DNA of 64,000 nucleotides. It comes from Bacteroidota bacterium (GTDB lineage Bacteria > Bacteroidota > Bacteroidia > UKL13-3). A program made the position numbers and the translations under genes. Positions 1-64,000 of this stretch are shown one piece after another. The stretch covers positions 1 to 64,000 of the forward strand of contig JAIXWD010000011.1 in assembly GCA_027482225.1 (NCBI GenBank), read 5' to 3'. Numbering within the stretch: position 1 is the stretch's first letter; every line of letters begins with the position of its first letter. The notes beneath the pieces were generated by a model. That model did not search any database. It had not been told where the DNA came from and saw nothing but the letters and a program-made list of their open reading frames with translations.

Positions 1-1557
1 AGTATTGCCTACAATTGTTATTCCACTGTAAACACCACCAGATGCTTGCGGAGTTATGGTTATATTTTTTGAACCCAAACAAATTAGTGTATCGCTAAGT
101 GTAAAAAATGCATTGGGTTGAGATTGAACATGCATGGATTTGGTAACAGAATCGCTACAACCATTTAAACTTATTAGATACTTTACAGGATAAATACCAG
201 CAACATTAGGAACAGTAAAATTTGTACCTGTAACAAAATTACTATAAAATGTACCCCCTATTTTTTGTGGATTTAAACTTACTACTGAACCTGCCTGACT
301 TAAACAAAAAATGGTATCAACAGGACTAAAATGTGCACTAGGTGATGGGGTTAAGTAAACTCGAATACTGTCCTTTGCAACACCACAGCTTAATATTTGA
401 TTTACCCTGATCCAAATATTGCCAGTATCATTTATTGATGGAATATATGCTGTATTTAATGAATTGTAATTGGTAAAAGTACCCAATCCAGTTGATGACC
501 ATAATACTGAATTTGGACTACCAGAAATTGCCGACAATGAAATTGTTTTTCTGTTACACCAATTGCTATTTGCTAATGCTGTAATACTAATTGATGTAGT
601 TGCTGGATTAACGTTAAAGATTACAGAATCCTTTACTGTACTGCAATTTCCATAGGCAACCAAATAAAGTTTAACAGAGCCAGAAAAGGATGGTGAAATA
701 TTAAAAGTTGTAATCAATTTTGTAGAGTCAGTTACTGTACCTGCGTTTCTATTCTGAGGATACCAATAATAACAAGCATTACCAGAAATTGAGCCTTGTA
801 TTGGAACAGAAGCTCCACTGCAGTATGAACCAGTTATAACAACAGCATCAACAGTAAAAAGATTATTTGGCAATGCACAACCATAATTATAGTAACTAGC
901 TGTTCCGTTATAGGAAAAACGAACACCCGAACCATCTTCACTTCCTGGCGTTCCGTTTAATTTAACCATCAAATTACCAAAAAAAGTAACCGTATCACCA
1001 CATGTATTAGTACGTACAATGAACGTATTAGCAGCGTTTGTTGTTTGGTTGGTAAAGTGTCCAGTTATGTTTGTGCTGTTGTGAAGTGCAACGTACAACG
1101 TATCTGTTAAATCTGAAAAATCATGTGCAGAGGTACTAAAAACAGTACTGGTTATAATTAAAACACGGGAGTATGCAGGAGCAACATCGTTAGGATTTAA
1201 TTTAATTAGCCTGCCACAATTTCCAGCACTAGCAATTTGATTATTAATTGTAGTTAGTTTGCCTAAGTTAGTTGTATTGAATGTAGCCCAGCCTAACCAT
1301 GAGTTAGTGGTTGTCCATTCAACATTATTAATTGTATTTAAAGTAAATGGATTTGGTCCAATGCGTATTCTAACCATTTCATCATGGCCCTCATTGCTAC
1401 TGCATGCATTCACTAAAATATTTTCAATTTCGAAACATTTAGTAGGTAAAGCTTCACTACTGCCCATTCCATTGCAAATACGCTGTGCATGAATGGATTC
1501 AACGCATAATGAGAAGAAAATTGTTAATACAAAAAATAATGAAAATTTCTTATTCAT
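1..1557 (-). CDS. Large secreted surface protein, N-terminal part (truncated by window edge)
   Basis: An open frame runs leftward from the ATG at 1555-1557 to base 1 with no stop, giving the first 519 residues of a longer protein. It begins with a Sec signal peptide (MNKKFSLFF..., cleavage probably after ESIHA). The first ~230 residues hold a domain starting RICNGMGSSEA with several Cys and the pattern CFEIENILVNAC, which I associate with large Bacteroidota surface proteins. After that come Cys-containing beta-sandwich modules (Ig/PKD-like, for example SGASVPIQGSISGNACYYWYP). Such proteins usually end in a T9SS sorting domain, but that end lies outside the window, so export by T9SS is inference. 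No catalytic motif is visible; an adhesin role is a guess. Confidence 0.75.
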   Translation of the reverse strand, partial: MNKKFSLFFVLTIFFSLCVESIHAQRICNGMGSSEALPTKCFEIENILVNACSSNEGHDEMVRIRIGPNPFTLNTINNVEWTTTNSWLGWATFNTTNLGKLTTINNQIASAGNCGRLIKLNPNDVAPAYSRVLIITSTVFSTSAHDFSDLTDTLYVALHNSTNITGHFTNQTTNAANTFIVRTNTCGDTVTFFGNLMVKLNGTPGSEDGSGVRFSYNGTASYYNYGCALPNNLFTVDAVVITGSYCSGASVPIQGSISGNACYYWYPQNRNAGTVTDSTKLITTFNISPSFSGSVKLYLVAYGNCSTVKDSVIFNVNPATTSISITALANSNWCNRKTISLSAISGSPNSVLWSSTGLGTFTNYNSLNTAYIPSINDTGNIWIRVNQILSCGVAKDSIRVYLTPSPSAHFSPVDTIFCLSQAGSVVSLNPQKIGGTFYSNFVTGTNFTVPNVAGIYPVKYLISLNGCSDSVTKSMHVQSQPNAFFTLSDTLICLGSKNITITPQASGGVYSGITIVGNT

Positions 1558-1711
1558 GCGGCTTTAATAAAAGACTAAAAGCCAAAATTAAGTATGAACC
1601 TCTAATCTACCGCCAAATTTAGGTTATCAAATTGTAAGCAATAATAAAGGCAACAGAAAATAGTAGCATTAATATGATAAAAAATAGCGTTTAAGTTGAT
1701 TTTAGTAAAAG

Positions 1712-3079
1712 CTAACCAAATAAGTAGTTTAACATTTCTTCCAACTTGCTTAATTCAACAATAGTAATATTTGACTTTTGCTTGGGTAGTTTATTGAATT
1801 TACTAATATATACTGTTGTAAAGCCTAACTTTTCGGCTTCACTAATACGCTGTTCAATGCGACTAACAGCGCGTATTTCACCACTTAATCCCACCTCCCC
1901 AATAAATGTAATTTTATTATCAATAGGAACATTTTGGTAGCTGCTCACAATGGCCGCAATTACCCCTAAATCAATACCAGGGTCTTCAACACGCAATCCA
2001 CCAGTTATATTTATAAATACATCTTGCATACCCATACGTAGTCCACATTTTTTCTCTAGAATAGCCAAAAGCATGTTTAATCTTTTTGCATCATAACCAT
2101 TACTATTACGCTGAGGCGTTCCGTATGCAGCTGTACTAACAAGAGCTTGGGTTTCTATTAGTAAAGGACGTAATCCTTCAATGGTAGCGCTAATTGCAAT
2201 ACCACTTAAATTCTCATCACGTTGAGAAATTAATATTTCGGATGGATTGCTAACCTCACGTAATCCTTCACCATGCATTTCATAAATACCGATTTCACTC
2301 GTGCTGCCAAATCGATTTTTAGTGGTGAGTAAAATCCGATACACATGATTTCTATCCCCTTCAAACTGTAATACCGTATCAACCATGTGTTCTAATAATT
2401 TAGGTCCTGCTAACGCGCCATCTTTTGTAATATGCCCAATTAAAAAAACGGGGGTTCCTGTTTCTTTAGCAAACCGAATCAGGTCACCAGCAGTTTCCTT
2501 AATCTGAGAAATACTACCTGGAGTACTATCAATTAACTCGCTTTGTAATGTTTGAATAGAATCAATCACCACAATATCAGGCTGGAGTTCTTGTAATGCC
2601 TTACCTATTTTTTGCGTTGATGTTTCAGTAAAAAGATAGCAATCATTATTACGAAAAGGTAAACGTTCTGCACGCATTTTTATTTGAGTATCACTCTCTT
2701 CTCCACTTATGTACAACACTTTTTTATTTTGAAACTGTAAGGCTATTTGCAACATTAAAGTTGATTTACCAATACCGGGCTCTCCACCAATTAGAATTAC
2801 GCTTCCAGGCACAATACCACCGCCAAGCACTCTACTTAATTCCAAATCTTTTAATTCGTAGCGAAAGTCAATTCCATGTTCAACATCAGCCAATAAAACT
2901 GGCTTTAAAACACTTTTTGTGCTTTGTGCTTTCCATGTTTTTTTATATTCAGGTTTATCTTTATGAATAACCTCCTCAGTATAAGTATTCCATTCGCCAC
3001 AACTATTACATTTACCTACCCATTTTGGTGAAGATGCACCACAGTTTTTACAAAAAAATGTTGTTTGTGTTTTAGCCAT
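1712..3079 (-). CDS. radA: DNA repair protein RadA
   Basis: RadA is a RecA-like ATPase that helps process branched recombination intermediates. The 455-residue protein is full length. Visible parts in order: a C4 zinc finger (C10, C13, C24, C27), the Walker A motif GEPGIGKS (99-106), a Walker B-like VVIDSIQ (~170-175), the RadA-specific KNRFG motif (254-258), and a C-terminal Lon-protease-like domain (~280-455). A TATATTG promoter-like box at 3090-3096 ends 10 nt before the ATG, so the mRNA leader would be very short. It is transcribed alone, away from the partial surface-protein gene. Family assignment is firm. Confidence 0.97.
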   Translation of the reverse strand: MAKTQTTFFCKNCGASSPKWVGKCNSCGEWNTYTEEVIHKDKPEYKKTWKAQSTKSVLKPVLLADVEHGIDFRYELKDLELSRVLGGGIVPGSVILIGGEPGIGKSTLMLQIALQFQNKKVLYISGEESDTQIKMRAERLPFRNNDCYLFTETSTQKIGKALQELQPDIVVIDSIQTLQSELIDSTPGSISQIKETAGDLIRFAKETGTPVFLIGHITKDGALAGPKLLEHMVDTVLQFEGDRNHVYRILLTTKNRFGSTSEIGIYEMHGEGLREVSNPSEILISQRDENLSGIAISATIEGLRPLLIETQALVSTAAYGTPQRNSNGYDAKRLNMLLAILEKKCGLRMGMQDVFINITGGLRVEDPGIDLGVIAAIVSSYQNVPIDNKITFIGEVGLSGEIRAVSRIEQRISEAEKLGFTTVYISKFNKLPKQKSNITIVELSKLEEMLNYLFG

Positions 3080-3089
3080 AAGTTGATTG

Positions 3090-3096
3090 CAATATA
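3090..3096 (-). promoter_or_regulatory. Promoter-like box of radA
   Basis: On the minus strand the sequence reads TATATTG, close to the Bacteroidota -7 element TAnnTTTG. Ten bases separate it from the radA ATG, so the transcript would start about 5 nt before the gene. No clear -33 TTG was found. Confidence 0.4.
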
Positions 3097-3230
3097 CTAT
3101 TTATCGGAAATTTGAGCCATGAACGCAGAATAGTCAAAGATTTTAAAATTAAAGCGGAACAAAACTTTCTACTTAAGATTATTAAAATAAAATTAAGCCA
3201 AAATACACTTGATTTACTGGTGATTAAATA

Positions 3231-3368
3231 AAAAAAGCGGGAAACATTAAGAATCCCGCTTTAATTACAAACTATCCTTACCTCAAATACACTAATATTT
3301 AGATAAGATTTTTAGGTATATAAACTACAGTTGGTGAACGTAGCAAGTTTAATCCTTCTATTTTAACG
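3231..3368 (-). ncRNA. Candidate small RNA (about 135 nt) with its own promoter and terminator
   Basis: The gap between radA and the polyprenyl synthetase holds a complete minus-strand transcription unit without an obvious protein gene. A perfect TAnnTTTG box (TACTTTTG, complement of 3373-3380) predicts a start near 3366. A strong terminator with a 9-bp stem and a T7 tail ends it near 3231. The only frame inside is about 15 codons from a TTG (LLRSPTVVYIPKNLI), preceded by AGAAGGA. It could therefore be a regulatory RNA or a tiny peptide gene; I do not recognise its family. Existence as a transcript is inferred from the signals. Confidence 0.5.
3234..3262 (-). terminator. Rho-independent terminator of the candidate small RNA
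   Basis: Perfect 9-bp inverted repeat AAAGCGGGA / TCCCGCTTT with an 11-nt loop. On the minus strand it is followed by a run of seven T, the right polarity to end a leftward transcript. Confidence 0.85.
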
Positions 3369-3372
3369 AGTG

Positions 3373-3380
3373 CAAAAGTA
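3373..3380 (-). promoter_or_regulatory. TAnnTTTG promoter box of the candidate small RNA
   Basis: The minus strand reads TACTTTTG, an exact match to the Bacteroidota -7 consensus. No good -33 TTG is seen 19-20 bp upstream, so the match rests on the -7 box and on the terminator downstream. Confidence 0.55.
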
Positions 3381-3521
3381 AGACTTTTACGTTAATTTAA
3401 TCTTATTTTTTATCAAACGGTTGATAAACCTTTTAATCGGTGCGGTTGTTTTTATTCATATCAAAAACATTACTGATAGTAAACAAAATAGCTTATTATG
3501 ATGTATTGTATAGTATAGATA

Positions 3522-3552
3522 TTGAGTAGATTTAAATAATTACTTTAATTTG
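3522..3552 (+). promoter_or_regulatory. Promoter of the polyprenyl synthetase gene
   Basis: A TTG (3522-3524) and, 20 bp later, TTAATTTG (3545-3552) fit the Bacteroidota -33/-7 layout with one mismatch in the -7 box. Transcription would start around 3557, only a few bases before the TTG start codon at 3561. Confidence 0.5.
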
Positions 3553-3560
3553 CTGTTAGA

Positions 3561-4532
3561 TTGAGCCAAATAGACCTTATAAAGCGCCCCATAAACCAAG
3601 AACTTGATTTGTTTGAAACCAAGTTTCGTGAGGCTATGAAAAGTAACGTACCGTTATTGGATACCATTATGACTTACATTGTTAAGCGTAAAGGGAAACA
3701 AGTGAGACCTATGTTCGTGTTTTTTTCAGCTAAATTATTTAACGGTATTAATGATAGCACATATCGTGCAGCAAGTTTAGTTGAATTGCTACATACCGCA
3801 ACATTGGTTCATGATGATGTAGTAGATGATAGTGATGAACGTAGAGGGTTTTTTAGCATAAATGCCCTTTGGAAAAACAAGATAGCTGTTTTAGTTGGCG
3901 ATTATTTACTAAGTAAAGGGCTCTTACTTTCTGTTAAAAATAAAGATTATCATTTGCTTGAGATTGTAAGTGAATCTGTAGAGGCTATGAGTGAAGGAGA
4001 ATTATTGCAAATTGAAAAAACACGTAATCTGAATTTGAGCGAAGAGATTTACTACGATATCATTCGAAAAAAAACAGCCTCACTTATTGCTAGTTGTTGT
4101 GCTATTGGCGCTGCCAGCGCAGGTGCAAATGCTGAGCAAATTGAACAAATGCGTTTGTTTGGCGAAAAAATAGGTATCGCATTTCAAATGAAAGATGATT
4201 TGTTGGATTATGGCGATAGTGATATTGGAAAACCTACAGGAATTGATTTAAAAGAAAAAAAATTAACCTTACCTATTATTTATACAATTAATAACTCAGA
4301 CCGCAGCACACGTAATTTTATCATCAACACGATAAAAAACCACAACAACAATAAAACAAAAGTAGCTGAGGTAATTAAATACGTTAATGAGCATGATGGC
4401 ATTGCTTACACACGAAAAGCAATGGAAAGACATAAAAACGAAGCGCTTACATTGTTAAATAATGTAAGTGAATCGCCATACAAAGAAAACTTAAAAGAAT
4501 TGGTTGCTTATGTTATAGACCGAACTAAATAA
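3561..4532 (+). CDS. Polyprenyl synthetase (trans-isoprenyl diphosphate synthase)
   Basis: Elongates isopentenyl diphosphate chains, most likely making the octaprenyl/nonaprenyl side chain of menaquinone (inference from family). The 323 residues include both Asp-rich motifs that bind Mg-diphosphate: DDVVD (85-89) and DDLLD (212-216), plus GKQVRP (45-50) for substrate binding. The start is a TTG: an in-frame stop lies at 3546-3548, and the first ATG would remove 25 conserved residues. The promoter ends 8 nt upstream, so the mRNA is nearly leaderless. It converges with the PorE-like gene, with only 3 bp between the two stop codons. Confidence 0.93.
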   Translation: MSQIDLIKRPINQELDLFETKFREAMKSNVPLLDTIMTYIVKRKGKQVRPMFVFFSAKLFNGINDSTYRAASLVELLHTATLVHDDVVDDSDERRGFFSINALWKNKIAVLVGDYLLSKGLLLSVKNKDYHLLEIVSESVEAMSEGELLQIEKTRNLNLSEEIYYDIIRKKTASLIASCCAIGAASAGANAEQIEQMRLFGEKIGIAFQMKDDLLDYGDSDIGKPTGIDLKEKKLTLPIIYTINNSDRSTRNFIINTIKNHNNNKTKVAEVIKYVNEHDGIAYTRKAMERHKNEALTLLNNVSESPYKENLKELVAYVIDRTK

Positions 4533-4535
4533 TGG

Positions 4536-6449
4536 TTATCTGCTTAAAATTATTTGTACTTTACGATTATTGTTGTCCATTTCATCGTTGCATTCATTAC
4601 AGTCATTACAATTAACATCTTTAATGCTCTCTCCCACTCCAATTGCAGTTATTTTATAATTAGGAATACCTTTTTGAAGAAAATAATTCTTGACACTTGC
4701 AGCTCGTTTCTTTGACAATGCTAAATTATATGATTTAGAACCACGACAATCAGTTGATGCTATAATCTTAATTGTTGCAGTTTTATCCTCATTCCATTTT
4801 TCTATCACTTCGTTAAAAGATGATAAATCGGAAGGTAAGTTGCTGCTATTAAACATAAAATATGCACTAGTAACTAGATATGTTTTGTCGCTAAATGCAT
4901 TAGATTTAGATTTATCTTCTTCTACTTTTATAGTAACCTTTTTTAAAGTGGGTTCTACATTGGATAATTTAACAAAAGTTGTATCTCTATTTGGTAAAAT
5001 GTTTTTTGCTTGAGAAGGAGATTTAACTATTTCCTTTTTTTTCGTAAGCTGCTTTTTCTCATTTGATATTATTTCAGGTTCAACTTTGGATAATGTTACT
5101 TTAACACTATCAGCTAAAGGAATATAAACCTGATTAGACTTTGGTGTATAATTACGATTAAAATAGTATACTTTATCTAATCCATTATCACTATCCCTAT
5201 TTGATGATAAATAACCTGTCATTCCATCTTTATCAGCAATGTATGCTATATCATCTTTACTGCTGTTGAGTGGCTTACCTATATTTTGCGGATTTGAATA
5301 GGTTCCATTATTACCGATAGTGGAAACAAAGATATCATAACCGCCAAAGCCTAAATGCCCTTTAGATGAAAAGTATAATTTATCGCCAAATAAAAATGGA
5401 AAACCCTCTTGCTCGGTTGTGTTCACTTTCTCTCCAAGGTTAATAGGAGTTGTCCAAGTACCATCAACATTACGTGTTGTTTTGTAAATATCCAATCCTC
5501 CGTATCCTCCAGGCATATCGCTTAAAAAGTACATTGTATTTCCATCTGTACTTATGGTAGGATGAATAAAATTGTAGTTCTTATCATTAAAAGACAATGC
5601 TGTAATGATTGAAAACTTACCATTTTCTAATTTACTACTATATAGCCTTAAATTACTTAAACCATCAGCACTTGTTTGCCCGCTACCAGATTTACGTACC
5701 TCTCCTTCTTTTACCTTGGCCCCAGTAGCGGTAAAATATAGCGTTTCACCATCCGAGGTTAGGCTAGGAGAACCTTCGTTAAAGGGGAAGTTAATATCAC
5801 TTACTACGTCATCTCCAGGAGCAAACGTTACAGAATCTATCCTTATTATAAATGCTAAATCAAACAATGTATTAAACTCTTTGTAAAAGGTATCCTTAGC
5901 ATGAGCATATATTAATCCATTATCAAAAAAACAATAACCTAAACTTTGTCCACTAACATTTATATTGGTTACCCCAATAAAAGTATTTGTTTTAACTGAA
6001 TCTTTGTTCTTTATGGCCCAATTTAATGAACGTAATAAAAATGAACTATATGAATCAGACTTTTTAATTAAATTATAATAGTTAAATTGGTCGAGTGCTT
6101 TGTTGTATTTACCTTGTATTTTAAGCAAATTACCATAATCTAAATACACATTAGGGTTTGCCTTTTTATCACCCAACAAAACCAACTCTTTAAATTTAGC
6201 CTCGGCCCTTGAATATTGAAACGTATATAGATAACAATAAGCAAGTCTATTTAAAATATGAGCTTCATTTTGAGTGGTACGGTTGTTTCTTAAAGCAAAT
6301 TCATACTCCTTTATTGCCTCTTTAAATTGAAAATAATCATAGAAAACATTTCCATTTTCTAAACTTTCCTGCGCAAATAAATTTGAATAACATGTAAATT
6401 TAATAACAAACAAAAAAAATAATAAACGTATAATCTTTTTAAAAATCAT
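4536..6449 (-). CDS. TPR / PD40-propeller / OmpA-family protein, PorE-like
   Basis: A 637-residue envelope protein starting with a signal peptide (cleavage likely after NLFAQ). The order is TPR-like helices (~30-160), WD40-like PD40 beta-propeller blades (~220-420; repeated DGxTxYF and GGxDI patterns), a low-complexity Lys/Ser linker (~425-525), and a C-terminal OmpA peptidoglycan-binding domain (~528-637). This order matches PorE of Porphyromonas, which anchors the T9SS to peptidoglycan, except that no carboxypeptidase-regulatory domain is evident between the propeller and OmpA. Many Bacteroidota carry several paralogues, so the PorE role is not certain. Its ATG overlaps the stop of the GH3 gene by 4 bp, implying translational coupling. 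Confidence 0.85.
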   Translation of the reverse strand: MIFKKIIRLLFFLFVIKFTCYSNLFAQESLENGNVFYDYFQFKEAIKEYEFALRNNRTTQNEAHILNRLAYCYLYTFQYSRAEAKFKELVLLGDKKANPNVYLDYGNLLKIQGKYNKALDQFNYYNLIKKSDSYSSFLLRSLNWAIKNKDSVKTNTFIGVTNINVSGQSLGYCFFDNGLIYAHAKDTFYKEFNTLFDLAFIIRIDSVTFAPGDDVVSDINFPFNEGSPSLTSDGETLYFTATGAKVKEGEVRKSGSGQTSADGLSNLRLYSSKLENGKFSIITALSFNDKNYNFIHPTISTDGNTMYFLSDMPGGYGGLDIYKTTRNVDGTWTTPINLGEKVNTTEQEGFPFLFGDKLYFSSKGHLGFGGYDIFVSTIGNNGTYSNPQNIGKPLNSSKDDIAYIADKDGMTGYLSSNRDSDNGLDKVYYFNRNYTPKSNQVYIPLADSVKVTLSKVEPEIISNEKKQLTKKKEIVKSPSQAKNILPNRDTTFVKLSNVEPTLKKVTIKVEEDKSKSNAFSDKTYLVTSAYFMFNSSNLPSDLSSFNEVIEKWNEDKTATIKIIASTDCRGSKSYNLALSKKRAASVKNYFLQKGIPNYKITAIGVGESIKDVNCNDCNECNDEMDNNNRKVQIILSR

Positions 6450-7966
6450 TGGTCGGTTAATGTGGTTAAAATATCTTCAATATATTCTCTTGTGTTGGCT
6501 AAGCGAGGTACCTTATGTTGGCCTCCTAGTTTACCATTTTTTTTCATCCAATTATAGAAAGTACCACGAGAAACAGCCTTAACTTGAGGCATAACCATGG
6601 CCATATCTTTGTATCTTTTGGCTTCATAATCACTATTCGTTTGTTTTAAAAAACTGTCTAATGTAGTGGTAAAAAAATCCATATTATCTGGAACTTGCTC
6701 AAACTCAATAAGCCATTGATGGGTACCAATTGTATCCGATTCGAAATGTACAGGGGCTGCGGTGTAATCAATTACTTTCAAATTAAGAGTACTACAGCAT
6801 TGTGAAATTGCATAATCAGCATTTTCTATTACCAACTCCTCGCCAAAGGCATTAATAAAATGCTTGGTTCTACCAGTAATTTTAAAACGATGAGGATATA
6901 ACTGACTAAACTTTACAGTATCACCAATAATGTATCGCCACAAACCTGCATTGGTACTTATTACCAGTGCATAATTTTCATTTGTTTTTACTTCATCAAT
7001 TGTATATGTTATTGGATGATCTTTACCATATTCACTCATGGGCATAAACTCATAAAAAATACCATAATCCAACATCAACAACATATCATCTCTGCCCAAT
7101 TCATCTTGTATCCCTAAAAAGCCTTCACTTGCATTGTAGGTTTCAAGATAATTCATATTTGATGAACGTATAAGAGATTTAAACCTATTTTGATATGGAA
7201 CAAAACTAACGCCACCATGTATGTATAACTCAAGGTTCGGCCAAATTTCTACTAAGTTATTTTTACCTGTAATTTCAAAAATTTTATCAATTAAAACCAA
7301 TGTCCAAGTTGGCACTCCACTTATGCTGGTTACATCCTCGCTTAATGTTGCTAAGGCCATCTTTTCAATTTTCTCATCCCAATTATCCATAATGGCAATG
7401 CTTAAATCGGGGGTGCGAAAATATTGTGCCCAGAAAGGCATATTTTGCATCATCACAGCACTTAAATCACCATAGTATGAATCGCCCTCATGAAACTTAT
7501 TTATTTGATGGCTACCTCCCATAATTAAGCCTTTTCCATCAAAAATTTTACTGTCTTCACGTTGGAGTTGGTAGAACATCAAAGCGTCTTTTCCACCTTG
7601 AAAATGACACTCTTCTAGCGAGTCGAAGGTTACAGGGATAAATTTACTTTTTGCTGCTGTTGTTCCACTTGATTTTGCAAACCAAGTAACATCAGTGGGC
7701 CAAAGTAAATTTTGCTCCCCTTTCATCATCCTATCTATATATGGTTTGTGTGTTTCGTAATTACCAATTGGTACACGTTGCTTAAATTCATGGATAGTTT
7801 TTATTGACCTATAATCATACTGAATTCCCCATTCAGTATAGCGAGCCTGGTTAATTAGTTTTTGGAATACCTGCATTTGCGTATCTGCTGGACGTTCCAT
7901 CATCTCCTCGATAAAAGGAATACGTTTTTTTAAATACCACGTTACAAGAGAGCCAAAAACTGACAT
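6446..7966 (-). CDS. GH3 auxin-responsive promoter family protein (acyl-acid amido synthetase-like)
   Basis: GH3 proteins are adenylate-forming enzymes that join a carboxylic acid to an amino acid. The protein has the fold's landmarks: the phosphate-binding stretch FAKSSGTTAAKSKFIP near residues 80-95, the beta-turn with YNASEGFLGIQ (~275-285), YEFMP, and the C-terminal GRTKHFINAFGEEL hinge region. I place the start at 7964-7966 (MSVFGSLVTWYLKKR), which is where homologues begin; an upstream in-frame ATG at 8029 would add 21 residues. Substrates in bacteria are unknown. It sits in a tight leftward group between the M28 peptidase (15 bp from the longer start) and the PorE-like gene (4-bp overlap). 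Confidence 0.9.
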   Translation of the reverse strand: MSVFGSLVTWYLKKRIPFIEEMMERPADTQMQVFQKLINQARYTEWGIQYDYRSIKTIHEFKQRVPIGNYETHKPYIDRMMKGEQNLLWPTDVTWFAKSSGTTAAKSKFIPVTFDSLEECHFQGGKDALMFYQLQREDSKIFDGKGLIMGGSHQINKFHEGDSYYGDLSAVMMQNMPFWAQYFRTPDLSIAIMDNWDEKIEKMALATLSEDVTSISGVPTWTLVLIDKIFEITGKNNLVEIWPNLELYIHGGVSFVPYQNRFKSLIRSSNMNYLETYNASEGFLGIQDELGRDDMLLMLDYGIFYEFMPMSEYGKDHPITYTIDEVKTNENYALVISTNAGLWRYIIGDTVKFSQLYPHRFKITGRTKHFINAFGEELVIENADYAISQCCSTLNLKVIDYTAAPVHFESDTIGTHQWLIEFEQVPDNMDFFTTTLDSFLKQTNSDYEAKRYKDMAMVMPQVKAVSRGTFYNWMKKNGKLGGQHKVPRLANTREYIEDILTTLTDQ

Positions 7967-8044
7967 AAGGTAAATTTTGGTAATTTTAAGCGTTTTGAAG
8001 CAGTTAAACAACTTCAAAATATACACCATATGTATTAAAAGCAG

Positions 8045-9358
8045 CTATTCTACCTTTTGATAATTATCGGTAAATTGCTGAATGAGTTTGAATGCTTCAT
8101 TGTATTTACTTAGTGGCAACGTATCAGCTTTATCATCAATATCATGATAAAAATGATAATCACCCATTAAGTAGAAAAAAAACGATTTCACACCATTCTC
8201 GGTAAAATAGTAATGATCACTGTTTTGAGCTTTTCCACGGGATGCTATCGTTGGCAAATAATCTCCATCCATATTTACCAGCTGTAATTCCTGAAATTCA
8301 TCTGGGAAAACTGTCGCATTTACAGCAGTGAGGCCTTTATCACCAGTACCCATTAAATCTAAATTTAATAGCAACGAAATTTGCTTAAGAGGGAATAACG
8401 GATTTTCGTTATAAAAATAGGATCCAAATAAACCCGCTTCTTCTCCAGCAAAGAAGATAAAAGCAATGCTGTAATCGGGTTTGTTTTTACTGTAAAATTT
8501 TACCAAATCCAACAACATAGCCACACCACTTGCATTATCATTGGCTCCAGGGAAAATCGCATCTCTACCCATCATTCCTAAATGATCATAATGTGCGGTA
8601 AATACTATAAATGAATCTTTGTATTTACTACCTTCAACATAAGCTATCACATTTTGTGTATTATGACTTTTTATTTGAGGGGTAATAACTAGTTTTACAC
8701 TAGTTTGATATGGCTTTAACAATCCATCTTTAACAAAAATTGTTGCAAATGCATCCCATTTTGTAGCAACACTCCAAGTTAATTTTTTTTCGCTGGCATG
8801 AATTATACCCCTAGCTTTAAATGGGCTTAACATTAATTGTTTTAGCCTTTCAGGATATATTAAATTTTGATTCTTAACATCGCCAAATACAAGAAATGTT
8901 TGACGTAAAATCTGCTTTTCAATTTGATTAAATAATGATTGATTATCAATCATGGCGCTATCAACCCAAAGTAATTTAAAAATCCCATCAACAGTTGGAC
9001 ATCCTGCAGCTACAATAAAATGCTCCCCAGGAATTAAACTTTGATTGTCAATAACCATACTTACCTCATCAGCGAAAACACTTACAGGAAAACCAAATTC
9101 TTGAAAATACTCTGGAGTAAAAGATTTTACTTTAGCTGTTTTAAGTTCTTCACGAATGTAGCGCGCTGCTATATAATCACCTTTATTCACATAACCTCTG
9201 CCATACATCTCGGGGGCACACAAATCTGCAATTACTTTGCGGGCATAATTTATATTTTGTGCACTAAGCCTTTTGTTACAAAACAAGATTAAAGCACCCA
9301 CAACAAGAAACTTTAATGAGGCTGAGAATAATTTAAAATGCGTTATACTCATGTTCAT
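8045..9358 (-). CDS. Secreted M28-family zinc metallopeptidase
   Basis: A 437-residue exported aminopeptidase-like enzyme with a signal peptide (cleavage likely after RLSAQ, ~34). The two-zinc site of the M28 family is complete: H256 in AHYDHLG, D274 in GANDNASG, the Glu pair E306/E307 in AGEEAGL, D334 in NLDLMG, and a late His in YHFYHDIDD (~H405). A PA-like insert probably covers ~100-230. An ATG two codons downstream is an equally possible start. It probably acts in the periplasm or outside the cell on peptides; physical linkage to GH3 raises the possibility that it acts on acyl-amino acids, which is speculation. Confidence 0.92.
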   Translation of the reverse strand: MNMSITHFKLFSASLKFLVVGALILFCNKRLSAQNINYARKVIADLCAPEMYGRGYVNKGDYIAARYIREELKTAKVKSFTPEYFQEFGFPVSVFADEVSMVIDNQSLIPGEHFIVAAGCPTVDGIFKLLWVDSAMIDNQSLFNQIEKQILRQTFLVFGDVKNQNLIYPERLKQLMLSPFKARGIIHASEKKLTWSVATKWDAFATIFVKDGLLKPYQTSVKLVITPQIKSHNTQNVIAYVEGSKYKDSFIVFTAHYDHLGMMGRDAIFPGANDNASGVAMLLDLVKFYSKNKPDYSIAFIFFAGEEAGLFGSYFYNENPLFPLKQISLLLNLDLMGTGDKGLTAVNATVFPDEFQELQLVNMDGDYLPTIASRGKAQNSDHYYFTENGVKSFFFYLMGDYHFYHDIDDKADTLPLSKYNEAFKLIQQFTDNYQKVE

Positions 9359-9418
9359 TAATTTTCGGAAACATCAATTTGTATACTAAAATCTATATTC
9401 ATTTGCCTGCAAGTTGAT

Positions 9419-10123
9419 TTAAGCAACCTTGTTTTTTACATTAAAATTATTAACAACTGAAATTAAAATATAAATGATAATACTTAAAGCTATACCAGCA
9501 AATTTGAAAATTAATGCGCTTAAAATACATGAGATGATTAAAACATACCTAGCCTCATTGCCTGTAAATTTGAAATGCTTAAATTTAAGAGCAAGTAATG
9601 GAAGTTCGGCAACTAATAAATAGGCAGATAAAATAGGAAATGCTGTTAAAAACCAACTATGCTCTATTAAGTGAGTTATTCCGTAACTGTCGTTATTTAA
9701 AATTAAAGGTAAGCTCGCTATAAAAATTGCATTTGCAGGAGTTGGCACTCCAATAAAACTATCGCTTTGGCGAGTATCTAAATTAAATTTTGCGAGCCTA
9801 ATTGCTGAAAATACTGGTATAAGAAGAAAGGTATATTGATTGATACAAAAACCTTGACCAAAGCAAGTGCCAGCTATACTATAAAAAATAAACCCTGGTG
9901 CTACTCCAAAACTAACCACATCTGCCAATGAGTCGAGTTGTTTACCCAACTCACCACTTACGTGTAACAAACGTGCAACAAATCCGTCAAAAAAATCCAT
10001 AATGGCAGAAACGCCAATATAAATTGAGGCCATCACTAAATCTCCTTGTATTGCACTTAATATGGATAAACAGCCAAACAGTAGGTTTGCTGATGTAATT
10101 GCATTGGGAATATGTTGTTTCAA
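9419..10123 (-). CDS. pssA: CDP-diacylglycerol--serine O-phosphatidyltransferase
   Basis: Inner-membrane enzyme that makes phosphatidylserine from CDP-diacylglycerol and serine, the precursor of phosphatidylethanolamine. The CDP-alcohol phosphatidyltransferase signature is exact: D46-G47-x2-A50-R51-x8-G60-x3-D64-x3-D68. About six to eight hydrophobic segments fill the remaining 234 residues. The start codon is TTG: upstream in frame there is only a stop (TAA) and no ATG/GTG. The substrate would be supplied by CdsA at 16775-17596. The C-terminus is Lys-rich (NNFNVKNKVA). Confidence 0.93.
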   Translation of the reverse strand: MKQHIPNAITSANLLFGCLSILSAIQGDLVMASIYIGVSAIMDFFDGFVARLLHVSGELGKQLDSLADVVSFGVAPGFIFYSIAGTCFGQGFCINQYTFLLIPVFSAIRLAKFNLDTRQSDSFIGVPTPANAIFIASLPLILNNDSYGITHLIEHSWFLTAFPILSAYLLVAELPLLALKFKHFKFTGNEARYVLIISCILSALIFKFAGIALSIIIYILISVVNNFNVKNKVA

Positions 10124-10209
10124 GTTATGTTTTGTTAATGATAAGTTTTACAAATTAATGCCTTATTTATGAAGTTATAAAATTGGCATGAAAATTTATA
10201 CAAAATGTC

Positions 10210-10217
10210 TACATTTG
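10210..10217 (+). promoter_or_regulatory. TAnnTTTG promoter box of the 160-aa protein / subtilase unit
   Basis: TACATTTG is an exact -7 match. A TTG at 10183-10185 lies 24 bp upstream, slightly longer than usual. The predicted transcript start (~10222) is 1-3 nt before the ATG at 10224, which rules out the upstream ATG at 10188. Confidence 0.55.
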
Positions 10218-10223
10218 ATTAAT

Positions 10224-10703
10224 ATGCTAAATAGAAATAAAATATTTTTAATACTCTTAATTATAAGTATAAGCGCATTTACTGGTGGAAACCACAATTA
10301 TGTGAAGCTTTTAAATCATCAAAAAAAGGCTATCCCATTTAAAATTAAAACTCAAAAAATTGAATGGATTAACAATGTCATCAACATTGCCCTGTTATCA
10401 ACTGATAACCGTTTGATTCAAATTAATAACATACCCGAAGGTATGCTCACCGATACTACATTTCGAAATCATAGGGTACAAGTATTGATGATAGATAACA
10501 ATGACATAACTTTTACCCAAAATAAAAGATTTTTACCTTTAATTGCAATCAAATGTAATGTGGCTGAATCAGGGCATTCAATAGCTGTTCATGCACAAGG
10601 CAAGATTTTTTATCAAAAGCAATGGTATCAATTTGAAGTAAATACGGAACATCTTTTACCTAAAAAGAAAAACTTAGGAACGTCAAAAAGAATAAACAAC
10701 TAA
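10224..10703 (+). CDS. Uncharacterised exported or membrane-anchored protein
   Basis: Not recognised. From the start at 10224 (MLNRNKIFLILL) the protein has 159 residues: an N-terminal hydrophobic segment (signal peptide or anchor, ~5-20), then a predicted beta-rich domain and a basic tail (KKKNLGTSKRINN). An in-frame ATG at 10188 lies upstream of the predicted transcription start and is rejected. It precedes the secreted subtilase by 24 bp on the same strand, so the two are probably co-transcribed. A helper role for the protease is only guilt by association. Confidence 0.65.
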   Translation: MLNRNKIFLILLIISISAFTGGNHNYVKLLNHQKKAIPFKIKTQKIEWINNVINIALLSTDNRLIQINNIPEGMLTDTTFRNHRVQVLMIDNNDITFTQNKRFLPLIAIKCNVAESGHSIAVHAQGKIFYQKQWYQFEVNTEHLLPKKKNLGTSKRINN

Positions 10704-10727
10704 ACTCAATACGACAAAATAATTAAC

Positions 10728-13700
10728 ATGAAAAAAAGTATATTTATCCTATTATTTGTAGCATCTCTTTCCCCGGCAATAGGCCAATTGGCTCATCAAG
10801 AAGACATATCTAAAAGGCCATTAGAAATTGTTTTGTATGAAAAAGAGGTTTTAAGAAAAGTTGAACTTCAAAAAATACTCAAAGAACGAAATTTAAATGC
10901 ACGTACAACATACTCGGACGGAAGTATAAAAGAGGCCATGTATGTAAGTCCTACTGGACAAATCATTTATAATACTACTTACAATATTGGTGCAGGAAGA
11001 ACCTTGTCTACCAACAAAGTTTGGCCAGGAGGCACAATAGGCATCAGTTTAACAGGAGCAAACATGACAAATCGTTTGGGGATTTGGGATGGAGGTGCAG
11101 TTAGAACCACACACCAAGAACTAACTGGGCGTGTTACCCAAACCGATGGAGCTACTCAGCTCAGCGACCATGCTACACATGTTGCTGGAACAATGATTGC
11201 AAGTGGTATTGATGCCAATGCCAAGGGAATGGCATACGCTGCGACTTTAAAAGCTTATGATTGGTCAAATGACAACTCTGAAATGATACAAGCTGCTGCT
11301 GCAGGTATGTTACTATCTAACCACTCTTATGGAAATGTTTGTGGTTGGAGTTATGATCAAGCATTAGCGAGATGGGAGTGGTTTGGAGATCGATTTATAA
11401 GCACCGTTGAAGATTATAAATTTGGATTATACAATGATGATGCAGAAGCTTGGGATGATATTGCATTTACTTATCCAAACTATTTAATCTGTAAAGCAGC
11501 TGGTAACGACAGAGGAGATAATTTATCCGGTTCCACCACATGGTATCATGCAGATGGCACCTTAGGATCAGGAACAGCTCCACTTAAAGATGGAGGAGTT
11601 TTAGGTTATGATTGTGTATCAACTTATGCTACATCAAAAAATATTTTAACAGTAGGTGCAGTTAACAAAATAGGTGGAAATACTGGTAACGGATGGACTA
11701 AATCAAGTGATGTGGTAATGAGTTCATTTAGTGGATGGGGACCTACAGATGACGGTAGAATTAAACCTGATGTGGTTAGTCCAGGTGTTTCTATTTATTC
11801 AACATATAGCTCAAGTAACACAGCATACAGCACTATACAAGGTACCTCAATGGCTACACCAGCAGTTACAGGATCGCTCCTTTTAGTACAACAACATTAT
11901 TTCGCTCGTAAAAACAAATACATGCGTGCGGCAAGCTTAAAGGGTTTGGTTATACATACAGCTGATGAGGCTGGAACAAGCGAAGGACCTGATTACAGAT
12001 TTGGTTGGGGTTTGATGAACACCGCTTCAGCAGTTAAATTTATTAACGATTCTGGTATTAACAAATTAGAAGAGCGAACATTAACATCAGGTACTCAACA
12101 AAATTTACAGTTTAGTGCAGATGCAGGTAAGCCACTTAAAGTTACAATTTCTTGGACAGATAGACCAGGAACACCCGTTACGTCAAATCTTTTGGATAAC
12201 TCAACCAAAATGTTAGTGAATGATTTAGACATTCGACTAACACGCCAAAGTGATAATACAGTATTTAGCCCATTTATTTTAGACCCTGCAAACCCAGCTG
12301 CTGCTGCAACTACAGGCGATAATTCGCGTGATAACATTGAAGTAATTTCTATTGCTGCACCAACTACAGGTAACTATACTTTAACCATTTCACATAAAGG
12401 AACATTGGTAGGCGGAAGTCAAGCATTTTCGTTACTTATTAGCAATGGTGTTGAAAAACCACTTGCTCAATTCTCATCTACCAACAATATTATTTGTGTT
12501 GGCCAAACAGTTACATTTACTGATGGTTCAACTGGAGCCGTATCTCAACGCAACTGGTCATTCCCAGGCGGAACACCATCAACATCAACATTAACTAATC
12601 CTGTAATTACTTATAATACTCCAGGTATATACCCAGTATTGTTAAAAATTGTTGGCGGTTTAGGTACAGATTCTGTTTACAAAACTGATTATATTACTGT
12701 TGGTGGTAAATCTTTACCATTCATAGAAACATTTGAGAGTAACTCACCAACTATTAACTCATGGACCAATCAAAACCCTGATGCAGCAACAACATGGGCA
12801 TTATACTCTACCAGTGGAATTTCGCCTGGCAATACATCTGTAGGAATAAATTTTTACGACTACAGCACAACAGGGCAACGCGATGCGCTTATTGCTCCAG
12901 CGTTAAATTTAAGTACCCACACCAATGTAAACTTAACATTTAAACATGCCTATACCAGATATGGAGGCTCTAACCAAACAGACAGCTTAATTGTATACGC
13001 AAGTACCAACTGCGGAGCTACATGGACAAGACTACAAGGATTTGGCGAAAACGGTACAGGCAATTTTGCTACCTACCAAGAAGCTTCTTATCCTTTTGGT
13101 TCACAAACTTCATTCTTGCCTTCAGCGGCAAGCAATTGGTGTGGTGGGGGAACAGGATCTGGATGTAAAACAATTTCGTTGGCTCAATTTGCAGGACAAT
13201 CTAGTGTTACGCTAAAATTTGAAAGTTTTAACAGATATGGCAATAATTTATACATTGATAACATCAGTGTAGACGGAACACTATTAAAACCTGTTGCTTC
13301 TTTCCAATCAAGAAATATGGTTTGCACAGATGAGCCTGTAGCATTTACAGATAAGTCTACTAATTTCCCTACAGCATGGGAATGGAATTTTACAGGCGCA
13401 AACATAAACGCATCTTCTCAAAGAAACCCCATAGTTACATACAGCACTCCTGGTGTGTACAACGTTAAACTAAAAGCAAGTAATGCAAGTGGTAGTGATA
13501 GTATTACACTAAGCAATTATATTACTGTGGTTGCTAAACCAACAAAGCCAAACATTAGAGCTACAGGTGTAACTGAATTTTGCATAGGTGATAGCGTTTT
13601 GTTAAGCACAGATACTAGCGGAACCATAAGATGGTATGCAAACGAGGTTCTAATTGCACAAAACACACAGCAAGTTTATGCAAAACAAAATGGAACATAC

Positions 13701-14540
13701 CGTGTAGCTAATTTTAACGGCACATGCGAAATATCTTCAAGTATAAATGTTAGAGTTGATGCCAAACCAAGCACCCCAATTGTTACATCAAATATTACAG
13801 GTCTGGCATTTTGCACAGGTGGTTCTGCCACGCTTACTTCAAGCGCGAATAATGGCAACCAATGGTATAAAAACGGAAATGTAATTAGTGGTGCTAATGC
13901 TAAAACATATGGTGCAACAGATTCAGGTTCATATTCTGCAATAACTACTACAGGTGGATGCTCATCAAACGAATCACTAGCTAAAACATACAGTTTATTA
14001 CCTCGCCCAACAGTTGGGAACATTACAGGTACTAATGCGCCAGTTCGTGGCGAAGCCAACAACTACAATGTAACCGCAGAAAGTGGCTTAACTTATATTT
14101 GGAGTATTGCTGGTGGTAAGGGAAGCATATTAAGTGGCAATAATTCAGCAACTATCAGTGCAAGATTTAATGTAGTTGATACGGCTACCCTATTGGTTAT
14201 TTCACGTAATAGTGCGAGTTGCCAAAGTATTGCAAGTTCGATGGTAGTTAATGTAACACCTGCTGTTGGTTTAAATGAAAATTTAGCGATTCGAAACTTA
14301 AGTATTTATCCTATACCTGCTAAAACAGTTATTAACTTAAAATTAGAAGGCTTAGAAAATAGCCAGGCTGATGTAAGAATTATAAACATGCTAGGACAAG
14401 TAGTTCAGACCCATAACATAAACCTTTCCAAAGGTATAAATATCCATAGTATTAATGTACACGACCTGAATAAGGGTGTTTATTTATTAGAAATACAACA
14501 CAGTAAAAATAGATTGGTAAAACGTATTGTGTTAGAATAA
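10728..14540 (+). CDS. Secreted subtilisin-like (S8) serine peptidase with PKD domains and T9SS type A sorting domain
   Basis: A 1270-residue exported protease. Signal peptide 1-20 (PAIGQ). The S8 domain (~95-440) has the full triad D121 (GIWDGG), H148 (DHATHVAGT), S374 (GTSMATP), and oxyanion N260 (AAGND). After a beta-sandwich come a PKD domain (~575-655), a choice-of-anchor J-like domain starting PFIETFES (~665-850), a second PKD (~855-935), two Cys-containing Ig-like domains, and a C-terminal sorting domain beginning LSIYPIPAKTVINL and ending KRIVLE. It should be exported by T9SS and attached to or released from the surface. Followed by a strong terminator. Confidence 0.95.
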   Translation: MKKSIFILLFVASLSPAIGQLAHQEDISKRPLEIVLYEKEVLRKVELQKILKERNLNARTTYSDGSIKEAMYVSPTGQIIYNTTYNIGAGRTLSTNKVWPGGTIGISLTGANMTNRLGIWDGGAVRTTHQELTGRVTQTDGATQLSDHATHVAGTMIASGIDANAKGMAYAATLKAYDWSNDNSEMIQAAAAGMLLSNHSYGNVCGWSYDQALARWEWFGDRFISTVEDYKFGLYNDDAEAWDDIAFTYPNYLICKAAGNDRGDNLSGSTTWYHADGTLGSGTAPLKDGGVLGYDCVSTYATSKNILTVGAVNKIGGNTGNGWTKSSDVVMSSFSGWGPTDDGRIKPDVVSPGVSIYSTYSSSNTAYSTIQGTSMATPAVTGSLLLVQQHYFARKNKYMRAASLKGLVIHTADEAGTSEGPDYRFGWGLMNTASAVKFINDSGINKLEERTLTSGTQQNLQFSADAGKPLKVTISWTDRPGTPVTSNLLDNSTKMLVNDLDIRLTRQSDNTVFSPFILDPANPAAAATTGDNSRDNIEVISIAAPTTGNYTLTISHKGTLVGGSQAFSLLISNGVEKPLAQFSSTNNIICVGQTVTFTDGSTGAVSQRNWSFPGGTPSTSTLTNPVITYNTPGIYPVLLKIVGGLGTDSVYKTDYITVGGKSLPFIETFESNSPTINSWTNQNPDAATTWALYSTSGISPGNTSVGINFYDYSTTGQRDALIAPALNLSTHTNVNLTFKHAYTRYGGSNQTDSLIVYASTNCGATWTRLQGFGENGTGNFATYQEASYPFGSQTSFLPSAASNWCGGGTGSGCKTISLAQFAGQSSVTLKFESFNRYGNNLYIDNISVDGTLLKPVASFQSRNMVCTDEPVAFTDKSTNFPTAWEWNFTGANINASSQRNPIVTYSTPGVYNVKLKASNASGSDSITLSNYITVVAKPTKPNIRATGVTEFCIGDSVLLSTDTSGTIRWYANEVLIAQNTQQVYAKQNGTYRVANFNGTCEISSSINVRVDAKPSTPIVTSNITGLAFCTGGSATLTSSANNGNQWYKNGNVISGANAKTYGATDSGSYSAITTTGGCSSNESLAKTYSLLPRPTVGNITGTNAPVRGEANNYNVTAESGLTYIWSIAGGKGSILSGNNSATISARFNVVDTATLLVISRNSASCQSIASSMVVNVTPAVGLNENLAIRNLSIYPIPAKTVINLKLEGLENSQADVRIINMLGQVVQTHNINLSKGINIHSINVHDLNKGVYLLEIQHSKNRLVKRIVLE

Positions 14541-14559
14541 ACAACCACCACTCGGCATA

Positions 14560-14596
14560 AAAAAGTCGGCATGTGTTTTACCCATGCCGACTTTTT
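14560..14596. terminator. Bidirectional terminator between the subtilase and dusB
   Basis: A perfect 14-bp stem (AAAAAGTCGGCATG and its complement) with a 9-nt loop, flanked by A-run and T-run, serves the two convergent genes. Confidence 0.92.
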
Positions 14597-14610
14597 ATTT
14601 TAAGATTAAT

Positions 14611-15606
14611 TTAAACAGAAAGTGTCATTCCTTCATATTTGACAATTATTTCGTTTAATGTTTCGATAATGCTCTCTTGATTTGGAGCCATAACCAACTT
14701 GGTTTTGTATGCCTTGAAATTTGGAATACCCTTAAAATATTGACTGTAGTGGTTGCGCATTTCAAATATCCCAACAACAGGGCCTTTCCATTTCACACTA
14801 AAATTTAAATGTTTACGAACAACCTCTACACGCTCTATTAAAGATGGTGCTGCCAATAATTGGCCTGTAGACATGTAATGCTTTATTTCATTAAAAATCC
14901 AAGGATAACCAATAGCCGCTCTACCAATCATAATTCCATCAACACCGTATTTATTTCGATACTCCAAAGCTTTTGGTGCCGAATCTATATCGCCATTACC
15001 AAAAATTGGAATTTGTATGCGTGGGTTGTTTTTAACTTTAGAAATTAAAGTCCAATCGGCTTCGCCTTTATATAATTGGGCACGTGTTCGGCCGTGAATC
15101 GACAATGCTTTAATACCTACATCAAATAAACGTTCGGCAACTTCTTCAATGTTCTTCGTATTATCATCCCAACCCAAACGCGTTTTTACGGTAACAGGCA
15201 ATTTTGTTGATTTAACTACGCGATCGGTTATTTTTACCATTTGAGGTAAATCTTTTAAAATAGCCGCCCCTGCTCCTTTGCATACTACTTTTTTTACAGG
15301 ACACCCAAAGTTAATGTCCAACAAATCAGGATTAGTAGCGTCAACTATTTTAGCTGCCAACTCCATAGATTCTTCATCACCACCAAATATTTGTATACCT
15401 ATAGGGCGCTCGTAATCAAATATATCTAGCTTCTTAAGGCTTTTTATCGCATCTCTTATCAAACCCTCACTACTTATAAATTCGGTATACATCAGGTCTG
15501 TCCCATTGTCTTTGCATACTGCCCTAAAAGGCGGATCACTTACATCCTCCATGGGGGCAAGTAATAGAGGGAATTCACCCAATTCTATGTTTCCTATCTT
15601 AACCAT
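14611..15606 (-). CDS. dusB: tRNA-dihydrouridine synthase (DusB family)
   Basis: FMN-dependent reduction of uridines in tRNA D-loops. 331 residues, full length. The N-terminal FMN barrel starts PLLLAPMEDVSDPPFR; NFGCPVKKVVCKGAGAA (~99-115) carries the active-site Cys (likely C102); VKTRLGWD and HGRTRAQLYKG are family motifs for FMN and tRNA binding; GNGDID and IMIGRAAIGYPWIF close the FMN site. A DusB-like subgroup is indicated by GCPVKKV. It is divergent from the CPBP gene, with overlapping promoters between them. Confidence 0.94.
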   Translation of the reverse strand: MVKIGNIELGEFPLLLAPMEDVSDPPFRAVCKDNGTDLMYTEFISSEGLIRDAIKSLKKLDIFDYERPIGIQIFGGDEESMELAAKIVDATNPDLLDINFGCPVKKVVCKGAGAAILKDLPQMVKITDRVVKSTKLPVTVKTRLGWDDNTKNIEEVAERLFDVGIKALSIHGRTRAQLYKGEADWTLISKVKNNPRIQIPIFGNGDIDSAPKALEYRNKYGVDGIMIGRAAIGYPWIFNEIKHYMSTGQLLAAPSLIERVEVVRKHLNFSVKWKGPVVGIFEMRNHYSQYFKGIPNFKAYKTKLVMAPNQESIIETLNEIIVKYEGMTLSV

Positions 15607-15609
15607 TGT

Positions 15610-15617
15610 TATATTTG
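15610..15617 (+). promoter_or_regulatory. TAnnTTTG promoter box of the CPBP-cdsA operon
   Basis: TATATTTG, exact -7 match, ends 18 nt before the ATG at 15636. It lies inside the start region of the opposite promoter for dusB. Confidence 0.6.
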
Positions 15618-15622
15618 CATGG

Positions 15623-15630
15623 CAAAAATA
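15623..15630 (-). promoter_or_regulatory. TAnnTTTG promoter box of dusB
   Basis: The minus strand reads TATTTTTG, an exact -7 match, 16 nt before the dusB ATG. It is only 5 bp from the opposite-strand box at 15610-15617. Confidence 0.55.
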
Positions 15631-15635
15631 GGTAA

Positions 15636-16580
15636 ATGACTGAAAAGAATTTGTTTTGGGAGCACCCCGTTGTATTTTTTATTACCCGCATGTTTATTTT
15701 AGCAGGTATGATGTTGGTGTTTGCAGGCTTTGCTTATAGCATAGCCTTATATACAAGCAAACCAATATTTGGTGTTGATTTTTTAAGTAATCCAACTTTA
15801 TTAACTGAATTTAAATCAACCGCAAATATTAATGCACTTAAATACATTCAAGCATTAACATCGGCAGGTTTATTTATTTATCCAGCTTGGTACTTTTGTA
15901 AATCTATGCATCAGATACCTGCAGAGTTTTTAAAACTAAACCGAAAAACCAAACCAATTGAAATTATATTAGCCATATTAGTTGTTTTAACTGCTATGCC
16001 ATTTATAAGTTGGCTTATTTATGTTAACAGTTTTTTAAAGCTGCCTGCATCTATGGCACAATTAGAAACAGAAATGAAAGCTGCAGAAGAACTTGCAGCA
16101 CAATTCACTCAGGCATTTATTAAGGCAGATTCATTAGATGTATTATGGATAAACCTAATCGTAATTGCTATAATACCTGCTATTGGCGAAGAGTTTTTGT
16201 TTAGAGGTGTACTACAAAATTTTATACGTTTAACAACAGGTAAAAAACATTTTACTGTTTGGATAGTGGCCATTGTTTTTAGCGCATTTCATGGACAGTT
16301 TTACGGTTTTATTCCTCGTTTAGTATTAGGTGCAGCTTTAGGTTATGCTTATTTATTTACAGGCAATTTATGGATTAGTATCATCATGCATTTTGTAAAC
16401 AATGCCTTTACAGTTGTAAGCAGTTACACCCCAATAAAAAATAATTTACCAACCATAATGCAAGACGGTTACGTTTTTGAATCATGGTTGATAAATACAG
16501 GAAGCGTTATATTAACCATAAGCTTGTTATGGATATTGCGCAACATTACCTTTAAACGTGTGTGGTATAATGGCGAGTGA
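15636..16580 (+). CDS. CPBP-family intramembrane glutamic endopeptidase (CAAX-protease-like)
   Basis: A 314-residue integral membrane protein of about eight hydrophobic segments. The CPBP active-site motifs are present: E185-E186-x3-R190 (GEEFLFRG), H219 in FSAFHGQ, and H252-x3-N256 (HFVNN). Members process prenylated proteins or peptides or act in bacteriocin immunity; the substrate here is unknown. First gene of a rightward cluster (CPBP, DUF2007, cdsA, SRPBCC) in which each of the first three overlaps the next. Confidence 0.9.
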   Translation: MTEKNLFWEHPVVFFITRMFILAGMMLVFAGFAYSIALYTSKPIFGVDFLSNPTLLTEFKSTANINALKYIQALTSAGLFIYPAWYFCKSMHQIPAEFLKLNRKTKPIEIILAILVVLTAMPFISWLIYVNSFLKLPASMAQLETEMKAAEELAAQFTQAFIKADSLDVLWINLIVIAIIPAIGEEFLFRGVLQNFIRLTTGKKHFTVWIVAIVFSAFHGQFYGFIPRLVLGAALGYAYLFTGNLWISIIMHFVNNAFTVVSSYTPIKNNLPTIMQDGYVFESWLINTGSVILTISLLWILRNITFKRVWYNGE

Positions 16581-16785
16581 TTTCAATAAAATATATCAAA
16601 CCGGTAACCCTATTGAAGCCGAAATAATTATTCAAATGCTAAAAGAACATGGCATTAATGCAGTTAGCATGAATAAAAGAGACAGTAGCTATCAGGCATT
16701 TGGAGTAATTGAAATATATTGCCCCGCAAATGATGTGGTTACAGCATTAGATTTAATAAATAATAACCCAAACAATGAACAGTAA
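16570..16785 (+). CDS. DUF2007 domain protein (putative signal-transducing protein)
   Basis: A 71-residue soluble protein from the ATG at 16570 (MASDFNKIYQTG); an in-frame ATG 4 codons earlier is possible. The sequence shows the DUF2007 pattern: F-x-K-I-Y-x-T at the N-terminus, EAEIIIQMLKEHGINAV, and a final IEIYCPANDVVTALDLI. DUF2007 proteins resemble the PII-like ferredoxin-fold regulators, but function is unknown. It overlaps the CPBP stop (11 bp) and the cdsA start (11 bp), so it is translationally coupled on both sides. Confidence 0.85.
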   Translation: MASDFNKIYQTGNPIEAEIIIQMLKEHGINAVSMNKRDSSYQAFGVIEIYCPANDVVTALDLINNNPNNEQ

Positions 16786-17596
16786 TTTTGTACAACGCAG
16801 CATAACGGGATCTATTTTTGTATCGGCTGTTATAGCAGCAACTATGTTTAGTGAGTTTAGCTTTTTTATTTTACTGTTTGTAATTAACTTTTTATGTTTA
16901 CTCGAATTTTATGAACTGGTATTACCTGATAAACGTTGGTTAGAAAAGTATTTAGGTATTATTTGTGGAAGTGTTATTTTTATCATGTTTGCTATGATAT
17001 TTTCGGCCGACTTATCGTTGGCATGGTATTACAATCTCATCCCAATTTTTATGTTTATGTTTATCATAAAACTATTTGAACGTACACATAACGAGTTTTC
17101 TACTTTGGCTTTTCAAATTTTAGGTTTGTTATATATTACTATGCCTATTGTTATGTTAGCCAAAATGGGGTTCTTAAACTCATTAAGCTATAGTCCAGGA
17201 TTACCCATGGGTTTCTTTTTATTGTTATGGACTAGCGATACTGGTGCTTATTTGGCTGGACGCAGTTTTGGCAAGACCAAATTATTTGAACGCATATCAC
17301 CCAAAAAAACTTTGGAAGGCAGCATTGGCGGGGCAATTCTAAGTTTAATTGTAGCTTATGGTATATCTAATTTACTTGGGTTTGATGATGTAACCACTTT
17401 TGATTGGATGCTGATTTCACTATTGGTGGTAATATTTGGAACCTTTGGAGATTTATTTGAATCGTTATTAAAGCGAAATTTACATATTAAAGATAGTGGT
17501 ACTATTTTACCTGGACATGGTGGTGTATTAGATCGTTTTGATGGTTTGTTTTTAGCCATACCTGCAGTATTTTTTTATTTATTATTTACTAACTAA
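16775..17596 (+). CDS. cdsA: Phosphatidate cytidylyltransferase
   Basis: Inner-membrane enzyme that converts phosphatidic acid and CTP to CDP-diacylglycerol, the branch point of phospholipid synthesis. 273 residues with about seven hydrophobic segments. The C-terminal signature is clear: ESLLKRNLHIKDSG (~231-244) followed by PGHGGVLDRFDG (~247-258), and an upstream SPKKTLEGSIGG (~172-183). Its product feeds PssA at 9419-10123. No phosphatidylserine decarboxylase gene is in the window. Confidence 0.95.
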   Translation: MNSNFVQRSITGSIFVSAVIAATMFSEFSFFILLFVINFLCLLEFYELVLPDKRWLEKYLGIICGSVIFIMFAMIFSADLSLAWYYNLIPIFMFMFIIKLFERTHNEFSTLAFQILGLLYITMPIVMLAKMGFLNSLSYSPGLPMGFFLLLWTSDTGAYLAGRSFGKTKLFERISPKKTLEGSIGGAILSLIVAYGISNLLGFDDVTTFDWMLISLLVVIFGTFGDLFESLLKRNLHIKDSGTILPGHGGVLDRFDGLFLAIPAVFFYLLFTN

Positions 17597-17604
17597 TTGC
17601 TGTA

Positions 17605-18135
17605 ATGAAACTGTTTAAAATTTACTTTATCATTTTTGCAATTGTACTTGCATTTGTATTGGGATCAAGATTATTTCCTCACACCTATTATGTTGAGCGT
17701 AGTATTACCATAAACAAACCCGTTAACGAAACCTTTGCTTACTTAAGTAATTATCACAATTGGGAAAAATGGAGTTTATGGAATAAAAATGTAGATAGTA
17801 CCCTGTATTATTTTTACAATAAAACAGAAAATACAATTGGTTCACGCCAGTATTTTTATGGTGCATTATTGGGGCAAGGTTATTTTGAAACAATTGGCTA
17901 CAAAAAAGACAGTAGCTTACAATTTATTTTGAGTGTAAACCGTGCTGAAAGAACTGCAGCTGGTGTATTTACTTTTAAAGCTATAGATGCTAATACTACC
18001 GAATTACATTGGATTGACAGCGGAAATGTCGGCAATAATCCGATTAAACGTTACATGATACCGTTTGTTACTAAAAACACCGCTACTACTTTAGATAATG
18101 GCTTAGCAAGTATTAAAGCTAATATAGAAAATTAA
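17605..18135 (+). CDS. SRPBCC-family (START-like) protein with N-terminal membrane anchor
   Basis: 176 residues: one N-terminal hydrophobic helix (~5-22), then a SRPBCC/polyketide-cyclase-like lipid-binding fold marked by ERSITINKPVNETFAYLSNYHNWEKWSLW (two stretches within ~32-60). Such domains bind hydrophobic ligands. It follows cdsA by 8 bp, so it is the last gene of that operon; a role in lipid handling is inference. No clear terminator follows within 150 bp. Confidence 0.8.
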   Translation: MKLFKIYFIIFAIVLAFVLGSRLFPHTYYVERSITINKPVNETFAYLSNYHNWEKWSLWNKNVDSTLYYFYNKTENTIGSRQYFYGALLGQGYFETIGYKKDSSLQFILSVNRAERTAAGVFTFKAIDANTTELHWIDSGNVGNNPIKRYMIPFVTKNTATTLDNGLASIKANIEN

Positions 18136-18289
18136 GCTTGTAGTGTATTCAACTTTATTAGTTTAAAACTCCCTATAACAATTATTCCAAATTCTATGGG
18201 TATTTATTATATTAGGTTTCAAACTCATCATACTTGTACCTTAAAAATTAAATGCTAACTGTTTTACTCCAGAAGATAAATCCCCTTAC

Positions 18290-18721
18290 TTAATCCAAAT
18301 ACTTTTCTGGAGAAATGTCTATTTTTAGCATAAACATCCCTTCTTTATCAAAGTAACGATAAGTTATGGTGGTTTTATTTTCCCTAAAGATTTTAAACTC
18401 GTTATTTTCTTTTACAGTTTTTAACAACATTGCCTCAAGTGATGGTGTAACATTATTCATGTTTACGTCATCCATATCTATATTTACTAAAGTGTAATTA
18501 TAAATTAACTCATTTGGCGGCATAGCCAATACATCATCCAAACGGGTGTGTTCATCAATCATTTTTGGACAATCTTCGTTTATGTTATTTGCTGTTTCCA
18601 ACATAAACTCATTAAAGGGGAGTTGCTTTATCTTCCATTGTTTCACAAAGAAGTATAATGATATACTTACTATAAGTGTTACAATAAAAATCCAGAAATA
18701 GGTATTCTTATATTTAAACAA
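18290..18721 (-). CDS. Uncharacterised single-pass membrane protein
   Basis: Not recognised. 143 residues with one N-terminal transmembrane segment (IFIVTLIVSISLYFFV, ~11-26) and a small soluble domain containing INEDCPKMIDEHTRLD and ITYRYFDKEGMF. The start lies 12 bp after the stop of the E1 dehydrogenase, so it is probably co-transcribed with it. No link to dehydrogenase function can be shown. Confidence 0.7.
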   Translation of the reverse strand: MFKYKNTYFWIFIVTLIVSISLYFFVKQWKIKQLPFNEFMLETANNINEDCPKMIDEHTRLDDVLAMPPNELIYNYTLVNIDMDDVNMNNVTPSLEAMLLKTVKENNEFKIFRENKTTITYRYFDKEGMFMLKIDISPEKYLD

Positions 18722-18733
18722 AGTAGTTATACA

Positions 18734-20749
18734 TTAAAAATTTAACAACTCATCTAGCTCCAATTTAAAACGTTCTTTGGGTAAAAAGTTTTGTTCTAAA
18801 TCTACATTAAACGGAACAGCAGTATCAAGACTTGCACTACGTTTAACAGGAGCATCTAAATATTTAAATGCGTACTCGGCAATGAATGATGCAATCTCGG
18901 CACCTATACCTCCGGTTAAGGTATCTTCATGTAAAATAAATGCTTTACCTGTTTTACGCACACTATTTATTACGGCATCTTTATCCCAAGGCAATAAGGT
19001 ACGTAGATCAATAATATCGGCATCAATATTGGCTTCTTCACAATGCTTTGTAGCCCAATGAACACCAGCTCCATAAGTAATGATACTTACTTCATTACCT
19101 TCTTTAACATTACGAGCTTTGCCAATTTCAATCTCATAATAATCATCATACACTTCTTCTTCTAACTCAACTGAACGATACAAAGCTTTATGTTCAAAAA
19201 ACATTACCGGATTTGGATCGGATAAACTTGCAGCCAATAAACCTTTGGCATCTCCTGGTGTACTTGGGTAAACTACTTTTAATCCAGGAACATGAAAAAA
19301 CCAAGCCTCATTACTTTGCGAGTGGAATGGTCCTGCACCAACGCCTGCACCAGTTGGCATGCGCACCACCACATCGGCATTTTGACCCCAACGGTAATAA
19401 CTTTTTGCTAAATTATTTACAATTTGGTTAAAGCCTACACTCACAAAATCGGCAAACTGCATTTCCATCATGGATTTCATTCCTTTTACAGAAAGTCCGT
19501 ATGCTGCACCTAAAATAGCGCTTTCGCACAAAGGTGTATTGCGAACACGACCTTTGCCAAACTCTTCCACAAAACCTTGTGTTATTTTAAATACCCCACC
19601 ATACTCTGCAATATCCTGGCCCATCAATACCAAATTTTCATGTTTACGCATGCTCAATTTTAATCCATCACTTATAGCATCAACCAAACGTTTGCGTGAT
19701 TTATTATCAGTGGCAGGTTTAACAGTTACATGTTGTAAATGACCGAAATTTTCACTGCTTTGAAAAGGTACTGGTGCATATACATCAGCTATTTCTATTT
19801 CTGTTCTAGGTATAATTTCAGGTTCAGCCTGAACGGCTTCTACTCCTTCATCAATTTCTTTTTTAAATGTTACTCGGTATTCGGCAATCATTGCATCGGT
19901 TAAAATACCCTCCGCTTTCAACCAGTTTTCGTAGTTAGCAATTGGATCTTTTTTACCCCACTCATCAAACAACTCTTGTGGAACATATTTTGTACCTGAT
20001 GCCTCTTCATGTCCGCGCATACGGAATGTCATACACTCCAATATTATTGGACGAGGATTAGAGCGCATACTACTGGCAAGATTATTTACCATATCATATA
20101 CTTCTAAAATATTGTTACCATCTACTTTATAACCTTGTATACCATAACCTACCGCCTTATCAATAAAGTTTTTGCAGCGAAACTGCTCGTTACTTGGTGT
20201 TGATAGTCCATAACCATTATTTTCTATCAAAAATATTACCGGTAAATCCCAAACCGCTGCAGTATTTATTGCTTCATGAAAATCTCCTTCGCTGGCACCA
20301 CCATCACCGCTAAAAACTACACTAACTTTTTGTTCGCCTTTAAGTTTATGAGCAAGTGCAATACCATCAGCTACACCAAGCATAGCTCCTAAGTGCGAAA
20401 TCATTCCAACAATATGATGTTCATTTGTACCAAAGTGAAACGAACGTTCGCGTCCTTTTGAATAGCCGTTTAATTTACCTTGCCATTGTGAAAATAATTT
20501 CGAAAAAGGCATATCACGGTTGGTCCAAACACCCAAGTTACGGTGCAGTGGAAGTATATATTCATCTTTATGTAGTGCCTGTGTAACACCAACACTAATG
20601 GCCTCTTGACCAATACCACTAAACCATTTACTAACTTGCCCCTGACGCAATAAAATCAGCATTTTTTCCTCAATCATTCGAGGTTTAAGCATGCCTTTGT
20701 ATAAATTTAATAAAGTGTCGTTACTGTGATGTTTTTTATTGAATTGCAT
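18734..20749 (-). CDS. Alpha-ketoacid dehydrogenase E1, fused alpha and beta subunits
   Basis: Thiamine diphosphate-dependent decarboxylating component of a pyruvate or branched-chain 2-oxoacid dehydrogenase complex. 671 residues are two subunits in one chain: E1-alpha (~1-330) with the ThDP motif GDGGASEGDFHEAIN (~148-162) and IENNGYGLS, and E1-beta (~345-671) with LMGQDIAEYGGVFKIT, CESAILGAAYGLS, MPTGAGVGAGPFHSQ and LRTLLPWD. The fused form is known in Bacteroidota. The substrate (branched-chain or pyruvate) cannot be decided; no E2/E3 genes are near. The upstream box TTAATTTG resembles a -7 element. Confidence 0.93.
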   Translation of the reverse strand: MQFNKKHHSNDTLLNLYKGMLKPRMIEEKMLILLRQGQVSKWFSGIGQEAISVGVTQALHKDEYILPLHRNLGVWTNRDMPFSKLFSQWQGKLNGYSKGRERSFHFGTNEHHIVGMISHLGAMLGVADGIALAHKLKGEQKVSVVFSGDGGASEGDFHEAINTAAVWDLPVIFLIENNGYGLSTPSNEQFRCKNFIDKAVGYGIQGYKVDGNNILEVYDMVNNLASSMRSNPRPIILECMTFRMRGHEEASGTKYVPQELFDEWGKKDPIANYENWLKAEGILTDAMIAEYRVTFKKEIDEGVEAVQAEPEIIPRTEIEIADVYAPVPFQSSENFGHLQHVTVKPATDNKSRKRLVDAISDGLKLSMRKHENLVLMGQDIAEYGGVFKITQGFVEEFGKGRVRNTPLCESAILGAAYGLSVKGMKSMMEMQFADFVSVGFNQIVNNLAKSYYRWGQNADVVVRMPTGAGVGAGPFHSQSNEAWFFHVPGLKVVYPSTPGDAKGLLAASLSDPNPVMFFEHKALYRSVELEEEVYDDYYEIEIGKARNVKEGNEVSIITYGAGVHWATKHCEEANIDADIIDLRTLLPWDKDAVINSVRKTGKAFILHEDTLTGGIGAEIASFIAEYAFKYLDAPVKRSASLDTAVPFNVDLEQNFLPKERFKLELDELLNF

Positions 20750-20877
20750 GATAAGTTTTAGCTTATAAAGTGCCGCAAATTAAAGAAATTGTTAGTGTTT
20801 AACGATTATTTTTAAAACGAATAAAATTAACCTGCATTTTGCTATAACAGCAACATCAGAAACTACTGAAAAACAAA

Positions 20878-20906
20878 ACATCCTTAACAAAAATTGCTAA
20901 GGATGT
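20878..20906 (-). terminator. Terminator of dnaB
   Basis: Perfect 9-bp stem ACATCCTTA / TAAGGATGT with an 11-nt loop. On the minus strand it is followed by TTTTGTTTTT, so it ends the leftward dnaB transcript before the E1 gene. Confidence 0.85.
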
Positions 20907-20943
20907 CAGATACTTTTTTTGATCAATAAAAAATAATTAAAAA

Positions 20944-22488
20944 CTAAAACGGTGGAGGAGTAAATTCGTCATCGTCTTGACTCATATCGTTTAGTTTACT
21001 GCTACGAGTGATAGTTCCCATATTGCTAAATCCACCCATTTCGTCATTGCTAAAACTTGGCGCATCATTCACACCAAAATCATGTTCTTCCAAATCTTTA
21101 AACTTCGTAAATTCATGTACGAATCTTAATCGAAGTGAATCTAACGAACCGTTACGGTGTTTTGCAATGTGTAACTCTGCAACACCATGTGTACTTCCTC
21201 CGTCTTCAAACTCTGTGATGCCGTAATACTCTGGACGATATATAAACATTACCATATCAGCATCCTGCTCAATAGAACCCGATTCACGTAAATCTGATAA
21301 CATTGGAATAGCAGCTGCACCACGTTTTTCTGAAGCACGACTTAATTGCGCTAATGCAATAACAGGCACATCGAGTTCTTTTGCCAATGCTTTTAATGAT
21401 CTAGATATGTAACTTACCTCTTGTTCGCGATTACCGTTTTTATTGTTTGAATCATCGCCACGCATTAACTGCAAGTAATCGATGATAATCATTTCAATAT
21501 TGTTTTGTTCCTTTAATCTGCGGCATTTGCTTCGTAATTCAAACACACTTAATGCAGGCGTGTCGTCAATAAATATTGGCGCTTCACTTAAACGTGCCAC
21601 CTTCGTATTTAGCTGTTCCCACTCATGTGGTGCTAATGTTCCTTTTCTTAATTTTTCACCCTGAATCTCAGATTCGCCACTAATCATACGCGTTACCAAT
21701 TGCTTGTTGCTCATCTCTAAAGAGAAAATTGCAATAGCTCTAGGCTGCTCAGATAATAAAGAAGCATTACGCGCTACCGACAAAACCATTGCCGTTTTAC
21801 CCATACCCGGACGAGCTGCTAATATAACCAAATCTGATTTTTGAAAACCAGATGTAATCCTATCCAATTTAGTAAAGCCTGAAGGTATACCCGTTAAACC
21901 ACCTTCTTTGTCTTTTAATCCTTCAATATCTCGAATGGCCTCACGAACAATGGTATTCATTTGTTTGTAATCGCGCTTGATGTTCCCTTGCGAAACTTCA
22001 AACAATTTATGCTCGGCTTTATCCAACAATTCAAAAGCATCAGCACTGTCCTCAAACGCATCGCGCTGTATTTCTGTTGAAATACGAATAAGCTCACGTT
22101 GAATAAACTTTTGTGCAATGATACGAGCGTGGTATTCTATATTAGCTGCCGATGCTACTCGGTTGGTAAGAGAAGTGATAAAGTATGCACCGCCAACAAT
22201 TTCTAACTGTCCTTGTTTACGTAAGTCGGATGTTACAGTTAGGATATCTATTGGTTGCGCGTTACTAAATAAAGTTTTTATCGATTGAAATATGATTTGA
22301 TGCGAATCTTTATAAAAACTTTCAGGCTTTAAAATATCAGATACCACAGTAATGGCATTTTTCTCGAGCATCAATGCACCTAATACCGCTTCTTCTAAAT
22401 CAACAGCTTGTGGCTGCAATTTTCCATTCTCTATTATTTGAGTGGTATCTGTTTTTTTGGTCATTGTTTTTTTTCTTAACTCTGCCAT
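20944..22488 (-). CDS. dnaB: Replicative DNA helicase DnaB
   Basis: Hexameric 5'-3' helicase of the replication fork. 514 residues: N-terminal DnaB domain (~25-130), linker helix, RecA-like ATPase with Walker A ARPGMGKTA (225-233), Walker B MIIIDYLQLM, and the DnaB motifs AQLSRASEKR and SDLRESGSIEQDADMV. A C-terminal tail rich in Asp, Gly and Pro follows. No intein. The first ATG is at 22488; a second at 22464 (MTKKTDTT) is possible. The region upstream has two perfect DnaA boxes. Confidence 0.97.
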   Translation of the reverse strand: MAELRKKTMTKKTDTTQIIENGKLQPQAVDLEEAVLGALMLEKNAITVVSDILKPESFYKDSHQIIFQSIKTLFSNAQPIDILTVTSDLRKQGQLEIVGGAYFITSLTNRVASAANIEYHARIIAQKFIQRELIRISTEIQRDAFEDSADAFELLDKAEHKLFEVSQGNIKRDYKQMNTIVREAIRDIEGLKDKEGGLTGIPSGFTKLDRITSGFQKSDLVILAARPGMGKTAMVLSVARNASLLSEQPRAIAIFSLEMSNKQLVTRMISGESEIQGEKLRKGTLAPHEWEQLNTKVARLSEAPIFIDDTPALSVFELRSKCRRLKEQNNIEMIIIDYLQLMRGDDSNNKNGNREQEVSYISRSLKALAKELDVPVIALAQLSRASEKRGAAAIPMLSDLRESGSIEQDADMVMFIYRPEYYGITEFEDGGSTHGVAELHIAKHRNGSLDSLRLRFVHEFTKFKDLEEHDFGVNDAPSFSNDEMGGFSNMGTITRSSKLNDMSQDDDEFTPPPF

Positions 22489-22570
22489 GTTCTTCTTTTA
22501 ATACGGTGTTTACTTTTGGGGTTAGCTATCAAATGTAGTTTAAGTTATCATATTTTAGTTTGACTAAATG

Positions 22571-22579
22571 TTATGCACA
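22571..22579 (+). promoter_or_regulatory. DnaA box
   Basis: TTATGCACA, a perfect match to TTATNCACA, in the gap upstream of dnaB. Paired with a second perfect box in the same orientation about 77 bp further right. Confidence 0.5.
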
Positions 22580-22655
22580 GCATTGTAATTTATTGTGTAC
22601 ATCTTGTTAATAGCACCACACCAAACATCCTAACACATTGATTATAAAATGTTAT

Positions 22656-22664
22656 TTATACACA
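22656..22664 (+). promoter_or_regulatory. DnaA box
   Basis: TTATACACA, the strongest form of the TTATNCACA DnaA-binding 9-mer. Same orientation as the box at 22571-22579. Confidence 0.5.
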
Positions 22665-22992
22665 TGTCGATTATTTGGTAAAGCAAAAAAAAATGCTTAA
22701 TTATCTCATAATGTGCATTTGGGTTAATGCCTGATTTTACTGCACTTTATAATTTCTTAACAAACAAATTTCATAAATACAAGTTGACAAAATCCTTAAT
22801 CATATTAAGCTATACTTTACTAAGTACTATCAGTTGGTTAATTTAACAAGGATTTACAATTAATTAATCTCACTCTAGTGCTTGTTAGTGAGGAGCTTAT
22901 TTAATAATCAAAATGATAACAAGATAGTTAAAGTGATTATAGCGCACAAAAAGTTTAAAAACTGCATATTTGTAAGTCGGTACGAAAAATTC

Positions 22993-25095
22993 ATGCGCAT
23001 TAAGTTATTATTAATCATATTATTAGGAGCGGCTTCGATGAAGGCGCAGGTTCTGTTTACACAAAAATCAACAGATGCAGGACGTATTAAACTTGCGTTA
23101 AGTAATGCAGGCACTGTAGGTCGCCCGGGTGTTAGAAGCAATACCCAAGGTTTACCAAGTATGGCATACCCTCAAAAGGGTAACGAGCATTTGTTTGAAT
23201 CAGGCATTTGGTTAGGGGCGTTGGTTGATGGTCAGGCTTTGGTATCTACTAGTGCCGCTGATGCATCAAGTGGATATAGTACGGGCGGATCTGGATTTGA
23301 ATTTACCCCACTAACTCCAATACAAGAAAGATCTTCTTTAACATCTAGTTCTGTTTTTTCTTCATCTGCTATTTCGCACCAAGATTTTGTAATGCAGTTT
23401 AGTGATACCGCCACTATTGTTCCGGGAACATCAACCCCAATTGGCGGACATACGCAACCTTTACGTGCGCATGTTAAACTAGAAACCTACGCTTGGAATT
23501 ATTCGTTTGCAGATTTTTTTGTGATTTGTAACTATAAAATTACCAATACCAGCAACAAACGTTGGGATAGTGTTTATGTTGGACAATGGAGCGATTTGGT
23601 TGTTAGAAACGTAAACATAACACGCCAAACGGGTACCAACTTTTTTAACAAAGGACGCAATGGTATTGATACCAAATACAAAACAATTTATGCATGGTTA
23701 AGTGATTTAGGCGCTGATGACTTAGAATATATTAACTCTTACGGAGCTATACAATTTTTGGGTATAGAATATAGAGGTATGTTTTTTAACCCTGATAAGC
23801 CTGATACTTTTTTACAACGTGGTTGGCCTAAGCCCCAAGTAAATTATAATTTCTGGAATTTTAATTCGGTTAATGCACCTTGGATTGCACCAGCTAACGA
23901 GCAAGAGCGCTATAACCGAATGAAGGTTAGTGTTGATTCGTTGCAACTTTATCAATCTGCTATTGGCCCATTTAATGGTACACCCAACAACTGGATTCAA
24001 TTGCTTACTGCAGGTCCACTTATTAGTTTGGAGCCAGGAGAAAGTTTTAATTATGTAATGGCATTTGTTTGTGCATCAAAAAAAGATGATGGTTCGCCAC
24101 CCGTAAATAATGGTACGGTATCAACCTTTGAAACCAGATCTGAATTAACCTCTTTTTTAGCTCGTACACGTGCTACTTATGTAGGCGAAGATGTGAATGA
24201 AGATGGAAAATACCGTGCAGAAAATGATGCCAATGGTGATGGAAAAATAAATAGATATGTACTGCCTGAACCGCCAAAAACACCCAAAACAAAAATTATA
24301 AGCAGTAATAATAAAGTAGAAATATACTGGGACAATACATCAGAAACATCTATTGATCCAATTTCCCGCAAAAAAGATTTTGAAGGATATCGATTGTATA
24401 AAACCAACCCAGGAGATGATTTAGTTGGTAATTTAATTGACCAACGGAATTTAATTGCACAATGGGATTCTGCTGGAAACAACAACGGTTACAACAATGG
24501 TTTTGAAGCGGTATCCTTGTCATCGCCAATTTATTTTGAGGGAGACAGCACTCCATATACCAACAAATACGAAATTAATAACCTGCAAAATGGTTGGCAA
24601 TATTTGTTTATCCTCACTGCATTTGATAAAGGTGATGAAGCGATAAACTTGGCTTCTTTAGAATCTTCTTTTACTGAAAATGCTTTTAGCGTTTATACAG
24701 GAAGTAACGCACAAGCCATAACAGAAAATACAGAAAACCGTGTGGGAGTTTATCCTAATCCATACCAAACTTCAGCGGCTTGGGATGGCGCAAACTCACG
24801 CAGCAAAAAAATATACTTTACCAATTTACCTGCAAAATGTACCATTAGCATATACACCAGCAGTGGCGATTTGGTTGCAAACCTTGCGCACGATGCAAGC
24901 ACTTACCAAGGTGAAGACATACAATGGTTTGAACGTTATGGGCAAACCGGCAAAAAAGTATTTAGTGGCGGGGAACATGCTTGGGATATTTTATCAAATA
25001 GCAAAGGCACTATAAGCACAGGCGTTTATTTATTTGCAGTAAAAGACGAAAAAACTGGGAAATTAGATATTGGAAAATTTGCCATCATTAAATAA
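22993..25095 (+). CDS. Secreted protein with a T9SS-like C-terminal domain
   Basis: From the ATG at 22993 (MRIKLLLIILLGAASMKAQ, a signal peptide) the protein has 700 residues; the upstream in-frame start at 22882 would put 37 non-signal residues before it and is rejected. Landmarks: a calcium-binding-like DVNEDGKYRAENDANGDG (~400-420), a fibronectin-type stretch with YWDNTSE and GYRLYKT, and a C-terminal module starting GVYPNPYQTSAAWDG and ending KLDIGKFAIIK, of the kind used as a T9SS sorting signal. No catalytic motif was seen. It is 26 bp ahead of another T9SS protein and is probably co-transcribed with it. Confidence 0.85.
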   Translation: MRIKLLLIILLGAASMKAQVLFTQKSTDAGRIKLALSNAGTVGRPGVRSNTQGLPSMAYPQKGNEHLFESGIWLGALVDGQALVSTSAADASSGYSTGGSGFEFTPLTPIQERSSLTSSSVFSSSAISHQDFVMQFSDTATIVPGTSTPIGGHTQPLRAHVKLETYAWNYSFADFFVICNYKITNTSNKRWDSVYVGQWSDLVVRNVNITRQTGTNFFNKGRNGIDTKYKTIYAWLSDLGADDLEYINSYGAIQFLGIEYRGMFFNPDKPDTFLQRGWPKPQVNYNFWNFNSVNAPWIAPANEQERYNRMKVSVDSLQLYQSAIGPFNGTPNNWIQLLTAGPLISLEPGESFNYVMAFVCASKKDDGSPPVNNGTVSTFETRSELTSFLARTRATYVGEDVNEDGKYRAENDANGDGKINRYVLPEPPKTPKTKIISSNNKVEIYWDNTSETSIDPISRKKDFEGYRLYKTNPGDDLVGNLIDQRNLIAQWDSAGNNNGYNNGFEAVSLSSPIYFEGDSTPYTNKYEINNLQNGWQYLFILTAFDKGDEAINLASLESSFTENAFSVYTGSNAQAITENTENRVGVYPNPYQTSAAWDGANSRSKKIYFTNLPAKCTISIYTSSGDLVANLAHDASTYQGEDIQWFERYGQTGKKVFSGGEHAWDILSNSKGTISTGVYLFAVKDEKTGKLDIGKFAIIK

Positions 25096-25121
25096 AAGAA
25101 CAATAAAAAATCAATACCATA

Positions 25122-27548
25122 ATGAAAAAACAATTACTCGCGATTATGCTGCTAATAGCAACAGTTTCGCTTAAAGCACAAAACCCGTATCCAATCATTC
25201 CGATTGATTCGGTGCAGTTTGTAAATCAAAGTAAATTAACTGCAACTCCAATTGTGGATTTGCCAGATTACATCAGTCCTACTTTCGTAAACCCTACTTA
25301 CAAAGATATCGTACGTTTTGATGGTATCGTGGTATCAAATCCTAAAACTTATGGATTGTCAGCAACTAGTAGGAAAGCTGCATATATTCAAAAAGAAGGC
25401 GGAGGCCCTTGGAGCGGTGTTTTAGTCATGTGTGATCCATCAACAACGCCAGCGGCAGGACGTCCTACTTTACCTAACTTTATTACCGAAACTAAGTTTT
25501 ACGAAAACATGATTCCTGGCTATAAAGTACGCGTTACTGGAAAATTTGCTAACTTCCAAGGTGAAACACAAATGAATGTTTTAAGGAATGACTCTAACTG
25601 GAGTAACGCGGTTGAGCAATTTGATTTAGATATCTACCAACCAGTTTATACCGTAATCACAGCAGATTCTTTAATGACAGGTAACCCTACGGCAGGAACA
25701 TGGCTGCAAAAAAAGGCTATTGGAGAAAAATGGGAAGGTGTATTGGTTGAAATCAGGGATGTGAGGGTTGTTGGGGTATCACCTTTTGGCACAAGATGGA
25801 ATTGGGCAATACAAGACAATGCCGGAAACCAATTAGATATACGTGATGTTTCAGCTTATTTGCGTAATGATGACAACGAAGACACTGTACCTAAAATACC
25901 GAATAACTTTTTACCACCAGCCATTGGTACAGGTTTAACCTATATAAGGGGAATTATAACTGAATACCAAATCGGTGGCGTAAGCCGTTATGGAATTGCA
26001 CCAATGTCGCCTAGTGATATTGGACCATGTAATGTATGCCCGCCAAGCATAGGGCTTCGTAGCCGCATGCCAATTATTGTAACTCCAACAGATTCAGTAA
26101 CCATTTCTACCCGAATTTTATCTGATACCGCACTTACTTTAACTAAATTATACTACGCACACAAAGATTCGTCTGTGTTCAGTAATGTTGATATGGTAAA
26201 AGATGCTACGTCTGATAACTGGAGAGGTAAAATACCTCAGTTTAGCGGAAACACAATTGTTAAATTTTATATCAGAGCAACTGATGGCAGAAATTTATCA
26301 ACGGTTGTGCCAGATACATTTGCCAATGGATCATTTTATTATGTAACTGCAGATGGTGTTAAAAACATCAGAGATTTACAATTTGCACCAAACCCTGCAA
26401 ATGGAGCAACCATTTGGAATGGTGACTCATTAAGTGGAATTAGTGTGAATGGAGTTGTTACAGCTACTGGTATATTCACTTCAGGGTCAAACCCAAGAAG
26501 CCTCGCTATACAAGATGGACAAGGTATCAATTCAGCTATTTACATCGAAGGGAATTCAATAACAAACAATTGGAAAATTGGTGATTCTGTTAACATAACT
26601 GCTGCGCGTGTTGCAGAAATATTTAATGTAACAACATTATCAAATATCACAGCCACTGTTTTAAAAAGAGGAGTTAAACTACCTGATTTTGAAACGAATT
26701 TACCAATAGATTCATTCCGCTTAAATAATGTTCGCTTTGCTCGCCCTTGGGAAGGTGTTTTAGTTAAATGGGATTCTATTTATGCTGTTGAGCTTAATCC
26801 AGATTCTACGCTACCAAGCAATTCAGGAGAATTCCTCATAAACAAAGATTCTTCTGCTTTAAATGGATTACGTGTTGATGATGCAAGTTCATCACTATTT
26901 GGAATCAATAAAGCCTTAGTTAAAGGTCAATTTTTAACCTACGCACAAGGCCCTATGACTTTCAGTTTCTCTAACTTTAAGTTAATCCCTCGTAATTTAA
27001 ATGATTTGGGATTATGCAATTTGGATACCCTTAAACCAAACATGATTGTACCTGCTACAGATACCGTATTTGTTGGATCGGGAGCATACACGCATCCAAA
27101 CTTAACAGCATCTGATAATAAAGATGGCAACTTAACTTCTTATATCATTACAGCTGGTACAGTTAATACAGCAGCATTAGGTTCGTACACGGTAAACTAC
27201 TCGGTAAGCGATTTTTGTGGTAATATGGCCACAGCAACCCGCACCGTTATTGTTAAAGATACTCCTAACACCGGCATAGATCGCAATGATGTGGTTGCAG
27301 CACATATTAGCATATACCCTAATCCTGCTAAAGATGTAATTACCATTAGTGCTACTGATGTTAAAACATTGCCATTAAATATTGCAGTTTACGATATGAT
27401 TGGAAGAGAAATGTTAACTCGTACTTTCAACGATAAAAACGTAAACGAAAGCATCAATATCAGCAACTTTAACAATGGAGTATATTTCTTGGTGATGAAA
27501 AATGCCCAAGGAACACATAGCGTTAAGTTTGTGGTAACAGGTAAATAA
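25122..27548 (+). CDS. Secreted multidomain protein with T9SS type A sorting domain
   Basis: 808 residues with signal peptide 1-19 (SLKAQ). The N-terminal half has OB-fold-like repeats (GIVVSNPKTYG...; KWEGVLVEIRDV; GVVTATGIF) that recall nucleic-acid- or sugar-binding secreted modules, but I cannot assign them. Near the C-terminus is a DUF5011/HYR-type Ig domain (DNKDGNLTSYI ... GSYTVNYSVSDFCGN), then the sorting domain starting ISIYPNPAKDVITI and ending SVKFVVTGK. Probably exported by T9SS; function unknown. Second gene of the pair starting at 22993, followed by a strong terminator. Confidence 0.88.
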   Translation: MKKQLLAIMLLIATVSLKAQNPYPIIPIDSVQFVNQSKLTATPIVDLPDYISPTFVNPTYKDIVRFDGIVVSNPKTYGLSATSRKAAYIQKEGGGPWSGVLVMCDPSTTPAAGRPTLPNFITETKFYENMIPGYKVRVTGKFANFQGETQMNVLRNDSNWSNAVEQFDLDIYQPVYTVITADSLMTGNPTAGTWLQKKAIGEKWEGVLVEIRDVRVVGVSPFGTRWNWAIQDNAGNQLDIRDVSAYLRNDDNEDTVPKIPNNFLPPAIGTGLTYIRGIITEYQIGGVSRYGIAPMSPSDIGPCNVCPPSIGLRSRMPIIVTPTDSVTISTRILSDTALTLTKLYYAHKDSSVFSNVDMVKDATSDNWRGKIPQFSGNTIVKFYIRATDGRNLSTVVPDTFANGSFYYVTADGVKNIRDLQFAPNPANGATIWNGDSLSGISVNGVVTATGIFTSGSNPRSLAIQDGQGINSAIYIEGNSITNNWKIGDSVNITAARVAEIFNVTTLSNITATVLKRGVKLPDFETNLPIDSFRLNNVRFARPWEGVLVKWDSIYAVELNPDSTLPSNSGEFLINKDSSALNGLRVDDASSSLFGINKALVKGQFLTYAQGPMTFSFSNFKLIPRNLNDLGLCNLDTLKPNMIVPATDTVFVGSGAYTHPNLTASDNKDGNLTSYIITAGTVNTAALGSYTVNYSVSDFCGNMATATRTVIVKDTPNTGIDRNDVVAAHISIYPNPAKDVITISATDVKTLPLNIAVYDMIGREMLTRTFNDKNVNESINISNFNNGVYFLVMKNAQGTHSVKFVVTGK

Positions 27549-27567
27549 TAAACTATAAATTATTGCC

Positions 27568-27605
27568 AAAAGCCGCCCAACCGATAAATCGGTTGGGCGG
27601 CTTTT
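27568..27605 (+). terminator. Terminator after the paired T9SS genes
   Basis: A 17-bp perfect stem (AAAAGCCGCCCAACCGA and complement) with a 4-nt loop and a T6 tail on the plus strand. Confidence 0.94.
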
Positions 27606-27718
27606 TTGTTGTGCCTAAATCAACTCAAAATCTTGTTAATCAGAAAGCAAAAAACAGACCTTCATTTGTTAAAATATCGTGCATAACCACTCATTACGCA
27701 TACCTATTATTGTAAGCT

Positions 27719-29851
27719 ATGCACGACTTAAATATTACTATTCCTATATTGGCTTCAAAACTAAACATTGGTATCAATCAAGTTAGGGCAACCGTTAATT
27801 TATTAGATGATGGAAGTACCATTCCTTTTATTTCAAGATACAGGAAAGAAGCTACAGGAAACTTAGATGAAGTAGACATTGAACGTATAAAAATTGGAAT
27901 TGAAAAACTCCGTGATATAGAAACACGTAAATTTTCTATTTTACATACTATTGAAGAACAAGGTAAACTTACGGATGAATTGCGCTCACGCATTGAAGAT
28001 TGTTGGGATGCTAATATCTTAGAAGATATTTACTTACCCTATAAACCTAAACGTAAAACCCGCGCTACCGTTGCTCGCGAACGTGGTTTGGAGCCTCTAG
28101 CACTGTGGCTTTTAAACGAATCCAATGGCGATGTATTTACAGAAGCCGCAAAGTATCTTACTGATGAAGTTAAGGACGAGGATTTAGCCTTGGAAGGTGC
28201 AAGAGATATTATTGCTGAAATTATAAATGAGAACGAAATGGCTCGCGCTGTTATTCGTAATGAGTATGATAAAAATGCTTTCATCATCTCTACTGTTTAT
28301 AAAAGTAAAAAAGAGGAAGCAATCAAATTTAGTGATTACTTCGATTTTGCAGAACCGTTAAAAAAATGTCCTTCTCACCGCGTGCTCGCTGTATTTAGAG
28401 GTGAAGATGAAGGTTTCTTAAAAGTAAAAATTGAACCTGAACTTGATTTAGCTCTAGAGAAATTAGATAAACTTTATATCAAAAAAAATAACCAAGCCAG
28501 CGGCCACCTTGCCGAAGCCATTGAAGATTGTTATGAGCGCCTACTAGGACCAAGTATGGAAAACGAGTTTCGTAATATTGCCAAACAACGTGCCGATGAT
28601 GAAGCCATAAGGGTGTTTACAGAAAACTTGCGTCAACTACTGTTATCTGCTCCATTGGGAAGTAAACGCATTATGGGCATAGATCCTGGATACCGCAGCG
28701 GTTGTAAAGTAGTTTGTTTAAACGAAGAAGGTAAGTTATTGGATGATGATGTAATCTATCCTCATCAACCTAAAAACGACTTTAGTGGTGCATTTAATAC
28801 CATACACGCCATGGTAAAAAAACACAACATTCAAGCCATATCTATAGGTAACGGAACAGCAGGAAGAGAAACAGAAGATTTAGTACGTAGTATTTCATTT
28901 TCTAACCCAGTAGAAATTTATGTGGTGAGTGAAAGTGGCGCATCAGTATACTCTGCATCCGAAATTGCTAGAGAAGAATTTCCAGATAAGGATGTAACAG
29001 TTAGAGGTGCTGTTTCAATTGGAAGAAGATTGAGCGACCCACTTGCCGAGTTGGTTAAAATTGACCCAAAATCTATTGGTGTAGGTCAATACCAGCATGA
29101 TGTAGACCAAAATAAATTAAAAAAGAGTTTGGATACTGTTGTTGAAAGTTGTGTGAACATAGTAGGTGTTAATTTAAATACGGCAAGTAAAAGTTTACTT
29201 ACTTATGTATCGGGATTAGGACCTCAATTGGCACAAAATATTATTAATTACCGAAACGAAAATGGTGCATTTAAATCGCGTAAGGAGTTGAAAAAAGTAG
29301 CCCGTTTAGGCGATAAAGCGTTTGAACAATGTGCAGGATTTTTACGCATTCCAAACGCTAAAAATATTTTAGATAATAGCGCTGTGCATCCAGAAAGTTA
29401 TGGCATTGTAGAGGCAATGGCAAAAGATTTGGGCAGTAATGTTGAAGATTTAATTAAAGATGCCGAGTTACGTAAAAAAATATCTGCCCAAAAATATGTT
29501 ACAGAAACTGCAGGTTTATTAACTATTAACGATATCTTAAAAGAGCTTGCAAAACCAGGCCGCGACCCACGCGAACAACTTAAACAATTTGAATTTGCTG
29601 ATGTAAAAAAGCCTGAAGACCTAACACCTGGAATGATTTTACCAGGTATAGTAACCAACATTACCAACTTTGGTTGCTTTGTAGATGTGGGTGTTAAACA
29701 AGATGGATTGGTGCACGTATCTCAATTGGCTGATAAGTTTGTTAGCGACCCCAATGAAGTGGTAAAATTACAGCAACATGTAAAAGTAAAAGTGGTAGAA
29801 GTAGATATGGCCCGTAAACGCATTAGCTTAACCATGAAATTGGGTTTATAA
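27719..29851 (+). CDS. tex: Tex, RNA-binding transcription accessory protein
   Basis: Tex/YqgF-like protein that binds nucleic acid and affects transcription. 710 residues: helical Tex N-terminus (~1-190, including RYRKEATGNLDEV), a YqgF RNase H-like domain starting GIDPGYRSGCKVV (~325-430), helix-hairpin-helix elements (VGVNLNTASKSLLTYVSGLG, RKELKKVARLG), and a C-terminal S1 domain (~638-710: GIVTNITNFGCFVDVGVKQDG). The -7-like box TATTATTG ends 6 nt before the ATG, another near-leaderless start. Confidence 0.96.
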   Translation: MHDLNITIPILASKLNIGINQVRATVNLLDDGSTIPFISRYRKEATGNLDEVDIERIKIGIEKLRDIETRKFSILHTIEEQGKLTDELRSRIEDCWDANILEDIYLPYKPKRKTRATVARERGLEPLALWLLNESNGDVFTEAAKYLTDEVKDEDLALEGARDIIAEIINENEMARAVIRNEYDKNAFIISTVYKSKKEEAIKFSDYFDFAEPLKKCPSHRVLAVFRGEDEGFLKVKIEPELDLALEKLDKLYIKKNNQASGHLAEAIEDCYERLLGPSMENEFRNIAKQRADDEAIRVFTENLRQLLLSAPLGSKRIMGIDPGYRSGCKVVCLNEEGKLLDDDVIYPHQPKNDFSGAFNTIHAMVKKHNIQAISIGNGTAGRETEDLVRSISFSNPVEIYVVSESGASVYSASEIAREEFPDKDVTVRGAVSIGRRLSDPLAELVKIDPKSIGVGQYQHDVDQNKLKKSLDTVVESCVNIVGVNLNTASKSLLTYVSGLGPQLAQNIINYRNENGAFKSRKELKKVARLGDKAFEQCAGFLRIPNAKNILDNSAVHPESYGIVEAMAKDLGSNVEDLIKDAELRKKISAQKYVTETAGLLTINDILKELAKPGRDPREQLKQFEFADVKKPEDLTPGMILPGIVTNITNFGCFVDVGVKQDGLVHVSQLADKFVSDPNEVVKLQQHVKVKVVEVDMARKRISLTMKLGL

Positions 29852-29860
29852 AACATAAAT

Positions 29861-29893
29861 GGCTGTTTCTATTTTGATGGAGGCAGCCTTTTT
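29861..29893 (+). terminator. Weak terminator after tex
   Basis: A 5-bp stem GGCTG/CAGCC with an 18-nt loop followed by T5. Short, so the confidence is moderate. Confidence 0.45.
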
Positions 29894-29936
29894 CATATCA
29901 CAATGAACAGGCAAAAGATAATTACACTTGCATTAA

Positions 29937-32312
29937 TTACCTGATGATGGTCACATTACCTTTTTCGTTACCAAACTCACCACGCCAACCTGTGTAAGTT
30001 AAAACAAAAACATATACATCGCTTGGTGCAGCATTACCTTCTTGATCTTTGCCATCCCACTGTTTATTTTTATCAAGGGTTTCAAAAACTAACCTACCCC
30101 ATCTATCATAAACTTTCAATACGTAGTCTTTAACAAAAATATCTTTTATCAACCACGAGTCGTTTACTCCATCATTATTGGGTGAAAAAGCATTAGGTAC
30201 AAACACGTATGGTTTCTGTTCAAGTGAAACTTTATTAGACCTACTTCTCGCTATTGTTCCAGGCCATCCAATAGGTTGATGCAACACATCTACCTCGTAA
30301 GTATAGCGTCCATCATCCATATTAAAATTATCATCCACTGCAATAAGGGTAGTATCATTATACATACCAACCTGATTTCTTACAGTTGAATTTGGGGCAT
30401 ATCTGCCTAAGTCAAAATTTACAAGATAATCATCAGCAAAAACAAATTTTTGCCAGCCCAACGTGTTTTCGAAATACTTGGATTTACCGCGTAACAACGT
30501 AGTACAAAAAATTTTGCCAGCTGGGCCATAATTGCCACAAGTGTCAAGCATAATAATGTAGTAGCAATGCGAGGTATCATTAACTTGTACATTTTTATCA
30601 AGATAAACAGTATCGGTTTGTTTTAAAAAATCAAGCTCCATTACAAACTCTTCAGGCTTTTGGTTGCGATACCCTTTCCATAAAAAGTATCGGGCAAAAT
30701 CTAATTCTTTGGTTTGATTCCATGTTAAATGTACTTGATCATCTTTAACAGTTACGTTATAAAGGTATTGTTTATCTGGTAACATTTTTAATTGATCAAA
30801 CGTGCCTAAAGTATCTGATGAAAGGCCTTCAAAACCACATTCATTTTCTACCCTAATAAAATAACGGTAATTGGTTACACCATAATTTGGCGTTGAAAAA
30901 TCGTTAAATGCGTTAGCATTTCTATCAAATATGGAATCAATAATTTTAAAATTATTATCACCATCAGCCCGATAAATATTATAACATTTAAAATATGGCT
31001 TATACCTTGCCGAATCGCCAAAGTAAACAATACAAGATTGGTTATTTCGTAACTCGATACACAACACATCGGTTTGTGGGAGTGTTGGCATGGGTAGTGC
31101 TTTTATATAAAATACACGTTGGGTAGTTTTGGGTATGGGACAGCCTTTGTCTTTTACAGTTACGGTAAATTTATGTAATGGTTTATTGTTAAGTCCGCAA
31201 TGGCTTTGCCACGACCAATTGTAAGTAGCCGAGTTTACTGTTCTGGTGGTGGTTAATCCAACAGTTGTATACTCTATGCTATCAATGTTATTGGTTACAA
31301 AAATTGTATCAATAGAGTCGGCATCAAATACCTCAATACCAAATTTTATTTCGTTAGGTATGGTAACAAATAATGTATCTACATTTAGTTGATTACCGTT
31401 TTGATAGAGCTTAACATTAGGAAAAGTATTGGATAAACAATTAACCACCAAAAATTGCAATTCGAGATGCACCAAACCAATGGCCACTCCATTACGAAAC
31501 TCCGTAACTTTTAAGCCTACAACAAAAACACCTGCCTGAGATGGTTTGATATTGATTTGACCTGAGCGAACATTAATATTTAGTGGAGGATTACCTTGAA
31601 TTTCTGCATTAGTTGAAAACCCAGGTAACCAAGTTATAGGAATATAAGGACCAGGATTTAAAATAGGGCGGTTATTAAATTGGTCATCATTGGGATTATT
31701 TCTGGTTAACGTTCCGTTTACTGGGGTAATTAATTCGTAACTCAAAGAATCTCCATCGGCATCTGTATAGGTAATATTGTATGAGAATAAATTATCTACA
31801 CACAACACGGTAAATGGATTAACTGCTAACTTAGGTGTAGAATTGATAAACCTTGCAGGTGAGGGAATCTCGGCATAAAAAGCCATGCTTGCATCACCAG
31901 GCGATTGTATGTTTTGTATGATGCCATTTCTACAACAGCGTTCCCAACTGATGTAATATCCTGCAGTATTGTTGTATTTGGTTGGCGATAAAGTAATTTT
32001 CCTTGTATAAATAGCTTTTTCTGTGCAGCCAGGAACAGCAGTTACACATTGAGCAAACGAAGGATTTATTTTAGATACTTGACCTTGCGCAATACCAAAA
32101 GAATCTTTACGAATGTTTGTTATTTTATCATAAACACCAATGTACACGTTTTTATTAAAATCGGTTTCGCTGGTGCAATCTCTGTATACCACTAAGGTAA
32201 TTTGATAGGTATTACCAGATATCCATTGCACATCAAAACCTCCACCAACAATATGTGTGGCTTGGCTAACAAATGAAAAACCAATTGATAATATGAGTAA
32301 TAAATACCTCAA
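29937..32312 (-). CDS. Secreted protein with T9SS type B (gliding-associated) C-terminal domain
   Basis: 791 residues with signal peptide 1-18 (SFVSQA). The N-terminal part starts THIVGGGFDVQWISGN and contains several beta-sandwich modules, one with CCRNGIIQNI; a fibronectin-like pair follows (~430-640). The last ~90 residues are the CHU_C/T9SS type B domain: VFVPNAFSPNNDGVND, VYDRWGRLVFET, QWDGKDQEG, ending EKGNVTIIR. In Bacteroidota this type directs export and surface attachment of large adhesins. Specific role unknown. Confidence 0.92.
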   Translation of the reverse strand: MRYLLLILSIGFSFVSQATHIVGGGFDVQWISGNTYQITLVVYRDCTSETDFNKNVYIGVYDKITNIRKDSFGIAQGQVSKINPSFAQCVTAVPGCTEKAIYTRKITLSPTKYNNTAGYYISWERCCRNGIIQNIQSPGDASMAFYAEIPSPARFINSTPKLAVNPFTVLCVDNLFSYNITYTDADGDSLSYELITPVNGTLTRNNPNDDQFNNRPILNPGPYIPITWLPGFSTNAEIQGNPPLNINVRSGQINIKPSQAGVFVVGLKVTEFRNGVAIGLVHLELQFLVVNCLSNTFPNVKLYQNGNQLNVDTLFVTIPNEIKFGIEVFDADSIDTIFVTNNIDSIEYTTVGLTTTRTVNSATYNWSWQSHCGLNNKPLHKFTVTVKDKGCPIPKTTQRVFYIKALPMPTLPQTDVLCIELRNNQSCIVYFGDSARYKPYFKCYNIYRADGDNNFKIIDSIFDRNANAFNDFSTPNYGVTNYRYFIRVENECGFEGLSSDTLGTFDQLKMLPDKQYLYNVTVKDDQVHLTWNQTKELDFARYFLWKGYRNQKPEEFVMELDFLKQTDTVYLDKNVQVNDTSHCYYIIMLDTCGNYGPAGKIFCTTLLRGKSKYFENTLGWQKFVFADDYLVNFDLGRYAPNSTVRNQVGMYNDTTLIAVDDNFNMDDGRYTYEVDVLHQPIGWPGTIARSRSNKVSLEQKPYVFVPNAFSPNNDGVNDSWLIKDIFVKDYVLKVYDRWGRLVFETLDKNKQWDGKDQEGNAAPSDVYVFVLTYTGWRGEFGNEKGNVTIIR

Positions 32313-32418
32313 GTAATTTTGGGTTAGGTTATAAGTAAAACCATCTAATTAATAAATAGTTGTAATACAATATTAATAAATATTATCTGGTATTTAAAAT
32401 GATGATAATAGGATACAA

Positions 32419-32452
32419 AAAAGGTTGCTTCTGTTTCCAAAAGCAACCTTTT
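32419..32452 (-). terminator. Terminator of the TM2 gene
   Basis: A 12-bp perfect stem AAAAGGTTGCTT / AAGCAACCTTTT with a 10-nt loop. A T6 tail is present on the minus strand and TTTTAT on the plus strand. Confidence 0.9.
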
Positions 32453-32472
32453 ATATTGGTCTAATATATCGA

Positions 32473-32850
32473 TTAGAATTTATCTGTTAAGATATTAATT
32501 ATATCAATTAAAGCCCAAATACCAAAACCACCAAATGTTATAATAAACAAAATGTTCATACCTGCTGGTTTACCTTTGTACCATCTGTGCGCTGCTATTG
32601 GCCACAAGAACCACCACAACAAAATTGTAATTAACTTTTCATTGTCGCCCTGAGTTTTTGCAGGCTTAGCTGAAACTTTTTCAACAAATGATTTCTCAAC
32701 TGATTTTAACTCTGCATTTTGAGTTGACGTACTGTTTGAGATTTGTTCTGTTTTAACTTCATTTTTAACAGGGAATGATGCATAAACTGAATTTCCAGTA
32801 AAGATGATTGTTGCTACAAAAGCAACTAATGCTAATTTAATTTTTTTCAT
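32473..32850 (-). CDS. TM2-domain protein with N-terminal signal peptide
   Basis: From the ATG at 32848-32850 (MKKIKLALVAF) the protein has 125 residues; an ATG 54 bp upstream is less likely. It has a signal-peptide-like segment (~1-25), a Lys/Ser linker, then a TM2 domain of two helices with ILLWWFLWPIAAHRWYKG and GGFGIWALIDIINIL. TM2 proteins are small membrane proteins of unknown function. A DUF2752 gene lies 0.9 kb away on the other strand; such neighbours occur in Bacteroidota (from memory). Confidence 0.85.
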   Translation of the reverse strand: MKKIKLALVAFVATIIFTGNSVYASFPVKNEVKTEQISNSTSTQNAELKSVEKSFVEKVSAKPAKTQGDNEKLITILLWWFLWPIAAHRWYKGKPAGMNILFIITFGGFGIWALIDIINILTDKF

Positions 32851-32895
32851 AATTTGATTTTTTAATGTTAATATCGAAAATATAAAAAAAAATGA

Positions 32896-33774
32896 ATGAA
32901 ACAATACCTGCTACTCTTATTTTCTTTTATTTTACAAAATCACCTTATTAGTCAAGAAGTTAAAATTCGAGAATTTATTGGAACACTACAGTTATCCGAC
33001 AAAACAATCATTACATTTAAACTAAACTTTAAAGAACTACCAGGAGGAGCTATTCAAGGCACATCATTAAGTGATATATACGGTACAGATAGAACATTAT
33101 CTAAAATAGAAGGCAGTATAAGTGCGGATAAAAAAACAATTTCATTTAAAGAATTGGGTAATGTTAGTTCTAAATCTCAGGCCGACTTAAGCACATTTTG
33201 TTTTATTGAAGTTAAAAACGCGCGAATAAAAACCGTAAAAGATAAAAGCATCATACAAGGAGCATTTTCTGGGAAATTTAACTCCGGAAAAAAATGTGCT
33301 GATGGCTACATATACTTAATAAGTGCTGACTATTTAAATCAATTATCAGATGATTTACTTACATCAAAAATAATAAAAAATCCTGACTCGTTAGCCTTAG
33401 CCAAGCGTAAAGTGAATGAACTAAAAAACAGAACTTATAATAACCTACTTAAAAGTAATGAATCACTGAATTTAACCTGGAAATCTTCAGAAATTATCAT
33501 TGATGTATGGGATGGTCAAAAGGAAGACAAAGATGAAATAAGTATTCAAATTAATGGAGAACAGGTACTCGATAAATTCATGATCACCAATCAAAAGAAA
33601 ACAGTTGTTGTTCCTATTAAAAATAAATTGAGTACAATTATAATTACTGCTATAAGCGAGGGCAATTCGTCACCTTGCACTGCAAATATTATGTTAAGAG
33701 ACGGCCAACAAGAGATACCCATTGTTGCAGTGCTTAAGAAAGGCGAGTATACAACCGTAAAAATAAACCAATAA
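32896..33774 (+). CDS. Uncharacterised secreted beta-rich protein
   Basis: 292 residues with a signal peptide (MKQYLLLLFSFILQNHLISQ). Two parts: an N-terminal beta domain (~20-150; IREFIGTLQLSDK, GTSLSDIYG) and a C-terminal module with IIIDVWDGQKEDKDEISIQING, a pattern I have seen in other Bacteroidota exported proteins but cannot name. No enzyme motif. Divergent from the TM2 gene; its stop is 12 bp before the DUF2752 ATG, so it is co-transcribed with that gene. Confidence 0.75.
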   Translation: MKQYLLLLFSFILQNHLISQEVKIREFIGTLQLSDKTIITFKLNFKELPGGAIQGTSLSDIYGTDRTLSKIEGSISADKKTISFKELGNVSSKSQADLSTFCFIEVKNARIKTVKDKSIIQGAFSGKFNSGKKCADGYIYLISADYLNQLSDDLLTSKIIKNPDSLALAKRKVNELKNRTYNNLLKSNESLNLTWKSSEIIIDVWDGQKEDKDEISIQINGEQVLDKFMITNQKKTVVVPIKNKLSTIIITAISEGNSSPCTANIMLRDGQQEIPIVAVLKKGEYTTVKINQ

Positions 33775-33786
33775 AATATGCTACAA

Positions 33787-34082
33787 ATGAACAGAAAGAA
33801 AAAAGGCTACTTTTAATAGGTATTATTACCATAATAGTTTTAACACTGCTAATTTTACCTACAAGTTTTTTTGATGAAGGACAATCTATTTGCATTTCCG
33901 TTTTATTATTAGATAAACAATGTTATGCTTGCGGAATGACGTGTGCAGTGCAACACCTCATTCATTTTGATTTTGATGCCGCAGCCAATTATAATAAACT
34001 GGTATTTATTGTTGTACCGCTTGGTATTTATACTGTTATAAGCGAAATCTATAAAAGATACTTTAAAAATCCTGAACATTAG
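33787..34082 (+). pseudogene. DUF2752-family membrane protein, reading frame broken at an A6 run
   Basis: From the ATG at 33787 the frame reads MNRKKKGYF and hits TAA at 33814. Shifting by -1 at the A6 run (33799-33804, context AAG AAA AAA GGC) opens a frame to TAG at 34080-34082. The combined product would be about 98 residues: two hydrophobic helices (LLLIGIITIIVLTLLIL and LVFIVVPLGIY) around the DUF2752 core CYACGMTCAVQHL with DFDAAANYNKL. The downstream frame has no ATG, GTG or TTG start. Options are a sequencing indel, a decaying gene, or frameshifting/transcript slippage on the A-run. The family match in the shifted frame is strong; which option holds is not known. Confidence 0.8.
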
Positions 34083-34143
34083 CATTCAAATTTGCTTGTA
34101 AAATCTTGGATTAAGTATTAGTTATTAAATAAGAGATAAGAGC

Positions 34144-34179
34144 AAAAAAAATGCCTCACAATTGTGAGGCATTTTTTTT
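34144..34179. terminator. Bidirectional terminator between DUF2752 and rny
   Basis: A 36-nt perfect palindrome, A8-TGCCTCACAA with its complement ending in T8, between convergent genes. Confidence 0.93.
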
Positions 34180-34203
34180 AATAAACAGTTTAGTTATTAA
34201 GTA

Positions 34204-35742
34204 TTATTTAGCGAAGTTAACTGAACGTTTTTCGCGGATAACAGTAATTTTAATTTGACCAGGATACGTCATTTCTTTTTGAATACGTTGACTCATTTCA
34301 ATTGAAATGATATCAGCTTGTTGGTCGCTTACTTTATCAGATTCAACCATTACACGTAATTCACGTCCGGCTTGTATAGCATACGCTTTTTCAACACCGT
34401 TGTAACTTAATGCAATGTTTTCCAAATCGCGTAAACGTTTCATGTAGTTTTCACTATCTTCTCTGCGTGCACCAGGACGAGAGCCCGAAATAGCATCACA
34501 AGCTTGAATAATAGGAGCCAATATAGAAGTCATCTCAATTTCATCGTGATGCGCACCAATTGCATTTACTACTTCAGGATGTTCTTTGTATTTTTCGGCC
34601 AATTTCATACCCAACAATGCATGCGGTGTTTCCGCATCATCATCTGGCACTTTTCCAATATCATGTAATAAACCTGCACGTTTAGCTAACTTTACGTTTA
34701 AGCCTAACTCGGCAGCCATTGTAGCACATAAGTTAGCCACCTCGCGGCTATGTTGTAATAAGTTTTGACCGTAGCTGCTGCGATAACGCATGCGGCCAAC
34801 CATACGAATTAATTCAGGATGTAAACCATGTATACCTAAATCAATACAAGTACGCTCTCCTATTTCAACAATTTCTTCTTCTAATTGCTTGCGTGTTTTA
34901 GCAACAACCTCTTCAATACGAGCTGGGTGAATACGTCCATCTTGCACCAAACGGTGTAAACTTAAACGAGCTATTTCACGTCTAATCGGATCAAAACAAG
35001 AAAGAATGATGGCTTCAGGGGTATCATCAACAATAATTTCTACTCCAGTAGCACTTTCTAATGCACGTATATTGCGGCCTTCACGACCAATAATACGGCC
35101 TTTCATTTCATCACTATCAATATTAAATACCGATACAGAATTTTCAATGGCATGCTCTGCTGCCGTACGTTGTATGCTATTAAGAATTACCTTTTTGGCT
35201 TCTTTACCAGCTGTTAACTTCGCCTCATCTACAATATCCTTGATGTAGGTCATGGCATCAGTACGGGCTTCATTGGTTAATGTCTCAACCAACTGTTTTT
35301 TGGCTTCTTCGGCCGTTAAACCAGCAATTTTTTCTAACTGTTTAACTTGGCCACCAATTTGTTTTTCTAAATCTTCTTTCTTTTGGTTAAGCACCTCTTG
35401 CTGACGCTGCATGGTCTGTTTTACTTGATCCAGTTCTGCATCTTTACGCTGAGTTTGTTCAATTTTTTGGTTAAGTGTTTGCTCCTTTTGTTTAAGCTTG
35501 TTTTCTTGTTGTGCAATTTGTTGATTGCGCTGACTTACTTCTTTTTCATGTTCAGTCTTTAGTTGCAAAAACTTTTCTTTAGCTTCTAGTTGACGGTTTT
35601 TTAATAGTAGTTCACCTTTTGCTTCAGCATCCTTAAGCATATCTGCCGATTTTTTCTTCAGCATATTTTGGTTAACCACATACATTATTCCCGCACCTAC
35701 AGCCAAAGCAATCATTGCAACAATAATTACTAATGCATCCAT
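34204..35742 (-). CDS. rny: Ribonuclease Y
   Basis: Membrane-tethered endoribonuclease that initiates mRNA decay. 512 residues: one N-terminal membrane helix (~4-25), a long coiled coil (~30-170), a KH domain with [19 protein letters not shown] (~209-227), and an HD domain whose metal site is H359-D360-like in GLLHDIGKV plus HHDE. It is followed leftward by the terminator at 34144. Upstream on the same strand are zapA and a coiled-coil gene (56 bp gap), a common Bacteroidota arrangement. Confidence 0.97.
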
Positions 35743-35798
35743 AATTTTTTAACGTTTAAATGTGATAAAATTGGCGTTAAGGACCAAGCCTGCATGCG

Positions 35799-36095
35799 TT
35801 AAATGGAAACATCTTTTAAAAGTGTACGCAATTCTTGTAACTGCGCATTAAGGCCATCTTCTTCAATAACATGCTTGCTTTGCAAGGTTATTAACTGAGT
35901 GGCTAACTCAAGTATTGTCATACTGAGCATATCCTGCTTGTCTTTAACATCAAACTCTTGCTGTAAAGCTTTTAGTTTGTTGTTAATTAGCTTTGCCGCT
36001 TGTCTCACTAACTCTTCCTGCTCAGATGTAACTTTGAGCGGGTAATAGCGGTCGGCTATATTCACTTTTATGGATAATTCTTTCAACGTAAGCAA
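35799..36095 (-). CDS. zapA: Cell division protein ZapA
   Basis: Small protein that cross-links FtsZ filaments. 98 residues; the N-terminal ELSIKVNIADRYYPLKV and EELVRQAAKLINNKL are typical, and the C-terminal half is a coiled-coil dimerisation helix. It sits between rny and a short coiled-coil gene whose stop is 3 bp upstream of the zapA ATG. Confidence 0.9.
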   Translation of the reverse strand: MLTLKELSIKVNIADRYYPLKVTSEQEELVRQAAKLINNKLKALQQEFDVKDKQDMLSMTILELATQLITLQSKHVIEEDGLNAQLQELRTLLKDVSI

Positions 36096-36098
36096 GTT

Positions 36099-36392
36099 TT
36101 ATTCGCTTAACAACCTAATACACTCATCAATTTGTTTGATATAAACATGGAGTTGTTTTTTCAACTCTAGTCTATCAACACCAGTTGAGGGGAGTATTTC
36201 AGCAAGTTTAACGATTTTATTTTGTGTTTGTAGCGTTTCAATGGTATTTTTTTGTTGCTGAATTTCAGATTTAAGCAGATTATTTTCTTCATTTAACAAT
36301 TCTATCTGCTTTAAAAGCTGCTCTTTTTGCGCTAATAAGTGCAGCACTTTTAACTTTATTTCTTGTGCAATATATGTTGACTTAACCTCCAT
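36099..36392 (-). CDS. Small coiled-coil protein next to zapA
   Basis: 97 residues, almost entirely heptad-rich coiled coil from ~15 to ~60 (LKVLHLLAQKEQLLKQ, then LLKSEIQQQKNTIETL). No family recognised; a cytoskeletal or ZapB-like partner of ZapA is a plausible guess from position and shape. Its ATG overlaps the stop of the alpha/beta hydrolase by one base, and its stop is 3 bp from zapA. Confidence 0.75.
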   Translation of the reverse strand: MEVKSTYIAQEIKLKVLHLLAQKEQLLKQIELLNEENNLLKSEIQQQKNTIETLQTQNKIVKLAEILPSTGVDRLELKKQLHVYIKQIDECIRLLSE

Positions 36393-37282
36393 TATTTCGT
36401 TATAAAATCATTAATCGCATTGATGTAGTTGTTGAACCCAAAAACCATAGGTAAATCACCATGTTCGGCTCCAGCTATGCGATAGGCCTCCCCTTTTGTT
36501 CCACCATAATTCTTAAATAACACCTCTCCGTGGGTTTGTATGCTTAAAAACGAATCGGCTGTACCATGCATCCACATAAAGGGAATTTTAACTTGCTTAA
36601 TTTTATCGGCATTGTTTATTTTGGCATTGGTAAAATAACTCCCTGGTAAGGCTAGTTTGCCTGCATCTTGCACCATTACTTCAGATGAAGCAAAAGGCGC
36701 TTCCAATAATAATTTAATGGGCTGTAAACTATAGGTGCTTGAAGCAATTTCTGTACTTGGTGCACTGCCCAAACTGTAACCATAAACAATTAAACGACTA
36801 GAAGTTAAGCCATTACTTTGGAGCCATTTTAATGCAGCTTCTGCATCAGCATAGATATTTTTTTCAGATGATTTCCCCTCACTCATGCCATAACCACGGT
36901 AATCAAACATCAGCACGCCAAAACGATGTTTTCCGCCAACATGAGCCAATAACTTTGCTCTGTTCCAATAGTTATCCATATGTTTTGCATTTCCATGGCA
37001 ATATAAAATAACCGTATCTGTAGCTATGTGGTTTATATTACCCAAGTAAACCCCATATAACTTAGCGGCTCCTTCGCTACTATTAGATGTGAAAGTTACC
37101 AAGTGACGCATGCTATCCTCAACAGCATAAATTGAAGGCAGCGTTCCAAGTTCTCTGTTTCCTGTATACGAATCAAACTTGTATTCACTTAACTCCTCGC
37201 TATTAAATAATTGGCTATCTAACCTTAAACATGAGGTTAATCCTACCATCAATATGAATAAAACAGTAATTTCTTTTTTCAT
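36392..37282 (-). CDS. Lipoprotein alpha/beta hydrolase
   Basis: 296 residues with a lipobox LTSC (Cys18). The catalytic triad is visible: nucleophile S170 in GYSLGS, D243 in TADSFL, H274 in AEHGD; HGN (96-98) gives the oxyanion hole. This is the BAAT/Ser-aminopeptidase-like hydrolase type; substrate unknown. It is the second gene of a leftward group that starts with another lipoprotein and runs through zapA to rny. Confidence 0.88.
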   Translation of the reverse strand: MKKEITVLFILMVGLTSCLRLDSQLFNSEELSEYKFDSYTGNRELGTLPSIYAVEDSMRHLVTFTSNSSEGAAKLYGVYLGNINHIATDTVILYCHGNAKHMDNYWNRAKLLAHVGGKHRFGVLMFDYRGYGMSEGKSSEKNIYADAEAALKWLQSNGLTSSRLIVYGYSLGSAPSTEIASSTYSLQPIKLLLEAPFASSEVMVQDAGKLALPGSYFTNAKINNADKIKQVKIPFMWMHGTADSFLSIQTHGEVLFKNYGGTKGEAYRIAGAEHGDLPMVFGFNNYINAINDFITK

Positions 37283-37286
37283 GGTA

Positions 37287-37955
37287 TTAAAATTTACGAC
37301 TCACGCCAAAATACAAACCAAAAGTTCCATTATCGCCCATGCCAATGTAATCTACTACAATGTTTTTGTTGGATTGATTTGGGGCAATGTATTTGGCTTC
37401 TAATTGCCAGTTTAACTTATTACCACACCATTGATGTCCAATGCCAATACTTGGAAGCCAATGTGTAGCTTGGTTTTCGTTGTGGGCCTTAGTATTTCTT
37501 AACTCGTACCAATTGTTTACTGTGGTGTAAACAAGATGCTGTTTTTTCCCATAATTCCAATATGCATTTACATCTAACTGCGGATACATGCTAAAATTTT
37601 TATCCCATCTATCAACCAATAAATTAATTATTGGGCTAACACTAACTCCAGGTATAAATTTTTTTTGCTTGAATAGCTGTTGCGTAATACCAATATCTGA
37701 TTGCAAAACACCAAACATTAATGCTGTGGTATGTAGAGAGGCAAATACTGTGGTTTTATCTTTTAAACCATAAGCACCATAAACGTTGGTTAAAGGAAGT
37801 GGCATAGGCACACCAACAAATTTAATTAATGCACCACCCAAGCCTACACCCAATTGTTTTTCTCCTGCTGCTAGGGGCTTTACTACCCTTGTTGCATTGC
37901 AAGCCAGTAGTGTAAATACAGTAACTATTATGGTAAATATTTTTAGCAAACGCAT
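37287..37955 (-). CDS. Uncharacterised beta-barrel-like lipoprotein
   Basis: From the ATG at 37953-37955 (MRLLKIFTIIV) the protein has 222 residues with lipobox LLAC (Cys19). The rest alternates hydrophobic and polar residues and ends in an aromatic (FGVSRKF), as outer-membrane beta-barrels do. No family recognised. An upstream ATG at 37982 is rejected because the exact -7 box at 37964-37971 would place the transcript start after it. It is the first gene of the leftward group; its stop is 4 bp from the hydrolase ATG. Confidence 0.7.
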   Translation of the reverse strand: MRLLKIFTIIVTVFTLLACNATRVVKPLAAGEKQLGVGLGGALIKFVGVPMPLPLTNVYGAYGLKDKTTVFASLHTTALMFGVLQSDIGITQQLFKQKKFIPGVSVSPIINLLVDRWDKNFSMYPQLDVNAYWNYGKKQHLVYTTVNNWYELRNTKAHNENQATHWLPSIGIGHQWCGNKLNWQLEAKYIAPNQSNKNIVVDYIGMGDNGTFGLYFGVSRKF

Positions 37956-37963
37956 ATGTAAAC

Positions 37964-37971
37964 CAAATTTA
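37964..37971 (-). promoter_or_regulatory. TAnnTTTG promoter box of the lipoprotein-zapA-rny group
   Basis: The minus strand reads TAAATTTG, an exact -7 match, 8 nt before the ATG at 37955. The mRNA leader would be only a few bases. Confidence 0.55.
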
Positions 37972-38019
37972 ATTTCAAACACAAATGTATATTTTTATAC
38001 CAATGGTTTGATGCATAAA

Positions 38020-38051
38020 AAATCCCCACACCAATTTTGATGTGAGGATTT
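38020..38051 (-). terminator. Terminator of icd
   Basis: Imperfect stem: AAATCC/GGATTT plus CACA/TGTG separated by one mismatch, loop of 10 nt, T-run on the minus strand. Confidence 0.75.
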
Positions 38052-38071
38052 AGTCTAATAAATAAATGCTT

Positions 38072-39301
38072 CTATTTAGCCAATTTAACTTTTAAATTCA
38101 CATCTAATGCATCTAAAAATTCTTGGGTATATAAATAATGTTCGCCATGGCTTACTTTATTACCATGTATACAAACAGCTAAATCTTTTGTCATTTTACC
38201 ACTCTCAACCGTTTCAACACATACTTGTTCTAAAGCATGACAGAAATTAACCAACTCTTGGTTACCATCTAATTTACCACGAAACTCCAGGCCGCGTGTC
38301 CATGCAAAGATTGAAGCAATAGGGTTGGTTGAAGTTGGTTTACCAGCTTGGTGATCTCGAAAATGGCGTGTAACTGTTCCGTGTGCCGCTTCTGCTTCCA
38401 TTGTTTTTCCATCAGGAGTTACCAAAACAGAGGTCATTAAACCTAATGAGCCAAAACCTTGTGCAACAGTATCAGATTGTACATCACCATCATAGTTTTT
38501 ACATGCCCAAACAAAATTACCATGCCATTTTAAAGCACTTGCAACCATATCATCAATTAAACGGTGCTCGTAAACAATACCTGCTTCTACAAATTTAGTT
38601 TTGTAATCGGCTTGATAAATCTCTTCAAAAATATCTTTAAACCTACCATCATATTTTTTTAGGATGGTGTTTTTAGTTGATAAATATAAAGGCCATTTTT
38701 TGGTTAACGCCTGATTGAAACAAGCATGGGCAAAACCACGGATACTCTCTTCTGTGTTATACATAGCCAGTGCCACGCCATCGCCTTTAAAGTTGTAAAC
38801 TTCATGCTCAATTACTTGTCCGTCTTCGCCTTCAAACTTAATGGTTAACTTACCTTTTCCTTTGGTAACAAAATCTGTTGCACGATATTGGTCTCCAAAA
38901 GCATGACGGCCAATGCAAATAGGAGCAGTCCAATTTGGCACCAAACGAGGTACATTACTACAAACAATTGGTTCACGAAAAACAGTACCATCTAAAATAT
39001 TACGTATGGTTCCATTTGGCGATTTCCACATTTGTTTTAAGCTAAACTCTTTTACACGTTGCTCATCAGGGGTTATGGTCGCACACTTAATACCTACATT
39101 GTATTTTTTAATAGCTTCAGCTGCATCAATCGTAACTTGATCGTTTGTTGCATCGCGGTGTTCCATACCTAAATCATAATATTTAATATCTAAATCGAGG
39201 TAAGGTAAAATCAATTTATCTTTAATAAATTTCCAGATAATACGGGTCATTTCATCGCCATCCAACTCAACAACAGGATTAGCTACTTTTATTTTTGTCA
39301 T
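38072..39301 (-). CDS. icd: NADP-dependent isocitrate dehydrogenase (eukaryote-like type)
   Basis: TCA-cycle enzyme: isocitrate to 2-oxoglutarate with NADPH. 409 residues of the homodimeric eukaryote-like (subfamily II) form: [13 protein letters not shown] near the start, [11 protein letters not shown] (substrate Ser/Asn), [22 protein letters not shown] and [19 protein letters not shown], ending with [10 protein letters not shown] for the NADP site. A perfect -7 box at 39460-39467 predicts a leader of about 150 nt, unusually long for this window. Confidence 0.96.
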
Positions 39302-39459
39302 TTACTAATTTGGTTTATTTTTATTCAACAGGCAAATATGGTAATTTGGCTAACAAAATTACCGATAAATTTTGTTAGTGGGTATCTTGTTTATAGGTGG
39401 TATAAGTATTTATAGGGGGTTGTATTTTTATTTTTCAAAATCCACAATTTATATTAACA

Positions 39460-39467
39460 CAAAAGTA
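39460..39467 (-). promoter_or_regulatory. TAnnTTTG promoter box of icd
   Basis: The minus strand reads TACTTTTG, exact. The predicted mRNA leader is about 150 nt; no known riboswitch was recognised in it. Confidence 0.5.
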
Positions 39468-39579
39468 AGATGAAGGTTTTAGTTCATATTAAGATTTTCT
39501 CTCAACCCTTTACCTTTTCTTTACCTTATCAATTAGCAATGCGTGTTTAATAACATTGGTCTTTTATACTACAATCAAG

Positions 39580-40311
39580 TTAATTCCTATCGTACAAATC
39601 TCTTATGGCAACACTAGCCACAGTGCAACCAAACACCGCTGGTAAATAACTAATGGTACCTGGAGCCGATTTTTTATTACGTGCACCAACCATGGTAACA
39701 CCCATATATTGCTGAGCCTCTTCGGCACTAAAAACAACTTTTACTCCTTTACGAATGCCAAACTTATGTAAATATTTACGAGTATACTTTGCCAATTTAC
39801 AATTGTAACTTTTTGATATATCATCAACCCTAACCTGTGTTGGATCTACTTTGTTACCTGCTCCCATACTGCTAACCAATGGTATTTTTCTATCAATGCA
39901 TGCTTTAATAAAAAACACCTTAGGGCTTAAGGTATCAATACAATCTAATGCATAATCAAAATTACCTTCATCTAAAACCTTATGGGTTAAATCATCCCTA
40001 AAATATTCAGCAATAACTGTTAAGTCTAACTCAGGATTTATATCCAACAAACGGGCTTTCAATACATCCGTTTTTAAAACACCTTCTGTACTATGCAAAG
40101 CCGGAATTTGCCTATTACGGTTTGTGGGGTCTACAGTATCAGCATCAACAATAGTCATTTTACCTACACCTGCACGTGCAATCATTTCGGCAGCTATACC
40201 ACCTACTCCACCTAAACCAACCACCAAAACATTAGCATTTATAAGCTTAGTTAATTTCTCTTCACCCAGTAACAATTGGGTTCTTCCCATCCAAGGTTTT
40301 ATTTCTTTCAT
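39580..40311 (-). CDS. tcdA: tRNA threonylcarbamoyladenosine dehydratase
   Basis: E1-like/ThiF-fold enzyme that cyclises t6A37 to ct6A in tRNA using ATP. 243 residues: nucleotide-binding VVGLGGVGG (~29-37), MTIVDADTVDPTNRNRQ, KARLLDINPE, CIDTLSPK, and a C-terminal FSAEEAQ and GTISYLPAVFG that mark the TcdA (CsdL) subgroup over other ThiF proteins. It is separated by 16 bp from the TatD-like gene upstream on the same strand. Confidence 0.9.
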   Translation of the reverse strand: MKEIKPWMGRTQLLLGEEKLTKLINANVLVVGLGGVGGIAAEMIARAGVGKMTIVDADTVDPTNRNRQIPALHSTEGVLKTDVLKARLLDINPELDLTVIAEYFRDDLTHKVLDEGNFDYALDCIDTLSPKVFFIKACIDRKIPLVSSMGAGNKVDPTQVRVDDISKSYNCKLAKYTRKYLHKFGIRKGVKVVFSAEEAQQYMGVTMVGARNKKSAPGTISYLPAVFGCTVASVAIRDLYDRN

Positions 40312-40327
40312 ACGTAACCGTTACTAC

Positions 40328-40987
40328 TTATTTAGTTATTGCGGCAAATGTATTAAATACAAGAGACTTTAGCTCATCCACCTCAATAGCTTTTGCTTTT
40401 GCAGCTAAATCATATATTTGATTGATACTTATTTTAGCGCTATCTGTCTCCATCAAAAATCTATCATTTGGAATTTGCGCCAATACATCTTGGTATTTTT
40501 CTTCAAGCAAACTTTTACCAAATGAGAAGTACGCATTGTATTTTAACATTTCTTTAGCCTGCTGAATATTGCCAGTAAAGCCATGAAAAATAAAAGGCAC
40601 TTTCGTTTTCTTTAAAAAGGGCATCAAATCGCTGTAGCTTTTAACAGCATGGATAATAACAGGTTTTTGCACTGCACGAGCAATGTTTAATTGCGCTTCA
40701 AAATATTGTGTTTGGGTTGATAAAGGAATATCAATTGACCTATCAATACCAATTTCGCCAACAGCAAATACATTATTTAAATTTACCACGTCCATTAACA
40801 AATCAGTGCAGGTTGATAGGTTATATTTATTGATGTGCCAAGGATGTAATCCTACTGAAACCATATAAGGCAGTTCTGATAATTGCGTTGCGCTAAGTTT
40901 TAAGTAGCCATTGCGAACTGCCAACACATTTTGACTGGGCTTGAAATGTGTATGAATATTAATGTATGTGCTTGGGGAAGCTTTCAT
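40328..40987 (-). CDS. TatD-family metal-dependent hydrolase
   Basis: 219 residues, shorter than typical TatD (~255). Metal-site remnants: H12-x-H14 near the N-terminus (INIHTHF), GEIGID with a Glu, IIHAVKSYSDLM, IFHGFTG, METDSA. TatD proteins are 3'-5' exonuclease/deoxyribonucleases. It is first in a pair with tcdA. A TATATTG box ends 4 bases before the ATG, so this gene should be leaderless. Confidence 0.82.
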   Translation of the reverse strand: MKASPSTYINIHTHFKPSQNVLAVRNGYLKLSATQLSELPYMVSVGLHPWHINKYNLSTCTDLLMDVVNLNNVFAVGEIGIDRSIDIPLSTQTQYFEAQLNIARAVQKPVIIHAVKSYSDLMPFLKKTKVPFIFHGFTGNIQQAKEMLKYNAYFSFGKSLLEEKYQDVLAQIPNDRFLMETDSAKISINQIYDLAAKAKAIEVDELKSLVFNTFAAITK

Positions 40988-40991
40988 GCTG

Positions 40992-40998
40992 CAATATA
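40992..40998 (-). promoter_or_regulatory. Promoter-like box abutting the TatD-like gene
   Basis: The minus strand reads TATATTG, four bases before the ATG. If used, transcription would begin at about the A of the start codon. Confidence 0.4.
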
Positions 40999-41013
40999 AG
41001 CTGCATTATAAAA

Positions 41014-41045
41014 AACGGCATCAACTTTTTTAGGTTGATGCCGTT
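41014..41045 (-). terminator. Terminator after the PNGase F-like gene
   Basis: 12-bp perfect stem AACGGCATCAAC / GTTGATGCCGTT with an 8-nt loop; T6 on the minus strand and a T-run on the plus strand. It lies about 200 bp beyond the stop of the gene at 41251. Confidence 0.9.
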
Positions 41046-41250
41046 GATATTTTTTTCAGCAGAGTTTTCTGAAGTAACGGAAACAGATTGTATTAGAGTT
41101 TAATATCTACCACTTCTGAGTAAAAGAGTTTACTTTGGATTTTTTTTGATGCTCATATCCAGAAGGCGTGCTCTGTATTTTCTCCAATTTCAATCTAATG
41201 CCATCAAATCTTCTAAAGAATTTTCAAGAAACGCTGCGTTATTTTTAAAA

Positions 41251-43440
41251 TTATTTTATGATACTTAGTTTTTTAATTACAGATTGACTGCCTCTATTCG
41301 TAAGTTTAATAAAATATATTCCATTAGGAATATTTGATACATCTATTTCTGAAATAGGTTTATTATAAGTGCATATCAACTTGCCAGAAGCATCAGTTAT
41401 ATCAGCCCTCATCACATCCATGCCTTCGATAGTTACTATGTTATTTGATGGGTTGGGGTATAATTTAACTGCATCACTGTTCAACAATTCTTCATCAATA
41501 CCAACTGCATGTAGTACACGGAAATTAAGTTGTTGGAATGATCCAAAATCAGTAGTGAATGTTCTAAAAATTTGAATAGGGCTTCCTACATTTTGTATAC
41601 GCAAAGAGCCTGTTCCCTCTGATTGTGCAGCCCACCATCCTAAACCGTTTCCTTCTGTATCAATAAACTTAAAGGTATAACAACCAAATCCTAAATTAAT
41701 TGTATCTCGGTGTAACGTGTTAGCCGCTGTATAAGTTTTAGTTGCCACTAGGTTGCCATAACCATCTGTAATGGTATAGCTGTTTTGTGAGGGTACATTA
41801 TTGGTTAATGCTTGAACAACAAATCTACTTGGCAAGGTAACAGGTAAATCAAATTTACTGTGCATTACATTGTTATGCATATTATCATCTGTAGTTAAAC
41901 CATTTACCTTACTTACCCATACTTTAAATGTACGATCTATTAAATTACTTGGCCATTGTAAATATGGAATGGTAACAATGGTTTCTTTTTCAAATGGCAA
42001 TTCTCCTGTCCAATTCAATTTCTGTACTTCGTTGTTACCAATTTGGTATGAAATTTCAGTTGAGGTTAATTTTTTACTTCCCCAATTTTTAAGCACAAAC
42101 TTTGCATTATCGCATATAGGGTTGATGCGGTTGTACAAATAATTTTTAGATGGAGCAATAATATCTTCAACGGCAGCATCATTCTCTAAGTTTTCGGCTT
42201 TATAATGTATCAATTGTAAGCTGATGTTATAGCTAGCCGCACCATTTGCAGTAAACTGCTCCATGTCTAAATCAATTGTATGGGTACTACCAGGAGTAAC
42301 ATTTAGCATGTAATCGTAGTTCCTTACTTTTTCGCCTGGACACCAATTTGAGCGGTTATAAACCCAAGTACCCGGTTGTGCCGGAATTGGATTACTACCA
42401 CAATCATCTTTCCATACCAACTGCTCGGTAATTTGTGTTCCATTATGTTTTAAATACATTTTTTTAGCACAAAACTCTGCACAACCTTCACTGTTATCGG
42501 CACCATGACCCGTAATGATAATGCGTGCTTTTGTTGCTACAGCATCATTAGGTACAGTAAATGATTTTTGAGTAAGAACGGATTCTATAGATGTAGCTTG
42601 ACCATAATTAAATCCGCCATTATATATATTTTCAATTTTTACTACGTCTCGCGCAGGAGTTCCCTCTACAAAAATCATATCCCACGTAGCAGTAAAACCG
42701 TATGAATAACCTTGGTATTCTATTCTAAATTCTGCAGAGTCTTTTAATAAGTGGGCATACTCAGTTACATCGTATATATAATCATATTGAAAACTTTTCG
42801 GAAACGACTTTGCATATGGCGAAATAAAACGACCCATTTCTAAATTATTCACTACTTCAAATACACTGTAGTAGGGAGTGAACTTTTGGCGAATAACATC
42901 TCCTCCACCAACAAAAACAGAATCTTTACGAGCACCTGTGGTATCAAAATTTACGCGCCAGTAATTTACGGGAAACCCAACAATGGTTTGTGTAACATTT
43001 AATGGATTTAAACTATCGCCAAACAAAGTAATGGCAAATGAAGTTGATGCTACAGAATCTGTTTGTTTGGTTAGTGCATTATAAACATTTCGCCATGTGG
43101 TGTCTAATGAATATACCACAGAATCTCTAGCTGTATTATTAACTTTTAGGTATGGAGCCTGCTGTAAAGCAGAGTCATTTTTACCTGTACGCTCACGTAA
43201 AAATAACTTAATGGTATAATCCCACTCGCACTGGCCATTGCTTAAACAACCCAAAGTGTATTTTAACCAAATACGCTGATAGGTTTTATTTGCAGGCATT
43301 TTTGCCTTTTGATCAAAGTTGCCATAGCGCGACATGTGAAATTTATTAAATACATTTACTTGGATAGTATCACCATTAGCAGCAAAAAGTGATGCCGAGC
43401 AAGAAAATAAAAACGCAAAAAGGATAAAAAATTTATTCAT
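41251..43440 (-). CDS. Secreted PNGase F-like protein with T9SS type A sorting domain
   Basis: 729 residues, signal peptide 1-20 (SLFAA). Two stretches resemble the two halves of peptide-N-glycosidase F: GQCEWDYTIKLF (D74, matching the catalytic Asp of the EWDRYA motif) with MGRFISPYA and TWDMIFVEGTP, and then GCAEFCAKK (E322, matching GCAEWC) with YNRSNWCPGEKV. A Glu corresponding to PNGase F Glu118 is not clearly aligned, so activity as a glycan-removing amidase is uncertain. Then come two beta domains and a sorting domain starting VKLYPNPSNNIVTI and ending KKLSIIK. A PNGase F-type fold exported by T9SS is a sound reading. Confidence 0.85.
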   Translation of the reverse strand: MNKFFILFAFLFSCSASLFAANGDTIQVNVFNKFHMSRYGNFDQKAKMPANKTYQRIWLKYTLGCLSNGQCEWDYTIKLFLRERTGKNDSALQQAPYLKVNNTARDSVVYSLDTTWRNVYNALTKQTDSVASTSFAITLFGDSLNPLNVTQTIVGFPVNYWRVNFDTTGARKDSVFVGGGDVIRQKFTPYYSVFEVVNNLEMGRFISPYAKSFPKSFQYDYIYDVTEYAHLLKDSAEFRIEYQGYSYGFTATWDMIFVEGTPARDVVKIENIYNGGFNYGQATSIESVLTQKSFTVPNDAVATKARIIITGHGADNSEGCAEFCAKKMYLKHNGTQITEQLVWKDDCGSNPIPAQPGTWVYNRSNWCPGEKVRNYDYMLNVTPGSTHTIDLDMEQFTANGAASYNISLQLIHYKAENLENDAAVEDIIAPSKNYLYNRINPICDNAKFVLKNWGSKKLTSTEISYQIGNNEVQKLNWTGELPFEKETIVTIPYLQWPSNLIDRTFKVWVSKVNGLTTDDNMHNNVMHSKFDLPVTLPSRFVVQALTNNVPSQNSYTITDGYGNLVATKTYTAANTLHRDTINLGFGCYTFKFIDTEGNGLGWWAAQSEGTGSLRIQNVGSPIQIFRTFTTDFGSFQQLNFRVLHAVGIDEELLNSDAVKLYPNPSNNIVTIEGMDVMRADITDASGKLICTYNKPISEIDVSNIPNGIYFIKLTNRGSQSVIKKLSIIK

Positions 43441-43700
43441 AATGGATAATTGTATAACACAAGGTTAATTGATATTAAGGCAATTTGCAAATATTCAAAT
43501 TGTGGATTTGCCCCCTTCATATTAGCAAGCGAAAATCGATTAAATAAGTAAATTAAAAGATTGCCCTATTTATAGGATGGCTGTATCTGAAGATTATAAA
43601 TAACTTGGTATAAATGCATTTTAATAAAAATACAGAATCAATTTGGTGAATCTTTACACCTTAAGTACATATTTAAATGATTGCAAAAATTAAAAGTTAA

Positions 43701-44324
43701 CTAATAAAGACCATTCCTTACTGCCCAAACAACCAACTCAATCTCGTTTTTTAATCCAAGTTTTTGAATAATCCTACTTCTACGCCCTTCAATAGTTCTA
43801 TGACTTAAGTTAAATTTATTTGCTATTTCTTTACTTGTAAGTCCCTTTGCAATTTCTATGATCAGGCTTATCTCACTTGCATCTAACTGATTTAGGTTAT
43901 CATTGTATTCATCTTTTTTGATGGGCAAGTCGTTAAACTCAGTAAAATAATTATTGTTATTCAAAATCTCCTTTACACATATCAAAATGTCTTCAATTTT
44001 TTTTGAACAGTAGCCAACTGCACCTGACATTTTTAGTGATTTACTAATATCATCAGAGTAAAATGAGCTTACACCAATATACTTTACTAATGGTGCATAC
44101 TTTTTGCCAAATGCTATTGTTTCAATACCATTGGTAATAGGCATATAAATATCAACTAAGGCAATTTTAAAATTAACATCGGGATTAGCCGTAACAAATT
44201 CTAAAAAACTTCTACATCCAGAAAATACATGAATACTACAAGTACTCAAATTTTGATTTAAGAAATTTACCAATACATTTCTATAAATAGGATCATCGTC
44301 AATAATTGCAATAAATGGTTTCAT
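43701..44324 (-). CDS. Response regulator, REC + LuxR-type HTH
   Basis: 207 residues: receiver domain (~1-120) with acidic D9-D11 (IIDDDPIY), phospho-acceptor D58 (LVDIYMP), and Lys in YCSKK (~109-110), then a linker and a LuxR/NarL-type helix-turn-helix (~143-207, LTSKEIANKFNLSHRTIEGRRSRIIQKLGL). No histidine kinase gene is near, so it is an orphan here. It diverges from the broken lipoprotein gene at 44439, which it might regulate (inference). Confidence 0.93.
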   Translation of the reverse strand: MKPFIAIIDDDPIYRNVLVNFLNQNLSTCSIHVFSGCRSFLEFVTANPDVNFKIALVDIYMPITNGIETIAFGKKYAPLVKYIGVSSFYSDDISKSLKMSGAVGYCSKKIEDILICVKEILNNNNYFTEFNDLPIKKDEYNDNLNQLDASEISLIIEIAKGLTSKEIANKFNLSHRTIEGRRSRIIQKLGLKNEIELVVWAVRNGLY

Positions 44325-44438
44325 AGTTATACAAAAACAAGTATAGGTGTTTTATCATATAAAAACTAAGCGTAGTTCTACTCATTATTTTATTTGTTCA
44401 AGGTGTTATGTTTGATTAACTAATCTTTGAAAACTACT

Positions 44439-45677
44439 ATGAAAACAAAAAACTATTTTCTAATTCTTGCTATTATAGCTATGCTGATTTTGGGCTGTAA
44501 AAAACAAATTCAAGAGCCAACATTAACGCCCTAATCAAATCAAAACTCCCTGAAAACGACAAGTCAATCTATTGAGTACTTACCCAATGATTTCATTGTC
44601 AAATCAGAATATCTCCGTGCCAATTTCAATAGCGAAACAAACATAGGAACTGAGGTTTTCGGATTAGACTCTGCTATTATATATTTAAGAGCTGCTGTAA
44701 ATATTCAAATGGGAGACGCCAACGTTTTTGCTGTTGAACATGAACGATTTGTTCACAGAATTAATTTAGCAGAAACAAGTTCATTAACAGAACAAAACCT
44801 TAAAACTTATTTTAGCATGGTAAAAACATTTGCCAACACTTCACTTGAAAGGGTTAGTTACACTGACAAAGCGATTAAATATATTATGATTGATGTTGTT
44901 GAGGAGGAGTTTGATCTTAATAAATATTTAAACATCACGATTATTGTAGGTCGTAAAAACTACAACCCAATATGGATTACAGGTGCCATGGGTGAAAATG
45001 ATTACCAATATTTCAATCCTAACATCAGTTACAGGTTTAACTACAACGGAGGCGCATGTGGTGAGCAACCATATTTTGCCCCTCTAGATTATGGCGGAAC
45101 AAGGGCTAGTGTGCATAGAGACATGCATGGCGTTTGGCGAGGATTTCATTACGGTGGTGCCAAAGAACTTGAAAAAGCAATCAACTCTTCATACAGTGCC
45201 TTGACATTAAAAAATGCGAATGGTGACAATAGAATTACATGCCCAACAGGTAAGAAAATTGTTTATTTAACTTACTACACACACGTTCAAGTTCTTCCTG
45301 AAAATGCAATCAATCCGAACAACAGTATCAACTCGAACCATAATCCTACCAACATATTTAGTTTTAAAGATTGGAACCAAAACCTTCATGATTATTTCCC
45401 TTGTTTATCAGGTCATGAATTGAACTACTATTTAGGTAAAGCAATGACTATTATTGATGATAACTTGGTTAACATGCTTCCTGGATATACTTTTTCAGAC
45501 TGCCGTGTTCATTCAAGATATAAAGTTTATCAAGGAGGCACAACACCAATTCCACTTGCAGCGGTTAGACTTGGCTCCTTTGTAGTAAATGGAATTAACA
45601 GAGATGAGTATTTTAGCCATAGATACAACTTAATATCCTCAATACCAACGGTTGTTACAGATCCTGCAACACATTAA
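44439..45677 (+). pseudogene. Lipoprotein gene interrupted by an in-frame TAA
   Basis: From the ATG at 44439 the frame gives a lipoprotein signal peptide with lipobox LILGC (Cys20) and 31 residues, then TAA at 44532-44534. The same frame then stays open for 381 codons to TAA at 45675-45677. The part after the stop looks coding from its first codon, with no start until the ATG at 44709. The downstream protein is not recognised; it has DYGGTRASVHRD, YYTHVQVLPENA and SGHELNYYLGKA. The stop falls in the tether linker. It may be a recent nonsense mutation, a sequencing error, or a stop that is read through; internal initiation would lose the signal peptide. Confidence 0.8.
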
Positions 45678-45740
45678 TATTCAATATTATTAATTCATAA
45701 TTTTTTAGATTTTTGTTAAATAGTATTAAATATCCATTTT

Positions 45741-47282
45741 ATGTTTAGGCTTTTATTATCATTACTTTTTACAATTGCTTTATTAAGCAAAGTAAAAGGT
45801 CAAAAAAATTACTTAAACAGTATAGAGCAAAATAAACTATCCTCATCGATATTTACACGTAGTGGTAACAACTTAGTTGTAGCCACTACTTACTTGCTTG
45901 ATTCAGTAAAGGATATAAATGGAAGGTGCGTGCCGATGTTATTTTTTGTTAATACAGAAACAGGAAATATTATCTACAAAACAATTGGTGACACAACAAA
46001 GATTAATGATGAAATTTGTTTCACACGAATAGTTGAAACCATTAATGACAGTCTAATTGAAATAATTGGTTATGGTATATCCAATTACAACACATATCCA
46101 AACGATTACTTTATTTTTAAAAGAACCTATAACCAATACACCGAATCTTGGAATTTGTTTAAATACCCATTATTGACTAATGTAAACTTTTTAACTAAAT
46201 CTTTGAAAGTTAGGAAGTTTTATTTTAATGATAGAAATATCTATTATGGCAACATTAGTTTTGAATTTCAAGCAATGAAGTTAAGTTCATATTTTGTACT
46301 AACTAATAACCATGATAGTCTTATATACAAAAAAGTTGAATATGGATCAAATGATGCTGTATACGGATACCCAGTCGGCACTTTAATTAACCGAAATGAT
46401 TCATTGATTGCATTTAATAGTGCTACTAATTATTACGGAGAAATAAATGTGTTAAGCTCTGATAGCTTTAAGATATTATCTCAATTTAATTTTTGGAGGG
46501 GGTTTTCTGAAGGGTTAGGTGATAATCATTTATATTCCACAAATCGTCATAATATAACTACGATTAATCGAAATAACAATGTTTATCAACTAATAGTTTG
46601 TGACACTTTTAATAAAACAGATGGCCTCTTTGAAAGGTATTCCATCAGAAAACTTAATGTAAATAATTATAACATAAAAAGAGGAACTATTTTACCTGTA
46701 AACTTTGACTATCCTCATGATTTCTACTATAGCATGTATTGGAGCATGAATAATGCACTTTTGGTGAATGAACCTCGAAATACTGTTTTTGCCTATTTAA
46801 ATAGCATTAATACCAAACAACAATTTTTACTTTATAAATTTGATACTGCGCTAAATATTGTATGGTATAAAGACTTTGTTTTCGATCAGAATAACCTTTA
46901 TAATAGATATTCGGTTGAAGACATGTTACAAACTAATGAAGGTGTTTACCTAATCGGGAAAATTACCGACCGCAGTGTAAACCCATTCATACAAAAAAAC
47001 TTTTTATACTTTATAAGTAATGATGGCCAAGTAACCGGAATTAACAATAAAGAACTTGTTGCACATACCTCGTATATTTATCCAAACCCGGCACAAACAC
47101 ACTTTAATGTACCATTAGGTACTCAAAAAGTTAATGTGATAAATAATTTGGGCCAGTTGGTGCTTAATACAGATAACCCTCACAACAAAACTATTGATGT
47201 AAGCATGCTAAAACCCGGCATTTATATTGTACAGCTTTTTATCAATAACCAATGGGTAAGTAATAAATTGGTTAAGCCATAA
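45741..47282 (+). CDS. Secreted protein with T9SS type A sorting domain
   Basis: 513 residues with a signal peptide (MFRLLLSLLFTIALL, cleavage near KVKGQ). The body is a repeat-rich beta structure without a recognised domain (possibly a propeller: repeated IIYKTIGDT, ILSQFNFWRG, NIVWYKDFVFD). The C-terminus is a T9SS type A domain: YIYPNPAQTHFNVPL, INNLGQLVLNT, LKPGIYIVQLF, ending NKLVKP. It follows the interrupted lipoprotein by 63 bp on the same strand, possibly co-transcribed. Function unknown. Confidence 0.82.
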   Translation: MFRLLLSLLFTIALLSKVKGQKNYLNSIEQNKLSSSIFTRSGNNLVVATTYLLDSVKDINGRCVPMLFFVNTETGNIIYKTIGDTTKINDEICFTRIVETINDSLIEIIGYGISNYNTYPNDYFIFKRTYNQYTESWNLFKYPLLTNVNFLTKSLKVRKFYFNDRNIYYGNISFEFQAMKLSSYFVLTNNHDSLIYKKVEYGSNDAVYGYPVGTLINRNDSLIAFNSATNYYGEINVLSSDSFKILSQFNFWRGFSEGLGDNHLYSTNRHNITTINRNNNVYQLIVCDTFNKTDGLFERYSIRKLNVNNYNIKRGTILPVNFDYPHDFYYSMYWSMNNALLVNEPRNTVFAYLNSINTKQQFLLYKFDTALNIVWYKDFVFDQNNLYNRYSVEDMLQTNEGVYLIGKITDRSVNPFIQKNFLYFISNDGQVTGINNKELVAHTSYIYPNPAQTHFNVPLGTQKVNVINNLGQLVLNTDNPHNKTIDVSMLKPGIYIVQLFINNQWVSNKLVKP

Positions 47283-47283
47283 A

Positions 47284-47318
47284 AAAACGGGAGTACTAAG
47301 TTTAAGTGCTCTCGTTTT
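47284..47318 (+). terminator. Terminator after the T9SS protein gene
   Basis: 14-bp stem with two G-T wobbles (AAAACGGGAGTACT / AGTGCTCTCGTTTT), a 7-nt loop and a TTTTATTTTA tail. Confidence 0.85.
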
Positions 47319-47528
47319 ATTTTATGAATTATCATTACAAAACTTTATATCCGTAGGGTGAACACTATTGAGTAAATAAGAGTATCGGAGCTGTTTTCAA
47401 ATCGTTTGATTATTAAAAATTCCGAAGGAATTAACTCTGCTACCTCCCGTTTTAGCGACCAACTCATCTATCTTTTCTCTGCGTTCCTCTGCGTTAAAAA
47501 TTTTACTGGTAAACAAACTAAGATACAT

Positions 47529-48806
47529 TTACAAAAACTCGTACCCAATATCCTTACGATAATACTTGCCATCGTATTGTATTTTTTCGGCATTGGTTAA
47601 CGATTTTGTTACCGCTTCTTTTACATTGTTACCAAATGATGTAATGGCCAATAATCGTCCACCATTGCTTACCAAATCTCCGTTATCATTCTTTTTGGTT
47701 CCGGCATGAAACAACAACGAATCGTTCACCTCATCAAAACCAGTCATTATTTTACCTTTTGCATAATCGCCCGGATAACCTTCGGCAACCAACATCACCG
47801 TTACCGCAGTTTGAGTTGATACTTTTAAATCGTATTCATTTAAAGTACCTTTTCCGGTAGCCAACATCAACTCCACAAAATCACTTTCAATGCGTGTCAA
47901 AACCACTTCTGTTTCAGGGTCGCCCATGCGGCTGTTGTATTCAATTACATAAGGTTCGCCATCCATGCTCATCAACCCTATAAAAATAAAACCAACGTAG
48001 TTTATACCATCCTTTACCAAACCGTTAATGGTTGGTTTAATAATACGCTCTTCTACTTTTTGCATAAAAACATCATCGGCAAATGGCACCGGACTTACAG
48101 CTCCCATACCTCCAGTATTTAAACCGGTATCACCTTCGCCAATGCGTTTGTAATCTTTGGCACTTGGTAATACTTTGTAATTTTTACCATCAGTTATTAC
48201 AAATACCGATAACTCAATGCCTTTTAAAAATTGCTCCACCACAACCTTGGCACTTGCCGCACCAAACTTTTGCTCTTTAATCATGGCTTGAATTTCAGTA
48301 ATTGCTTCTTCATTGCTTTCACAAATTAAAACGCCTTTACCGGCTGCAAGTCCATCCGCTTTTAAAACAACTGGCAAACTGTGGTTCTTCACATAATCAA
48401 CACCAGCATGGATGGTTTCAAACGTAAAAGTTTCGTAAGCAGCAGTGGGTATATGGTGGCGTTTCATAAACGCTTTGCTCCAATCTTTACTGCCTTCCAT
48501 TTGTGCTCCAGTTTCATCAGGACCAACAAACAGGATGGTTTTTAAATGATTATCTGCCATAAAGTGGTTACGTATCCCTTTAACCAAGGGCTCTTCAGGA
48601 CCTACTATCACCAATCCAATTTCATTATCAACACAAAACTTACCTACAATGGCAAAATCAAGCGGATTAATTGGAACATTAAATCCCAATTGGGCAGTTC
48701 CTGCATTTCCAGGCATAATAAACAACTTGGTACATAAAGCGCTTTGAGTTAGTTTATAGGCAAATGCATGTTCACGTCCACCCGAGCCAATTAACAAAAT
48801 ATTCAT
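47529..48806 (-). CDS. purD: Phosphoribosylamine--glycine ligase
   Basis: Second step of purine biosynthesis, ATP-dependent ligation of glycine to phosphoribosylamine. 425 residues, full length: N-terminal ILLIGSGGREHAFAYKL, then the ATP-grasp core with ADGLAAGKGV, SAKVVVEQFLKG, GEGDTGLNTGGMGAVSP, GLMSMDGEPYVIEYNSRMGDPETEVV. Transcribed alone. A TATATTCG box (complement of 48831-48838) ends 24 nt before the ATG. Confidence 0.97.
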   Translation of the reverse strand: MNILLIGSGGREHAFAYKLTQSALCTKLFIMPGNAGTAQLGFNVPINPLDFAIVGKFCVDNEIGLVIVGPEEPLVKGIRNHFMADNHLKTILFVGPDETGAQMEGSKDWSKAFMKRHHIPTAAYETFTFETIHAGVDYVKNHSLPVVLKADGLAAGKGVLICESNEEAITEIQAMIKEQKFGAASAKVVVEQFLKGIELSVFVITDGKNYKVLPSAKDYKRIGEGDTGLNTGGMGAVSPVPFADDVFMQKVEERIIKPTINGLVKDGINYVGFIFIGLMSMDGEPYVIEYNSRMGDPETEVVLTRIESDFVELMLATGKGTLNEYDLKVSTQTAVTVMLVAEGYPGDYAKGKIMTGFDEVNDSLLFHAGTKKNDNGDLVSNGGRLLAITSFGNNVKEAVTKSLTNAEKIQYDGKYYRKDIGYEFL

Positions 48807-48830
48807 AATCTAAAGTGTAAATAAGTGGTG

Positions 48831-48838
48831 CGAATATA
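48831..48838 (-). promoter_or_regulatory. Promoter-like box of purD
   Basis: The minus strand reads TATATTCG, a one-mismatch match to TAnnTTTG. The same variant occurs ahead of the aminotransferase gene at 57524-57531. Confidence 0.35.
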
Positions 48839-48858
48839 ATACCTAACTAGATTTAGGT

Positions 48859-48866
48859 TACATTTG
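48859..48866 (+). promoter_or_regulatory. TAnnTTTG promoter box of the THUMP methyltransferase
   Basis: TACATTTG, an exact -7 match, 14 nt ahead of the ATG at 48881. No convincing -33 TTG was seen. Confidence 0.55.
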
Positions 48867-48880
48867 CCACCTATATATTT

Positions 48881-50062
48881 ATGTATTCTTTTACACAACA
48901 AACATTTAACATGGTGGCTACCACACAGCAATATCTTGAACCTGTGTTGGTAAACGAGCTTCTTAACCTAGGAGCCACCGATGTTGAAAAACACAACAGA
49001 GCCGTTAGTTTTACGGGAGATTTAAGCGTAATGTACCGTGCAAACCTTTGCACACGTACTGCTTTAAAAATATTGGTGCCTTTTATCAAATTTAAGGCGC
49101 GCAACGACCGTGATTTATATGAAGAAATAAGACGCATTAGTTGGGAAGATTACCTTGATGTAGACGGTACACTAGCCGTACACACCAGTTTAAGCACCGA
49201 TTACTTTAACCATTCTCAGTTTGTATCACAAAAAACAAAGGATGCGATTGTAGATAGATTCAGAGATAAGTTTGGAAGAAGACCTAGCGTTGATATCAAC
49301 AATCCTCACTTAAGTATTGCAGTGCACATAGTGCGCGATGAGGTGAGCATTTCATTTGATAGTTCTGCAGAGAGTTTACACCGTAGAGGATACAGAACAG
49401 AACAAACACTTGCTCCTATTAATGAAGTTACTGCAGCTGGCATGATTATGTTAACTGGTTGGGATGGTAAAGGTGCTTTTATTGACCCCATGTGTGGTAG
49501 CGGAACCATTCTAATTGAAGCCGCCTTATATGCCAAAAACATTGCGCCAGGATTGTTTAAAAAACATTTTGGATTTATGCATTGGAAAAATTTCGAACGA
49601 AAGTTATGGCAAACTTTGGTTGATGAAGCAAAAGCCAACATAAAAGAAACGGATACCATTTTTATGGGTAGCGATAAAACATTTAAGGCCATAGAAATAG
49701 CGCGTGCCAATGCAACACGTGCCGGTTTAGATGAAGACATTAGGTTAAGCAACAAACGTTTTGAAGAAGTAAAACCACCTCAGGGTATAGCTGGTATAGT
49801 GGTGATGAATCCTCCGTATGGCGAACGTTTACCTATAGAAGAAATTGGTCCGTTTTACAAACAAATTGGCGATAAACTAAAACAAGACTTTGATGGTTAT
49901 ATTGCATGGATTATTTCTTCAAATGTGGGTGCGTTAAAAAAAGTAGGATTGGCTGCTAGTCAGCGGTTAACTTTGTTTAACGGACCATTGGAGTGTAAAT
50001 ACTACAAGTTTGAATTATATAAAGGATCTAAAAGAGCACCGAAAATTGACAACAACATCTAA
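48881..50062 (+). CDS. THUMP-domain class I RNA methyltransferase (RlmL N-domain-like)
   Basis: Probably methylates guanine N2 in 23S rRNA (RlmL-type m2G2445 activity) or a related RNA. 393 residues: THUMP domain (~20-165; LGATDVEKHNRAVSF), then a Rossmann methyltransferase with SAM motif I FIDPMCGSGTILIEAA (~200-215), GSDKTFKAIEIARANA (motif II), and catalytic motif IV MNPPYGERL (~310-318). The C-terminal RlmK half found in proteobacterial fusions is absent. Start at 48881; M11 at 48911 is possible. Its stop is 25 bp before the START-domain gene. Confidence 0.9.
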   Translation: MYSFTQQTFNMVATTQQYLEPVLVNELLNLGATDVEKHNRAVSFTGDLSVMYRANLCTRTALKILVPFIKFKARNDRDLYEEIRRISWEDYLDVDGTLAVHTSLSTDYFNHSQFVSQKTKDAIVDRFRDKFGRRPSVDINNPHLSIAVHIVRDEVSISFDSSAESLHRRGYRTEQTLAPINEVTAAGMIMLTGWDGKGAFIDPMCGSGTILIEAALYAKNIAPGLFKKHFGFMHWKNFERKLWQTLVDEAKANIKETDTIFMGSDKTFKAIEIARANATRAGLDEDIRLSNKRFEEVKPPQGIAGIVVMNPPYGERLPIEEIGPFYKQIGDKLKQDFDGYIAWIISSNVGALKKVGLAASQRLTLFNGPLECKYYKFELYKGSKRAPKIDNNI

Positions 50063-50087
50063 ACAAGCAAACAAAAATCGTTTCAGC

Positions 50088-50690
50088 ATGCTCTTGCTTT
50101 TTGTGTTGATGCATGCATTTACAGAGGCACACTCACCAGTGTCGTGGCACATGGTAAAATCGGCTAATAACATCAAAGTTTATACTTCAAATGTTCCAGA
50201 ATATCCGGTTAAAGGTATAAGGGCTGAGGTCATTTTTGATGCACCCATAGATCGGGTATTAAAAATTGCTATGGATGTAAACCATTATCCCAATTGGATA
50301 TATAAATGTAAAACGAGTGTATTGGCCAAACAAGTCTCTAAACAAGAATTAATTTATTACCAGGTAACTGATGCCCCATGGCCTGTGGATGACAGAGACC
50401 AATATTCTGTAACCAAACTAAGTAAACATGCTGACGGAAGCTATTGGATGCACTCGCATACTTTACCAAATTACGGAGCTGAAGTGGAAGGAAATGTGCG
50501 CGTAAAAAATGGTAAAGCCACCTGGAATTTTGTAACATTACCAAATGGAAAAACCAAAGGGGAATACGAATTATTTTTCGACCCTGAAGGAAACATTCCG
50601 AGCTGGATTATTAATTTGTTTATAACCGAAGGACCATACGTAACGATGCTGAACATGCAACGTGAAGTGAAAGCTGTTTCAAGTAAGTAA
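50088..50690 (+). CDS. START-domain lipid-binding protein, exported
   Basis: From the ATG at 50088 (MLLLFVLMHAFTEA, a signal peptide) the protein has 200 residues; a longer frame from 50010 would overlap the methyltransferase. A START-like fold is indicated by KSANNIKVYTS, EVIFDAPIDRVLKIAMDVNHYPNW, APWPVDDRDQ and FFDPEGNIPSWIIN. These domains carry lipids or other hydrophobic ligands. Likely periplasmic. It is probably co-transcribed with the upstream methyltransferase; the pairing has no obvious functional meaning. Confidence 0.85.
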   Translation: MLLLFVLMHAFTEAHSPVSWHMVKSANNIKVYTSNVPEYPVKGIRAEVIFDAPIDRVLKIAMDVNHYPNWIYKCKTSVLAKQVSKQELIYYQVTDAPWPVDDRDQYSVTKLSKHADGSYWMHSHTLPNYGAEVEGNVRVKNGKATWNFVTLPNGKTKGEYELFFDPEGNIPSWIINLFITEGPYVTMLNMQREVKAVSSK

Positions 50691-50776
50691 TCATAGTAAA
50701 TATTTGCCATTAGCTGTTGGAGATTAGATGTTGGATTGAATACATCGGCAACTCTATGTGAGAACTTCCTGAAATA

Positions 50777-51184
50777 CTAAAGTACCTTCTTTCGCATCAA
50801 CTTAATTTCTGCGTCACGTTTTTTTGAAGTTAGTCTTTCCTCTACCGATAATTTAGAAGGTTTAGTTGCCTTACGTTTTTTACGCACCACAAAACATTTA
50901 TTGAGCAGTTGGTACATTTTCTTAAATGCAATTTCTTTATTAGCCAACTGGCTTCTTTCGGTTTGAGCCACAATTTGAACTGTACCTTCCGATGTAAGTT
51001 TATCAGCTAATTTTTCTATTAAAACAGTACGTTCATACTCCGTTAATAACTGCGAATATTGCACATTAAACTCAAGTAACACTTTAGTAGCAACCTTATT
51101 TACATTTTGTCCGCCTGCACCACCACTTCTACTGGTCTTTATAGTAAATTCTTTATTCAATAATGGCGAGACAAAATGCTGCAT
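50777..51184 (-). CDS. arfB: Ribosome-rescue aminoacyl-tRNA hydrolase
   Basis: ArfB (YaeJ) releases peptides from ribosomes stalled without a stop codon. 135 residues: GGQ motif at 24-26 within SGGAGGQNVNK, no codon-recognition domain, and a Lys/Arg-rich C-terminal tail (VRKKRKATKPSKLS and EIKLMRKKVL) that enters the mRNA channel. Its start overlaps by one base the stop of the cyclophilin gene, so the two are coupled. Relevant to this window because non-stop or broken reading frames are present nearby. Confidence 0.93.
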   Translation of the reverse strand: MQHFVSPLLNKEFTIKTSRSGGAGGQNVNKVATKVLLEFNVQYSQLLTEYERTVLIEKLADKLTSEGTVQIVAQTERSQLANKEIAFKKMYQLLNKCFVVRKKRKATKPSKLSVEERLTSKKRDAEIKLMRKKVL

Positions 51185-51840
51185 TAGTTGGCTTCAAAAT
51201 TAAATTCGGTTCGCAATTGTTGGCGTGTTTTTTCTTGTACATTTACATCCATTTTTATATCTGTTAACGGACGATTAGTTGATGCATTTTTAGGTTGTTT
51301 AACAATAGAATCAACCACCTGAATACCGCTAATAATTTTTCCAAAAACCGTGTACTCATTATCTAAATGTTTAGTACCCGATGTAGAATGGCAAATATAA
51401 AACTGCGAACCGCTAGATGCTTTTAAAGGATTTTGTGCATTGCCCAAACGTGCTGCAGCTACTTCACCTCGCTTATGTCGAAACTTAGCTGTATCAATTT
51501 CTGCCGGAATGGTATAACCCGGCCCACCTTGTCCATCGTTATTCTGGTCGTTATCTTTTGAGTTAGGATCTCCACCCTGTATCATAAAATTTGTAATGAT
51601 GCGATGAAAGGTTGTATTATCAAAAAAATTAGAATCAGCCAAGCCTAAAAAGTTAGCACGGTGTAGTGGTGTTTCTTTATATAACCACATATACATGGTA
51701 CCATACGATGTATTAATTTGAATAACTTTTTCTAACGTATCGTTATCGTTGGCTGAATTTTTTGGGTATAGGTCTTCTTCTTTGGTACAAGATGCAAATA
51801 AAAACAGCACCGCAATAATTAAGTATATGTTTTTCATCAA
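51184..51840 (-). CDS. Cyclophilin-type peptidyl-prolyl isomerase, lipoprotein
   Basis: 218 residues with lipobox FASC (Cys18), so it is anchored in the envelope. The cyclophilin domain (~38-205) shows FHRIITNFMIQGGDP (catalytic Arg), a gapped GGPGYTIPAEI, SSGSQFYICHS and YTVFGKIISGI. It assists folding of exported proteins. First gene of a pair with arfB; M2 is an equally possible start. Confidence 0.93.
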   Translation of the reverse strand: MMKNIYLIIAVLFLFASCTKEEDLYPKNSANDNDTLEKVIQINTSYGTMYMWLYKETPLHRANFLGLADSNFFDNTTFHRIITNFMIQGGDPNSKDNDQNNDGQGGPGYTIPAEIDTAKFRHKRGEVAAARLGNAQNPLKASSGSQFYICHSTSGTKHLDNEYTVFGKIISGIQVVDSIVKQPKNASTNRPLTDIKMDVNVQEKTRQQLRTEFNFEAN

Positions 51841-51912
51841 TAATTGTGTTTACTCAAACATAAGAATTTATGGGAGAAAAGAAAATAGATAATAAGAAAG
51901 GAAGTATTTTAC

Positions 51913-52064
51913 GTTAAAGCCACTTCGAGTATCCCGATATGCTTCAGGATGTATCAAGAAATAGATTGATTTATTAATCACCTCTCAATAGACGCTCCCA
52001 CCACACTAACCTATGCAAATCCTCATTCAGACGCTATGTTCTGCACCTTCGGCTCGAGGTGGCT
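51913..52064. repeat. Intergenic palindromic repeat, copy 1
   Basis: A 152-bp unit bounded by near-inverted ends: AGCCACTTCGAG at the left and CTCGAGGTGGCT at the right (one mismatch). It shares with copy 2 a 32-nt right-hand stretch differing at two positions (CAGACGC..TGTTCTGCACC and CTTCGGCTCGAGG). The inner hairpin found in copy 2 is degraded here. No coding frame. Confidence 0.75.
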
Positions 52065-52116
52065 GTATCAATAATCCTACACAGTTTTTATACTACGGAG
52101 GATTAATTTTTATTTA

Positions 52117-52278
52117 GTTAAAGCCTCTTCGAGTGAAAAACGAATGAGGCACGAATGAGTTTTTTGTATCGAGAAGTGGATTGCTATAAAAATCACCTCT
52201 CGATACTTGCGCCATCGCATTATCTCGAAAAAAGCCAAATGCAGACGCGTTGTTCTGCACCTTCGGCTCGAGGCGCCT
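52117..52278. repeat. Intergenic palindromic repeat, copy 2, abutting clpB
   Basis: A 162-bp unit starting GTTAAAGCCTCTTCGAG (copy 1: GTTAAAGCCACTTCGAG) and ending AGGCGCCT, two bases into the clpB stop codon complement. It has an inner hairpin, TATCGAGAAGTG and CACCTCTCGATA, one mismatch. Similar cruciform-type repeats are scattered through some Bacteroidota genomes (from memory); whether this one is cannot be checked here. Confidence 0.75.
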
Positions 52279-54877
52279 ATTGATTCACAAACTCGAATTG
52301 ATTTTTATCGTTGAGTTTAATTAATACGCTGCTGTCTTTTTTAATGTTGCCCATTAAAATCTCTTTAGAGAGTTCGTTTAAAATGCGTTTTTGCAACACA
52401 CGTTTTAGTGGGCGGGCACCAAACTGTGGGTCGTAACCCAACTGCGATAACCAATCCAATGCTTCATCGGTGGCGCTAATTTCCATACCTTGTTCGGCCA
52501 TGGTTTGTTGCAACGATTTAAATTGAATGTTTACAATTTCGCGTACGTTTTCGCGGCTTAATGGAGTAAACATCATCACATCATCAATACGATTTAAAAA
52601 CTCAGGCCTTATGGTATGTTTTAACAAATCCATCACTCCTGCTTTGGCTTCCGCAATTTTATCTTCTTTGTTAAACTCGTTGTAATCTTCCAGTTTTTCT
52701 TGAATGATGTGGGAGCCAATGTTAGAAGTCATGATGATGATGGTGTTTTTAAAATTGGCCATACGACCTTTGTTATCGGTTAATCTACCATCATCCAACA
52801 CTTGCAATAAAATGTTAAATACATCGGGGTGTGCTTTTTCAATTTCATCTAACAACACCACCGAGTAAGGACGTCTGCGCACGGCTTCGGTTAACTGTCC
52901 GCCTTCTTCGTAACCAACGTATCCCGGAGGCGCGCCAATTAAACGACTAACGGTATGTTTCTCTTGGTACTCACTCATATCAATACGAATCATGGCGTTG
53001 TCTTGGTTAAATAAAAACTCGGCCAAGGCTTTAGCCAACTCTGTTTTACCTACACCCGTTGTACCTAAAAATATAAACGAGCCAATTGGTTTTTTAGGGT
53101 CACTCAATCCTGCACGGTTTCTGCGAATGGCATCGGCAATAGCTTCTATGGCCTCTTCCTGACCTACAACACGCTTGTGTAATTCATCTTCTAAATGCAA
53201 TAGTTTTTCTCTTTCGCTTTGCAGCATACGGGTAACTGGTAAACCTGTCCATCGACTTACTACACCAGCTATATCTTCGCTATCCACTTCCTCTTTCACC
53301 ATGGCACTATCACCTTGCTGTAGCGTAAGTTTTTCTTGATAATCTTGCAAGCGTGCTTCAGCCTCTTTCGATTTGCCATAACGTATCTCGGCTACTTTAG
53401 CAAAGTCACCATTACGTTCAGCTATCTCCGCTTCGTGTTTAAGGTTTTCAATTTCTTGTTTGCTTTGTTGAATACCATCAACCACTTGTTTTTCGCTTTG
53501 CCACTTTGCTTTTAACGAATTGCGTTCAGCTTGAAGGTTTGAAATTTCTTCACTCAATAGTTTAATTTTATCTTCATCACCTTCACGTTTAATGGCTTCG
53601 CGTTCAATTTCCAATTGCATAATTCTGCGGTCCAATTGATCTATTTCTTCAGGAACAGAATCAATTTCTAAACGTAATTTTGATCCAGCTTCATCCATTA
53701 AATCAATGGCTTTATCTGGCAAAAACCGATCGCTAATGTATCGTTGCGACAACTCTACGGCAGCTATAATCGCTTCATCTTTTATACGTACTTTGTGGTG
53801 CACTTCGTAACGTTCTTTTAGTCCACGTAAAATGGAAATAGCACTTTCGGTATCTGGTTCATCCACATAAACTTTTTGAAAACGCCTTTCTAATGCTTTA
53901 TCCTTTTCAATGTATCGTTGGTACTCGGCTAAGGTAGTTGCACCGATGGAGCGCAATTCGCCACGGGCCAATGCAGGTTTTAAAATATTTGCCGCATCCA
54001 TTGCCCCCTCGCCACCTCCACCTGCACCAACTAAAGTATGTATCTCGTCAATAAATAATATAATTTCACCATCACTCTCCATCACTTCTTTCACTACAGA
54101 TTTTAAGCGCTCTTCAAACTCGCCTTTATATTTTGCACCGGCAATTAAAGCGCCCATGTCTAATGAAAAAATACGTTTTGATTTTAAGTTTTCAGGCACA
54201 TCACCACTTACAATACGATGCGCTAAACCTTCAGCTATGGCTGTTTTACCCACACCAGGCTCGCCAATAAGTACAGGATTATTTTTGGTTCTGCGCGATA
54301 AAATTTGAAGCACACGCCTAATCTCTTCATCACGGCCAATAACAGGATCTAACTTACCTGCCTGTGCTAAATCATTTAAATTTTTTGCAAACTTATTTAA
54401 AGAATTGTATTGTGCCTCGGCACTTTGAGAGGTTACTTTACTTCCTCCACGTAATTCCTTAATAGCTAATTTTAAATCCTTTTCATTGATGCCTGCATCT
54501 TTTAATAGCGTTGATGTGTTGTCGCCTGCCGATAGTAATCCCAATAACAGGTGTTCAACAGAAACAAACTCATCACCAAACTCTTTTAAAAACGATTGTG
54601 CTTTGTTTAAAGCTTGATTTGCAGAATTGCTTAAATATTGTCCGCCATCACCAGAAACTTTGGGATAACCTTTTATCATGGCATCCAAAGTTTGCTCAAT
54701 ACGAGAAGGGTTGGCGTTTAGTTTTTTTAGTAAGAATGAAATTACATTCTCGTCTGTTTCGATCAAACCTTTTAATAGGTGACCAGTTTCAATAGATTGA
54801 TTACCGGTTGAAGTAGCAATTTGCTGGGCTTGCTGAACAGCCTCCTGCGATTTGATGGTAAAATTATTAAGGTTCAT
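52277..54877 (-). CDS. clpB: ATP-dependent chaperone ClpB
   Basis: Hexameric AAA+ disaggregase working with DnaK. 866 residues: N-domain repeats (~1-150), NBD1 with Walker [10 protein letters not shown] and [12 protein letters not shown], a long coiled-coil middle domain (~400-530), NBD2 with [10 protein letters not shown] and [14 protein letters not shown], and a C-terminal small domain ([11 protein letters not shown]). No ClpP-binding loop, consistent with ClpB. It is transcribed alone; two repeat units follow its stop directly. Confidence 0.98.
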
Positions 54878-55070
54878 ATGGGTTATTGCTTAATTAAATC
54901 CTCTTATTATGTGAGTGTACTACTAACCCTCAACATCAATTCCAATCTTGTTTTTCAAGCAATTATGGCGCATAAGAATGTTAACACATGAAATGTTGAC
55001 TTGAAAACAACAAAATTTATAATGAATAGAAAAAATTATTTAAGCCAACTTGTCAAACAGAACAAATTAA

Positions 55071-55100
55071 AAACGGAAACCTATTAGTAAGTTTCCGTTT
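55071..55100 (-). terminator. Terminator of the outer-membrane-like protein gene
   Basis: 10-bp perfect stem AAACGGAAAC / GTTTCCGTTT with a 10-nt loop; TTTTTAATTTG follows on the minus strand. Confidence 0.8.
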
Positions 55101-55208
55101 AATTTAGTAAACATTTCTTTCGGGATAATATATTTTGTTTTTAATTCTTGCTTTGGCTGGGTGAGCACCAATACATCCCAAAATTGTAAAATTTACTACT
55201 GTTGAATA

Positions 55209-55233
55209 GTGAAATTACAATATGTAATTTCAC
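55209..55233. repeat. Perfect 25-nt hairpin after the stop of the gene at 55249
   Basis: GTGAAATTACA and its complement, with a 3-nt ATA spacer, 15 bp beyond the stop. AT-rich with no T-run; might be an mRNA 3' stem or an operator. Confidence 0.6.
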
Positions 55234-55248
55234 ACAGATATACCTTAC

Positions 55249-56358
55249 TTATTTTTTTGAGTTATAACCAATAGAAACTCCTAACCTAAATCCATCTTTT
55301 GAAGGAACTGAAGCCCATATATTAAGTGGAATGTTCATCTTACCAGACTTAAACGTTTTACCCAAAGCAATAACCAAAGCAGATGTAAATTCACTCTGTC
55401 CCCTGCTATCTACCGTTTTGTTCAAATCATATTTGGTTATACCAGCCTTTTTCAATTCATCTTCGGTATAGTATTTCCCATTTATTAATGCCAAGTCTTT
55501 ATATGAAGCCAAACTAATAGATGGACCAATTGCTACTTCCCAGCCATGTTTATTATTTCTGAAACCATTTAAAATGGTAATACTCGGAATAACGAGTTGT
55601 TGATCTACACCTGTAATCATTGGTATAAACTCGAACAAAGCTTGGTAATTACCTTCATTTAGATATTGTTTCTCAAACTGATATCCAAACTGAAACATAG
55701 CTGGATAGGCTTCAAAGCCACCTTCATCTCTTGAATCACCTAACCTTTTGGCTTGATCGCCTAAAATAAAGGTATAACCAAAACGTGGACCCGATAAATT
55801 AAGTCTTGTTTTATCAGGGTTATTGATGGAATTTTCGTAATCAAACTTTTGGGTTAACCTTGTAACCAACTCGGGGTTATTGTATAGGCCAAACATTTTA
55901 CGAATGCTAATGCTAGCCATCTGTTGAAGCTCCAGCGGGAAGTTCAAATATTCGTCAACAGAAGTGCGTTCAACCGTTCCGTTTTTTACATTTATTAACC
56001 TAAAGGTTGATATAATTGTTTGGCCATACAACTCAACACTTCCAGTAAACATGTAATCGGTTTTTATGGTAGTACCTACTTCCAACAAACATAATTTACC
56101 ATAACAATTGGTAATGTTCAGTTTATTTTTGTCAACCAAATAGGCCACATCATACCGATCTGTAACATCAAATGTATCGAGTTTTTCTAATTCTATTCTA
56201 ACCAAATTTCCCATTTGTTGTGGGTCAAGTGATAACCCTTTGGTATCAATATTTAAAACCGTAATAGTTGGGCGAACATTTTGTGCAACGGTTGATATTA
56301 CTGATGCAATTACAAGTAGCACTGTAACTACAATTTGACAACTTATTTTTTTCATCAT
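55249..56358 (-). CDS. Exported protein: TolB-N-like domain plus beta-barrel-like region
   Basis: From the ATG at 56356-56358 (MMKKISCQIVV; a second ATG follows at once) the protein has 369 residues, with a signal peptide ending VISTVAQ. The N-terminal part (~25-130) resembles TolB N-terminal/CsgG-like domains (TYPE: ITVLNIDTKGLSL, IELEKLDTFDVTDRYDV). The C-terminal half alternates like an outer-membrane barrel and ends LGVSIGYNSKK. Not recognised as a named family. An upstream in-frame ATG at 56385 would add 9 residues and lies before a -7-like box (CAGATTTG). Confidence 0.7.
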   Translation of the reverse strand: MMKKISCQIVVTVLLVIASVISTVAQNVRPTITVLNIDTKGLSLDPQQMGNLVRIELEKLDTFDVTDRYDVAYLVDKNKLNITNCYGKLCLLEVGTTIKTDYMFTGSVELYGQTIISTFRLINVKNGTVERTSVDEYLNFPLELQQMASISIRKMFGLYNNPELVTRLTQKFDYENSINNPDKTRLNLSGPRFGYTFILGDQAKRLGDSRDEGGFEAYPAMFQFGYQFEKQYLNEGNYQALFEFIPMITGVDQQLVIPSITILNGFRNNKHGWEVAIGPSISLASYKDLALINGKYYTEDELKKAGITKYDLNKTVDSRGQSEFTSALVIALGKTFKSGKMNIPLNIWASVPSKDGFRLGVSIGYNSKK

Positions 56359-56535
56359 GTTAAAATTTATGGTACAAATCTGCACTCATAATCAAGTCTA
56401 AACCAATTGCATTATGCCAATACCGGAAAGGATTTTATTAAAAATTGCAACAAATTGTATAACACAGAGGCTAATTTGCATTATTTGCATATGATACGTA
56501 AGAATCGATATCTTGCATACTACATGTAACCAAAA

Positions 56536-57519
56536 ATGACTAAAGCAAAAGAAATTCAAAAAGCCTTTTTAGCACGAGTTAAATCCGTTTTACCAAATAA
56601 TGTTTCGTTTGTTGACGAACTAGCCGAATTGCTTAATACAAGTAATGATAGCGCTTATCGCAGACTGAGGGCTGAAACCTTATTAAGTATTGACGAAATT
56701 GCACTGATATGTGCACATTTTAAAGTTCCACTCGAAACTCAAACCCAAACCAATGCTAATAATGTTAGTTTTAATTATTTTAAATTGGATGGTAAAGAAG
56801 AAAACTTTAAGCATTGGCTGGTAACCATGCGCGACAATGTTAAAGTTATTAGTGAAATACCAGAAAGCACCATATTATATGCTGCAGACGACATTCCAAT
56901 ATGGCACCACTTTTTTGATGATGAATTAACATCATTTAAAATATTTTATTGGCTTAAGAACATTGTAAATGTTGAATCGTATAATGGCAAAAAATTCCAT
57001 GCTTCTTTGGTTGATAAAAATTTAATAGATATAGCCAAAGAATTACTTCACTACTACAATCAATGCCAATCAACTGAAGTTTGGAATGAAGACACACTCA
57101 ACAGCACGGTTAAACAAGTTGAATATTTCTGGGAATCGGGTTATTTTGAGAACAAAGAACAAGCGCTTAAAATTTGTGATTGTTTAATTGCTAGTATTAA
57201 GAACCTAGAGATGAAAGCTGAAACAGAAAGTAAAGAAGGTAATGGCGTTAAAAATTTCAGGTTATTTCAAAGCGAAATCATGATAGGCAACAACAGTATT
57301 ATTGTAAATTTAAAGGGAAATAAGATCGCCTACTTAAGTAATAACACTTTTAATATGATGAGCACAACTTCTCCTGATTTTGTAAAAGAAAACGAGGAAT
57401 GGGTAAATAACTTGTTACGCAAATCAATACAAATAAGCGCAGTATCTGAGAAGCAAAGAAATCGCTTTTTTAAAGGCATGTTTGATAAATTAGAACAACT
57501 TAAATCTCGAATACAATAA
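56536..57519 (+). CDS. Helix-turn-helix-type regulator, uncharacterised
   Basis: 327 residues. The N-terminal ~70 residues look like a DNA-binding HTH fold (SFVDELAELLNTSNDSAYRRLR, LSIDEIALICAHFKVP), of a type seen in Bacteroidota transcription factors; the remainder is a helical domain with no recognised motif (IWHHFFDDELTSFKIFYWL). It is divergent from the outer-membrane-like gene at 55249, which may be its target (inference). Start fixed by the first ATG; no obvious SD. Confidence 0.7.
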   Translation: MTKAKEIQKAFLARVKSVLPNNVSFVDELAELLNTSNDSAYRRLRAETLLSIDEIALICAHFKVPLETQTQTNANNVSFNYFKLDGKEENFKHWLVTMRDNVKVISEIPESTILYAADDIPIWHHFFDDELTSFKIFYWLKNIVNVESYNGKKFHASLVDKNLIDIAKELLHYYNQCQSTEVWNEDTLNSTVKQVEYFWESGYFENKEQALKICDCLIASIKNLEMKAETESKEGNGVKNFRLFQSEIMIGNNSIIVNLKGNKIAYLSNNTFNMMSTTSPDFVKENEEWVNNLLRKSIQISAVSEKQRNRFFKGMFDKLEQLKSRIQ

Positions 57520-57523
57520 ATAC

Positions 57524-57531
57524 TATATTCG
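57524..57531 (+). promoter_or_regulatory. Promoter-like box of the aminotransferase
   Basis: TATATTCG, one mismatch to TAnnTTTG, 18 nt before the ATG; identical to the purD box. Confidence 0.35.
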
Positions 57532-57549
57532 CACTTTAACTGTATACAT

Positions 57550-58740
57550 ATGAGTTTAGCGCTTCGCGTTGATTATATTAATGAGCCACAAACTATAGCT
57601 ATGGCCAAATTGGGTAGAGAATTATCAGCCCAAGGTTTTGATGTGATTAGTTTAAGTTTAGGTGAACCTGATTTTACCACACCGCAACATATTAAAGATG
57701 CCGCTAAAGATGCTATTGAAAACAACTTTAGTTATTACACCCCAGTTGCTGGTATTCCTGAATTACGCGAAGCCATAGTAAAAAAGTTTAAGCGTGATAA
57801 CAACTTACACTTTACACCTGAACAAATTCTGGTTTCAACAGGTGCAAAACATTGCATCATGAATGCCATGATGGCTTTAGTAAATAGTGGTGATGAGGTA
57901 ATTATACCTACTCCTTATTGGGTGAGTTATTCGGAAATGGCAAAGTTGATTGAAGGAGTTCCTGTATTTATTCATGCAACAATTGAACAACAATACAAAA
58001 TAAACGCACAGCAATTAGAGGCTGCTATCAGCCCCAAAAGTAAGATGTTTATTTTTTCATCGCCATGTAACCCAACAGGCAGTGTTTACAGCAAAGAAGA
58101 ACTGGCTGCGTTGGTAAGTGTGTTTGAAAAACATCCAAATATTTACATCATTTCTGACGAGATTTATGAGTTTATCAACTTTGTTGGCACACATGAAAGT
58201 ATCGGTTGTTTTGATAGCATTAAAGACCGTGTAATTACCATAAATGGCTTATCTAAAGGTTATGCAATGACTGGATGGAGGTTAGGATACATGGCCGCAC
58301 ATCCCTCCATTACAAAAGCTTGCGAAAAAATTCAAAGTCAGTTTACTTCTGCTACTAGCAGCATTACACAAAAGGCAGCTGTGGCAGCACTTAATGGTGA
58401 TATGAAACCAAGTGAAGAAATGGTGAAAGCATTTAAACGCAGACGTGATTTGATATTAAACGAGGTTAAACAAATACCAAATTGGGTGTGTAATAATCCT
58501 GAAGGTGCATTTTATTTGTTTCCTGATGTGAGTTATTACTTCGGTAAATCATTTAACGGAAAAACCATAAATACAGCTACTGATTTATGTATGTATTTGC
58601 TACATAATGCTCATGTAAGCATGGTAACCGGTGAGGCATTTGGTGCACCAAAATGCATTCGTATTAGTTATGCCACCAGCGATGATAAAATTGTGGAGGC
58701 TATGCACAGAATAAAAAAAGCATTAGATGTGCTTACTTAA
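57550..58740 (+). CDS. PLP-dependent aminotransferase, aspartate aminotransferase type
   Basis: Class I/II aminotransferase of the type Ib aspartate/aromatic group. 396 residues: GEPDFTTP near the start, SPCNPTGS with N174, PLP-binding K236 in NGLSKGYAMTGWR, R244, and a C-terminal CIRISYATS carboxylate Arg. Probably transfers amino groups between aspartate (or another amino acid) and 2-oxoglutarate; exact substrate not decided. A 22-bp gap separates it from the kinase downstream. Confidence 0.93.
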   Translation: MSLALRVDYINEPQTIAMAKLGRELSAQGFDVISLSLGEPDFTTPQHIKDAAKDAIENNFSYYTPVAGIPELREAIVKKFKRDNNLHFTPEQILVSTGAKHCIMNAMMALVNSGDEVIIPTPYWVSYSEMAKLIEGVPVFIHATIEQQYKINAQQLEAAISPKSKMFIFSSPCNPTGSVYSKEELAALVSVFEKHPNIYIISDEIYEFINFVGTHESIGCFDSIKDRVITINGLSKGYAMTGWRLGYMAAHPSITKACEKIQSQFTSATSSITQKAAVAALNGDMKPSEEMVKAFKRRRDLILNEVKQIPNWVCNNPEGAFYLFPDVSYYFGKSFNGKTINTATDLCMYLLHNAHVSMVTGEAFGAPKCIRISYATSDDKIVEAMHRIKKALDVLT

Positions 58741-58762
58741 TTACTTTTAGCTAATCAACACA

Positions 58763-59737
58763 ATGAAAAATATACTTGAGCAATTTAAAGGTTTAAAAGT
58801 TTTGATAGTGGGCGATGTGATGATTGATGCCTACTATTTTGGAAAAGTAGATAGAATTTCACCGGAAGCTCCTGTTCCTGTTGTTGCAGTGGAAAAAAAA
58901 GAAAATCGACTAGGTGGCGCAGCTAATGTGGCTATGAATTTAGTTGCTCTTGGTGCTAAACCAATTGTATGCTCAGTTGTGGGTAATGATAAAGATGGTG
59001 ATGATTTAATTGATTTGTTTCATCAACAAGGTGTGGGTACCACAGGTATTGTCAAATCTAAAGATAGAGCAACTACTGTGAAGCTACGTGTAATCTCACA
59101 AGCTACACAAATGCTACGTATTGATACAGAAAATACAGAACCTATATCTGCCGTAGAAAGTTATGAATTAGTTGAACGCATACACCAATTATTAATTGAT
59201 GCAGATGTCCTCATATTTGAAGACTATGACAAGGGTGTTTTAACTACAGATAACATTGCTAAAATTACTGAGGAAGCCCACAAAAGAGGAATTCCGGTTG
59301 TGGTTGACCCCAAAAAACGCAACTTCAATGCTTACAAAAATGCCGATTTATTTAAACCCAATTTAAAAGAATTGCGTGAAGGTTTACACAAGGATATTGA
59401 CGTGAGTGATAAACTGGCATTTGAAGCTGCAGTAAAATCAATGATGCAAACCATGCAACTTAAACATGCCATGATTACCTTGAGCGAAAAAGGTGTAATG
59501 ATTACAGATGGAATTACGTTTGAATACATTCCTGCACACATCAGAAAAATTGCAGATGTAAGTGGTGCAGGCGATACTGTAATTAGTGTTACAGCATTGT
59601 GTTTTGCATTAAAATTAAATATGAAACAAACTGCTGCCATGGCTAACTTAGCTGGAGGTTTGGTGTGTGAAGAAATTGGTGTTGTTCCAATCAATAAAGC
59701 AAAATTAGAATCCGAACTAAATACCCTTTTATTTTAA
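58763..59737 (+). CDS. PfkB-family sugar kinase, heptose-7-phosphate kinase-like
   Basis: 324 residues, the RfaE/HldE kinase-domain type: LIVGDVMIDAYYFGKVDRISPEAPVPVV at the N-terminus, RLGGAANVAMNL, and the catalytic base D271 in DVSGAGDT. It would phosphorylate D-glycero-beta-D-manno-heptose 7-phosphate in the LPS-heptose route, but the nucleotidyltransferase half of HldE is absent from this protein. Fits on the same strand as the aminotransferase; operon likely. Confidence 0.85.
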   Translation: MKNILEQFKGLKVLIVGDVMIDAYYFGKVDRISPEAPVPVVAVEKKENRLGGAANVAMNLVALGAKPIVCSVVGNDKDGDDLIDLFHQQGVGTTGIVKSKDRATTVKLRVISQATQMLRIDTENTEPISAVESYELVERIHQLLIDADVLIFEDYDKGVLTTDNIAKITEEAHKRGIPVVVDPKKRNFNAYKNADLFKPNLKELREGLHKDIDVSDKLAFEAAVKSMMQTMQLKHAMITLSEKGVMITDGITFEYIPAHIRKIADVSGAGDTVISVTALCFALKLNMKQTAAMANLAGGLVCEEIGVVPINKAKLESELNTLLF

Positions 59738-59801
59738 TAAAATGTTTTAAGGCCATAATGGCCAAAAAAATTAAGTAAACACAACTAAACTAATATAATA
59801 T

Positions 59802-60125
59802 ATGTTACTAACAACAACCAACAATATTGAAGGCCGAAAAGTAAAACAATACATAGGTATTGTAACAGGTGAGGTAATTTTAGGCGCTAATTTATTTAAA
59901 GACTTTTTTGCTTCCATTCGCGATATTATTGGTGGTCGATCAGGCTCATACGAAAAAGTATTGAAAGAAGCCAAAGATAGTGCCTTGCAAGAGTTAACCG
60001 ATAAAGCCCGCGCTGTTGGTGCAAATGCCATTATTGGTATTGATTTAGACTATGAAACATTAGGAGCAAATGGAAGTATGCTTATGGTAAGTGCCAGCGG
60101 TACTGCTGTAATTTTAGAAGATTAA
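59802..60125 (+). CDS. UPF0145/YbjQ-family protein
   Basis: 107 residues with the YbjQ hallmarks: [57 protein letters not shown]. Function unknown; a homo-pentameric fold is known in the family. It ends 12 bp before the GldN-like gene. Confidence 0.9.
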
Positions 60126-60137
60126 TTTCCATAAGCC

Positions 60138-60938
60138 GTGCGATATTACGCAGTTTTATTTTTTGTATTAATTTGGTGTGAAGTATTGTTGGCCCAACGC
60201 CAAGCTATACCCCCAAAACAAATGCGAGAAGCTGATGCGTTATACGCCAAACGTATTTGGCGCATAATTGATTTGCGCGAACGCCAGAATAAAGTTGCCG
60301 CTTGGCCGCGTAATCCATTAACTAAGGTATTGTATGATGCTACCTTGGTTGGTAAACTCAGGCCTTACCATAACGATTCGCTTAAATAATTTTATGATGT
60401 TGAACAATTTTTAAAACTTGGAACGGATACTTTCCTTTTAAAGAAATTAATTAATCCAAATGGTGATGACGACAACTACACCATGGATACCGTAATAGAA
60501 CGTTTTAACCCAACTGAGCGCATTAAACAATTATTGGTGTTGGAAGAATGGTATTTTGATAAACGCACCTCGCAACAACGTGCACAAATAATTGCATTGG
60601 CACCTTTGTACCAGCGAAAAATTGCGGGCTTCGACTTAGGATTTGTGCCTTTATGTTGGTACAAATTTTACGATAGATTTGATAAAGAAAGTGATTGTAG
60701 AGATGTTTTGGTAAACTCTTTGATGTATAACTCGGGAAACCCTTACCAAAAATTTAGTTATGATGATTGGTTTGAACAACGCAATTTCAGCAGCTTCATC
60801 ATAAAAGAAAGTAACCCATATGATATATTTATTATGGACGACCCTGAAATAAAACGTAAGGGTTTAGATGCTTTAATTGAGGCAGGAAAACTAAAACAAC
60901 AAACTTTGGAACAAGAACATGACCTATACGAAAACTAG
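60138..60938 (+). pseudogene. GldN/PorN-like gene interrupted by an in-frame TAA
   Basis: The GTG at 60138 starts a signal peptide (VLFFVLIWCEVLLAQ) and 83 residues with GldN features (ADALYAKRIWRIIDLRERQN), then TAA at 60387-60389. The same frame continues without break to 60938, with the rest of GldN: FNPTERIKQLLVLEEWYFDKRTS, YDDWFEQRNFSSFIIKESNPYD and the C-terminal LEQEHDLYEN. GldN/PorN is a periplasmic ring component of the T9SS. Here no gldKLM neighbours exist, so it is likely a paralogue. The stop may be real decay, an error, or a read-through stop; the first ATG after the break is at 60483. Confidence 0.85.
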
Positions 60939-60989
60939 TGGCTCATTTTTTGGCACGAAATTTAAGTACAACTTGAAAACTTTACCGTT

Positions 60990-61541
60990 ATGAAAAAATA
61001 CTTATTAGCAGCTTTAGTAATCTCATCAATTTTTATAGCATGTAAAACAAAAATGGAGGGTATGAGCGAAGTTAAAACTCCCTTTAGCGGAAATAAATAC
61101 GAAGGCAATAAACGTTGGTTTAAGGCTGTGGCCAGTGGCGAAAGCATGAATTTAGAAACTAGCAAAGATAAGGCCATGCTAAGTGCTAAACAACGCTTGG
61201 CAGCATCTGTTCAAACCCAGCTTAAAAACGTAAGCGAAAACTACAAAGGCGAACGTGTAGTTGGTGATAACATGGGCGATTTTAATGAGCGTTTCCAACA
61301 ACTTACACGTGAAGTAACCAACCAAACTTTGGTAGAAGTACAATTGATTGAGCAAAAAGTATTTCAGAACGATAAAAACAGAAACTTTGTAACTTGGGTT
61401 GCCATTGAGGCGCGCAAACGTATCGTGTATAAAAAACTTAAAGAGATTGCCAATACACGCACTTCGTTAAGCGATAAAGATAAAGCCTACATTAACCAAA
61501 TGTTAGATGATGCTATTAAAGAATTAGATGACAACGAATAA
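60990..61541 (+). CDS. LPP20-like lipoprotein
   Basis: 183 residues with lipobox FIAC (Cys18). An LPP20-like domain is suggested by KRWFKAVASGES, SKDKAMLSAKQRLAASVQTQL and the C-terminal VTWVAIEARKRIVYKKLKE. The role of LPP20 proteins is not established beyond surface lipoproteins. It lies 51 bp after the GldN-like gene on the same strand and is followed by a strong terminator. Confidence 0.78.
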   Translation: MKKYLLAALVISSIFIACKTKMEGMSEVKTPFSGNKYEGNKRWFKAVASGESMNLETSKDKAMLSAKQRLAASVQTQLKNVSENYKGERVVGDNMGDFNERFQQLTREVTNQTLVEVQLIEQKVFQNDKNRNFVTWVAIEARKRIVYKKLKEIANTRTSLSDKDKAYINQMLDDAIKELDDNE

Positions 61542-61549
61542 TAAGTAAC

Positions 61550-61584
61550 AAAAACGCCCCGAACAATATGTTCGGGGCGTTTTT
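61550..61584. terminator. Bidirectional terminator between the LPP20-like gene and trxA
   Basis: 16-bp perfect stem (AAAAACGCCCCGAACA and complement) with ATA loop and T-run; serves convergent genes. Confidence 0.93.
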
Positions 61585-61604
61585 TTATTTTAATAACCGA
61601 TGAA

Positions 61605-61925
61605 TTAAGCCATTTGGCCTTCTAATTTATTTACTAAAACATGTTTTGGTACTGCACCAACTTGTTTGTCTACCACTTGTCCGTTTTTAAAGAACAACAA
61701 AGCAGGAATGCTCATGATACCAAAATCAGTTGCTACTTTAGGGTTGTGATCAACGTTTAATTTACCAACTATTGCTTTGCCTTCGTATTCTTTAGCAATT
61801 TCTTCTACAACCGGACCAACCATGCGGCACGGGCCACACCATTCTGCCCAAAAATCTACCAATACAGGTTTGTCGCTTTTTAATACCAACTCTTCAAAGT
61901 TGCTGTCTGTTATTTCTAATGCCAT
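61605..61925 (-). CDS. trxA: Thioredoxin
   Basis: 106-residue cytoplasmic disulfide reductase with the WCGPC active site (C30, C33) in [38 protein letters not shown] including the cis-Pro. Full length, single gene, reads leftward toward the bidirectional terminator; dnaE is transcribed in the same direction from its right. Confidence 0.97.
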
Positions 61926-62042
61926 AATTTTATGTGTTTATGTTGTTTTATTTTCTAATGCAATATTCAATAATAATTCCAAAGTTTAAAGCATTTACAT
62001 TTTGGCAGTTAATCTGCACATAAGTTTTTATTATTTGGTAGG

Positions 62043-64000
62043 CTAAGCATTAATTTTATAATCCAATTCCAACTCATCAAAACGTTTCATGGTATCATTA
62101 TCAAAATTAATTTTAAATCTGCGCGAGGCTGCCAATACCACAATCTTTTGTTTTTCATCTATAATATTCAACTTAAGCAGGGCATTACCTTTGCTGTGGT
62201 CTAGCAATTGAAAAAACTCTTGCACAAAATGTTGTTGCACCTTTTCCGTTTTAATATTAACCAAAACAGAAGTCAACATTTTTTCGCGTACATCAGCCAA
62301 TAAGGTCATGCTGTTTACTTTAAATTCAAATTGGTCTTCACTGTTAAACCGTGGTTTCATCATGCCTTTTAAAAACAACATTTGCCCCATGCTAATTAAG
62401 TGTTTGTACTTTAGGTAATCCTCACTCCACATCATTATTTTAGTAGACCCACTATAATCTTCAATGGTAAAACCACCGTATGGTTTGTTATTCTTCTGAC
62501 TTGTTTTTTCGTAACAATCAATCACTACCCCTGCAATACTAATCTCCACTCCTTTTTTATCTTCAAGGTCGGCCATATTAGTATTTACAAAGTTTTTAAA
62601 TTCTATTTTATAATCATCCAGAGGATGACCACTTAAATACATACCTACCACTTCTTTTTCTTTATGCAATTTTTTCATCAAACCCCAATGTTCACATGCT
62701 GGAATAGCAGGCTCAGCCAACGTAACAGTTGTGGATCCACCAAACAGAGATTGTTGGTTTGCATTTTCGTTGGCAGCAGCATTATTGGCATAGCGTATTG
62801 CCTTTTCAAGTAAGTTTGGCTCATCGCCTTCTTCAGGATGGAAATATTGAGCACGATGTACATTAGGGAATCCATCAAATGCACCCGCAAATGCTAAACC
62901 TTCTAATGTTTTTTTACTTACCAAACGGGAACTTACACGTTTAGTTAAATCGAATATAGAAGTAAAAGGTCCATTGGCATCACGCTCGGCAATCAATTCA
63001 ATAACAGCAGCTTCACCCACTCCTTTTATCGCACCTAATCCAAAGCGTATTTCACCTTTTTTATTAACTGCAAAATTCACTTGCGATTCATTTACATCAG
63101 GCCCAAGTACGTTTGTGCCCATGCGTTTACACTCCTCCATAAAAAAAGTAACCTTATCTATATTACTTTGGTTATTGGTAAGCAGTGCACTCATGTATTC
63201 ACCTGGGTAGTGGGCTTTTAAATAACCCGTTTGAAATGCAACAAAAGCATAACAGGTAGAGTGCGATTTATTAAACGCGTAGGAAGCAAATGCTTCCCAA
63301 TCTGTCCAAATTTTTTCTAATACTTTTGGATCATGACCTTTTGCTGATGCCCCTTCAATAAATTGGGGCTTTAATTTGTCAAGCGTTTTACGATCTTTCT
63401 TACCCATGGCTTTACGCAGCACATCGGCATCACCTTTGGTAAAGTTAGCCAACTTTTGCGATAGCAACATCACCTGCTCTTGATATACCGTAATACCATA
63501 GGTATCTTTAAGGTGCTCTTCCATATCGGCCAAATCATAAACTACTTCCTCTTTACCATGTTTACGGTTAATAAAGTTAGGAATGTATGCTAATGGGCCC
63601 GGGCGATACAAGGCATTCATGGCAATCAAGTCTTCGAATCGATCTGGTTTTAATTCTTTAAGGTACTTTTGCATACCAGCACTTTCAAACTGAAAAGTAC
63701 CATTGGTTTCACCTCTTGCAAATAAATCTAATGTTGCTTTGTCATCAAGCGGTATGGTATCAATATCCAAATCAATGCCATGATTTTGTTTGATTAATTG
63801 CAAAGTGTCACGAATGATGGTTAAGTTTTTTAAACCCAAGAAATCCATCTTAATTACACCTGCATCTTCAATTACTTTACCATCATATTGGGTAAGCAAT
63901 AAATCAGAATCTTTAGCTACCGCAACTGGAATTAAATCGGTAAGATCATGCGGTGCAATGATGATACCAGCTGCATGCACTCCTGTGCCGCGAACTGACC
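62043..64000 (-). CDS. dnaE: DNA polymerase III alpha subunit, C-terminal part (cut by window edge)
   Basis: The frame runs off the right end at base 64000; 652 residues of the C-terminal two thirds are visible. It includes palm/fingers motifs GVHAAGIIIAP, MDFLGLKNLT, FQFESAGM, YRPGPLAYIPNF, YGITVYQEQVM, KADVLRKAMGKK-like, and NKSHSTCYAFVAFQTGYLKAHYP, then a HhH (GAIKGVGEAAV) and an OB domain (~480-560). The upstream polymerase and PHP domains lie outside the window. It is the replicative polymerase of the fork that DnaB also serves. Confidence 0.95.
   Translation of the reverse strand, partial: SVRGTGVHAAGIIIAPHDLTDLIPVAVAKDSDLLLTQYDGKVIEDAGVIKMDFLGLKNLTIIRDTLQLIKQNHGIDLDIDTIPLDDKATLDLFARGETNGTFQFESAGMQKYLKELKPDRFEDLIAMNALYRPGPLAYIPNFINRKHGKEEVVYDLADMEEHLKDTYGITVYQEQVMLLSQKLANFTKGDADVLRKAMGKKDRKTLDKLKPQFIEGASAKGHDPKVLEKIWTDWEAFASYAFNKSHSTCYAFVAFQTGYLKAHYPGEYMSALLTNNQSNIDKVTFFMEECKRMGTNVLGPDVNESQVNFAVNKKGEIRFGLGAIKGVGEAAVIELIAERDANGPFTSIFDLTKRVSSRLVSKKTLEGLAFAGAFDGFPNVHRAQYFHPEEGDEPNLLEKAIRYANNAAANENANQQSLFGGSTTVTLAEPAIPACEHWGLMKKLHKEKEVVGMYLSGHPLDDYKIEFKNFVNTNMADLEDKKGVEISIAGVVIDCYEKTSQKNNKPYGGFTIEDYSGSTKIMMWSEDYLKYKHLISMGQMLFLKGMMKPRFNSEDQFEFKVNSMTLLADVREKMLTSVLVNIKTEKVQQHFVQEFFQLLDHSKGNALLKLNIIDEKQKIVVLAASRRFKINFDNDTMKRFDELELDYKINA

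Follow-up and report, generated by a model that had tools for sequence, protein, structure and literature searches.

A conserved candidate small RNA between radA and a polyprenyl synthetase gene in one lineage of Bacteroidota

Does the interval between radA and a polyprenyl synthetase gene in a Bacteroidota bacterium of the UKL13-3 lineage contain a small RNA (sRNA) gene of its own? The interval lies in a stretch of 64,000 nucleotides from contig JAIXWD010000011.1 (hereafter the window), and the original prediction held that a perfect -7 box and a perfect terminator on the minus strand delimit a transcription unit there, a good candidate for either a new sRNA or a micropeptide. Both elements were confirmed, and the unit that they enclose measures 139 nt (Table 1). 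It overlaps neither radA (1712-3079, minus strand) nor the synthetase gene (3561-4532, plus strand), so that the claimed separation from both neighbours also held. The octamer pattern TAnnTTTG is abundant in the window (97 occurrences on both strands) and the box alone therefore says little. It was, however, perfect in each of the six genomes that carry the unit (hereafter carriers), which points to a promoter belonging to the unit itself; the start position is a predicted one. In Flavobacterium psychrophilum the TAnnTTTG box is placed at -12 to -5 in the available part of the report (PMC9723704), and the same spacing gives a start at 3368 and a length of 139 nt to 3230. In the -33 region a TTTG was present in a single carrier (G008). 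The terminator consisted of a stem of nine perfect pairs (3234-3262) with an 11-base loop, followed by T7 in a T-run that reached 3230. Sites of this type, defined by a stem of 8 or more perfect pairs, 5 of them G-C, a loop of 3-14 and a T-run, numbered nine on both strands of the window versus none in 10 order-1 Markov simulations. The terminator was absent from a terminator scan because that scan permits only loops of 3-8. Elsewhere in the window, three strong hairpins with T-runs were terminator-like in both directions (14563-14593, 34148-34175 and 61552-61582). As read from these elements, transcription would begin at a housekeeping-type Bacteroidota promoter at about 3368 and would stop at the intrinsic terminator at 3230.

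Table 1. Positions of the sRNA unit and of associated elements in the window.
Feature	Position	Strand	Supporting observation
sRNA gene, predicted +1 at 3368 to T-run end at 3230, 139 nt	3230..3368	-	Box, terminator, homologues in 6/9 genomes of the genus
-7 promoter box TACTTTTG (TAnnTTTG)	3373..3380	-	Perfect TAnnTTTG in 6/6 carriers
Intrinsic terminator, 9-bp stem AAAGCGGGA/TCCCGCTTT and T-run	3230..3262	-	9/9 pairs invariant in 6/6
Near-invariant core: hairpin 2 (3277-3307) and linker (3263-3276)	3263..3313	-	Each of 5 homologues matches the window at 48-50/51 positions
5' hairpin (hairpin 1) with paired changes among species	3324..3344	-	2/6 pairs double-changed, pairing kept, in 2/6 sequences
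Direct repeat ACCGATTAA-11 bp-ACCGTTTGA, putative LytTR-type site	3413..3441	-	Strict in 5/6, not in G006
radA -7-like box TATATTGC, 17 nt before the ATG	3089..3096	-	Same octamer upstream of radA in 9/21 loci

The distribution of the unit was followed with sequence and covariance searches. A DNA query against 97 genomes matched eight, namely the genome from which the window derives (G000), five others of its genus, and G022 and G047. The 39-base matches in the latter two covered no more than the query's promoter part, were sited at a divergent gene pair and were rejected. The six carriers, the only genomes from which the sRNA is known, are thus six of the nine genomes of the genus, and the other 55 genomes of the family gave no accepted match. 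Conservation in related species had been set beforehand as a test that could refute the sRNA idea, and the idea withstood it. The whole-RNA covariance model R1 recovered the same six carriers among 64 family genomes, together with four weak matches in G024, G012, G041 and G048 (30.6-34.1 bits). These were rejected on inspection, since they match mainly the terminator; two of the loci (L030 and L033) match on both strands and the other two (L031 and L032) overrun a gene end. L030 also has a hairpin at the place expected for hairpin 2. A core-only model (R2), which was built with two accidental non-standard bracket pairs (columns 41-42 with 53-54) and recovered all six training members, found the same six of the 64 family genomes and none of G024, G012, G041 and G048 at E <= 0.01. 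When R2 was run against 395 genomes of the class, only G000 and one match in G077 were obtained; the latter (E 0.007 per genome, over 395 genomes) lay within an open frame of 735 aa, on the opposite strand, and was judged to be due to chance. Searches of more than 40 genomes used stricter filters, and a search of nine chosen genomes, with no positive genome among them, gave no match at E <= 1. The exact core pattern was present in five contigs of the species collection, which have the same lengths as the contigs of the five other carriers, and in none of the viral contigs. A metagenome-assembled genome labelled Chitinophaga pinensis (L037, CALPIR020000060.1) carries the sRNA; its contig is as long as that of G005, a member of the window's genus, so the species label may be wrong.

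Within the genus, the sRNA was missing from G003 (99% complete) and G007 (98% complete). In G001 (65% complete) radA adjoins the synthetase gene, yet no sRNA match was found. The carriers formed one clade in a midpoint-rooted radA tree of 20 sequences (support 0.89; five carriers, the G005 sequence being too short) and also in a midpoint-rooted synthetase tree of 13 sequences that included all six carriers, where the support of 0.49 was weak.

The degree of conservation differed strongly along the unit. Between G000 and its most distant carrier, G008, 48 of the 51 core positions and 30 of the 33 terminator positions agreed, compared with 30 of 55 in the 5' part, while four-fold sites were identical at 49 of 142 in radA and at 39 of 93 in the synthetase gene. 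The comparison of G000 with G002 gave 49 of 51 for the core and 58 of 158 for the four-fold sites of radA. As the core has stayed near-identical while the four-fold sites of the neighbours have largely changed, selection appears to act on the sequence itself. In all six carriers the unit lies between radA and the synthetase gene, and the distance between the -7 box and the terminator's end is near-fixed (146-152). In contrast, the distances to the neighbours vary: the synthetase start is 119-123 bp from the upstream repeats in five carriers and 360 bp in G008, and the end of the terminator is 26 to 217 nt from radA. This combination argues for an independent gene. The original proposal of a new sRNA is hence supported by strong conservation and by a promoter box and terminator kept in six species, and we consider that the locus probably gives rise to a non-coding RNA of its own, an intergenic sRNA 139 nt in length.

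Besides the terminator, the RNAalifold consensus contained a core hairpin of 12 bp and a 5' hairpin with AGG/CCU as its closing pairs; of the 33 pairs in the consensus, 4 were changed on both sides in some sequence. The RNA would accordingly present a sequence-variable 5' hairpin, a near-invariant core hairpin, an invariant linker and the terminator. For a fixed structure of 30 pairs, 98.3% of the 180 cells could pair, versus 40.6-53.6% when the structure was slid by 1-3 positions; the two double-changed pairs in this structure were both located in hairpin 1. The covariation score was reached by 11 of 500 shuffles, the number of double-changed pairs by 233 of 500 and the number of further pair types by 455 of 500. 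No variation was present in 11 of the 12 pairs of hairpin 2 and in any of the nine pairs of the terminator, and this near-invariance leaves these two elements with no covariation and hence no proof of pairing. The whole RNA folded better than dinucleotide shuffles (z -2.6); with the terminator removed, its advantage over mononucleotide shuffles was not clear in the six sequences (z from -0.26 to -1.52). The 14-nt linker GAUAGUUUGUAAUU between hairpin 2 and the terminator was invariant in all six carriers and open in the consensus fold. In single-sequence folds it was fully open in G000 and G006, nearly open in G004 and partly paired in G002, G005 and G008.

A conserved core followed by a terminator is also the anatomy of a riboswitch, and the unit could be a cis-regulatory leader or attenuator of radA, in which the core senses something and the terminator decides on radA transcription. 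In all six carriers radA lies downstream in the same direction, and the end of the terminator is just 27 nt from the radA ATG in G002 and 26 nt in G008. When the 3' arm of the terminator was forced open, a 5' AAGGAUU stretch (kept in five of six) paired with the 5' side of the terminator in four of the six folds. However, the fold with the terminator was better than the best fold with an open 3' arm by 10.1-14.0 kcal/mol in all six sequences, the gap between the sRNA and radA is variable, and no Rfam family matched. Further, radA has its own box, TATATTGC, which is also found in three relatives without the sRNA. It lies 17 nt from the ATG in the six carriers and 13-17 nt in G001, G007 and G018, which lack the sRNA, and it fits the SM5 promoter motif TAnnTTGY given for F. 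psychrophilum in the accessible part of the report (PMC9723704). The exact octamer was missing from 12 of 21 radA loci; in four of these a different box of the TAnnTTTG or TAnnTTGY type lay within 45 nt, and the remaining eight had none. A radA leader is for these reasons regarded as improbable.

A second alternative is that the conservation marks a DNA element, such as an array of protein-binding sites, beside an unrelated terminator and with no functional RNA. The upstream direct repeat and the inverted repeat that overlaps it indicate that conservation is partly at the DNA level, and covariation is modest. Yet the most conserved stretch lies between the -7 box and the terminator and runs into the latter, the length from box to terminator is near-fixed and hairpin 1 changes on both sides, which makes this explanation very unlikely. 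The proposed 15-codon micropeptide is scarcely credible: an open 15-codon frame does follow an AGAAGGA stretch in the window, its last codons (PKNLI and stop) are in frame in G000, G004, G005 and G006 (four of six), and ATG frames of 20 codons with the same ending in G004 and of 6 codons in G005 and G006 exist, but the TTG start is confined to G000 (TAG, GAG, CAG, TAG and TAT in the five homologues, with TAG in G006 and G002), deletions of 1 nt (G002) and 2 nt (G008) shift the frame, the invariant core lies mostly downstream of the stop, and no whole reading frame is conserved across the carriers.

The sRNA was also compared with known RNA families. The comparison with Rfam suggested in the original prediction was run and no family fits: with Rfam 15 there was no match in the window at the gathering threshold, and a relaxed search of 3080-3560 gave nine matches, all far below gathering scores. 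Titles and beginnings of abstracts in the literature searched did not mention the RNA. The best reading of the sequence data is that the sRNA is restricted to its lineage, new as a family and ordinary in kind.

Upstream of the promoter box, the direct repeat listed in Table 1 was the only strict match in the window (0.2 per strand are given by simulations) and had one perfect match in the genome. Its end is 32-34 bp from the -7 box in five of six carriers, and its second repeat starts 41-43 bp before the box in all six, the G006 copy being degenerate. A perfect inverted repeat, TTTATCAA-CCGT-TTGATAAA (window 3409-3428), overlaps the second direct repeat and is the sole perfect copy in the genome. 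G006 keeps an inverted-repeat version, TTACCAA..TTGGTAA, though its direct repeat is degenerate. As a wide regulon, the direct repeat gave 14 and 16 matches versus 22 and 22 in the control. The inverted repeat TTTATCAA-N4-TTGATAAA was tried as the operator of a regulon and rejected, with 12 and 12 matches at up to 2 mismatches versus 11 and 11 in the backward control.

The arrangement of the direct repeat resembles the binding sites of LytTR-type regulators. In the portion of the LytTR survey that was available, repeats such as ACCGCTTAT have spacers of 11-13 bp, mostly 12, and are usually located 10 bp before the -35 box; its table rows, when summed, place the repeats mostly 31-34 bp before the -10 box, with one row at 27 (PMC6193735). 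AlgR, a regulator of the LytTR type, binds CCGTTCGTC and CCGTTTGTC, as described in the accessible part of another report (PMC4064291). The sRNA promoter shares with LytTR-activated promoters a pair of ACCNNTTNN-type repeats of 9 bp, with 11 bp between them, that lies 32-34 bp before the core box (PMC6193735), and the general pattern of such promoters (ACCNNTTNN direct repeat, spacer of 11-13 bp, about 31-34 bp before the core box) was found in five of six carriers, not in G006. It differs in that the published spacers are mostly 12 bp and the strict repeat is absent in G006, and the one visible Bacteroides row starts with a different sequence, TCCGGTATTCA-11bp (PMC6193735).

The genome encodes four LytTR domains, in genes at C17:139703, C18:9618, C18:7810 and C3:406340 of G000; three of the proteins resemble response regulators by eye and the fourth domain stands alone. 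Three stretches around the LytTR genes contained no strict repeat and two loose ones, both at L088. At L087 (G000 C18:6000-11000), a methyltransferase-like gene lies between two genes for LytTR regulators, and of the four closed ORFs there that reach 100 aa or more, none resembles a histidine kinase by eye. Several observations speak against control by LytTR: the repeats of G006 are degenerate, no regulon is seen, no strict repeat lies near the LytTR genes, and G004 is a close relative of G000 (radA DNA 97.3% identical). A LytTR-type activator may nevertheless set when the sRNA is made. We consider it possible, if less than probable, that a LytTR-type response regulator directly switches on the sRNA in this small Bacteroidota clade, as an independently arisen signal-to-sRNA circuit. 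The logic of such a circuit would be like that of AgrA and RNAIII of Staphylococcus.

As to its function, the sRNA would most likely act in trans, with the linker or the core pairing to the start regions of mRNAs, perhaps helped by an RRM-domain protein, a proposal in which we place middling confidence. The genome encodes one RRM_1 protein, at C7:426908 of G000. RbpB, a protein of the RRM_1 type, binds sRNAs in Bacteroides thetaiotaomicron, according to the available part of its description (PMC11697453). The likeliest pairing site is the linker, by analogy with GibS and FopS. In the accessible parts of the reports, GibS of B. thetaiotaomicron is a 145-nt sRNA, intergenic and conserved; the FopS sRNAs of the same species have housekeeping-type promoters, a conserved stretch that is unpaired and a Rho-independent terminator; and both act or pair near the start codons of their target mRNAs (PMC7366714, PMC11697453). 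The likeness is one of description, and FopS comprises 14 paralogues (PMC11697453, PMC7366714), whereas the sRNA described here has one copy in G000. It can likewise be compared by description with Rfp18 of F. psychrophilum, also a Bacteroidota sRNA conserved across a genus, which differs in having predicted protease mRNA targets in the available part of the report (PMC9723704). Searches for targets gave no signal above background: in the six genomes, antisense matches to the linker with at most 1 mismatch numbered 15, six of which were the gene itself, versus 16 in the backward control. The nine other sites included two identical pairs, both rejected as targets; the pair in G000 and G004 lay in orthologous DNA of close relatives, and the pair in G008 and G005 showed no DNA similarity around the site. 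Among the start regions of 46 open frames in the window, the best linker duplex scored -13.3, a value that shuffled linkers also reach (their minima averaged -12.6).

Bacteroidota sRNAs with known roles seem to come mostly from Bacteroides and Flavobacterium, and an sRNA family from another lineage would therefore widen the picture of sRNAs in this phylum. The putative LytTR link is the most interesting hypothetical part of the story of this sRNA. Should the direct repeat prove to be a LytTR site, a signalling system would have the sRNA as its output, and this would offer a direct way to both the signal and the targets.

Follow-up and report, generated by a model that had tools for sequence, protein, structure and literature searches.

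GldN paralogues and the accessory gene gldN2

The closest described counterpart of the gene considered here is GldO of Flavobacterium johnsoniae, which is presented in PMC9127263, in a passage citing Rhodes et al. 2010, as a partially redundant paralogue of GldN whose gene adjoins gldN. Our literature search for extra gldN copies or gldN pseudogenes returned nothing else of direct relevance. For the canonical protein, the structure of PorKN has located C-terminal contacts with PorK at PorN residues P249-L270 and F271-Q283, with a further contact at D220 (PMC12421860).

The 64-kb stretch of DNA analysed here (the window) contains, on its forward strand at 60138-60938, a GldN-family gene with one internal stop codon. 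The gene is a GldN paralogue and not the canonical T9SS gldN. A preliminary description had reported gldK, gldL and gldM as absent, had guessed from this that the gene was a paralogue, and had proposed a search for other gld genes in the genome. Their absence holds for the window and fails for the genome, a 2.72-Mb assembly in 24 contigs with an estimated completeness of 99.92%, where contig C7 carries the intact row porP-gldK-gldL-gldM-gldN with its own canonical gldN; the guess itself was correct. Since the essential ring component is intact on C7, the window gene must be an accessory copy, and we name it gldN2. Like GldO as characterised in that passage, it encodes a second GldN-family protein beside the canonical gldN of the same genome. 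It differs in that it is not adjacent to gldN, standing alone outside the gldK-L-M-N operon on another contig and in an unrelated neighbourhood, in sharing only about 42% identity with the resident canonical GldN, and in being interrupted. In another genus, four genomes each have two adjoining GldN genes resembling the gldN-gldO arrangement of F. johnsoniae (G041:C9, G045:C34, G049:C284 and G052:C128).

The genome as a whole encodes a single GldM, a single GldK and a single canonical GldN, together with one more distant relative of GldK, probably GldJ. This inventory leads us to reject a separate GldM or GldK set serving GldN2. That the T9SS has substrates is indicated by 85 T9SS C-terminal domains (Por_Secre_tail) scoring over the Pfam cut-off. 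A tree built from 53 GldN proteins groups gldN2 from three genera of the family into one clade with support of 100/100, and one more member (G079) was found after that tree was built; the deep position of the clade is less sure, as it sits on a long branch. Nearly all gldN2 sequences have a cysteine (in the motif DCRD) at codon 187 (60696-60698), a residue that the canonical GldN proteins in that genus lack.

The interrupted reading frame

Translation of 60138-60938 yields a single frame from GTG at 60138 to TAG at 60938, broken only by TAA at 60387-60389, as the preliminary description had stated. The upstream part (60138-60386) comprises 83 codons encoding a Sec signal peptide, read by eye as MRYYAVLFFVLIWCEVLLA-Q, and the first 60 or so mature residues. 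The downstream part (60390-60935) comprises 182 sense codons and has no signal peptide; its first start, ATG at 60483, is followed through by 151 codons and lies 31 sense codons beyond the TAA, a spacing that had been counted correctly. Both parts had been described as beginning with ATG, which is true of the second and not of the first, with its GTG start.

Are these two parts one gene? Taken alone, the upstream half aligns through residues 30-83 with positions 2-57 of the Pfam GldN profile PF19841 (53.1 bits, E 4.7e-14), and the downstream half aligns with positions 68-228 (122 bits, E 3.8e-35). Reading through the stop gives 184 bits against a curated cut-off of 23 and covers nearly the whole profile. 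Because the halves match GldN independently and occupy adjoining portions of the profile, the split is that of one gene and not a chance association, so that 60138-60938 is confirmed as one gene with one stop, in agreement with the earlier reading of the two parts. GldN2 thus shares with canonical GldN/PorN (PF19841; PDB 7pvh, 9ots and 9myj) its Pfam family, a near-complete profile match and a signal peptide, and differs from it in lying outside the gldKLMN operon, in evolving faster and in having a stop at residue 84.

Comparison with relatives identifies what the stop replaced. We find gldN2 in seven of eight congeners, in a clearly syntenic neighbourhood in most of them, and intact orthologues occupy the same locus in G004, G005 and G002. 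With G004, the nearest relative, the gene product shares 96% identity across 266 residues, and the surrounding 7-kb block shares 94.6% identity in DNA. The TAA is limited to the window genome: the corresponding codon is CAA in the two nearest relatives (G004 and G005), whose frame is otherwise uninterrupted, and CAG in the next two (G002 and G006), while different sense codons appear further out, so that the lesion is absent from close orthologues. In the wider GldN alignment the residue in this column varies, with Q, G, R, S, K, T and V among those observed, and the stop is confined to the window sequence. The comparison of these relatives shows the ancestral codon to be CAA, from which a single C-to-T transition explains the TAA, just as the preliminary description had surmised when it proposed examining this residue in homologues.

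The same description had allowed for a genuine two-part protein. Both ORFs have plausible start codons, which would be expected if two functional polypeptides were made, the second from ATG 60483. Such a product, however, would lack a signal peptide and remain in the cytoplasm, apart from the periplasmic ring; the 31 codons preceding ATG 60483 are GldN codons matching those of relatives, and the orthologues are single chains, the one exception being a copy with an unrelated frameshift. We therefore consider two functional polypeptides exceedingly improbable.

Production of full-length GldN2 through suppression or recoding of the stop, also raised earlier, fares little better, and we regard it as very unlikely. 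It could account for the constraint on the downstream half relative to the nearest relative, but the split appears so recent that this constraint is uninformative on the point. TAA terminates 31 of the 41 ORFs of at least 150 codons in the window, the stop at this position has no counterpart in other homologues, and stop-reading anticodons are absent from the 30 tRNAs found, although the assembly may miss some tRNAs. The TAA-T context is a strong terminator, which also counts against read-through. Reassignment of TAA, or a suppressor tRNA, is rejected on the stop usage and the tRNA set.

Nature and age of the internal stop

The observed distribution of gldN2 indicates that the gene is not indispensable. 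One congener, G003 (estimated 99% complete), has no gldN2 match, and in G006 the gene (L038:5012-5805, G006:C97) has independently lost one base, and with it the reading frame, some 30 bp 5' of the position of the window's stop; together these point to a dispensable gene. Among approximately 91 GldN copies in 64 genomes of the family, only these two, in the window and in G006, are broken, and both are gldN2. The resulting contrast, with two of 11 gldN2 copies broken and none of the remaining 80 GldN copies (Fisher p = 0.013), was tallied by hand and involves draft assemblies in both broken cases, and is to be taken as supportive only.

We hypothesize, with good though not complete confidence, that gldN2 in the window, a dispensable accessory paralogue, is a nascent pseudogene, created by a C-to-T transition at Gln84 and leaving a non-functional product. 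By homology and by analogy with GldO, intact GldN2 would be exported to the periplasm and would probably partner the single GldK ring or track, either in place of canonical GldN or alongside it. Conversion of Gln84 from CAA to TAA in the window genome would reduce it to the signal peptide and some 60 mature residues. Sequence matches of gldN2 to the solved PorN chains 7pvh, 9ots and 9myj place the stop, in the alignment to 7pvh, near chain position 96, before the midpoint of the protein; all PorN-aligned sequence past about position 95 of that chain would be missing. The PorK contacts all lie past the stop whatever the exact register, so the truncated chain should not join the ring and is predicted to be non-functional. 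The essential role would be filled by the canonical gldN on C7, and loss of gldN2 would be tolerated for that reason. Structure prediction from ten sequences gave a mean pLDDT of 45, and we set this low-confidence model aside. One could also imagine a cell that reads through or tolerates the TAA and makes two products, a short exported N-terminal fragment and small amounts of full-length GldN2, the fragment competing for GldK contacts and so tuning the ring; we give this idea hardly any credence.

How old is the stop? Between the window and G004, dN/dS is 0.11-0.15 for the whole of gldN2 and 0.012 for canonical gldN; judged by these ratios, constraint on gldN2 is the weaker. By part, the value is 0.27 before the stop and 0.053 after it, with flanking genes at 0.03-0.10. 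The window branch carries four nonsynonymous and three synonymous changes plus the stop, and the sister branch three and six, numbers which are small. Besides the TAA, window gldN2 has no further lesions. With the half after the stop still constrained and decay undetectable, the stop must be very recent, polymorphic or an error, and we consider error the less likely option.

That last option, in which the TAA arose as a mistake of sequencing or assembly, or in which the consensus captured a minority allele from a mixed metagenome population whose cells mostly carry an intact gene, deserves some weight. The TAA is the sole lesion in an otherwise normally constrained gene, and the change is a single transition. 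The assembly consists of 24 contigs in which no 16S gene was detected, as is typical of short-read bins; it is thus probably a short-read metagenome bin, in which an error or a mixed-population allele could arise, and the contig with the other broken copy, that of G006, matches the MAG record L055, so that this copy too has a metagenome bin as its source. A polished consensus, on the other hand, rarely has substitution errors, and a stop results from only some 6% of the single-base changes possible in gldN2. No other clear split gene emerged when the 64-kb window was put through a simple ORF screen, and broken copies are confined to the dispensable paralogue. We accordingly hold an artefactual or minority-allele stop to be unlikely, and we infer that the stop is real and the truncated product dead.

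The nascent pseudogene that we favour resembles an ordinary pseudogene made by one nonsense transition: CAA became TAA in a dispensable paralogue whose orthologues in relatives are intact. Nothing notable sets it apart except that the lesion is unusually clean, suggesting that it is very young or polymorphic. We judge this to be ordinary, probably recent gene decay, calling for no new kind of system. It has little significance alone; it does record an accessory GldN lineage outside gldKLMN, spread over three genera and lost or broken in some congeners. Intact and broken gldN2 beside an intact canonical gldN might offer a natural comparison for the role of a second GldN in the T9SS or gliding.

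Neighbourhood and allele exchange

A YbjQ-family gene (PF01906, 59802-60125, forward strand) lies directly 5' of gldN2. On the 3' side, also on the forward strand, is a small lipoprotein-like gene (60990-61541) without a confident Pfam match, which adjoins gldN2 in six relatives (G002, G004, G005, G006, G007 and G018). A pair encoding a TonB-dependent receptor (about 780 aa) and a DUF4249 protein is found beside gldN2 in G002, G007, G008 and G018, in the first three at the equivalent of 59735-59801, the gap between an hldE1-like kinase gene and ybjQ. Neither gene occurs at the locus in the window, G004, G005 or G006. A functional link between it and gldN2 was considered and dismissed as not specific, since the pair also occurs in G009, G010 and G011, which lack gldN2.

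Divergence across 59802-60938 is a mosaic: G005 is unusually close to the window in gldN2 (dS 0.38 in its 3' part) and far from it in ybjQ (dS 1.06). This pattern suggests that alleles may have been exchanged between congeners. The G006 and G005 copies of gldN2 differ at dS 1.07, with neighbouring genes at about 0.3; we had entertained decay as the cause of fast evolution in G006, but the excess is synonymous and makes allele exchange likelier.
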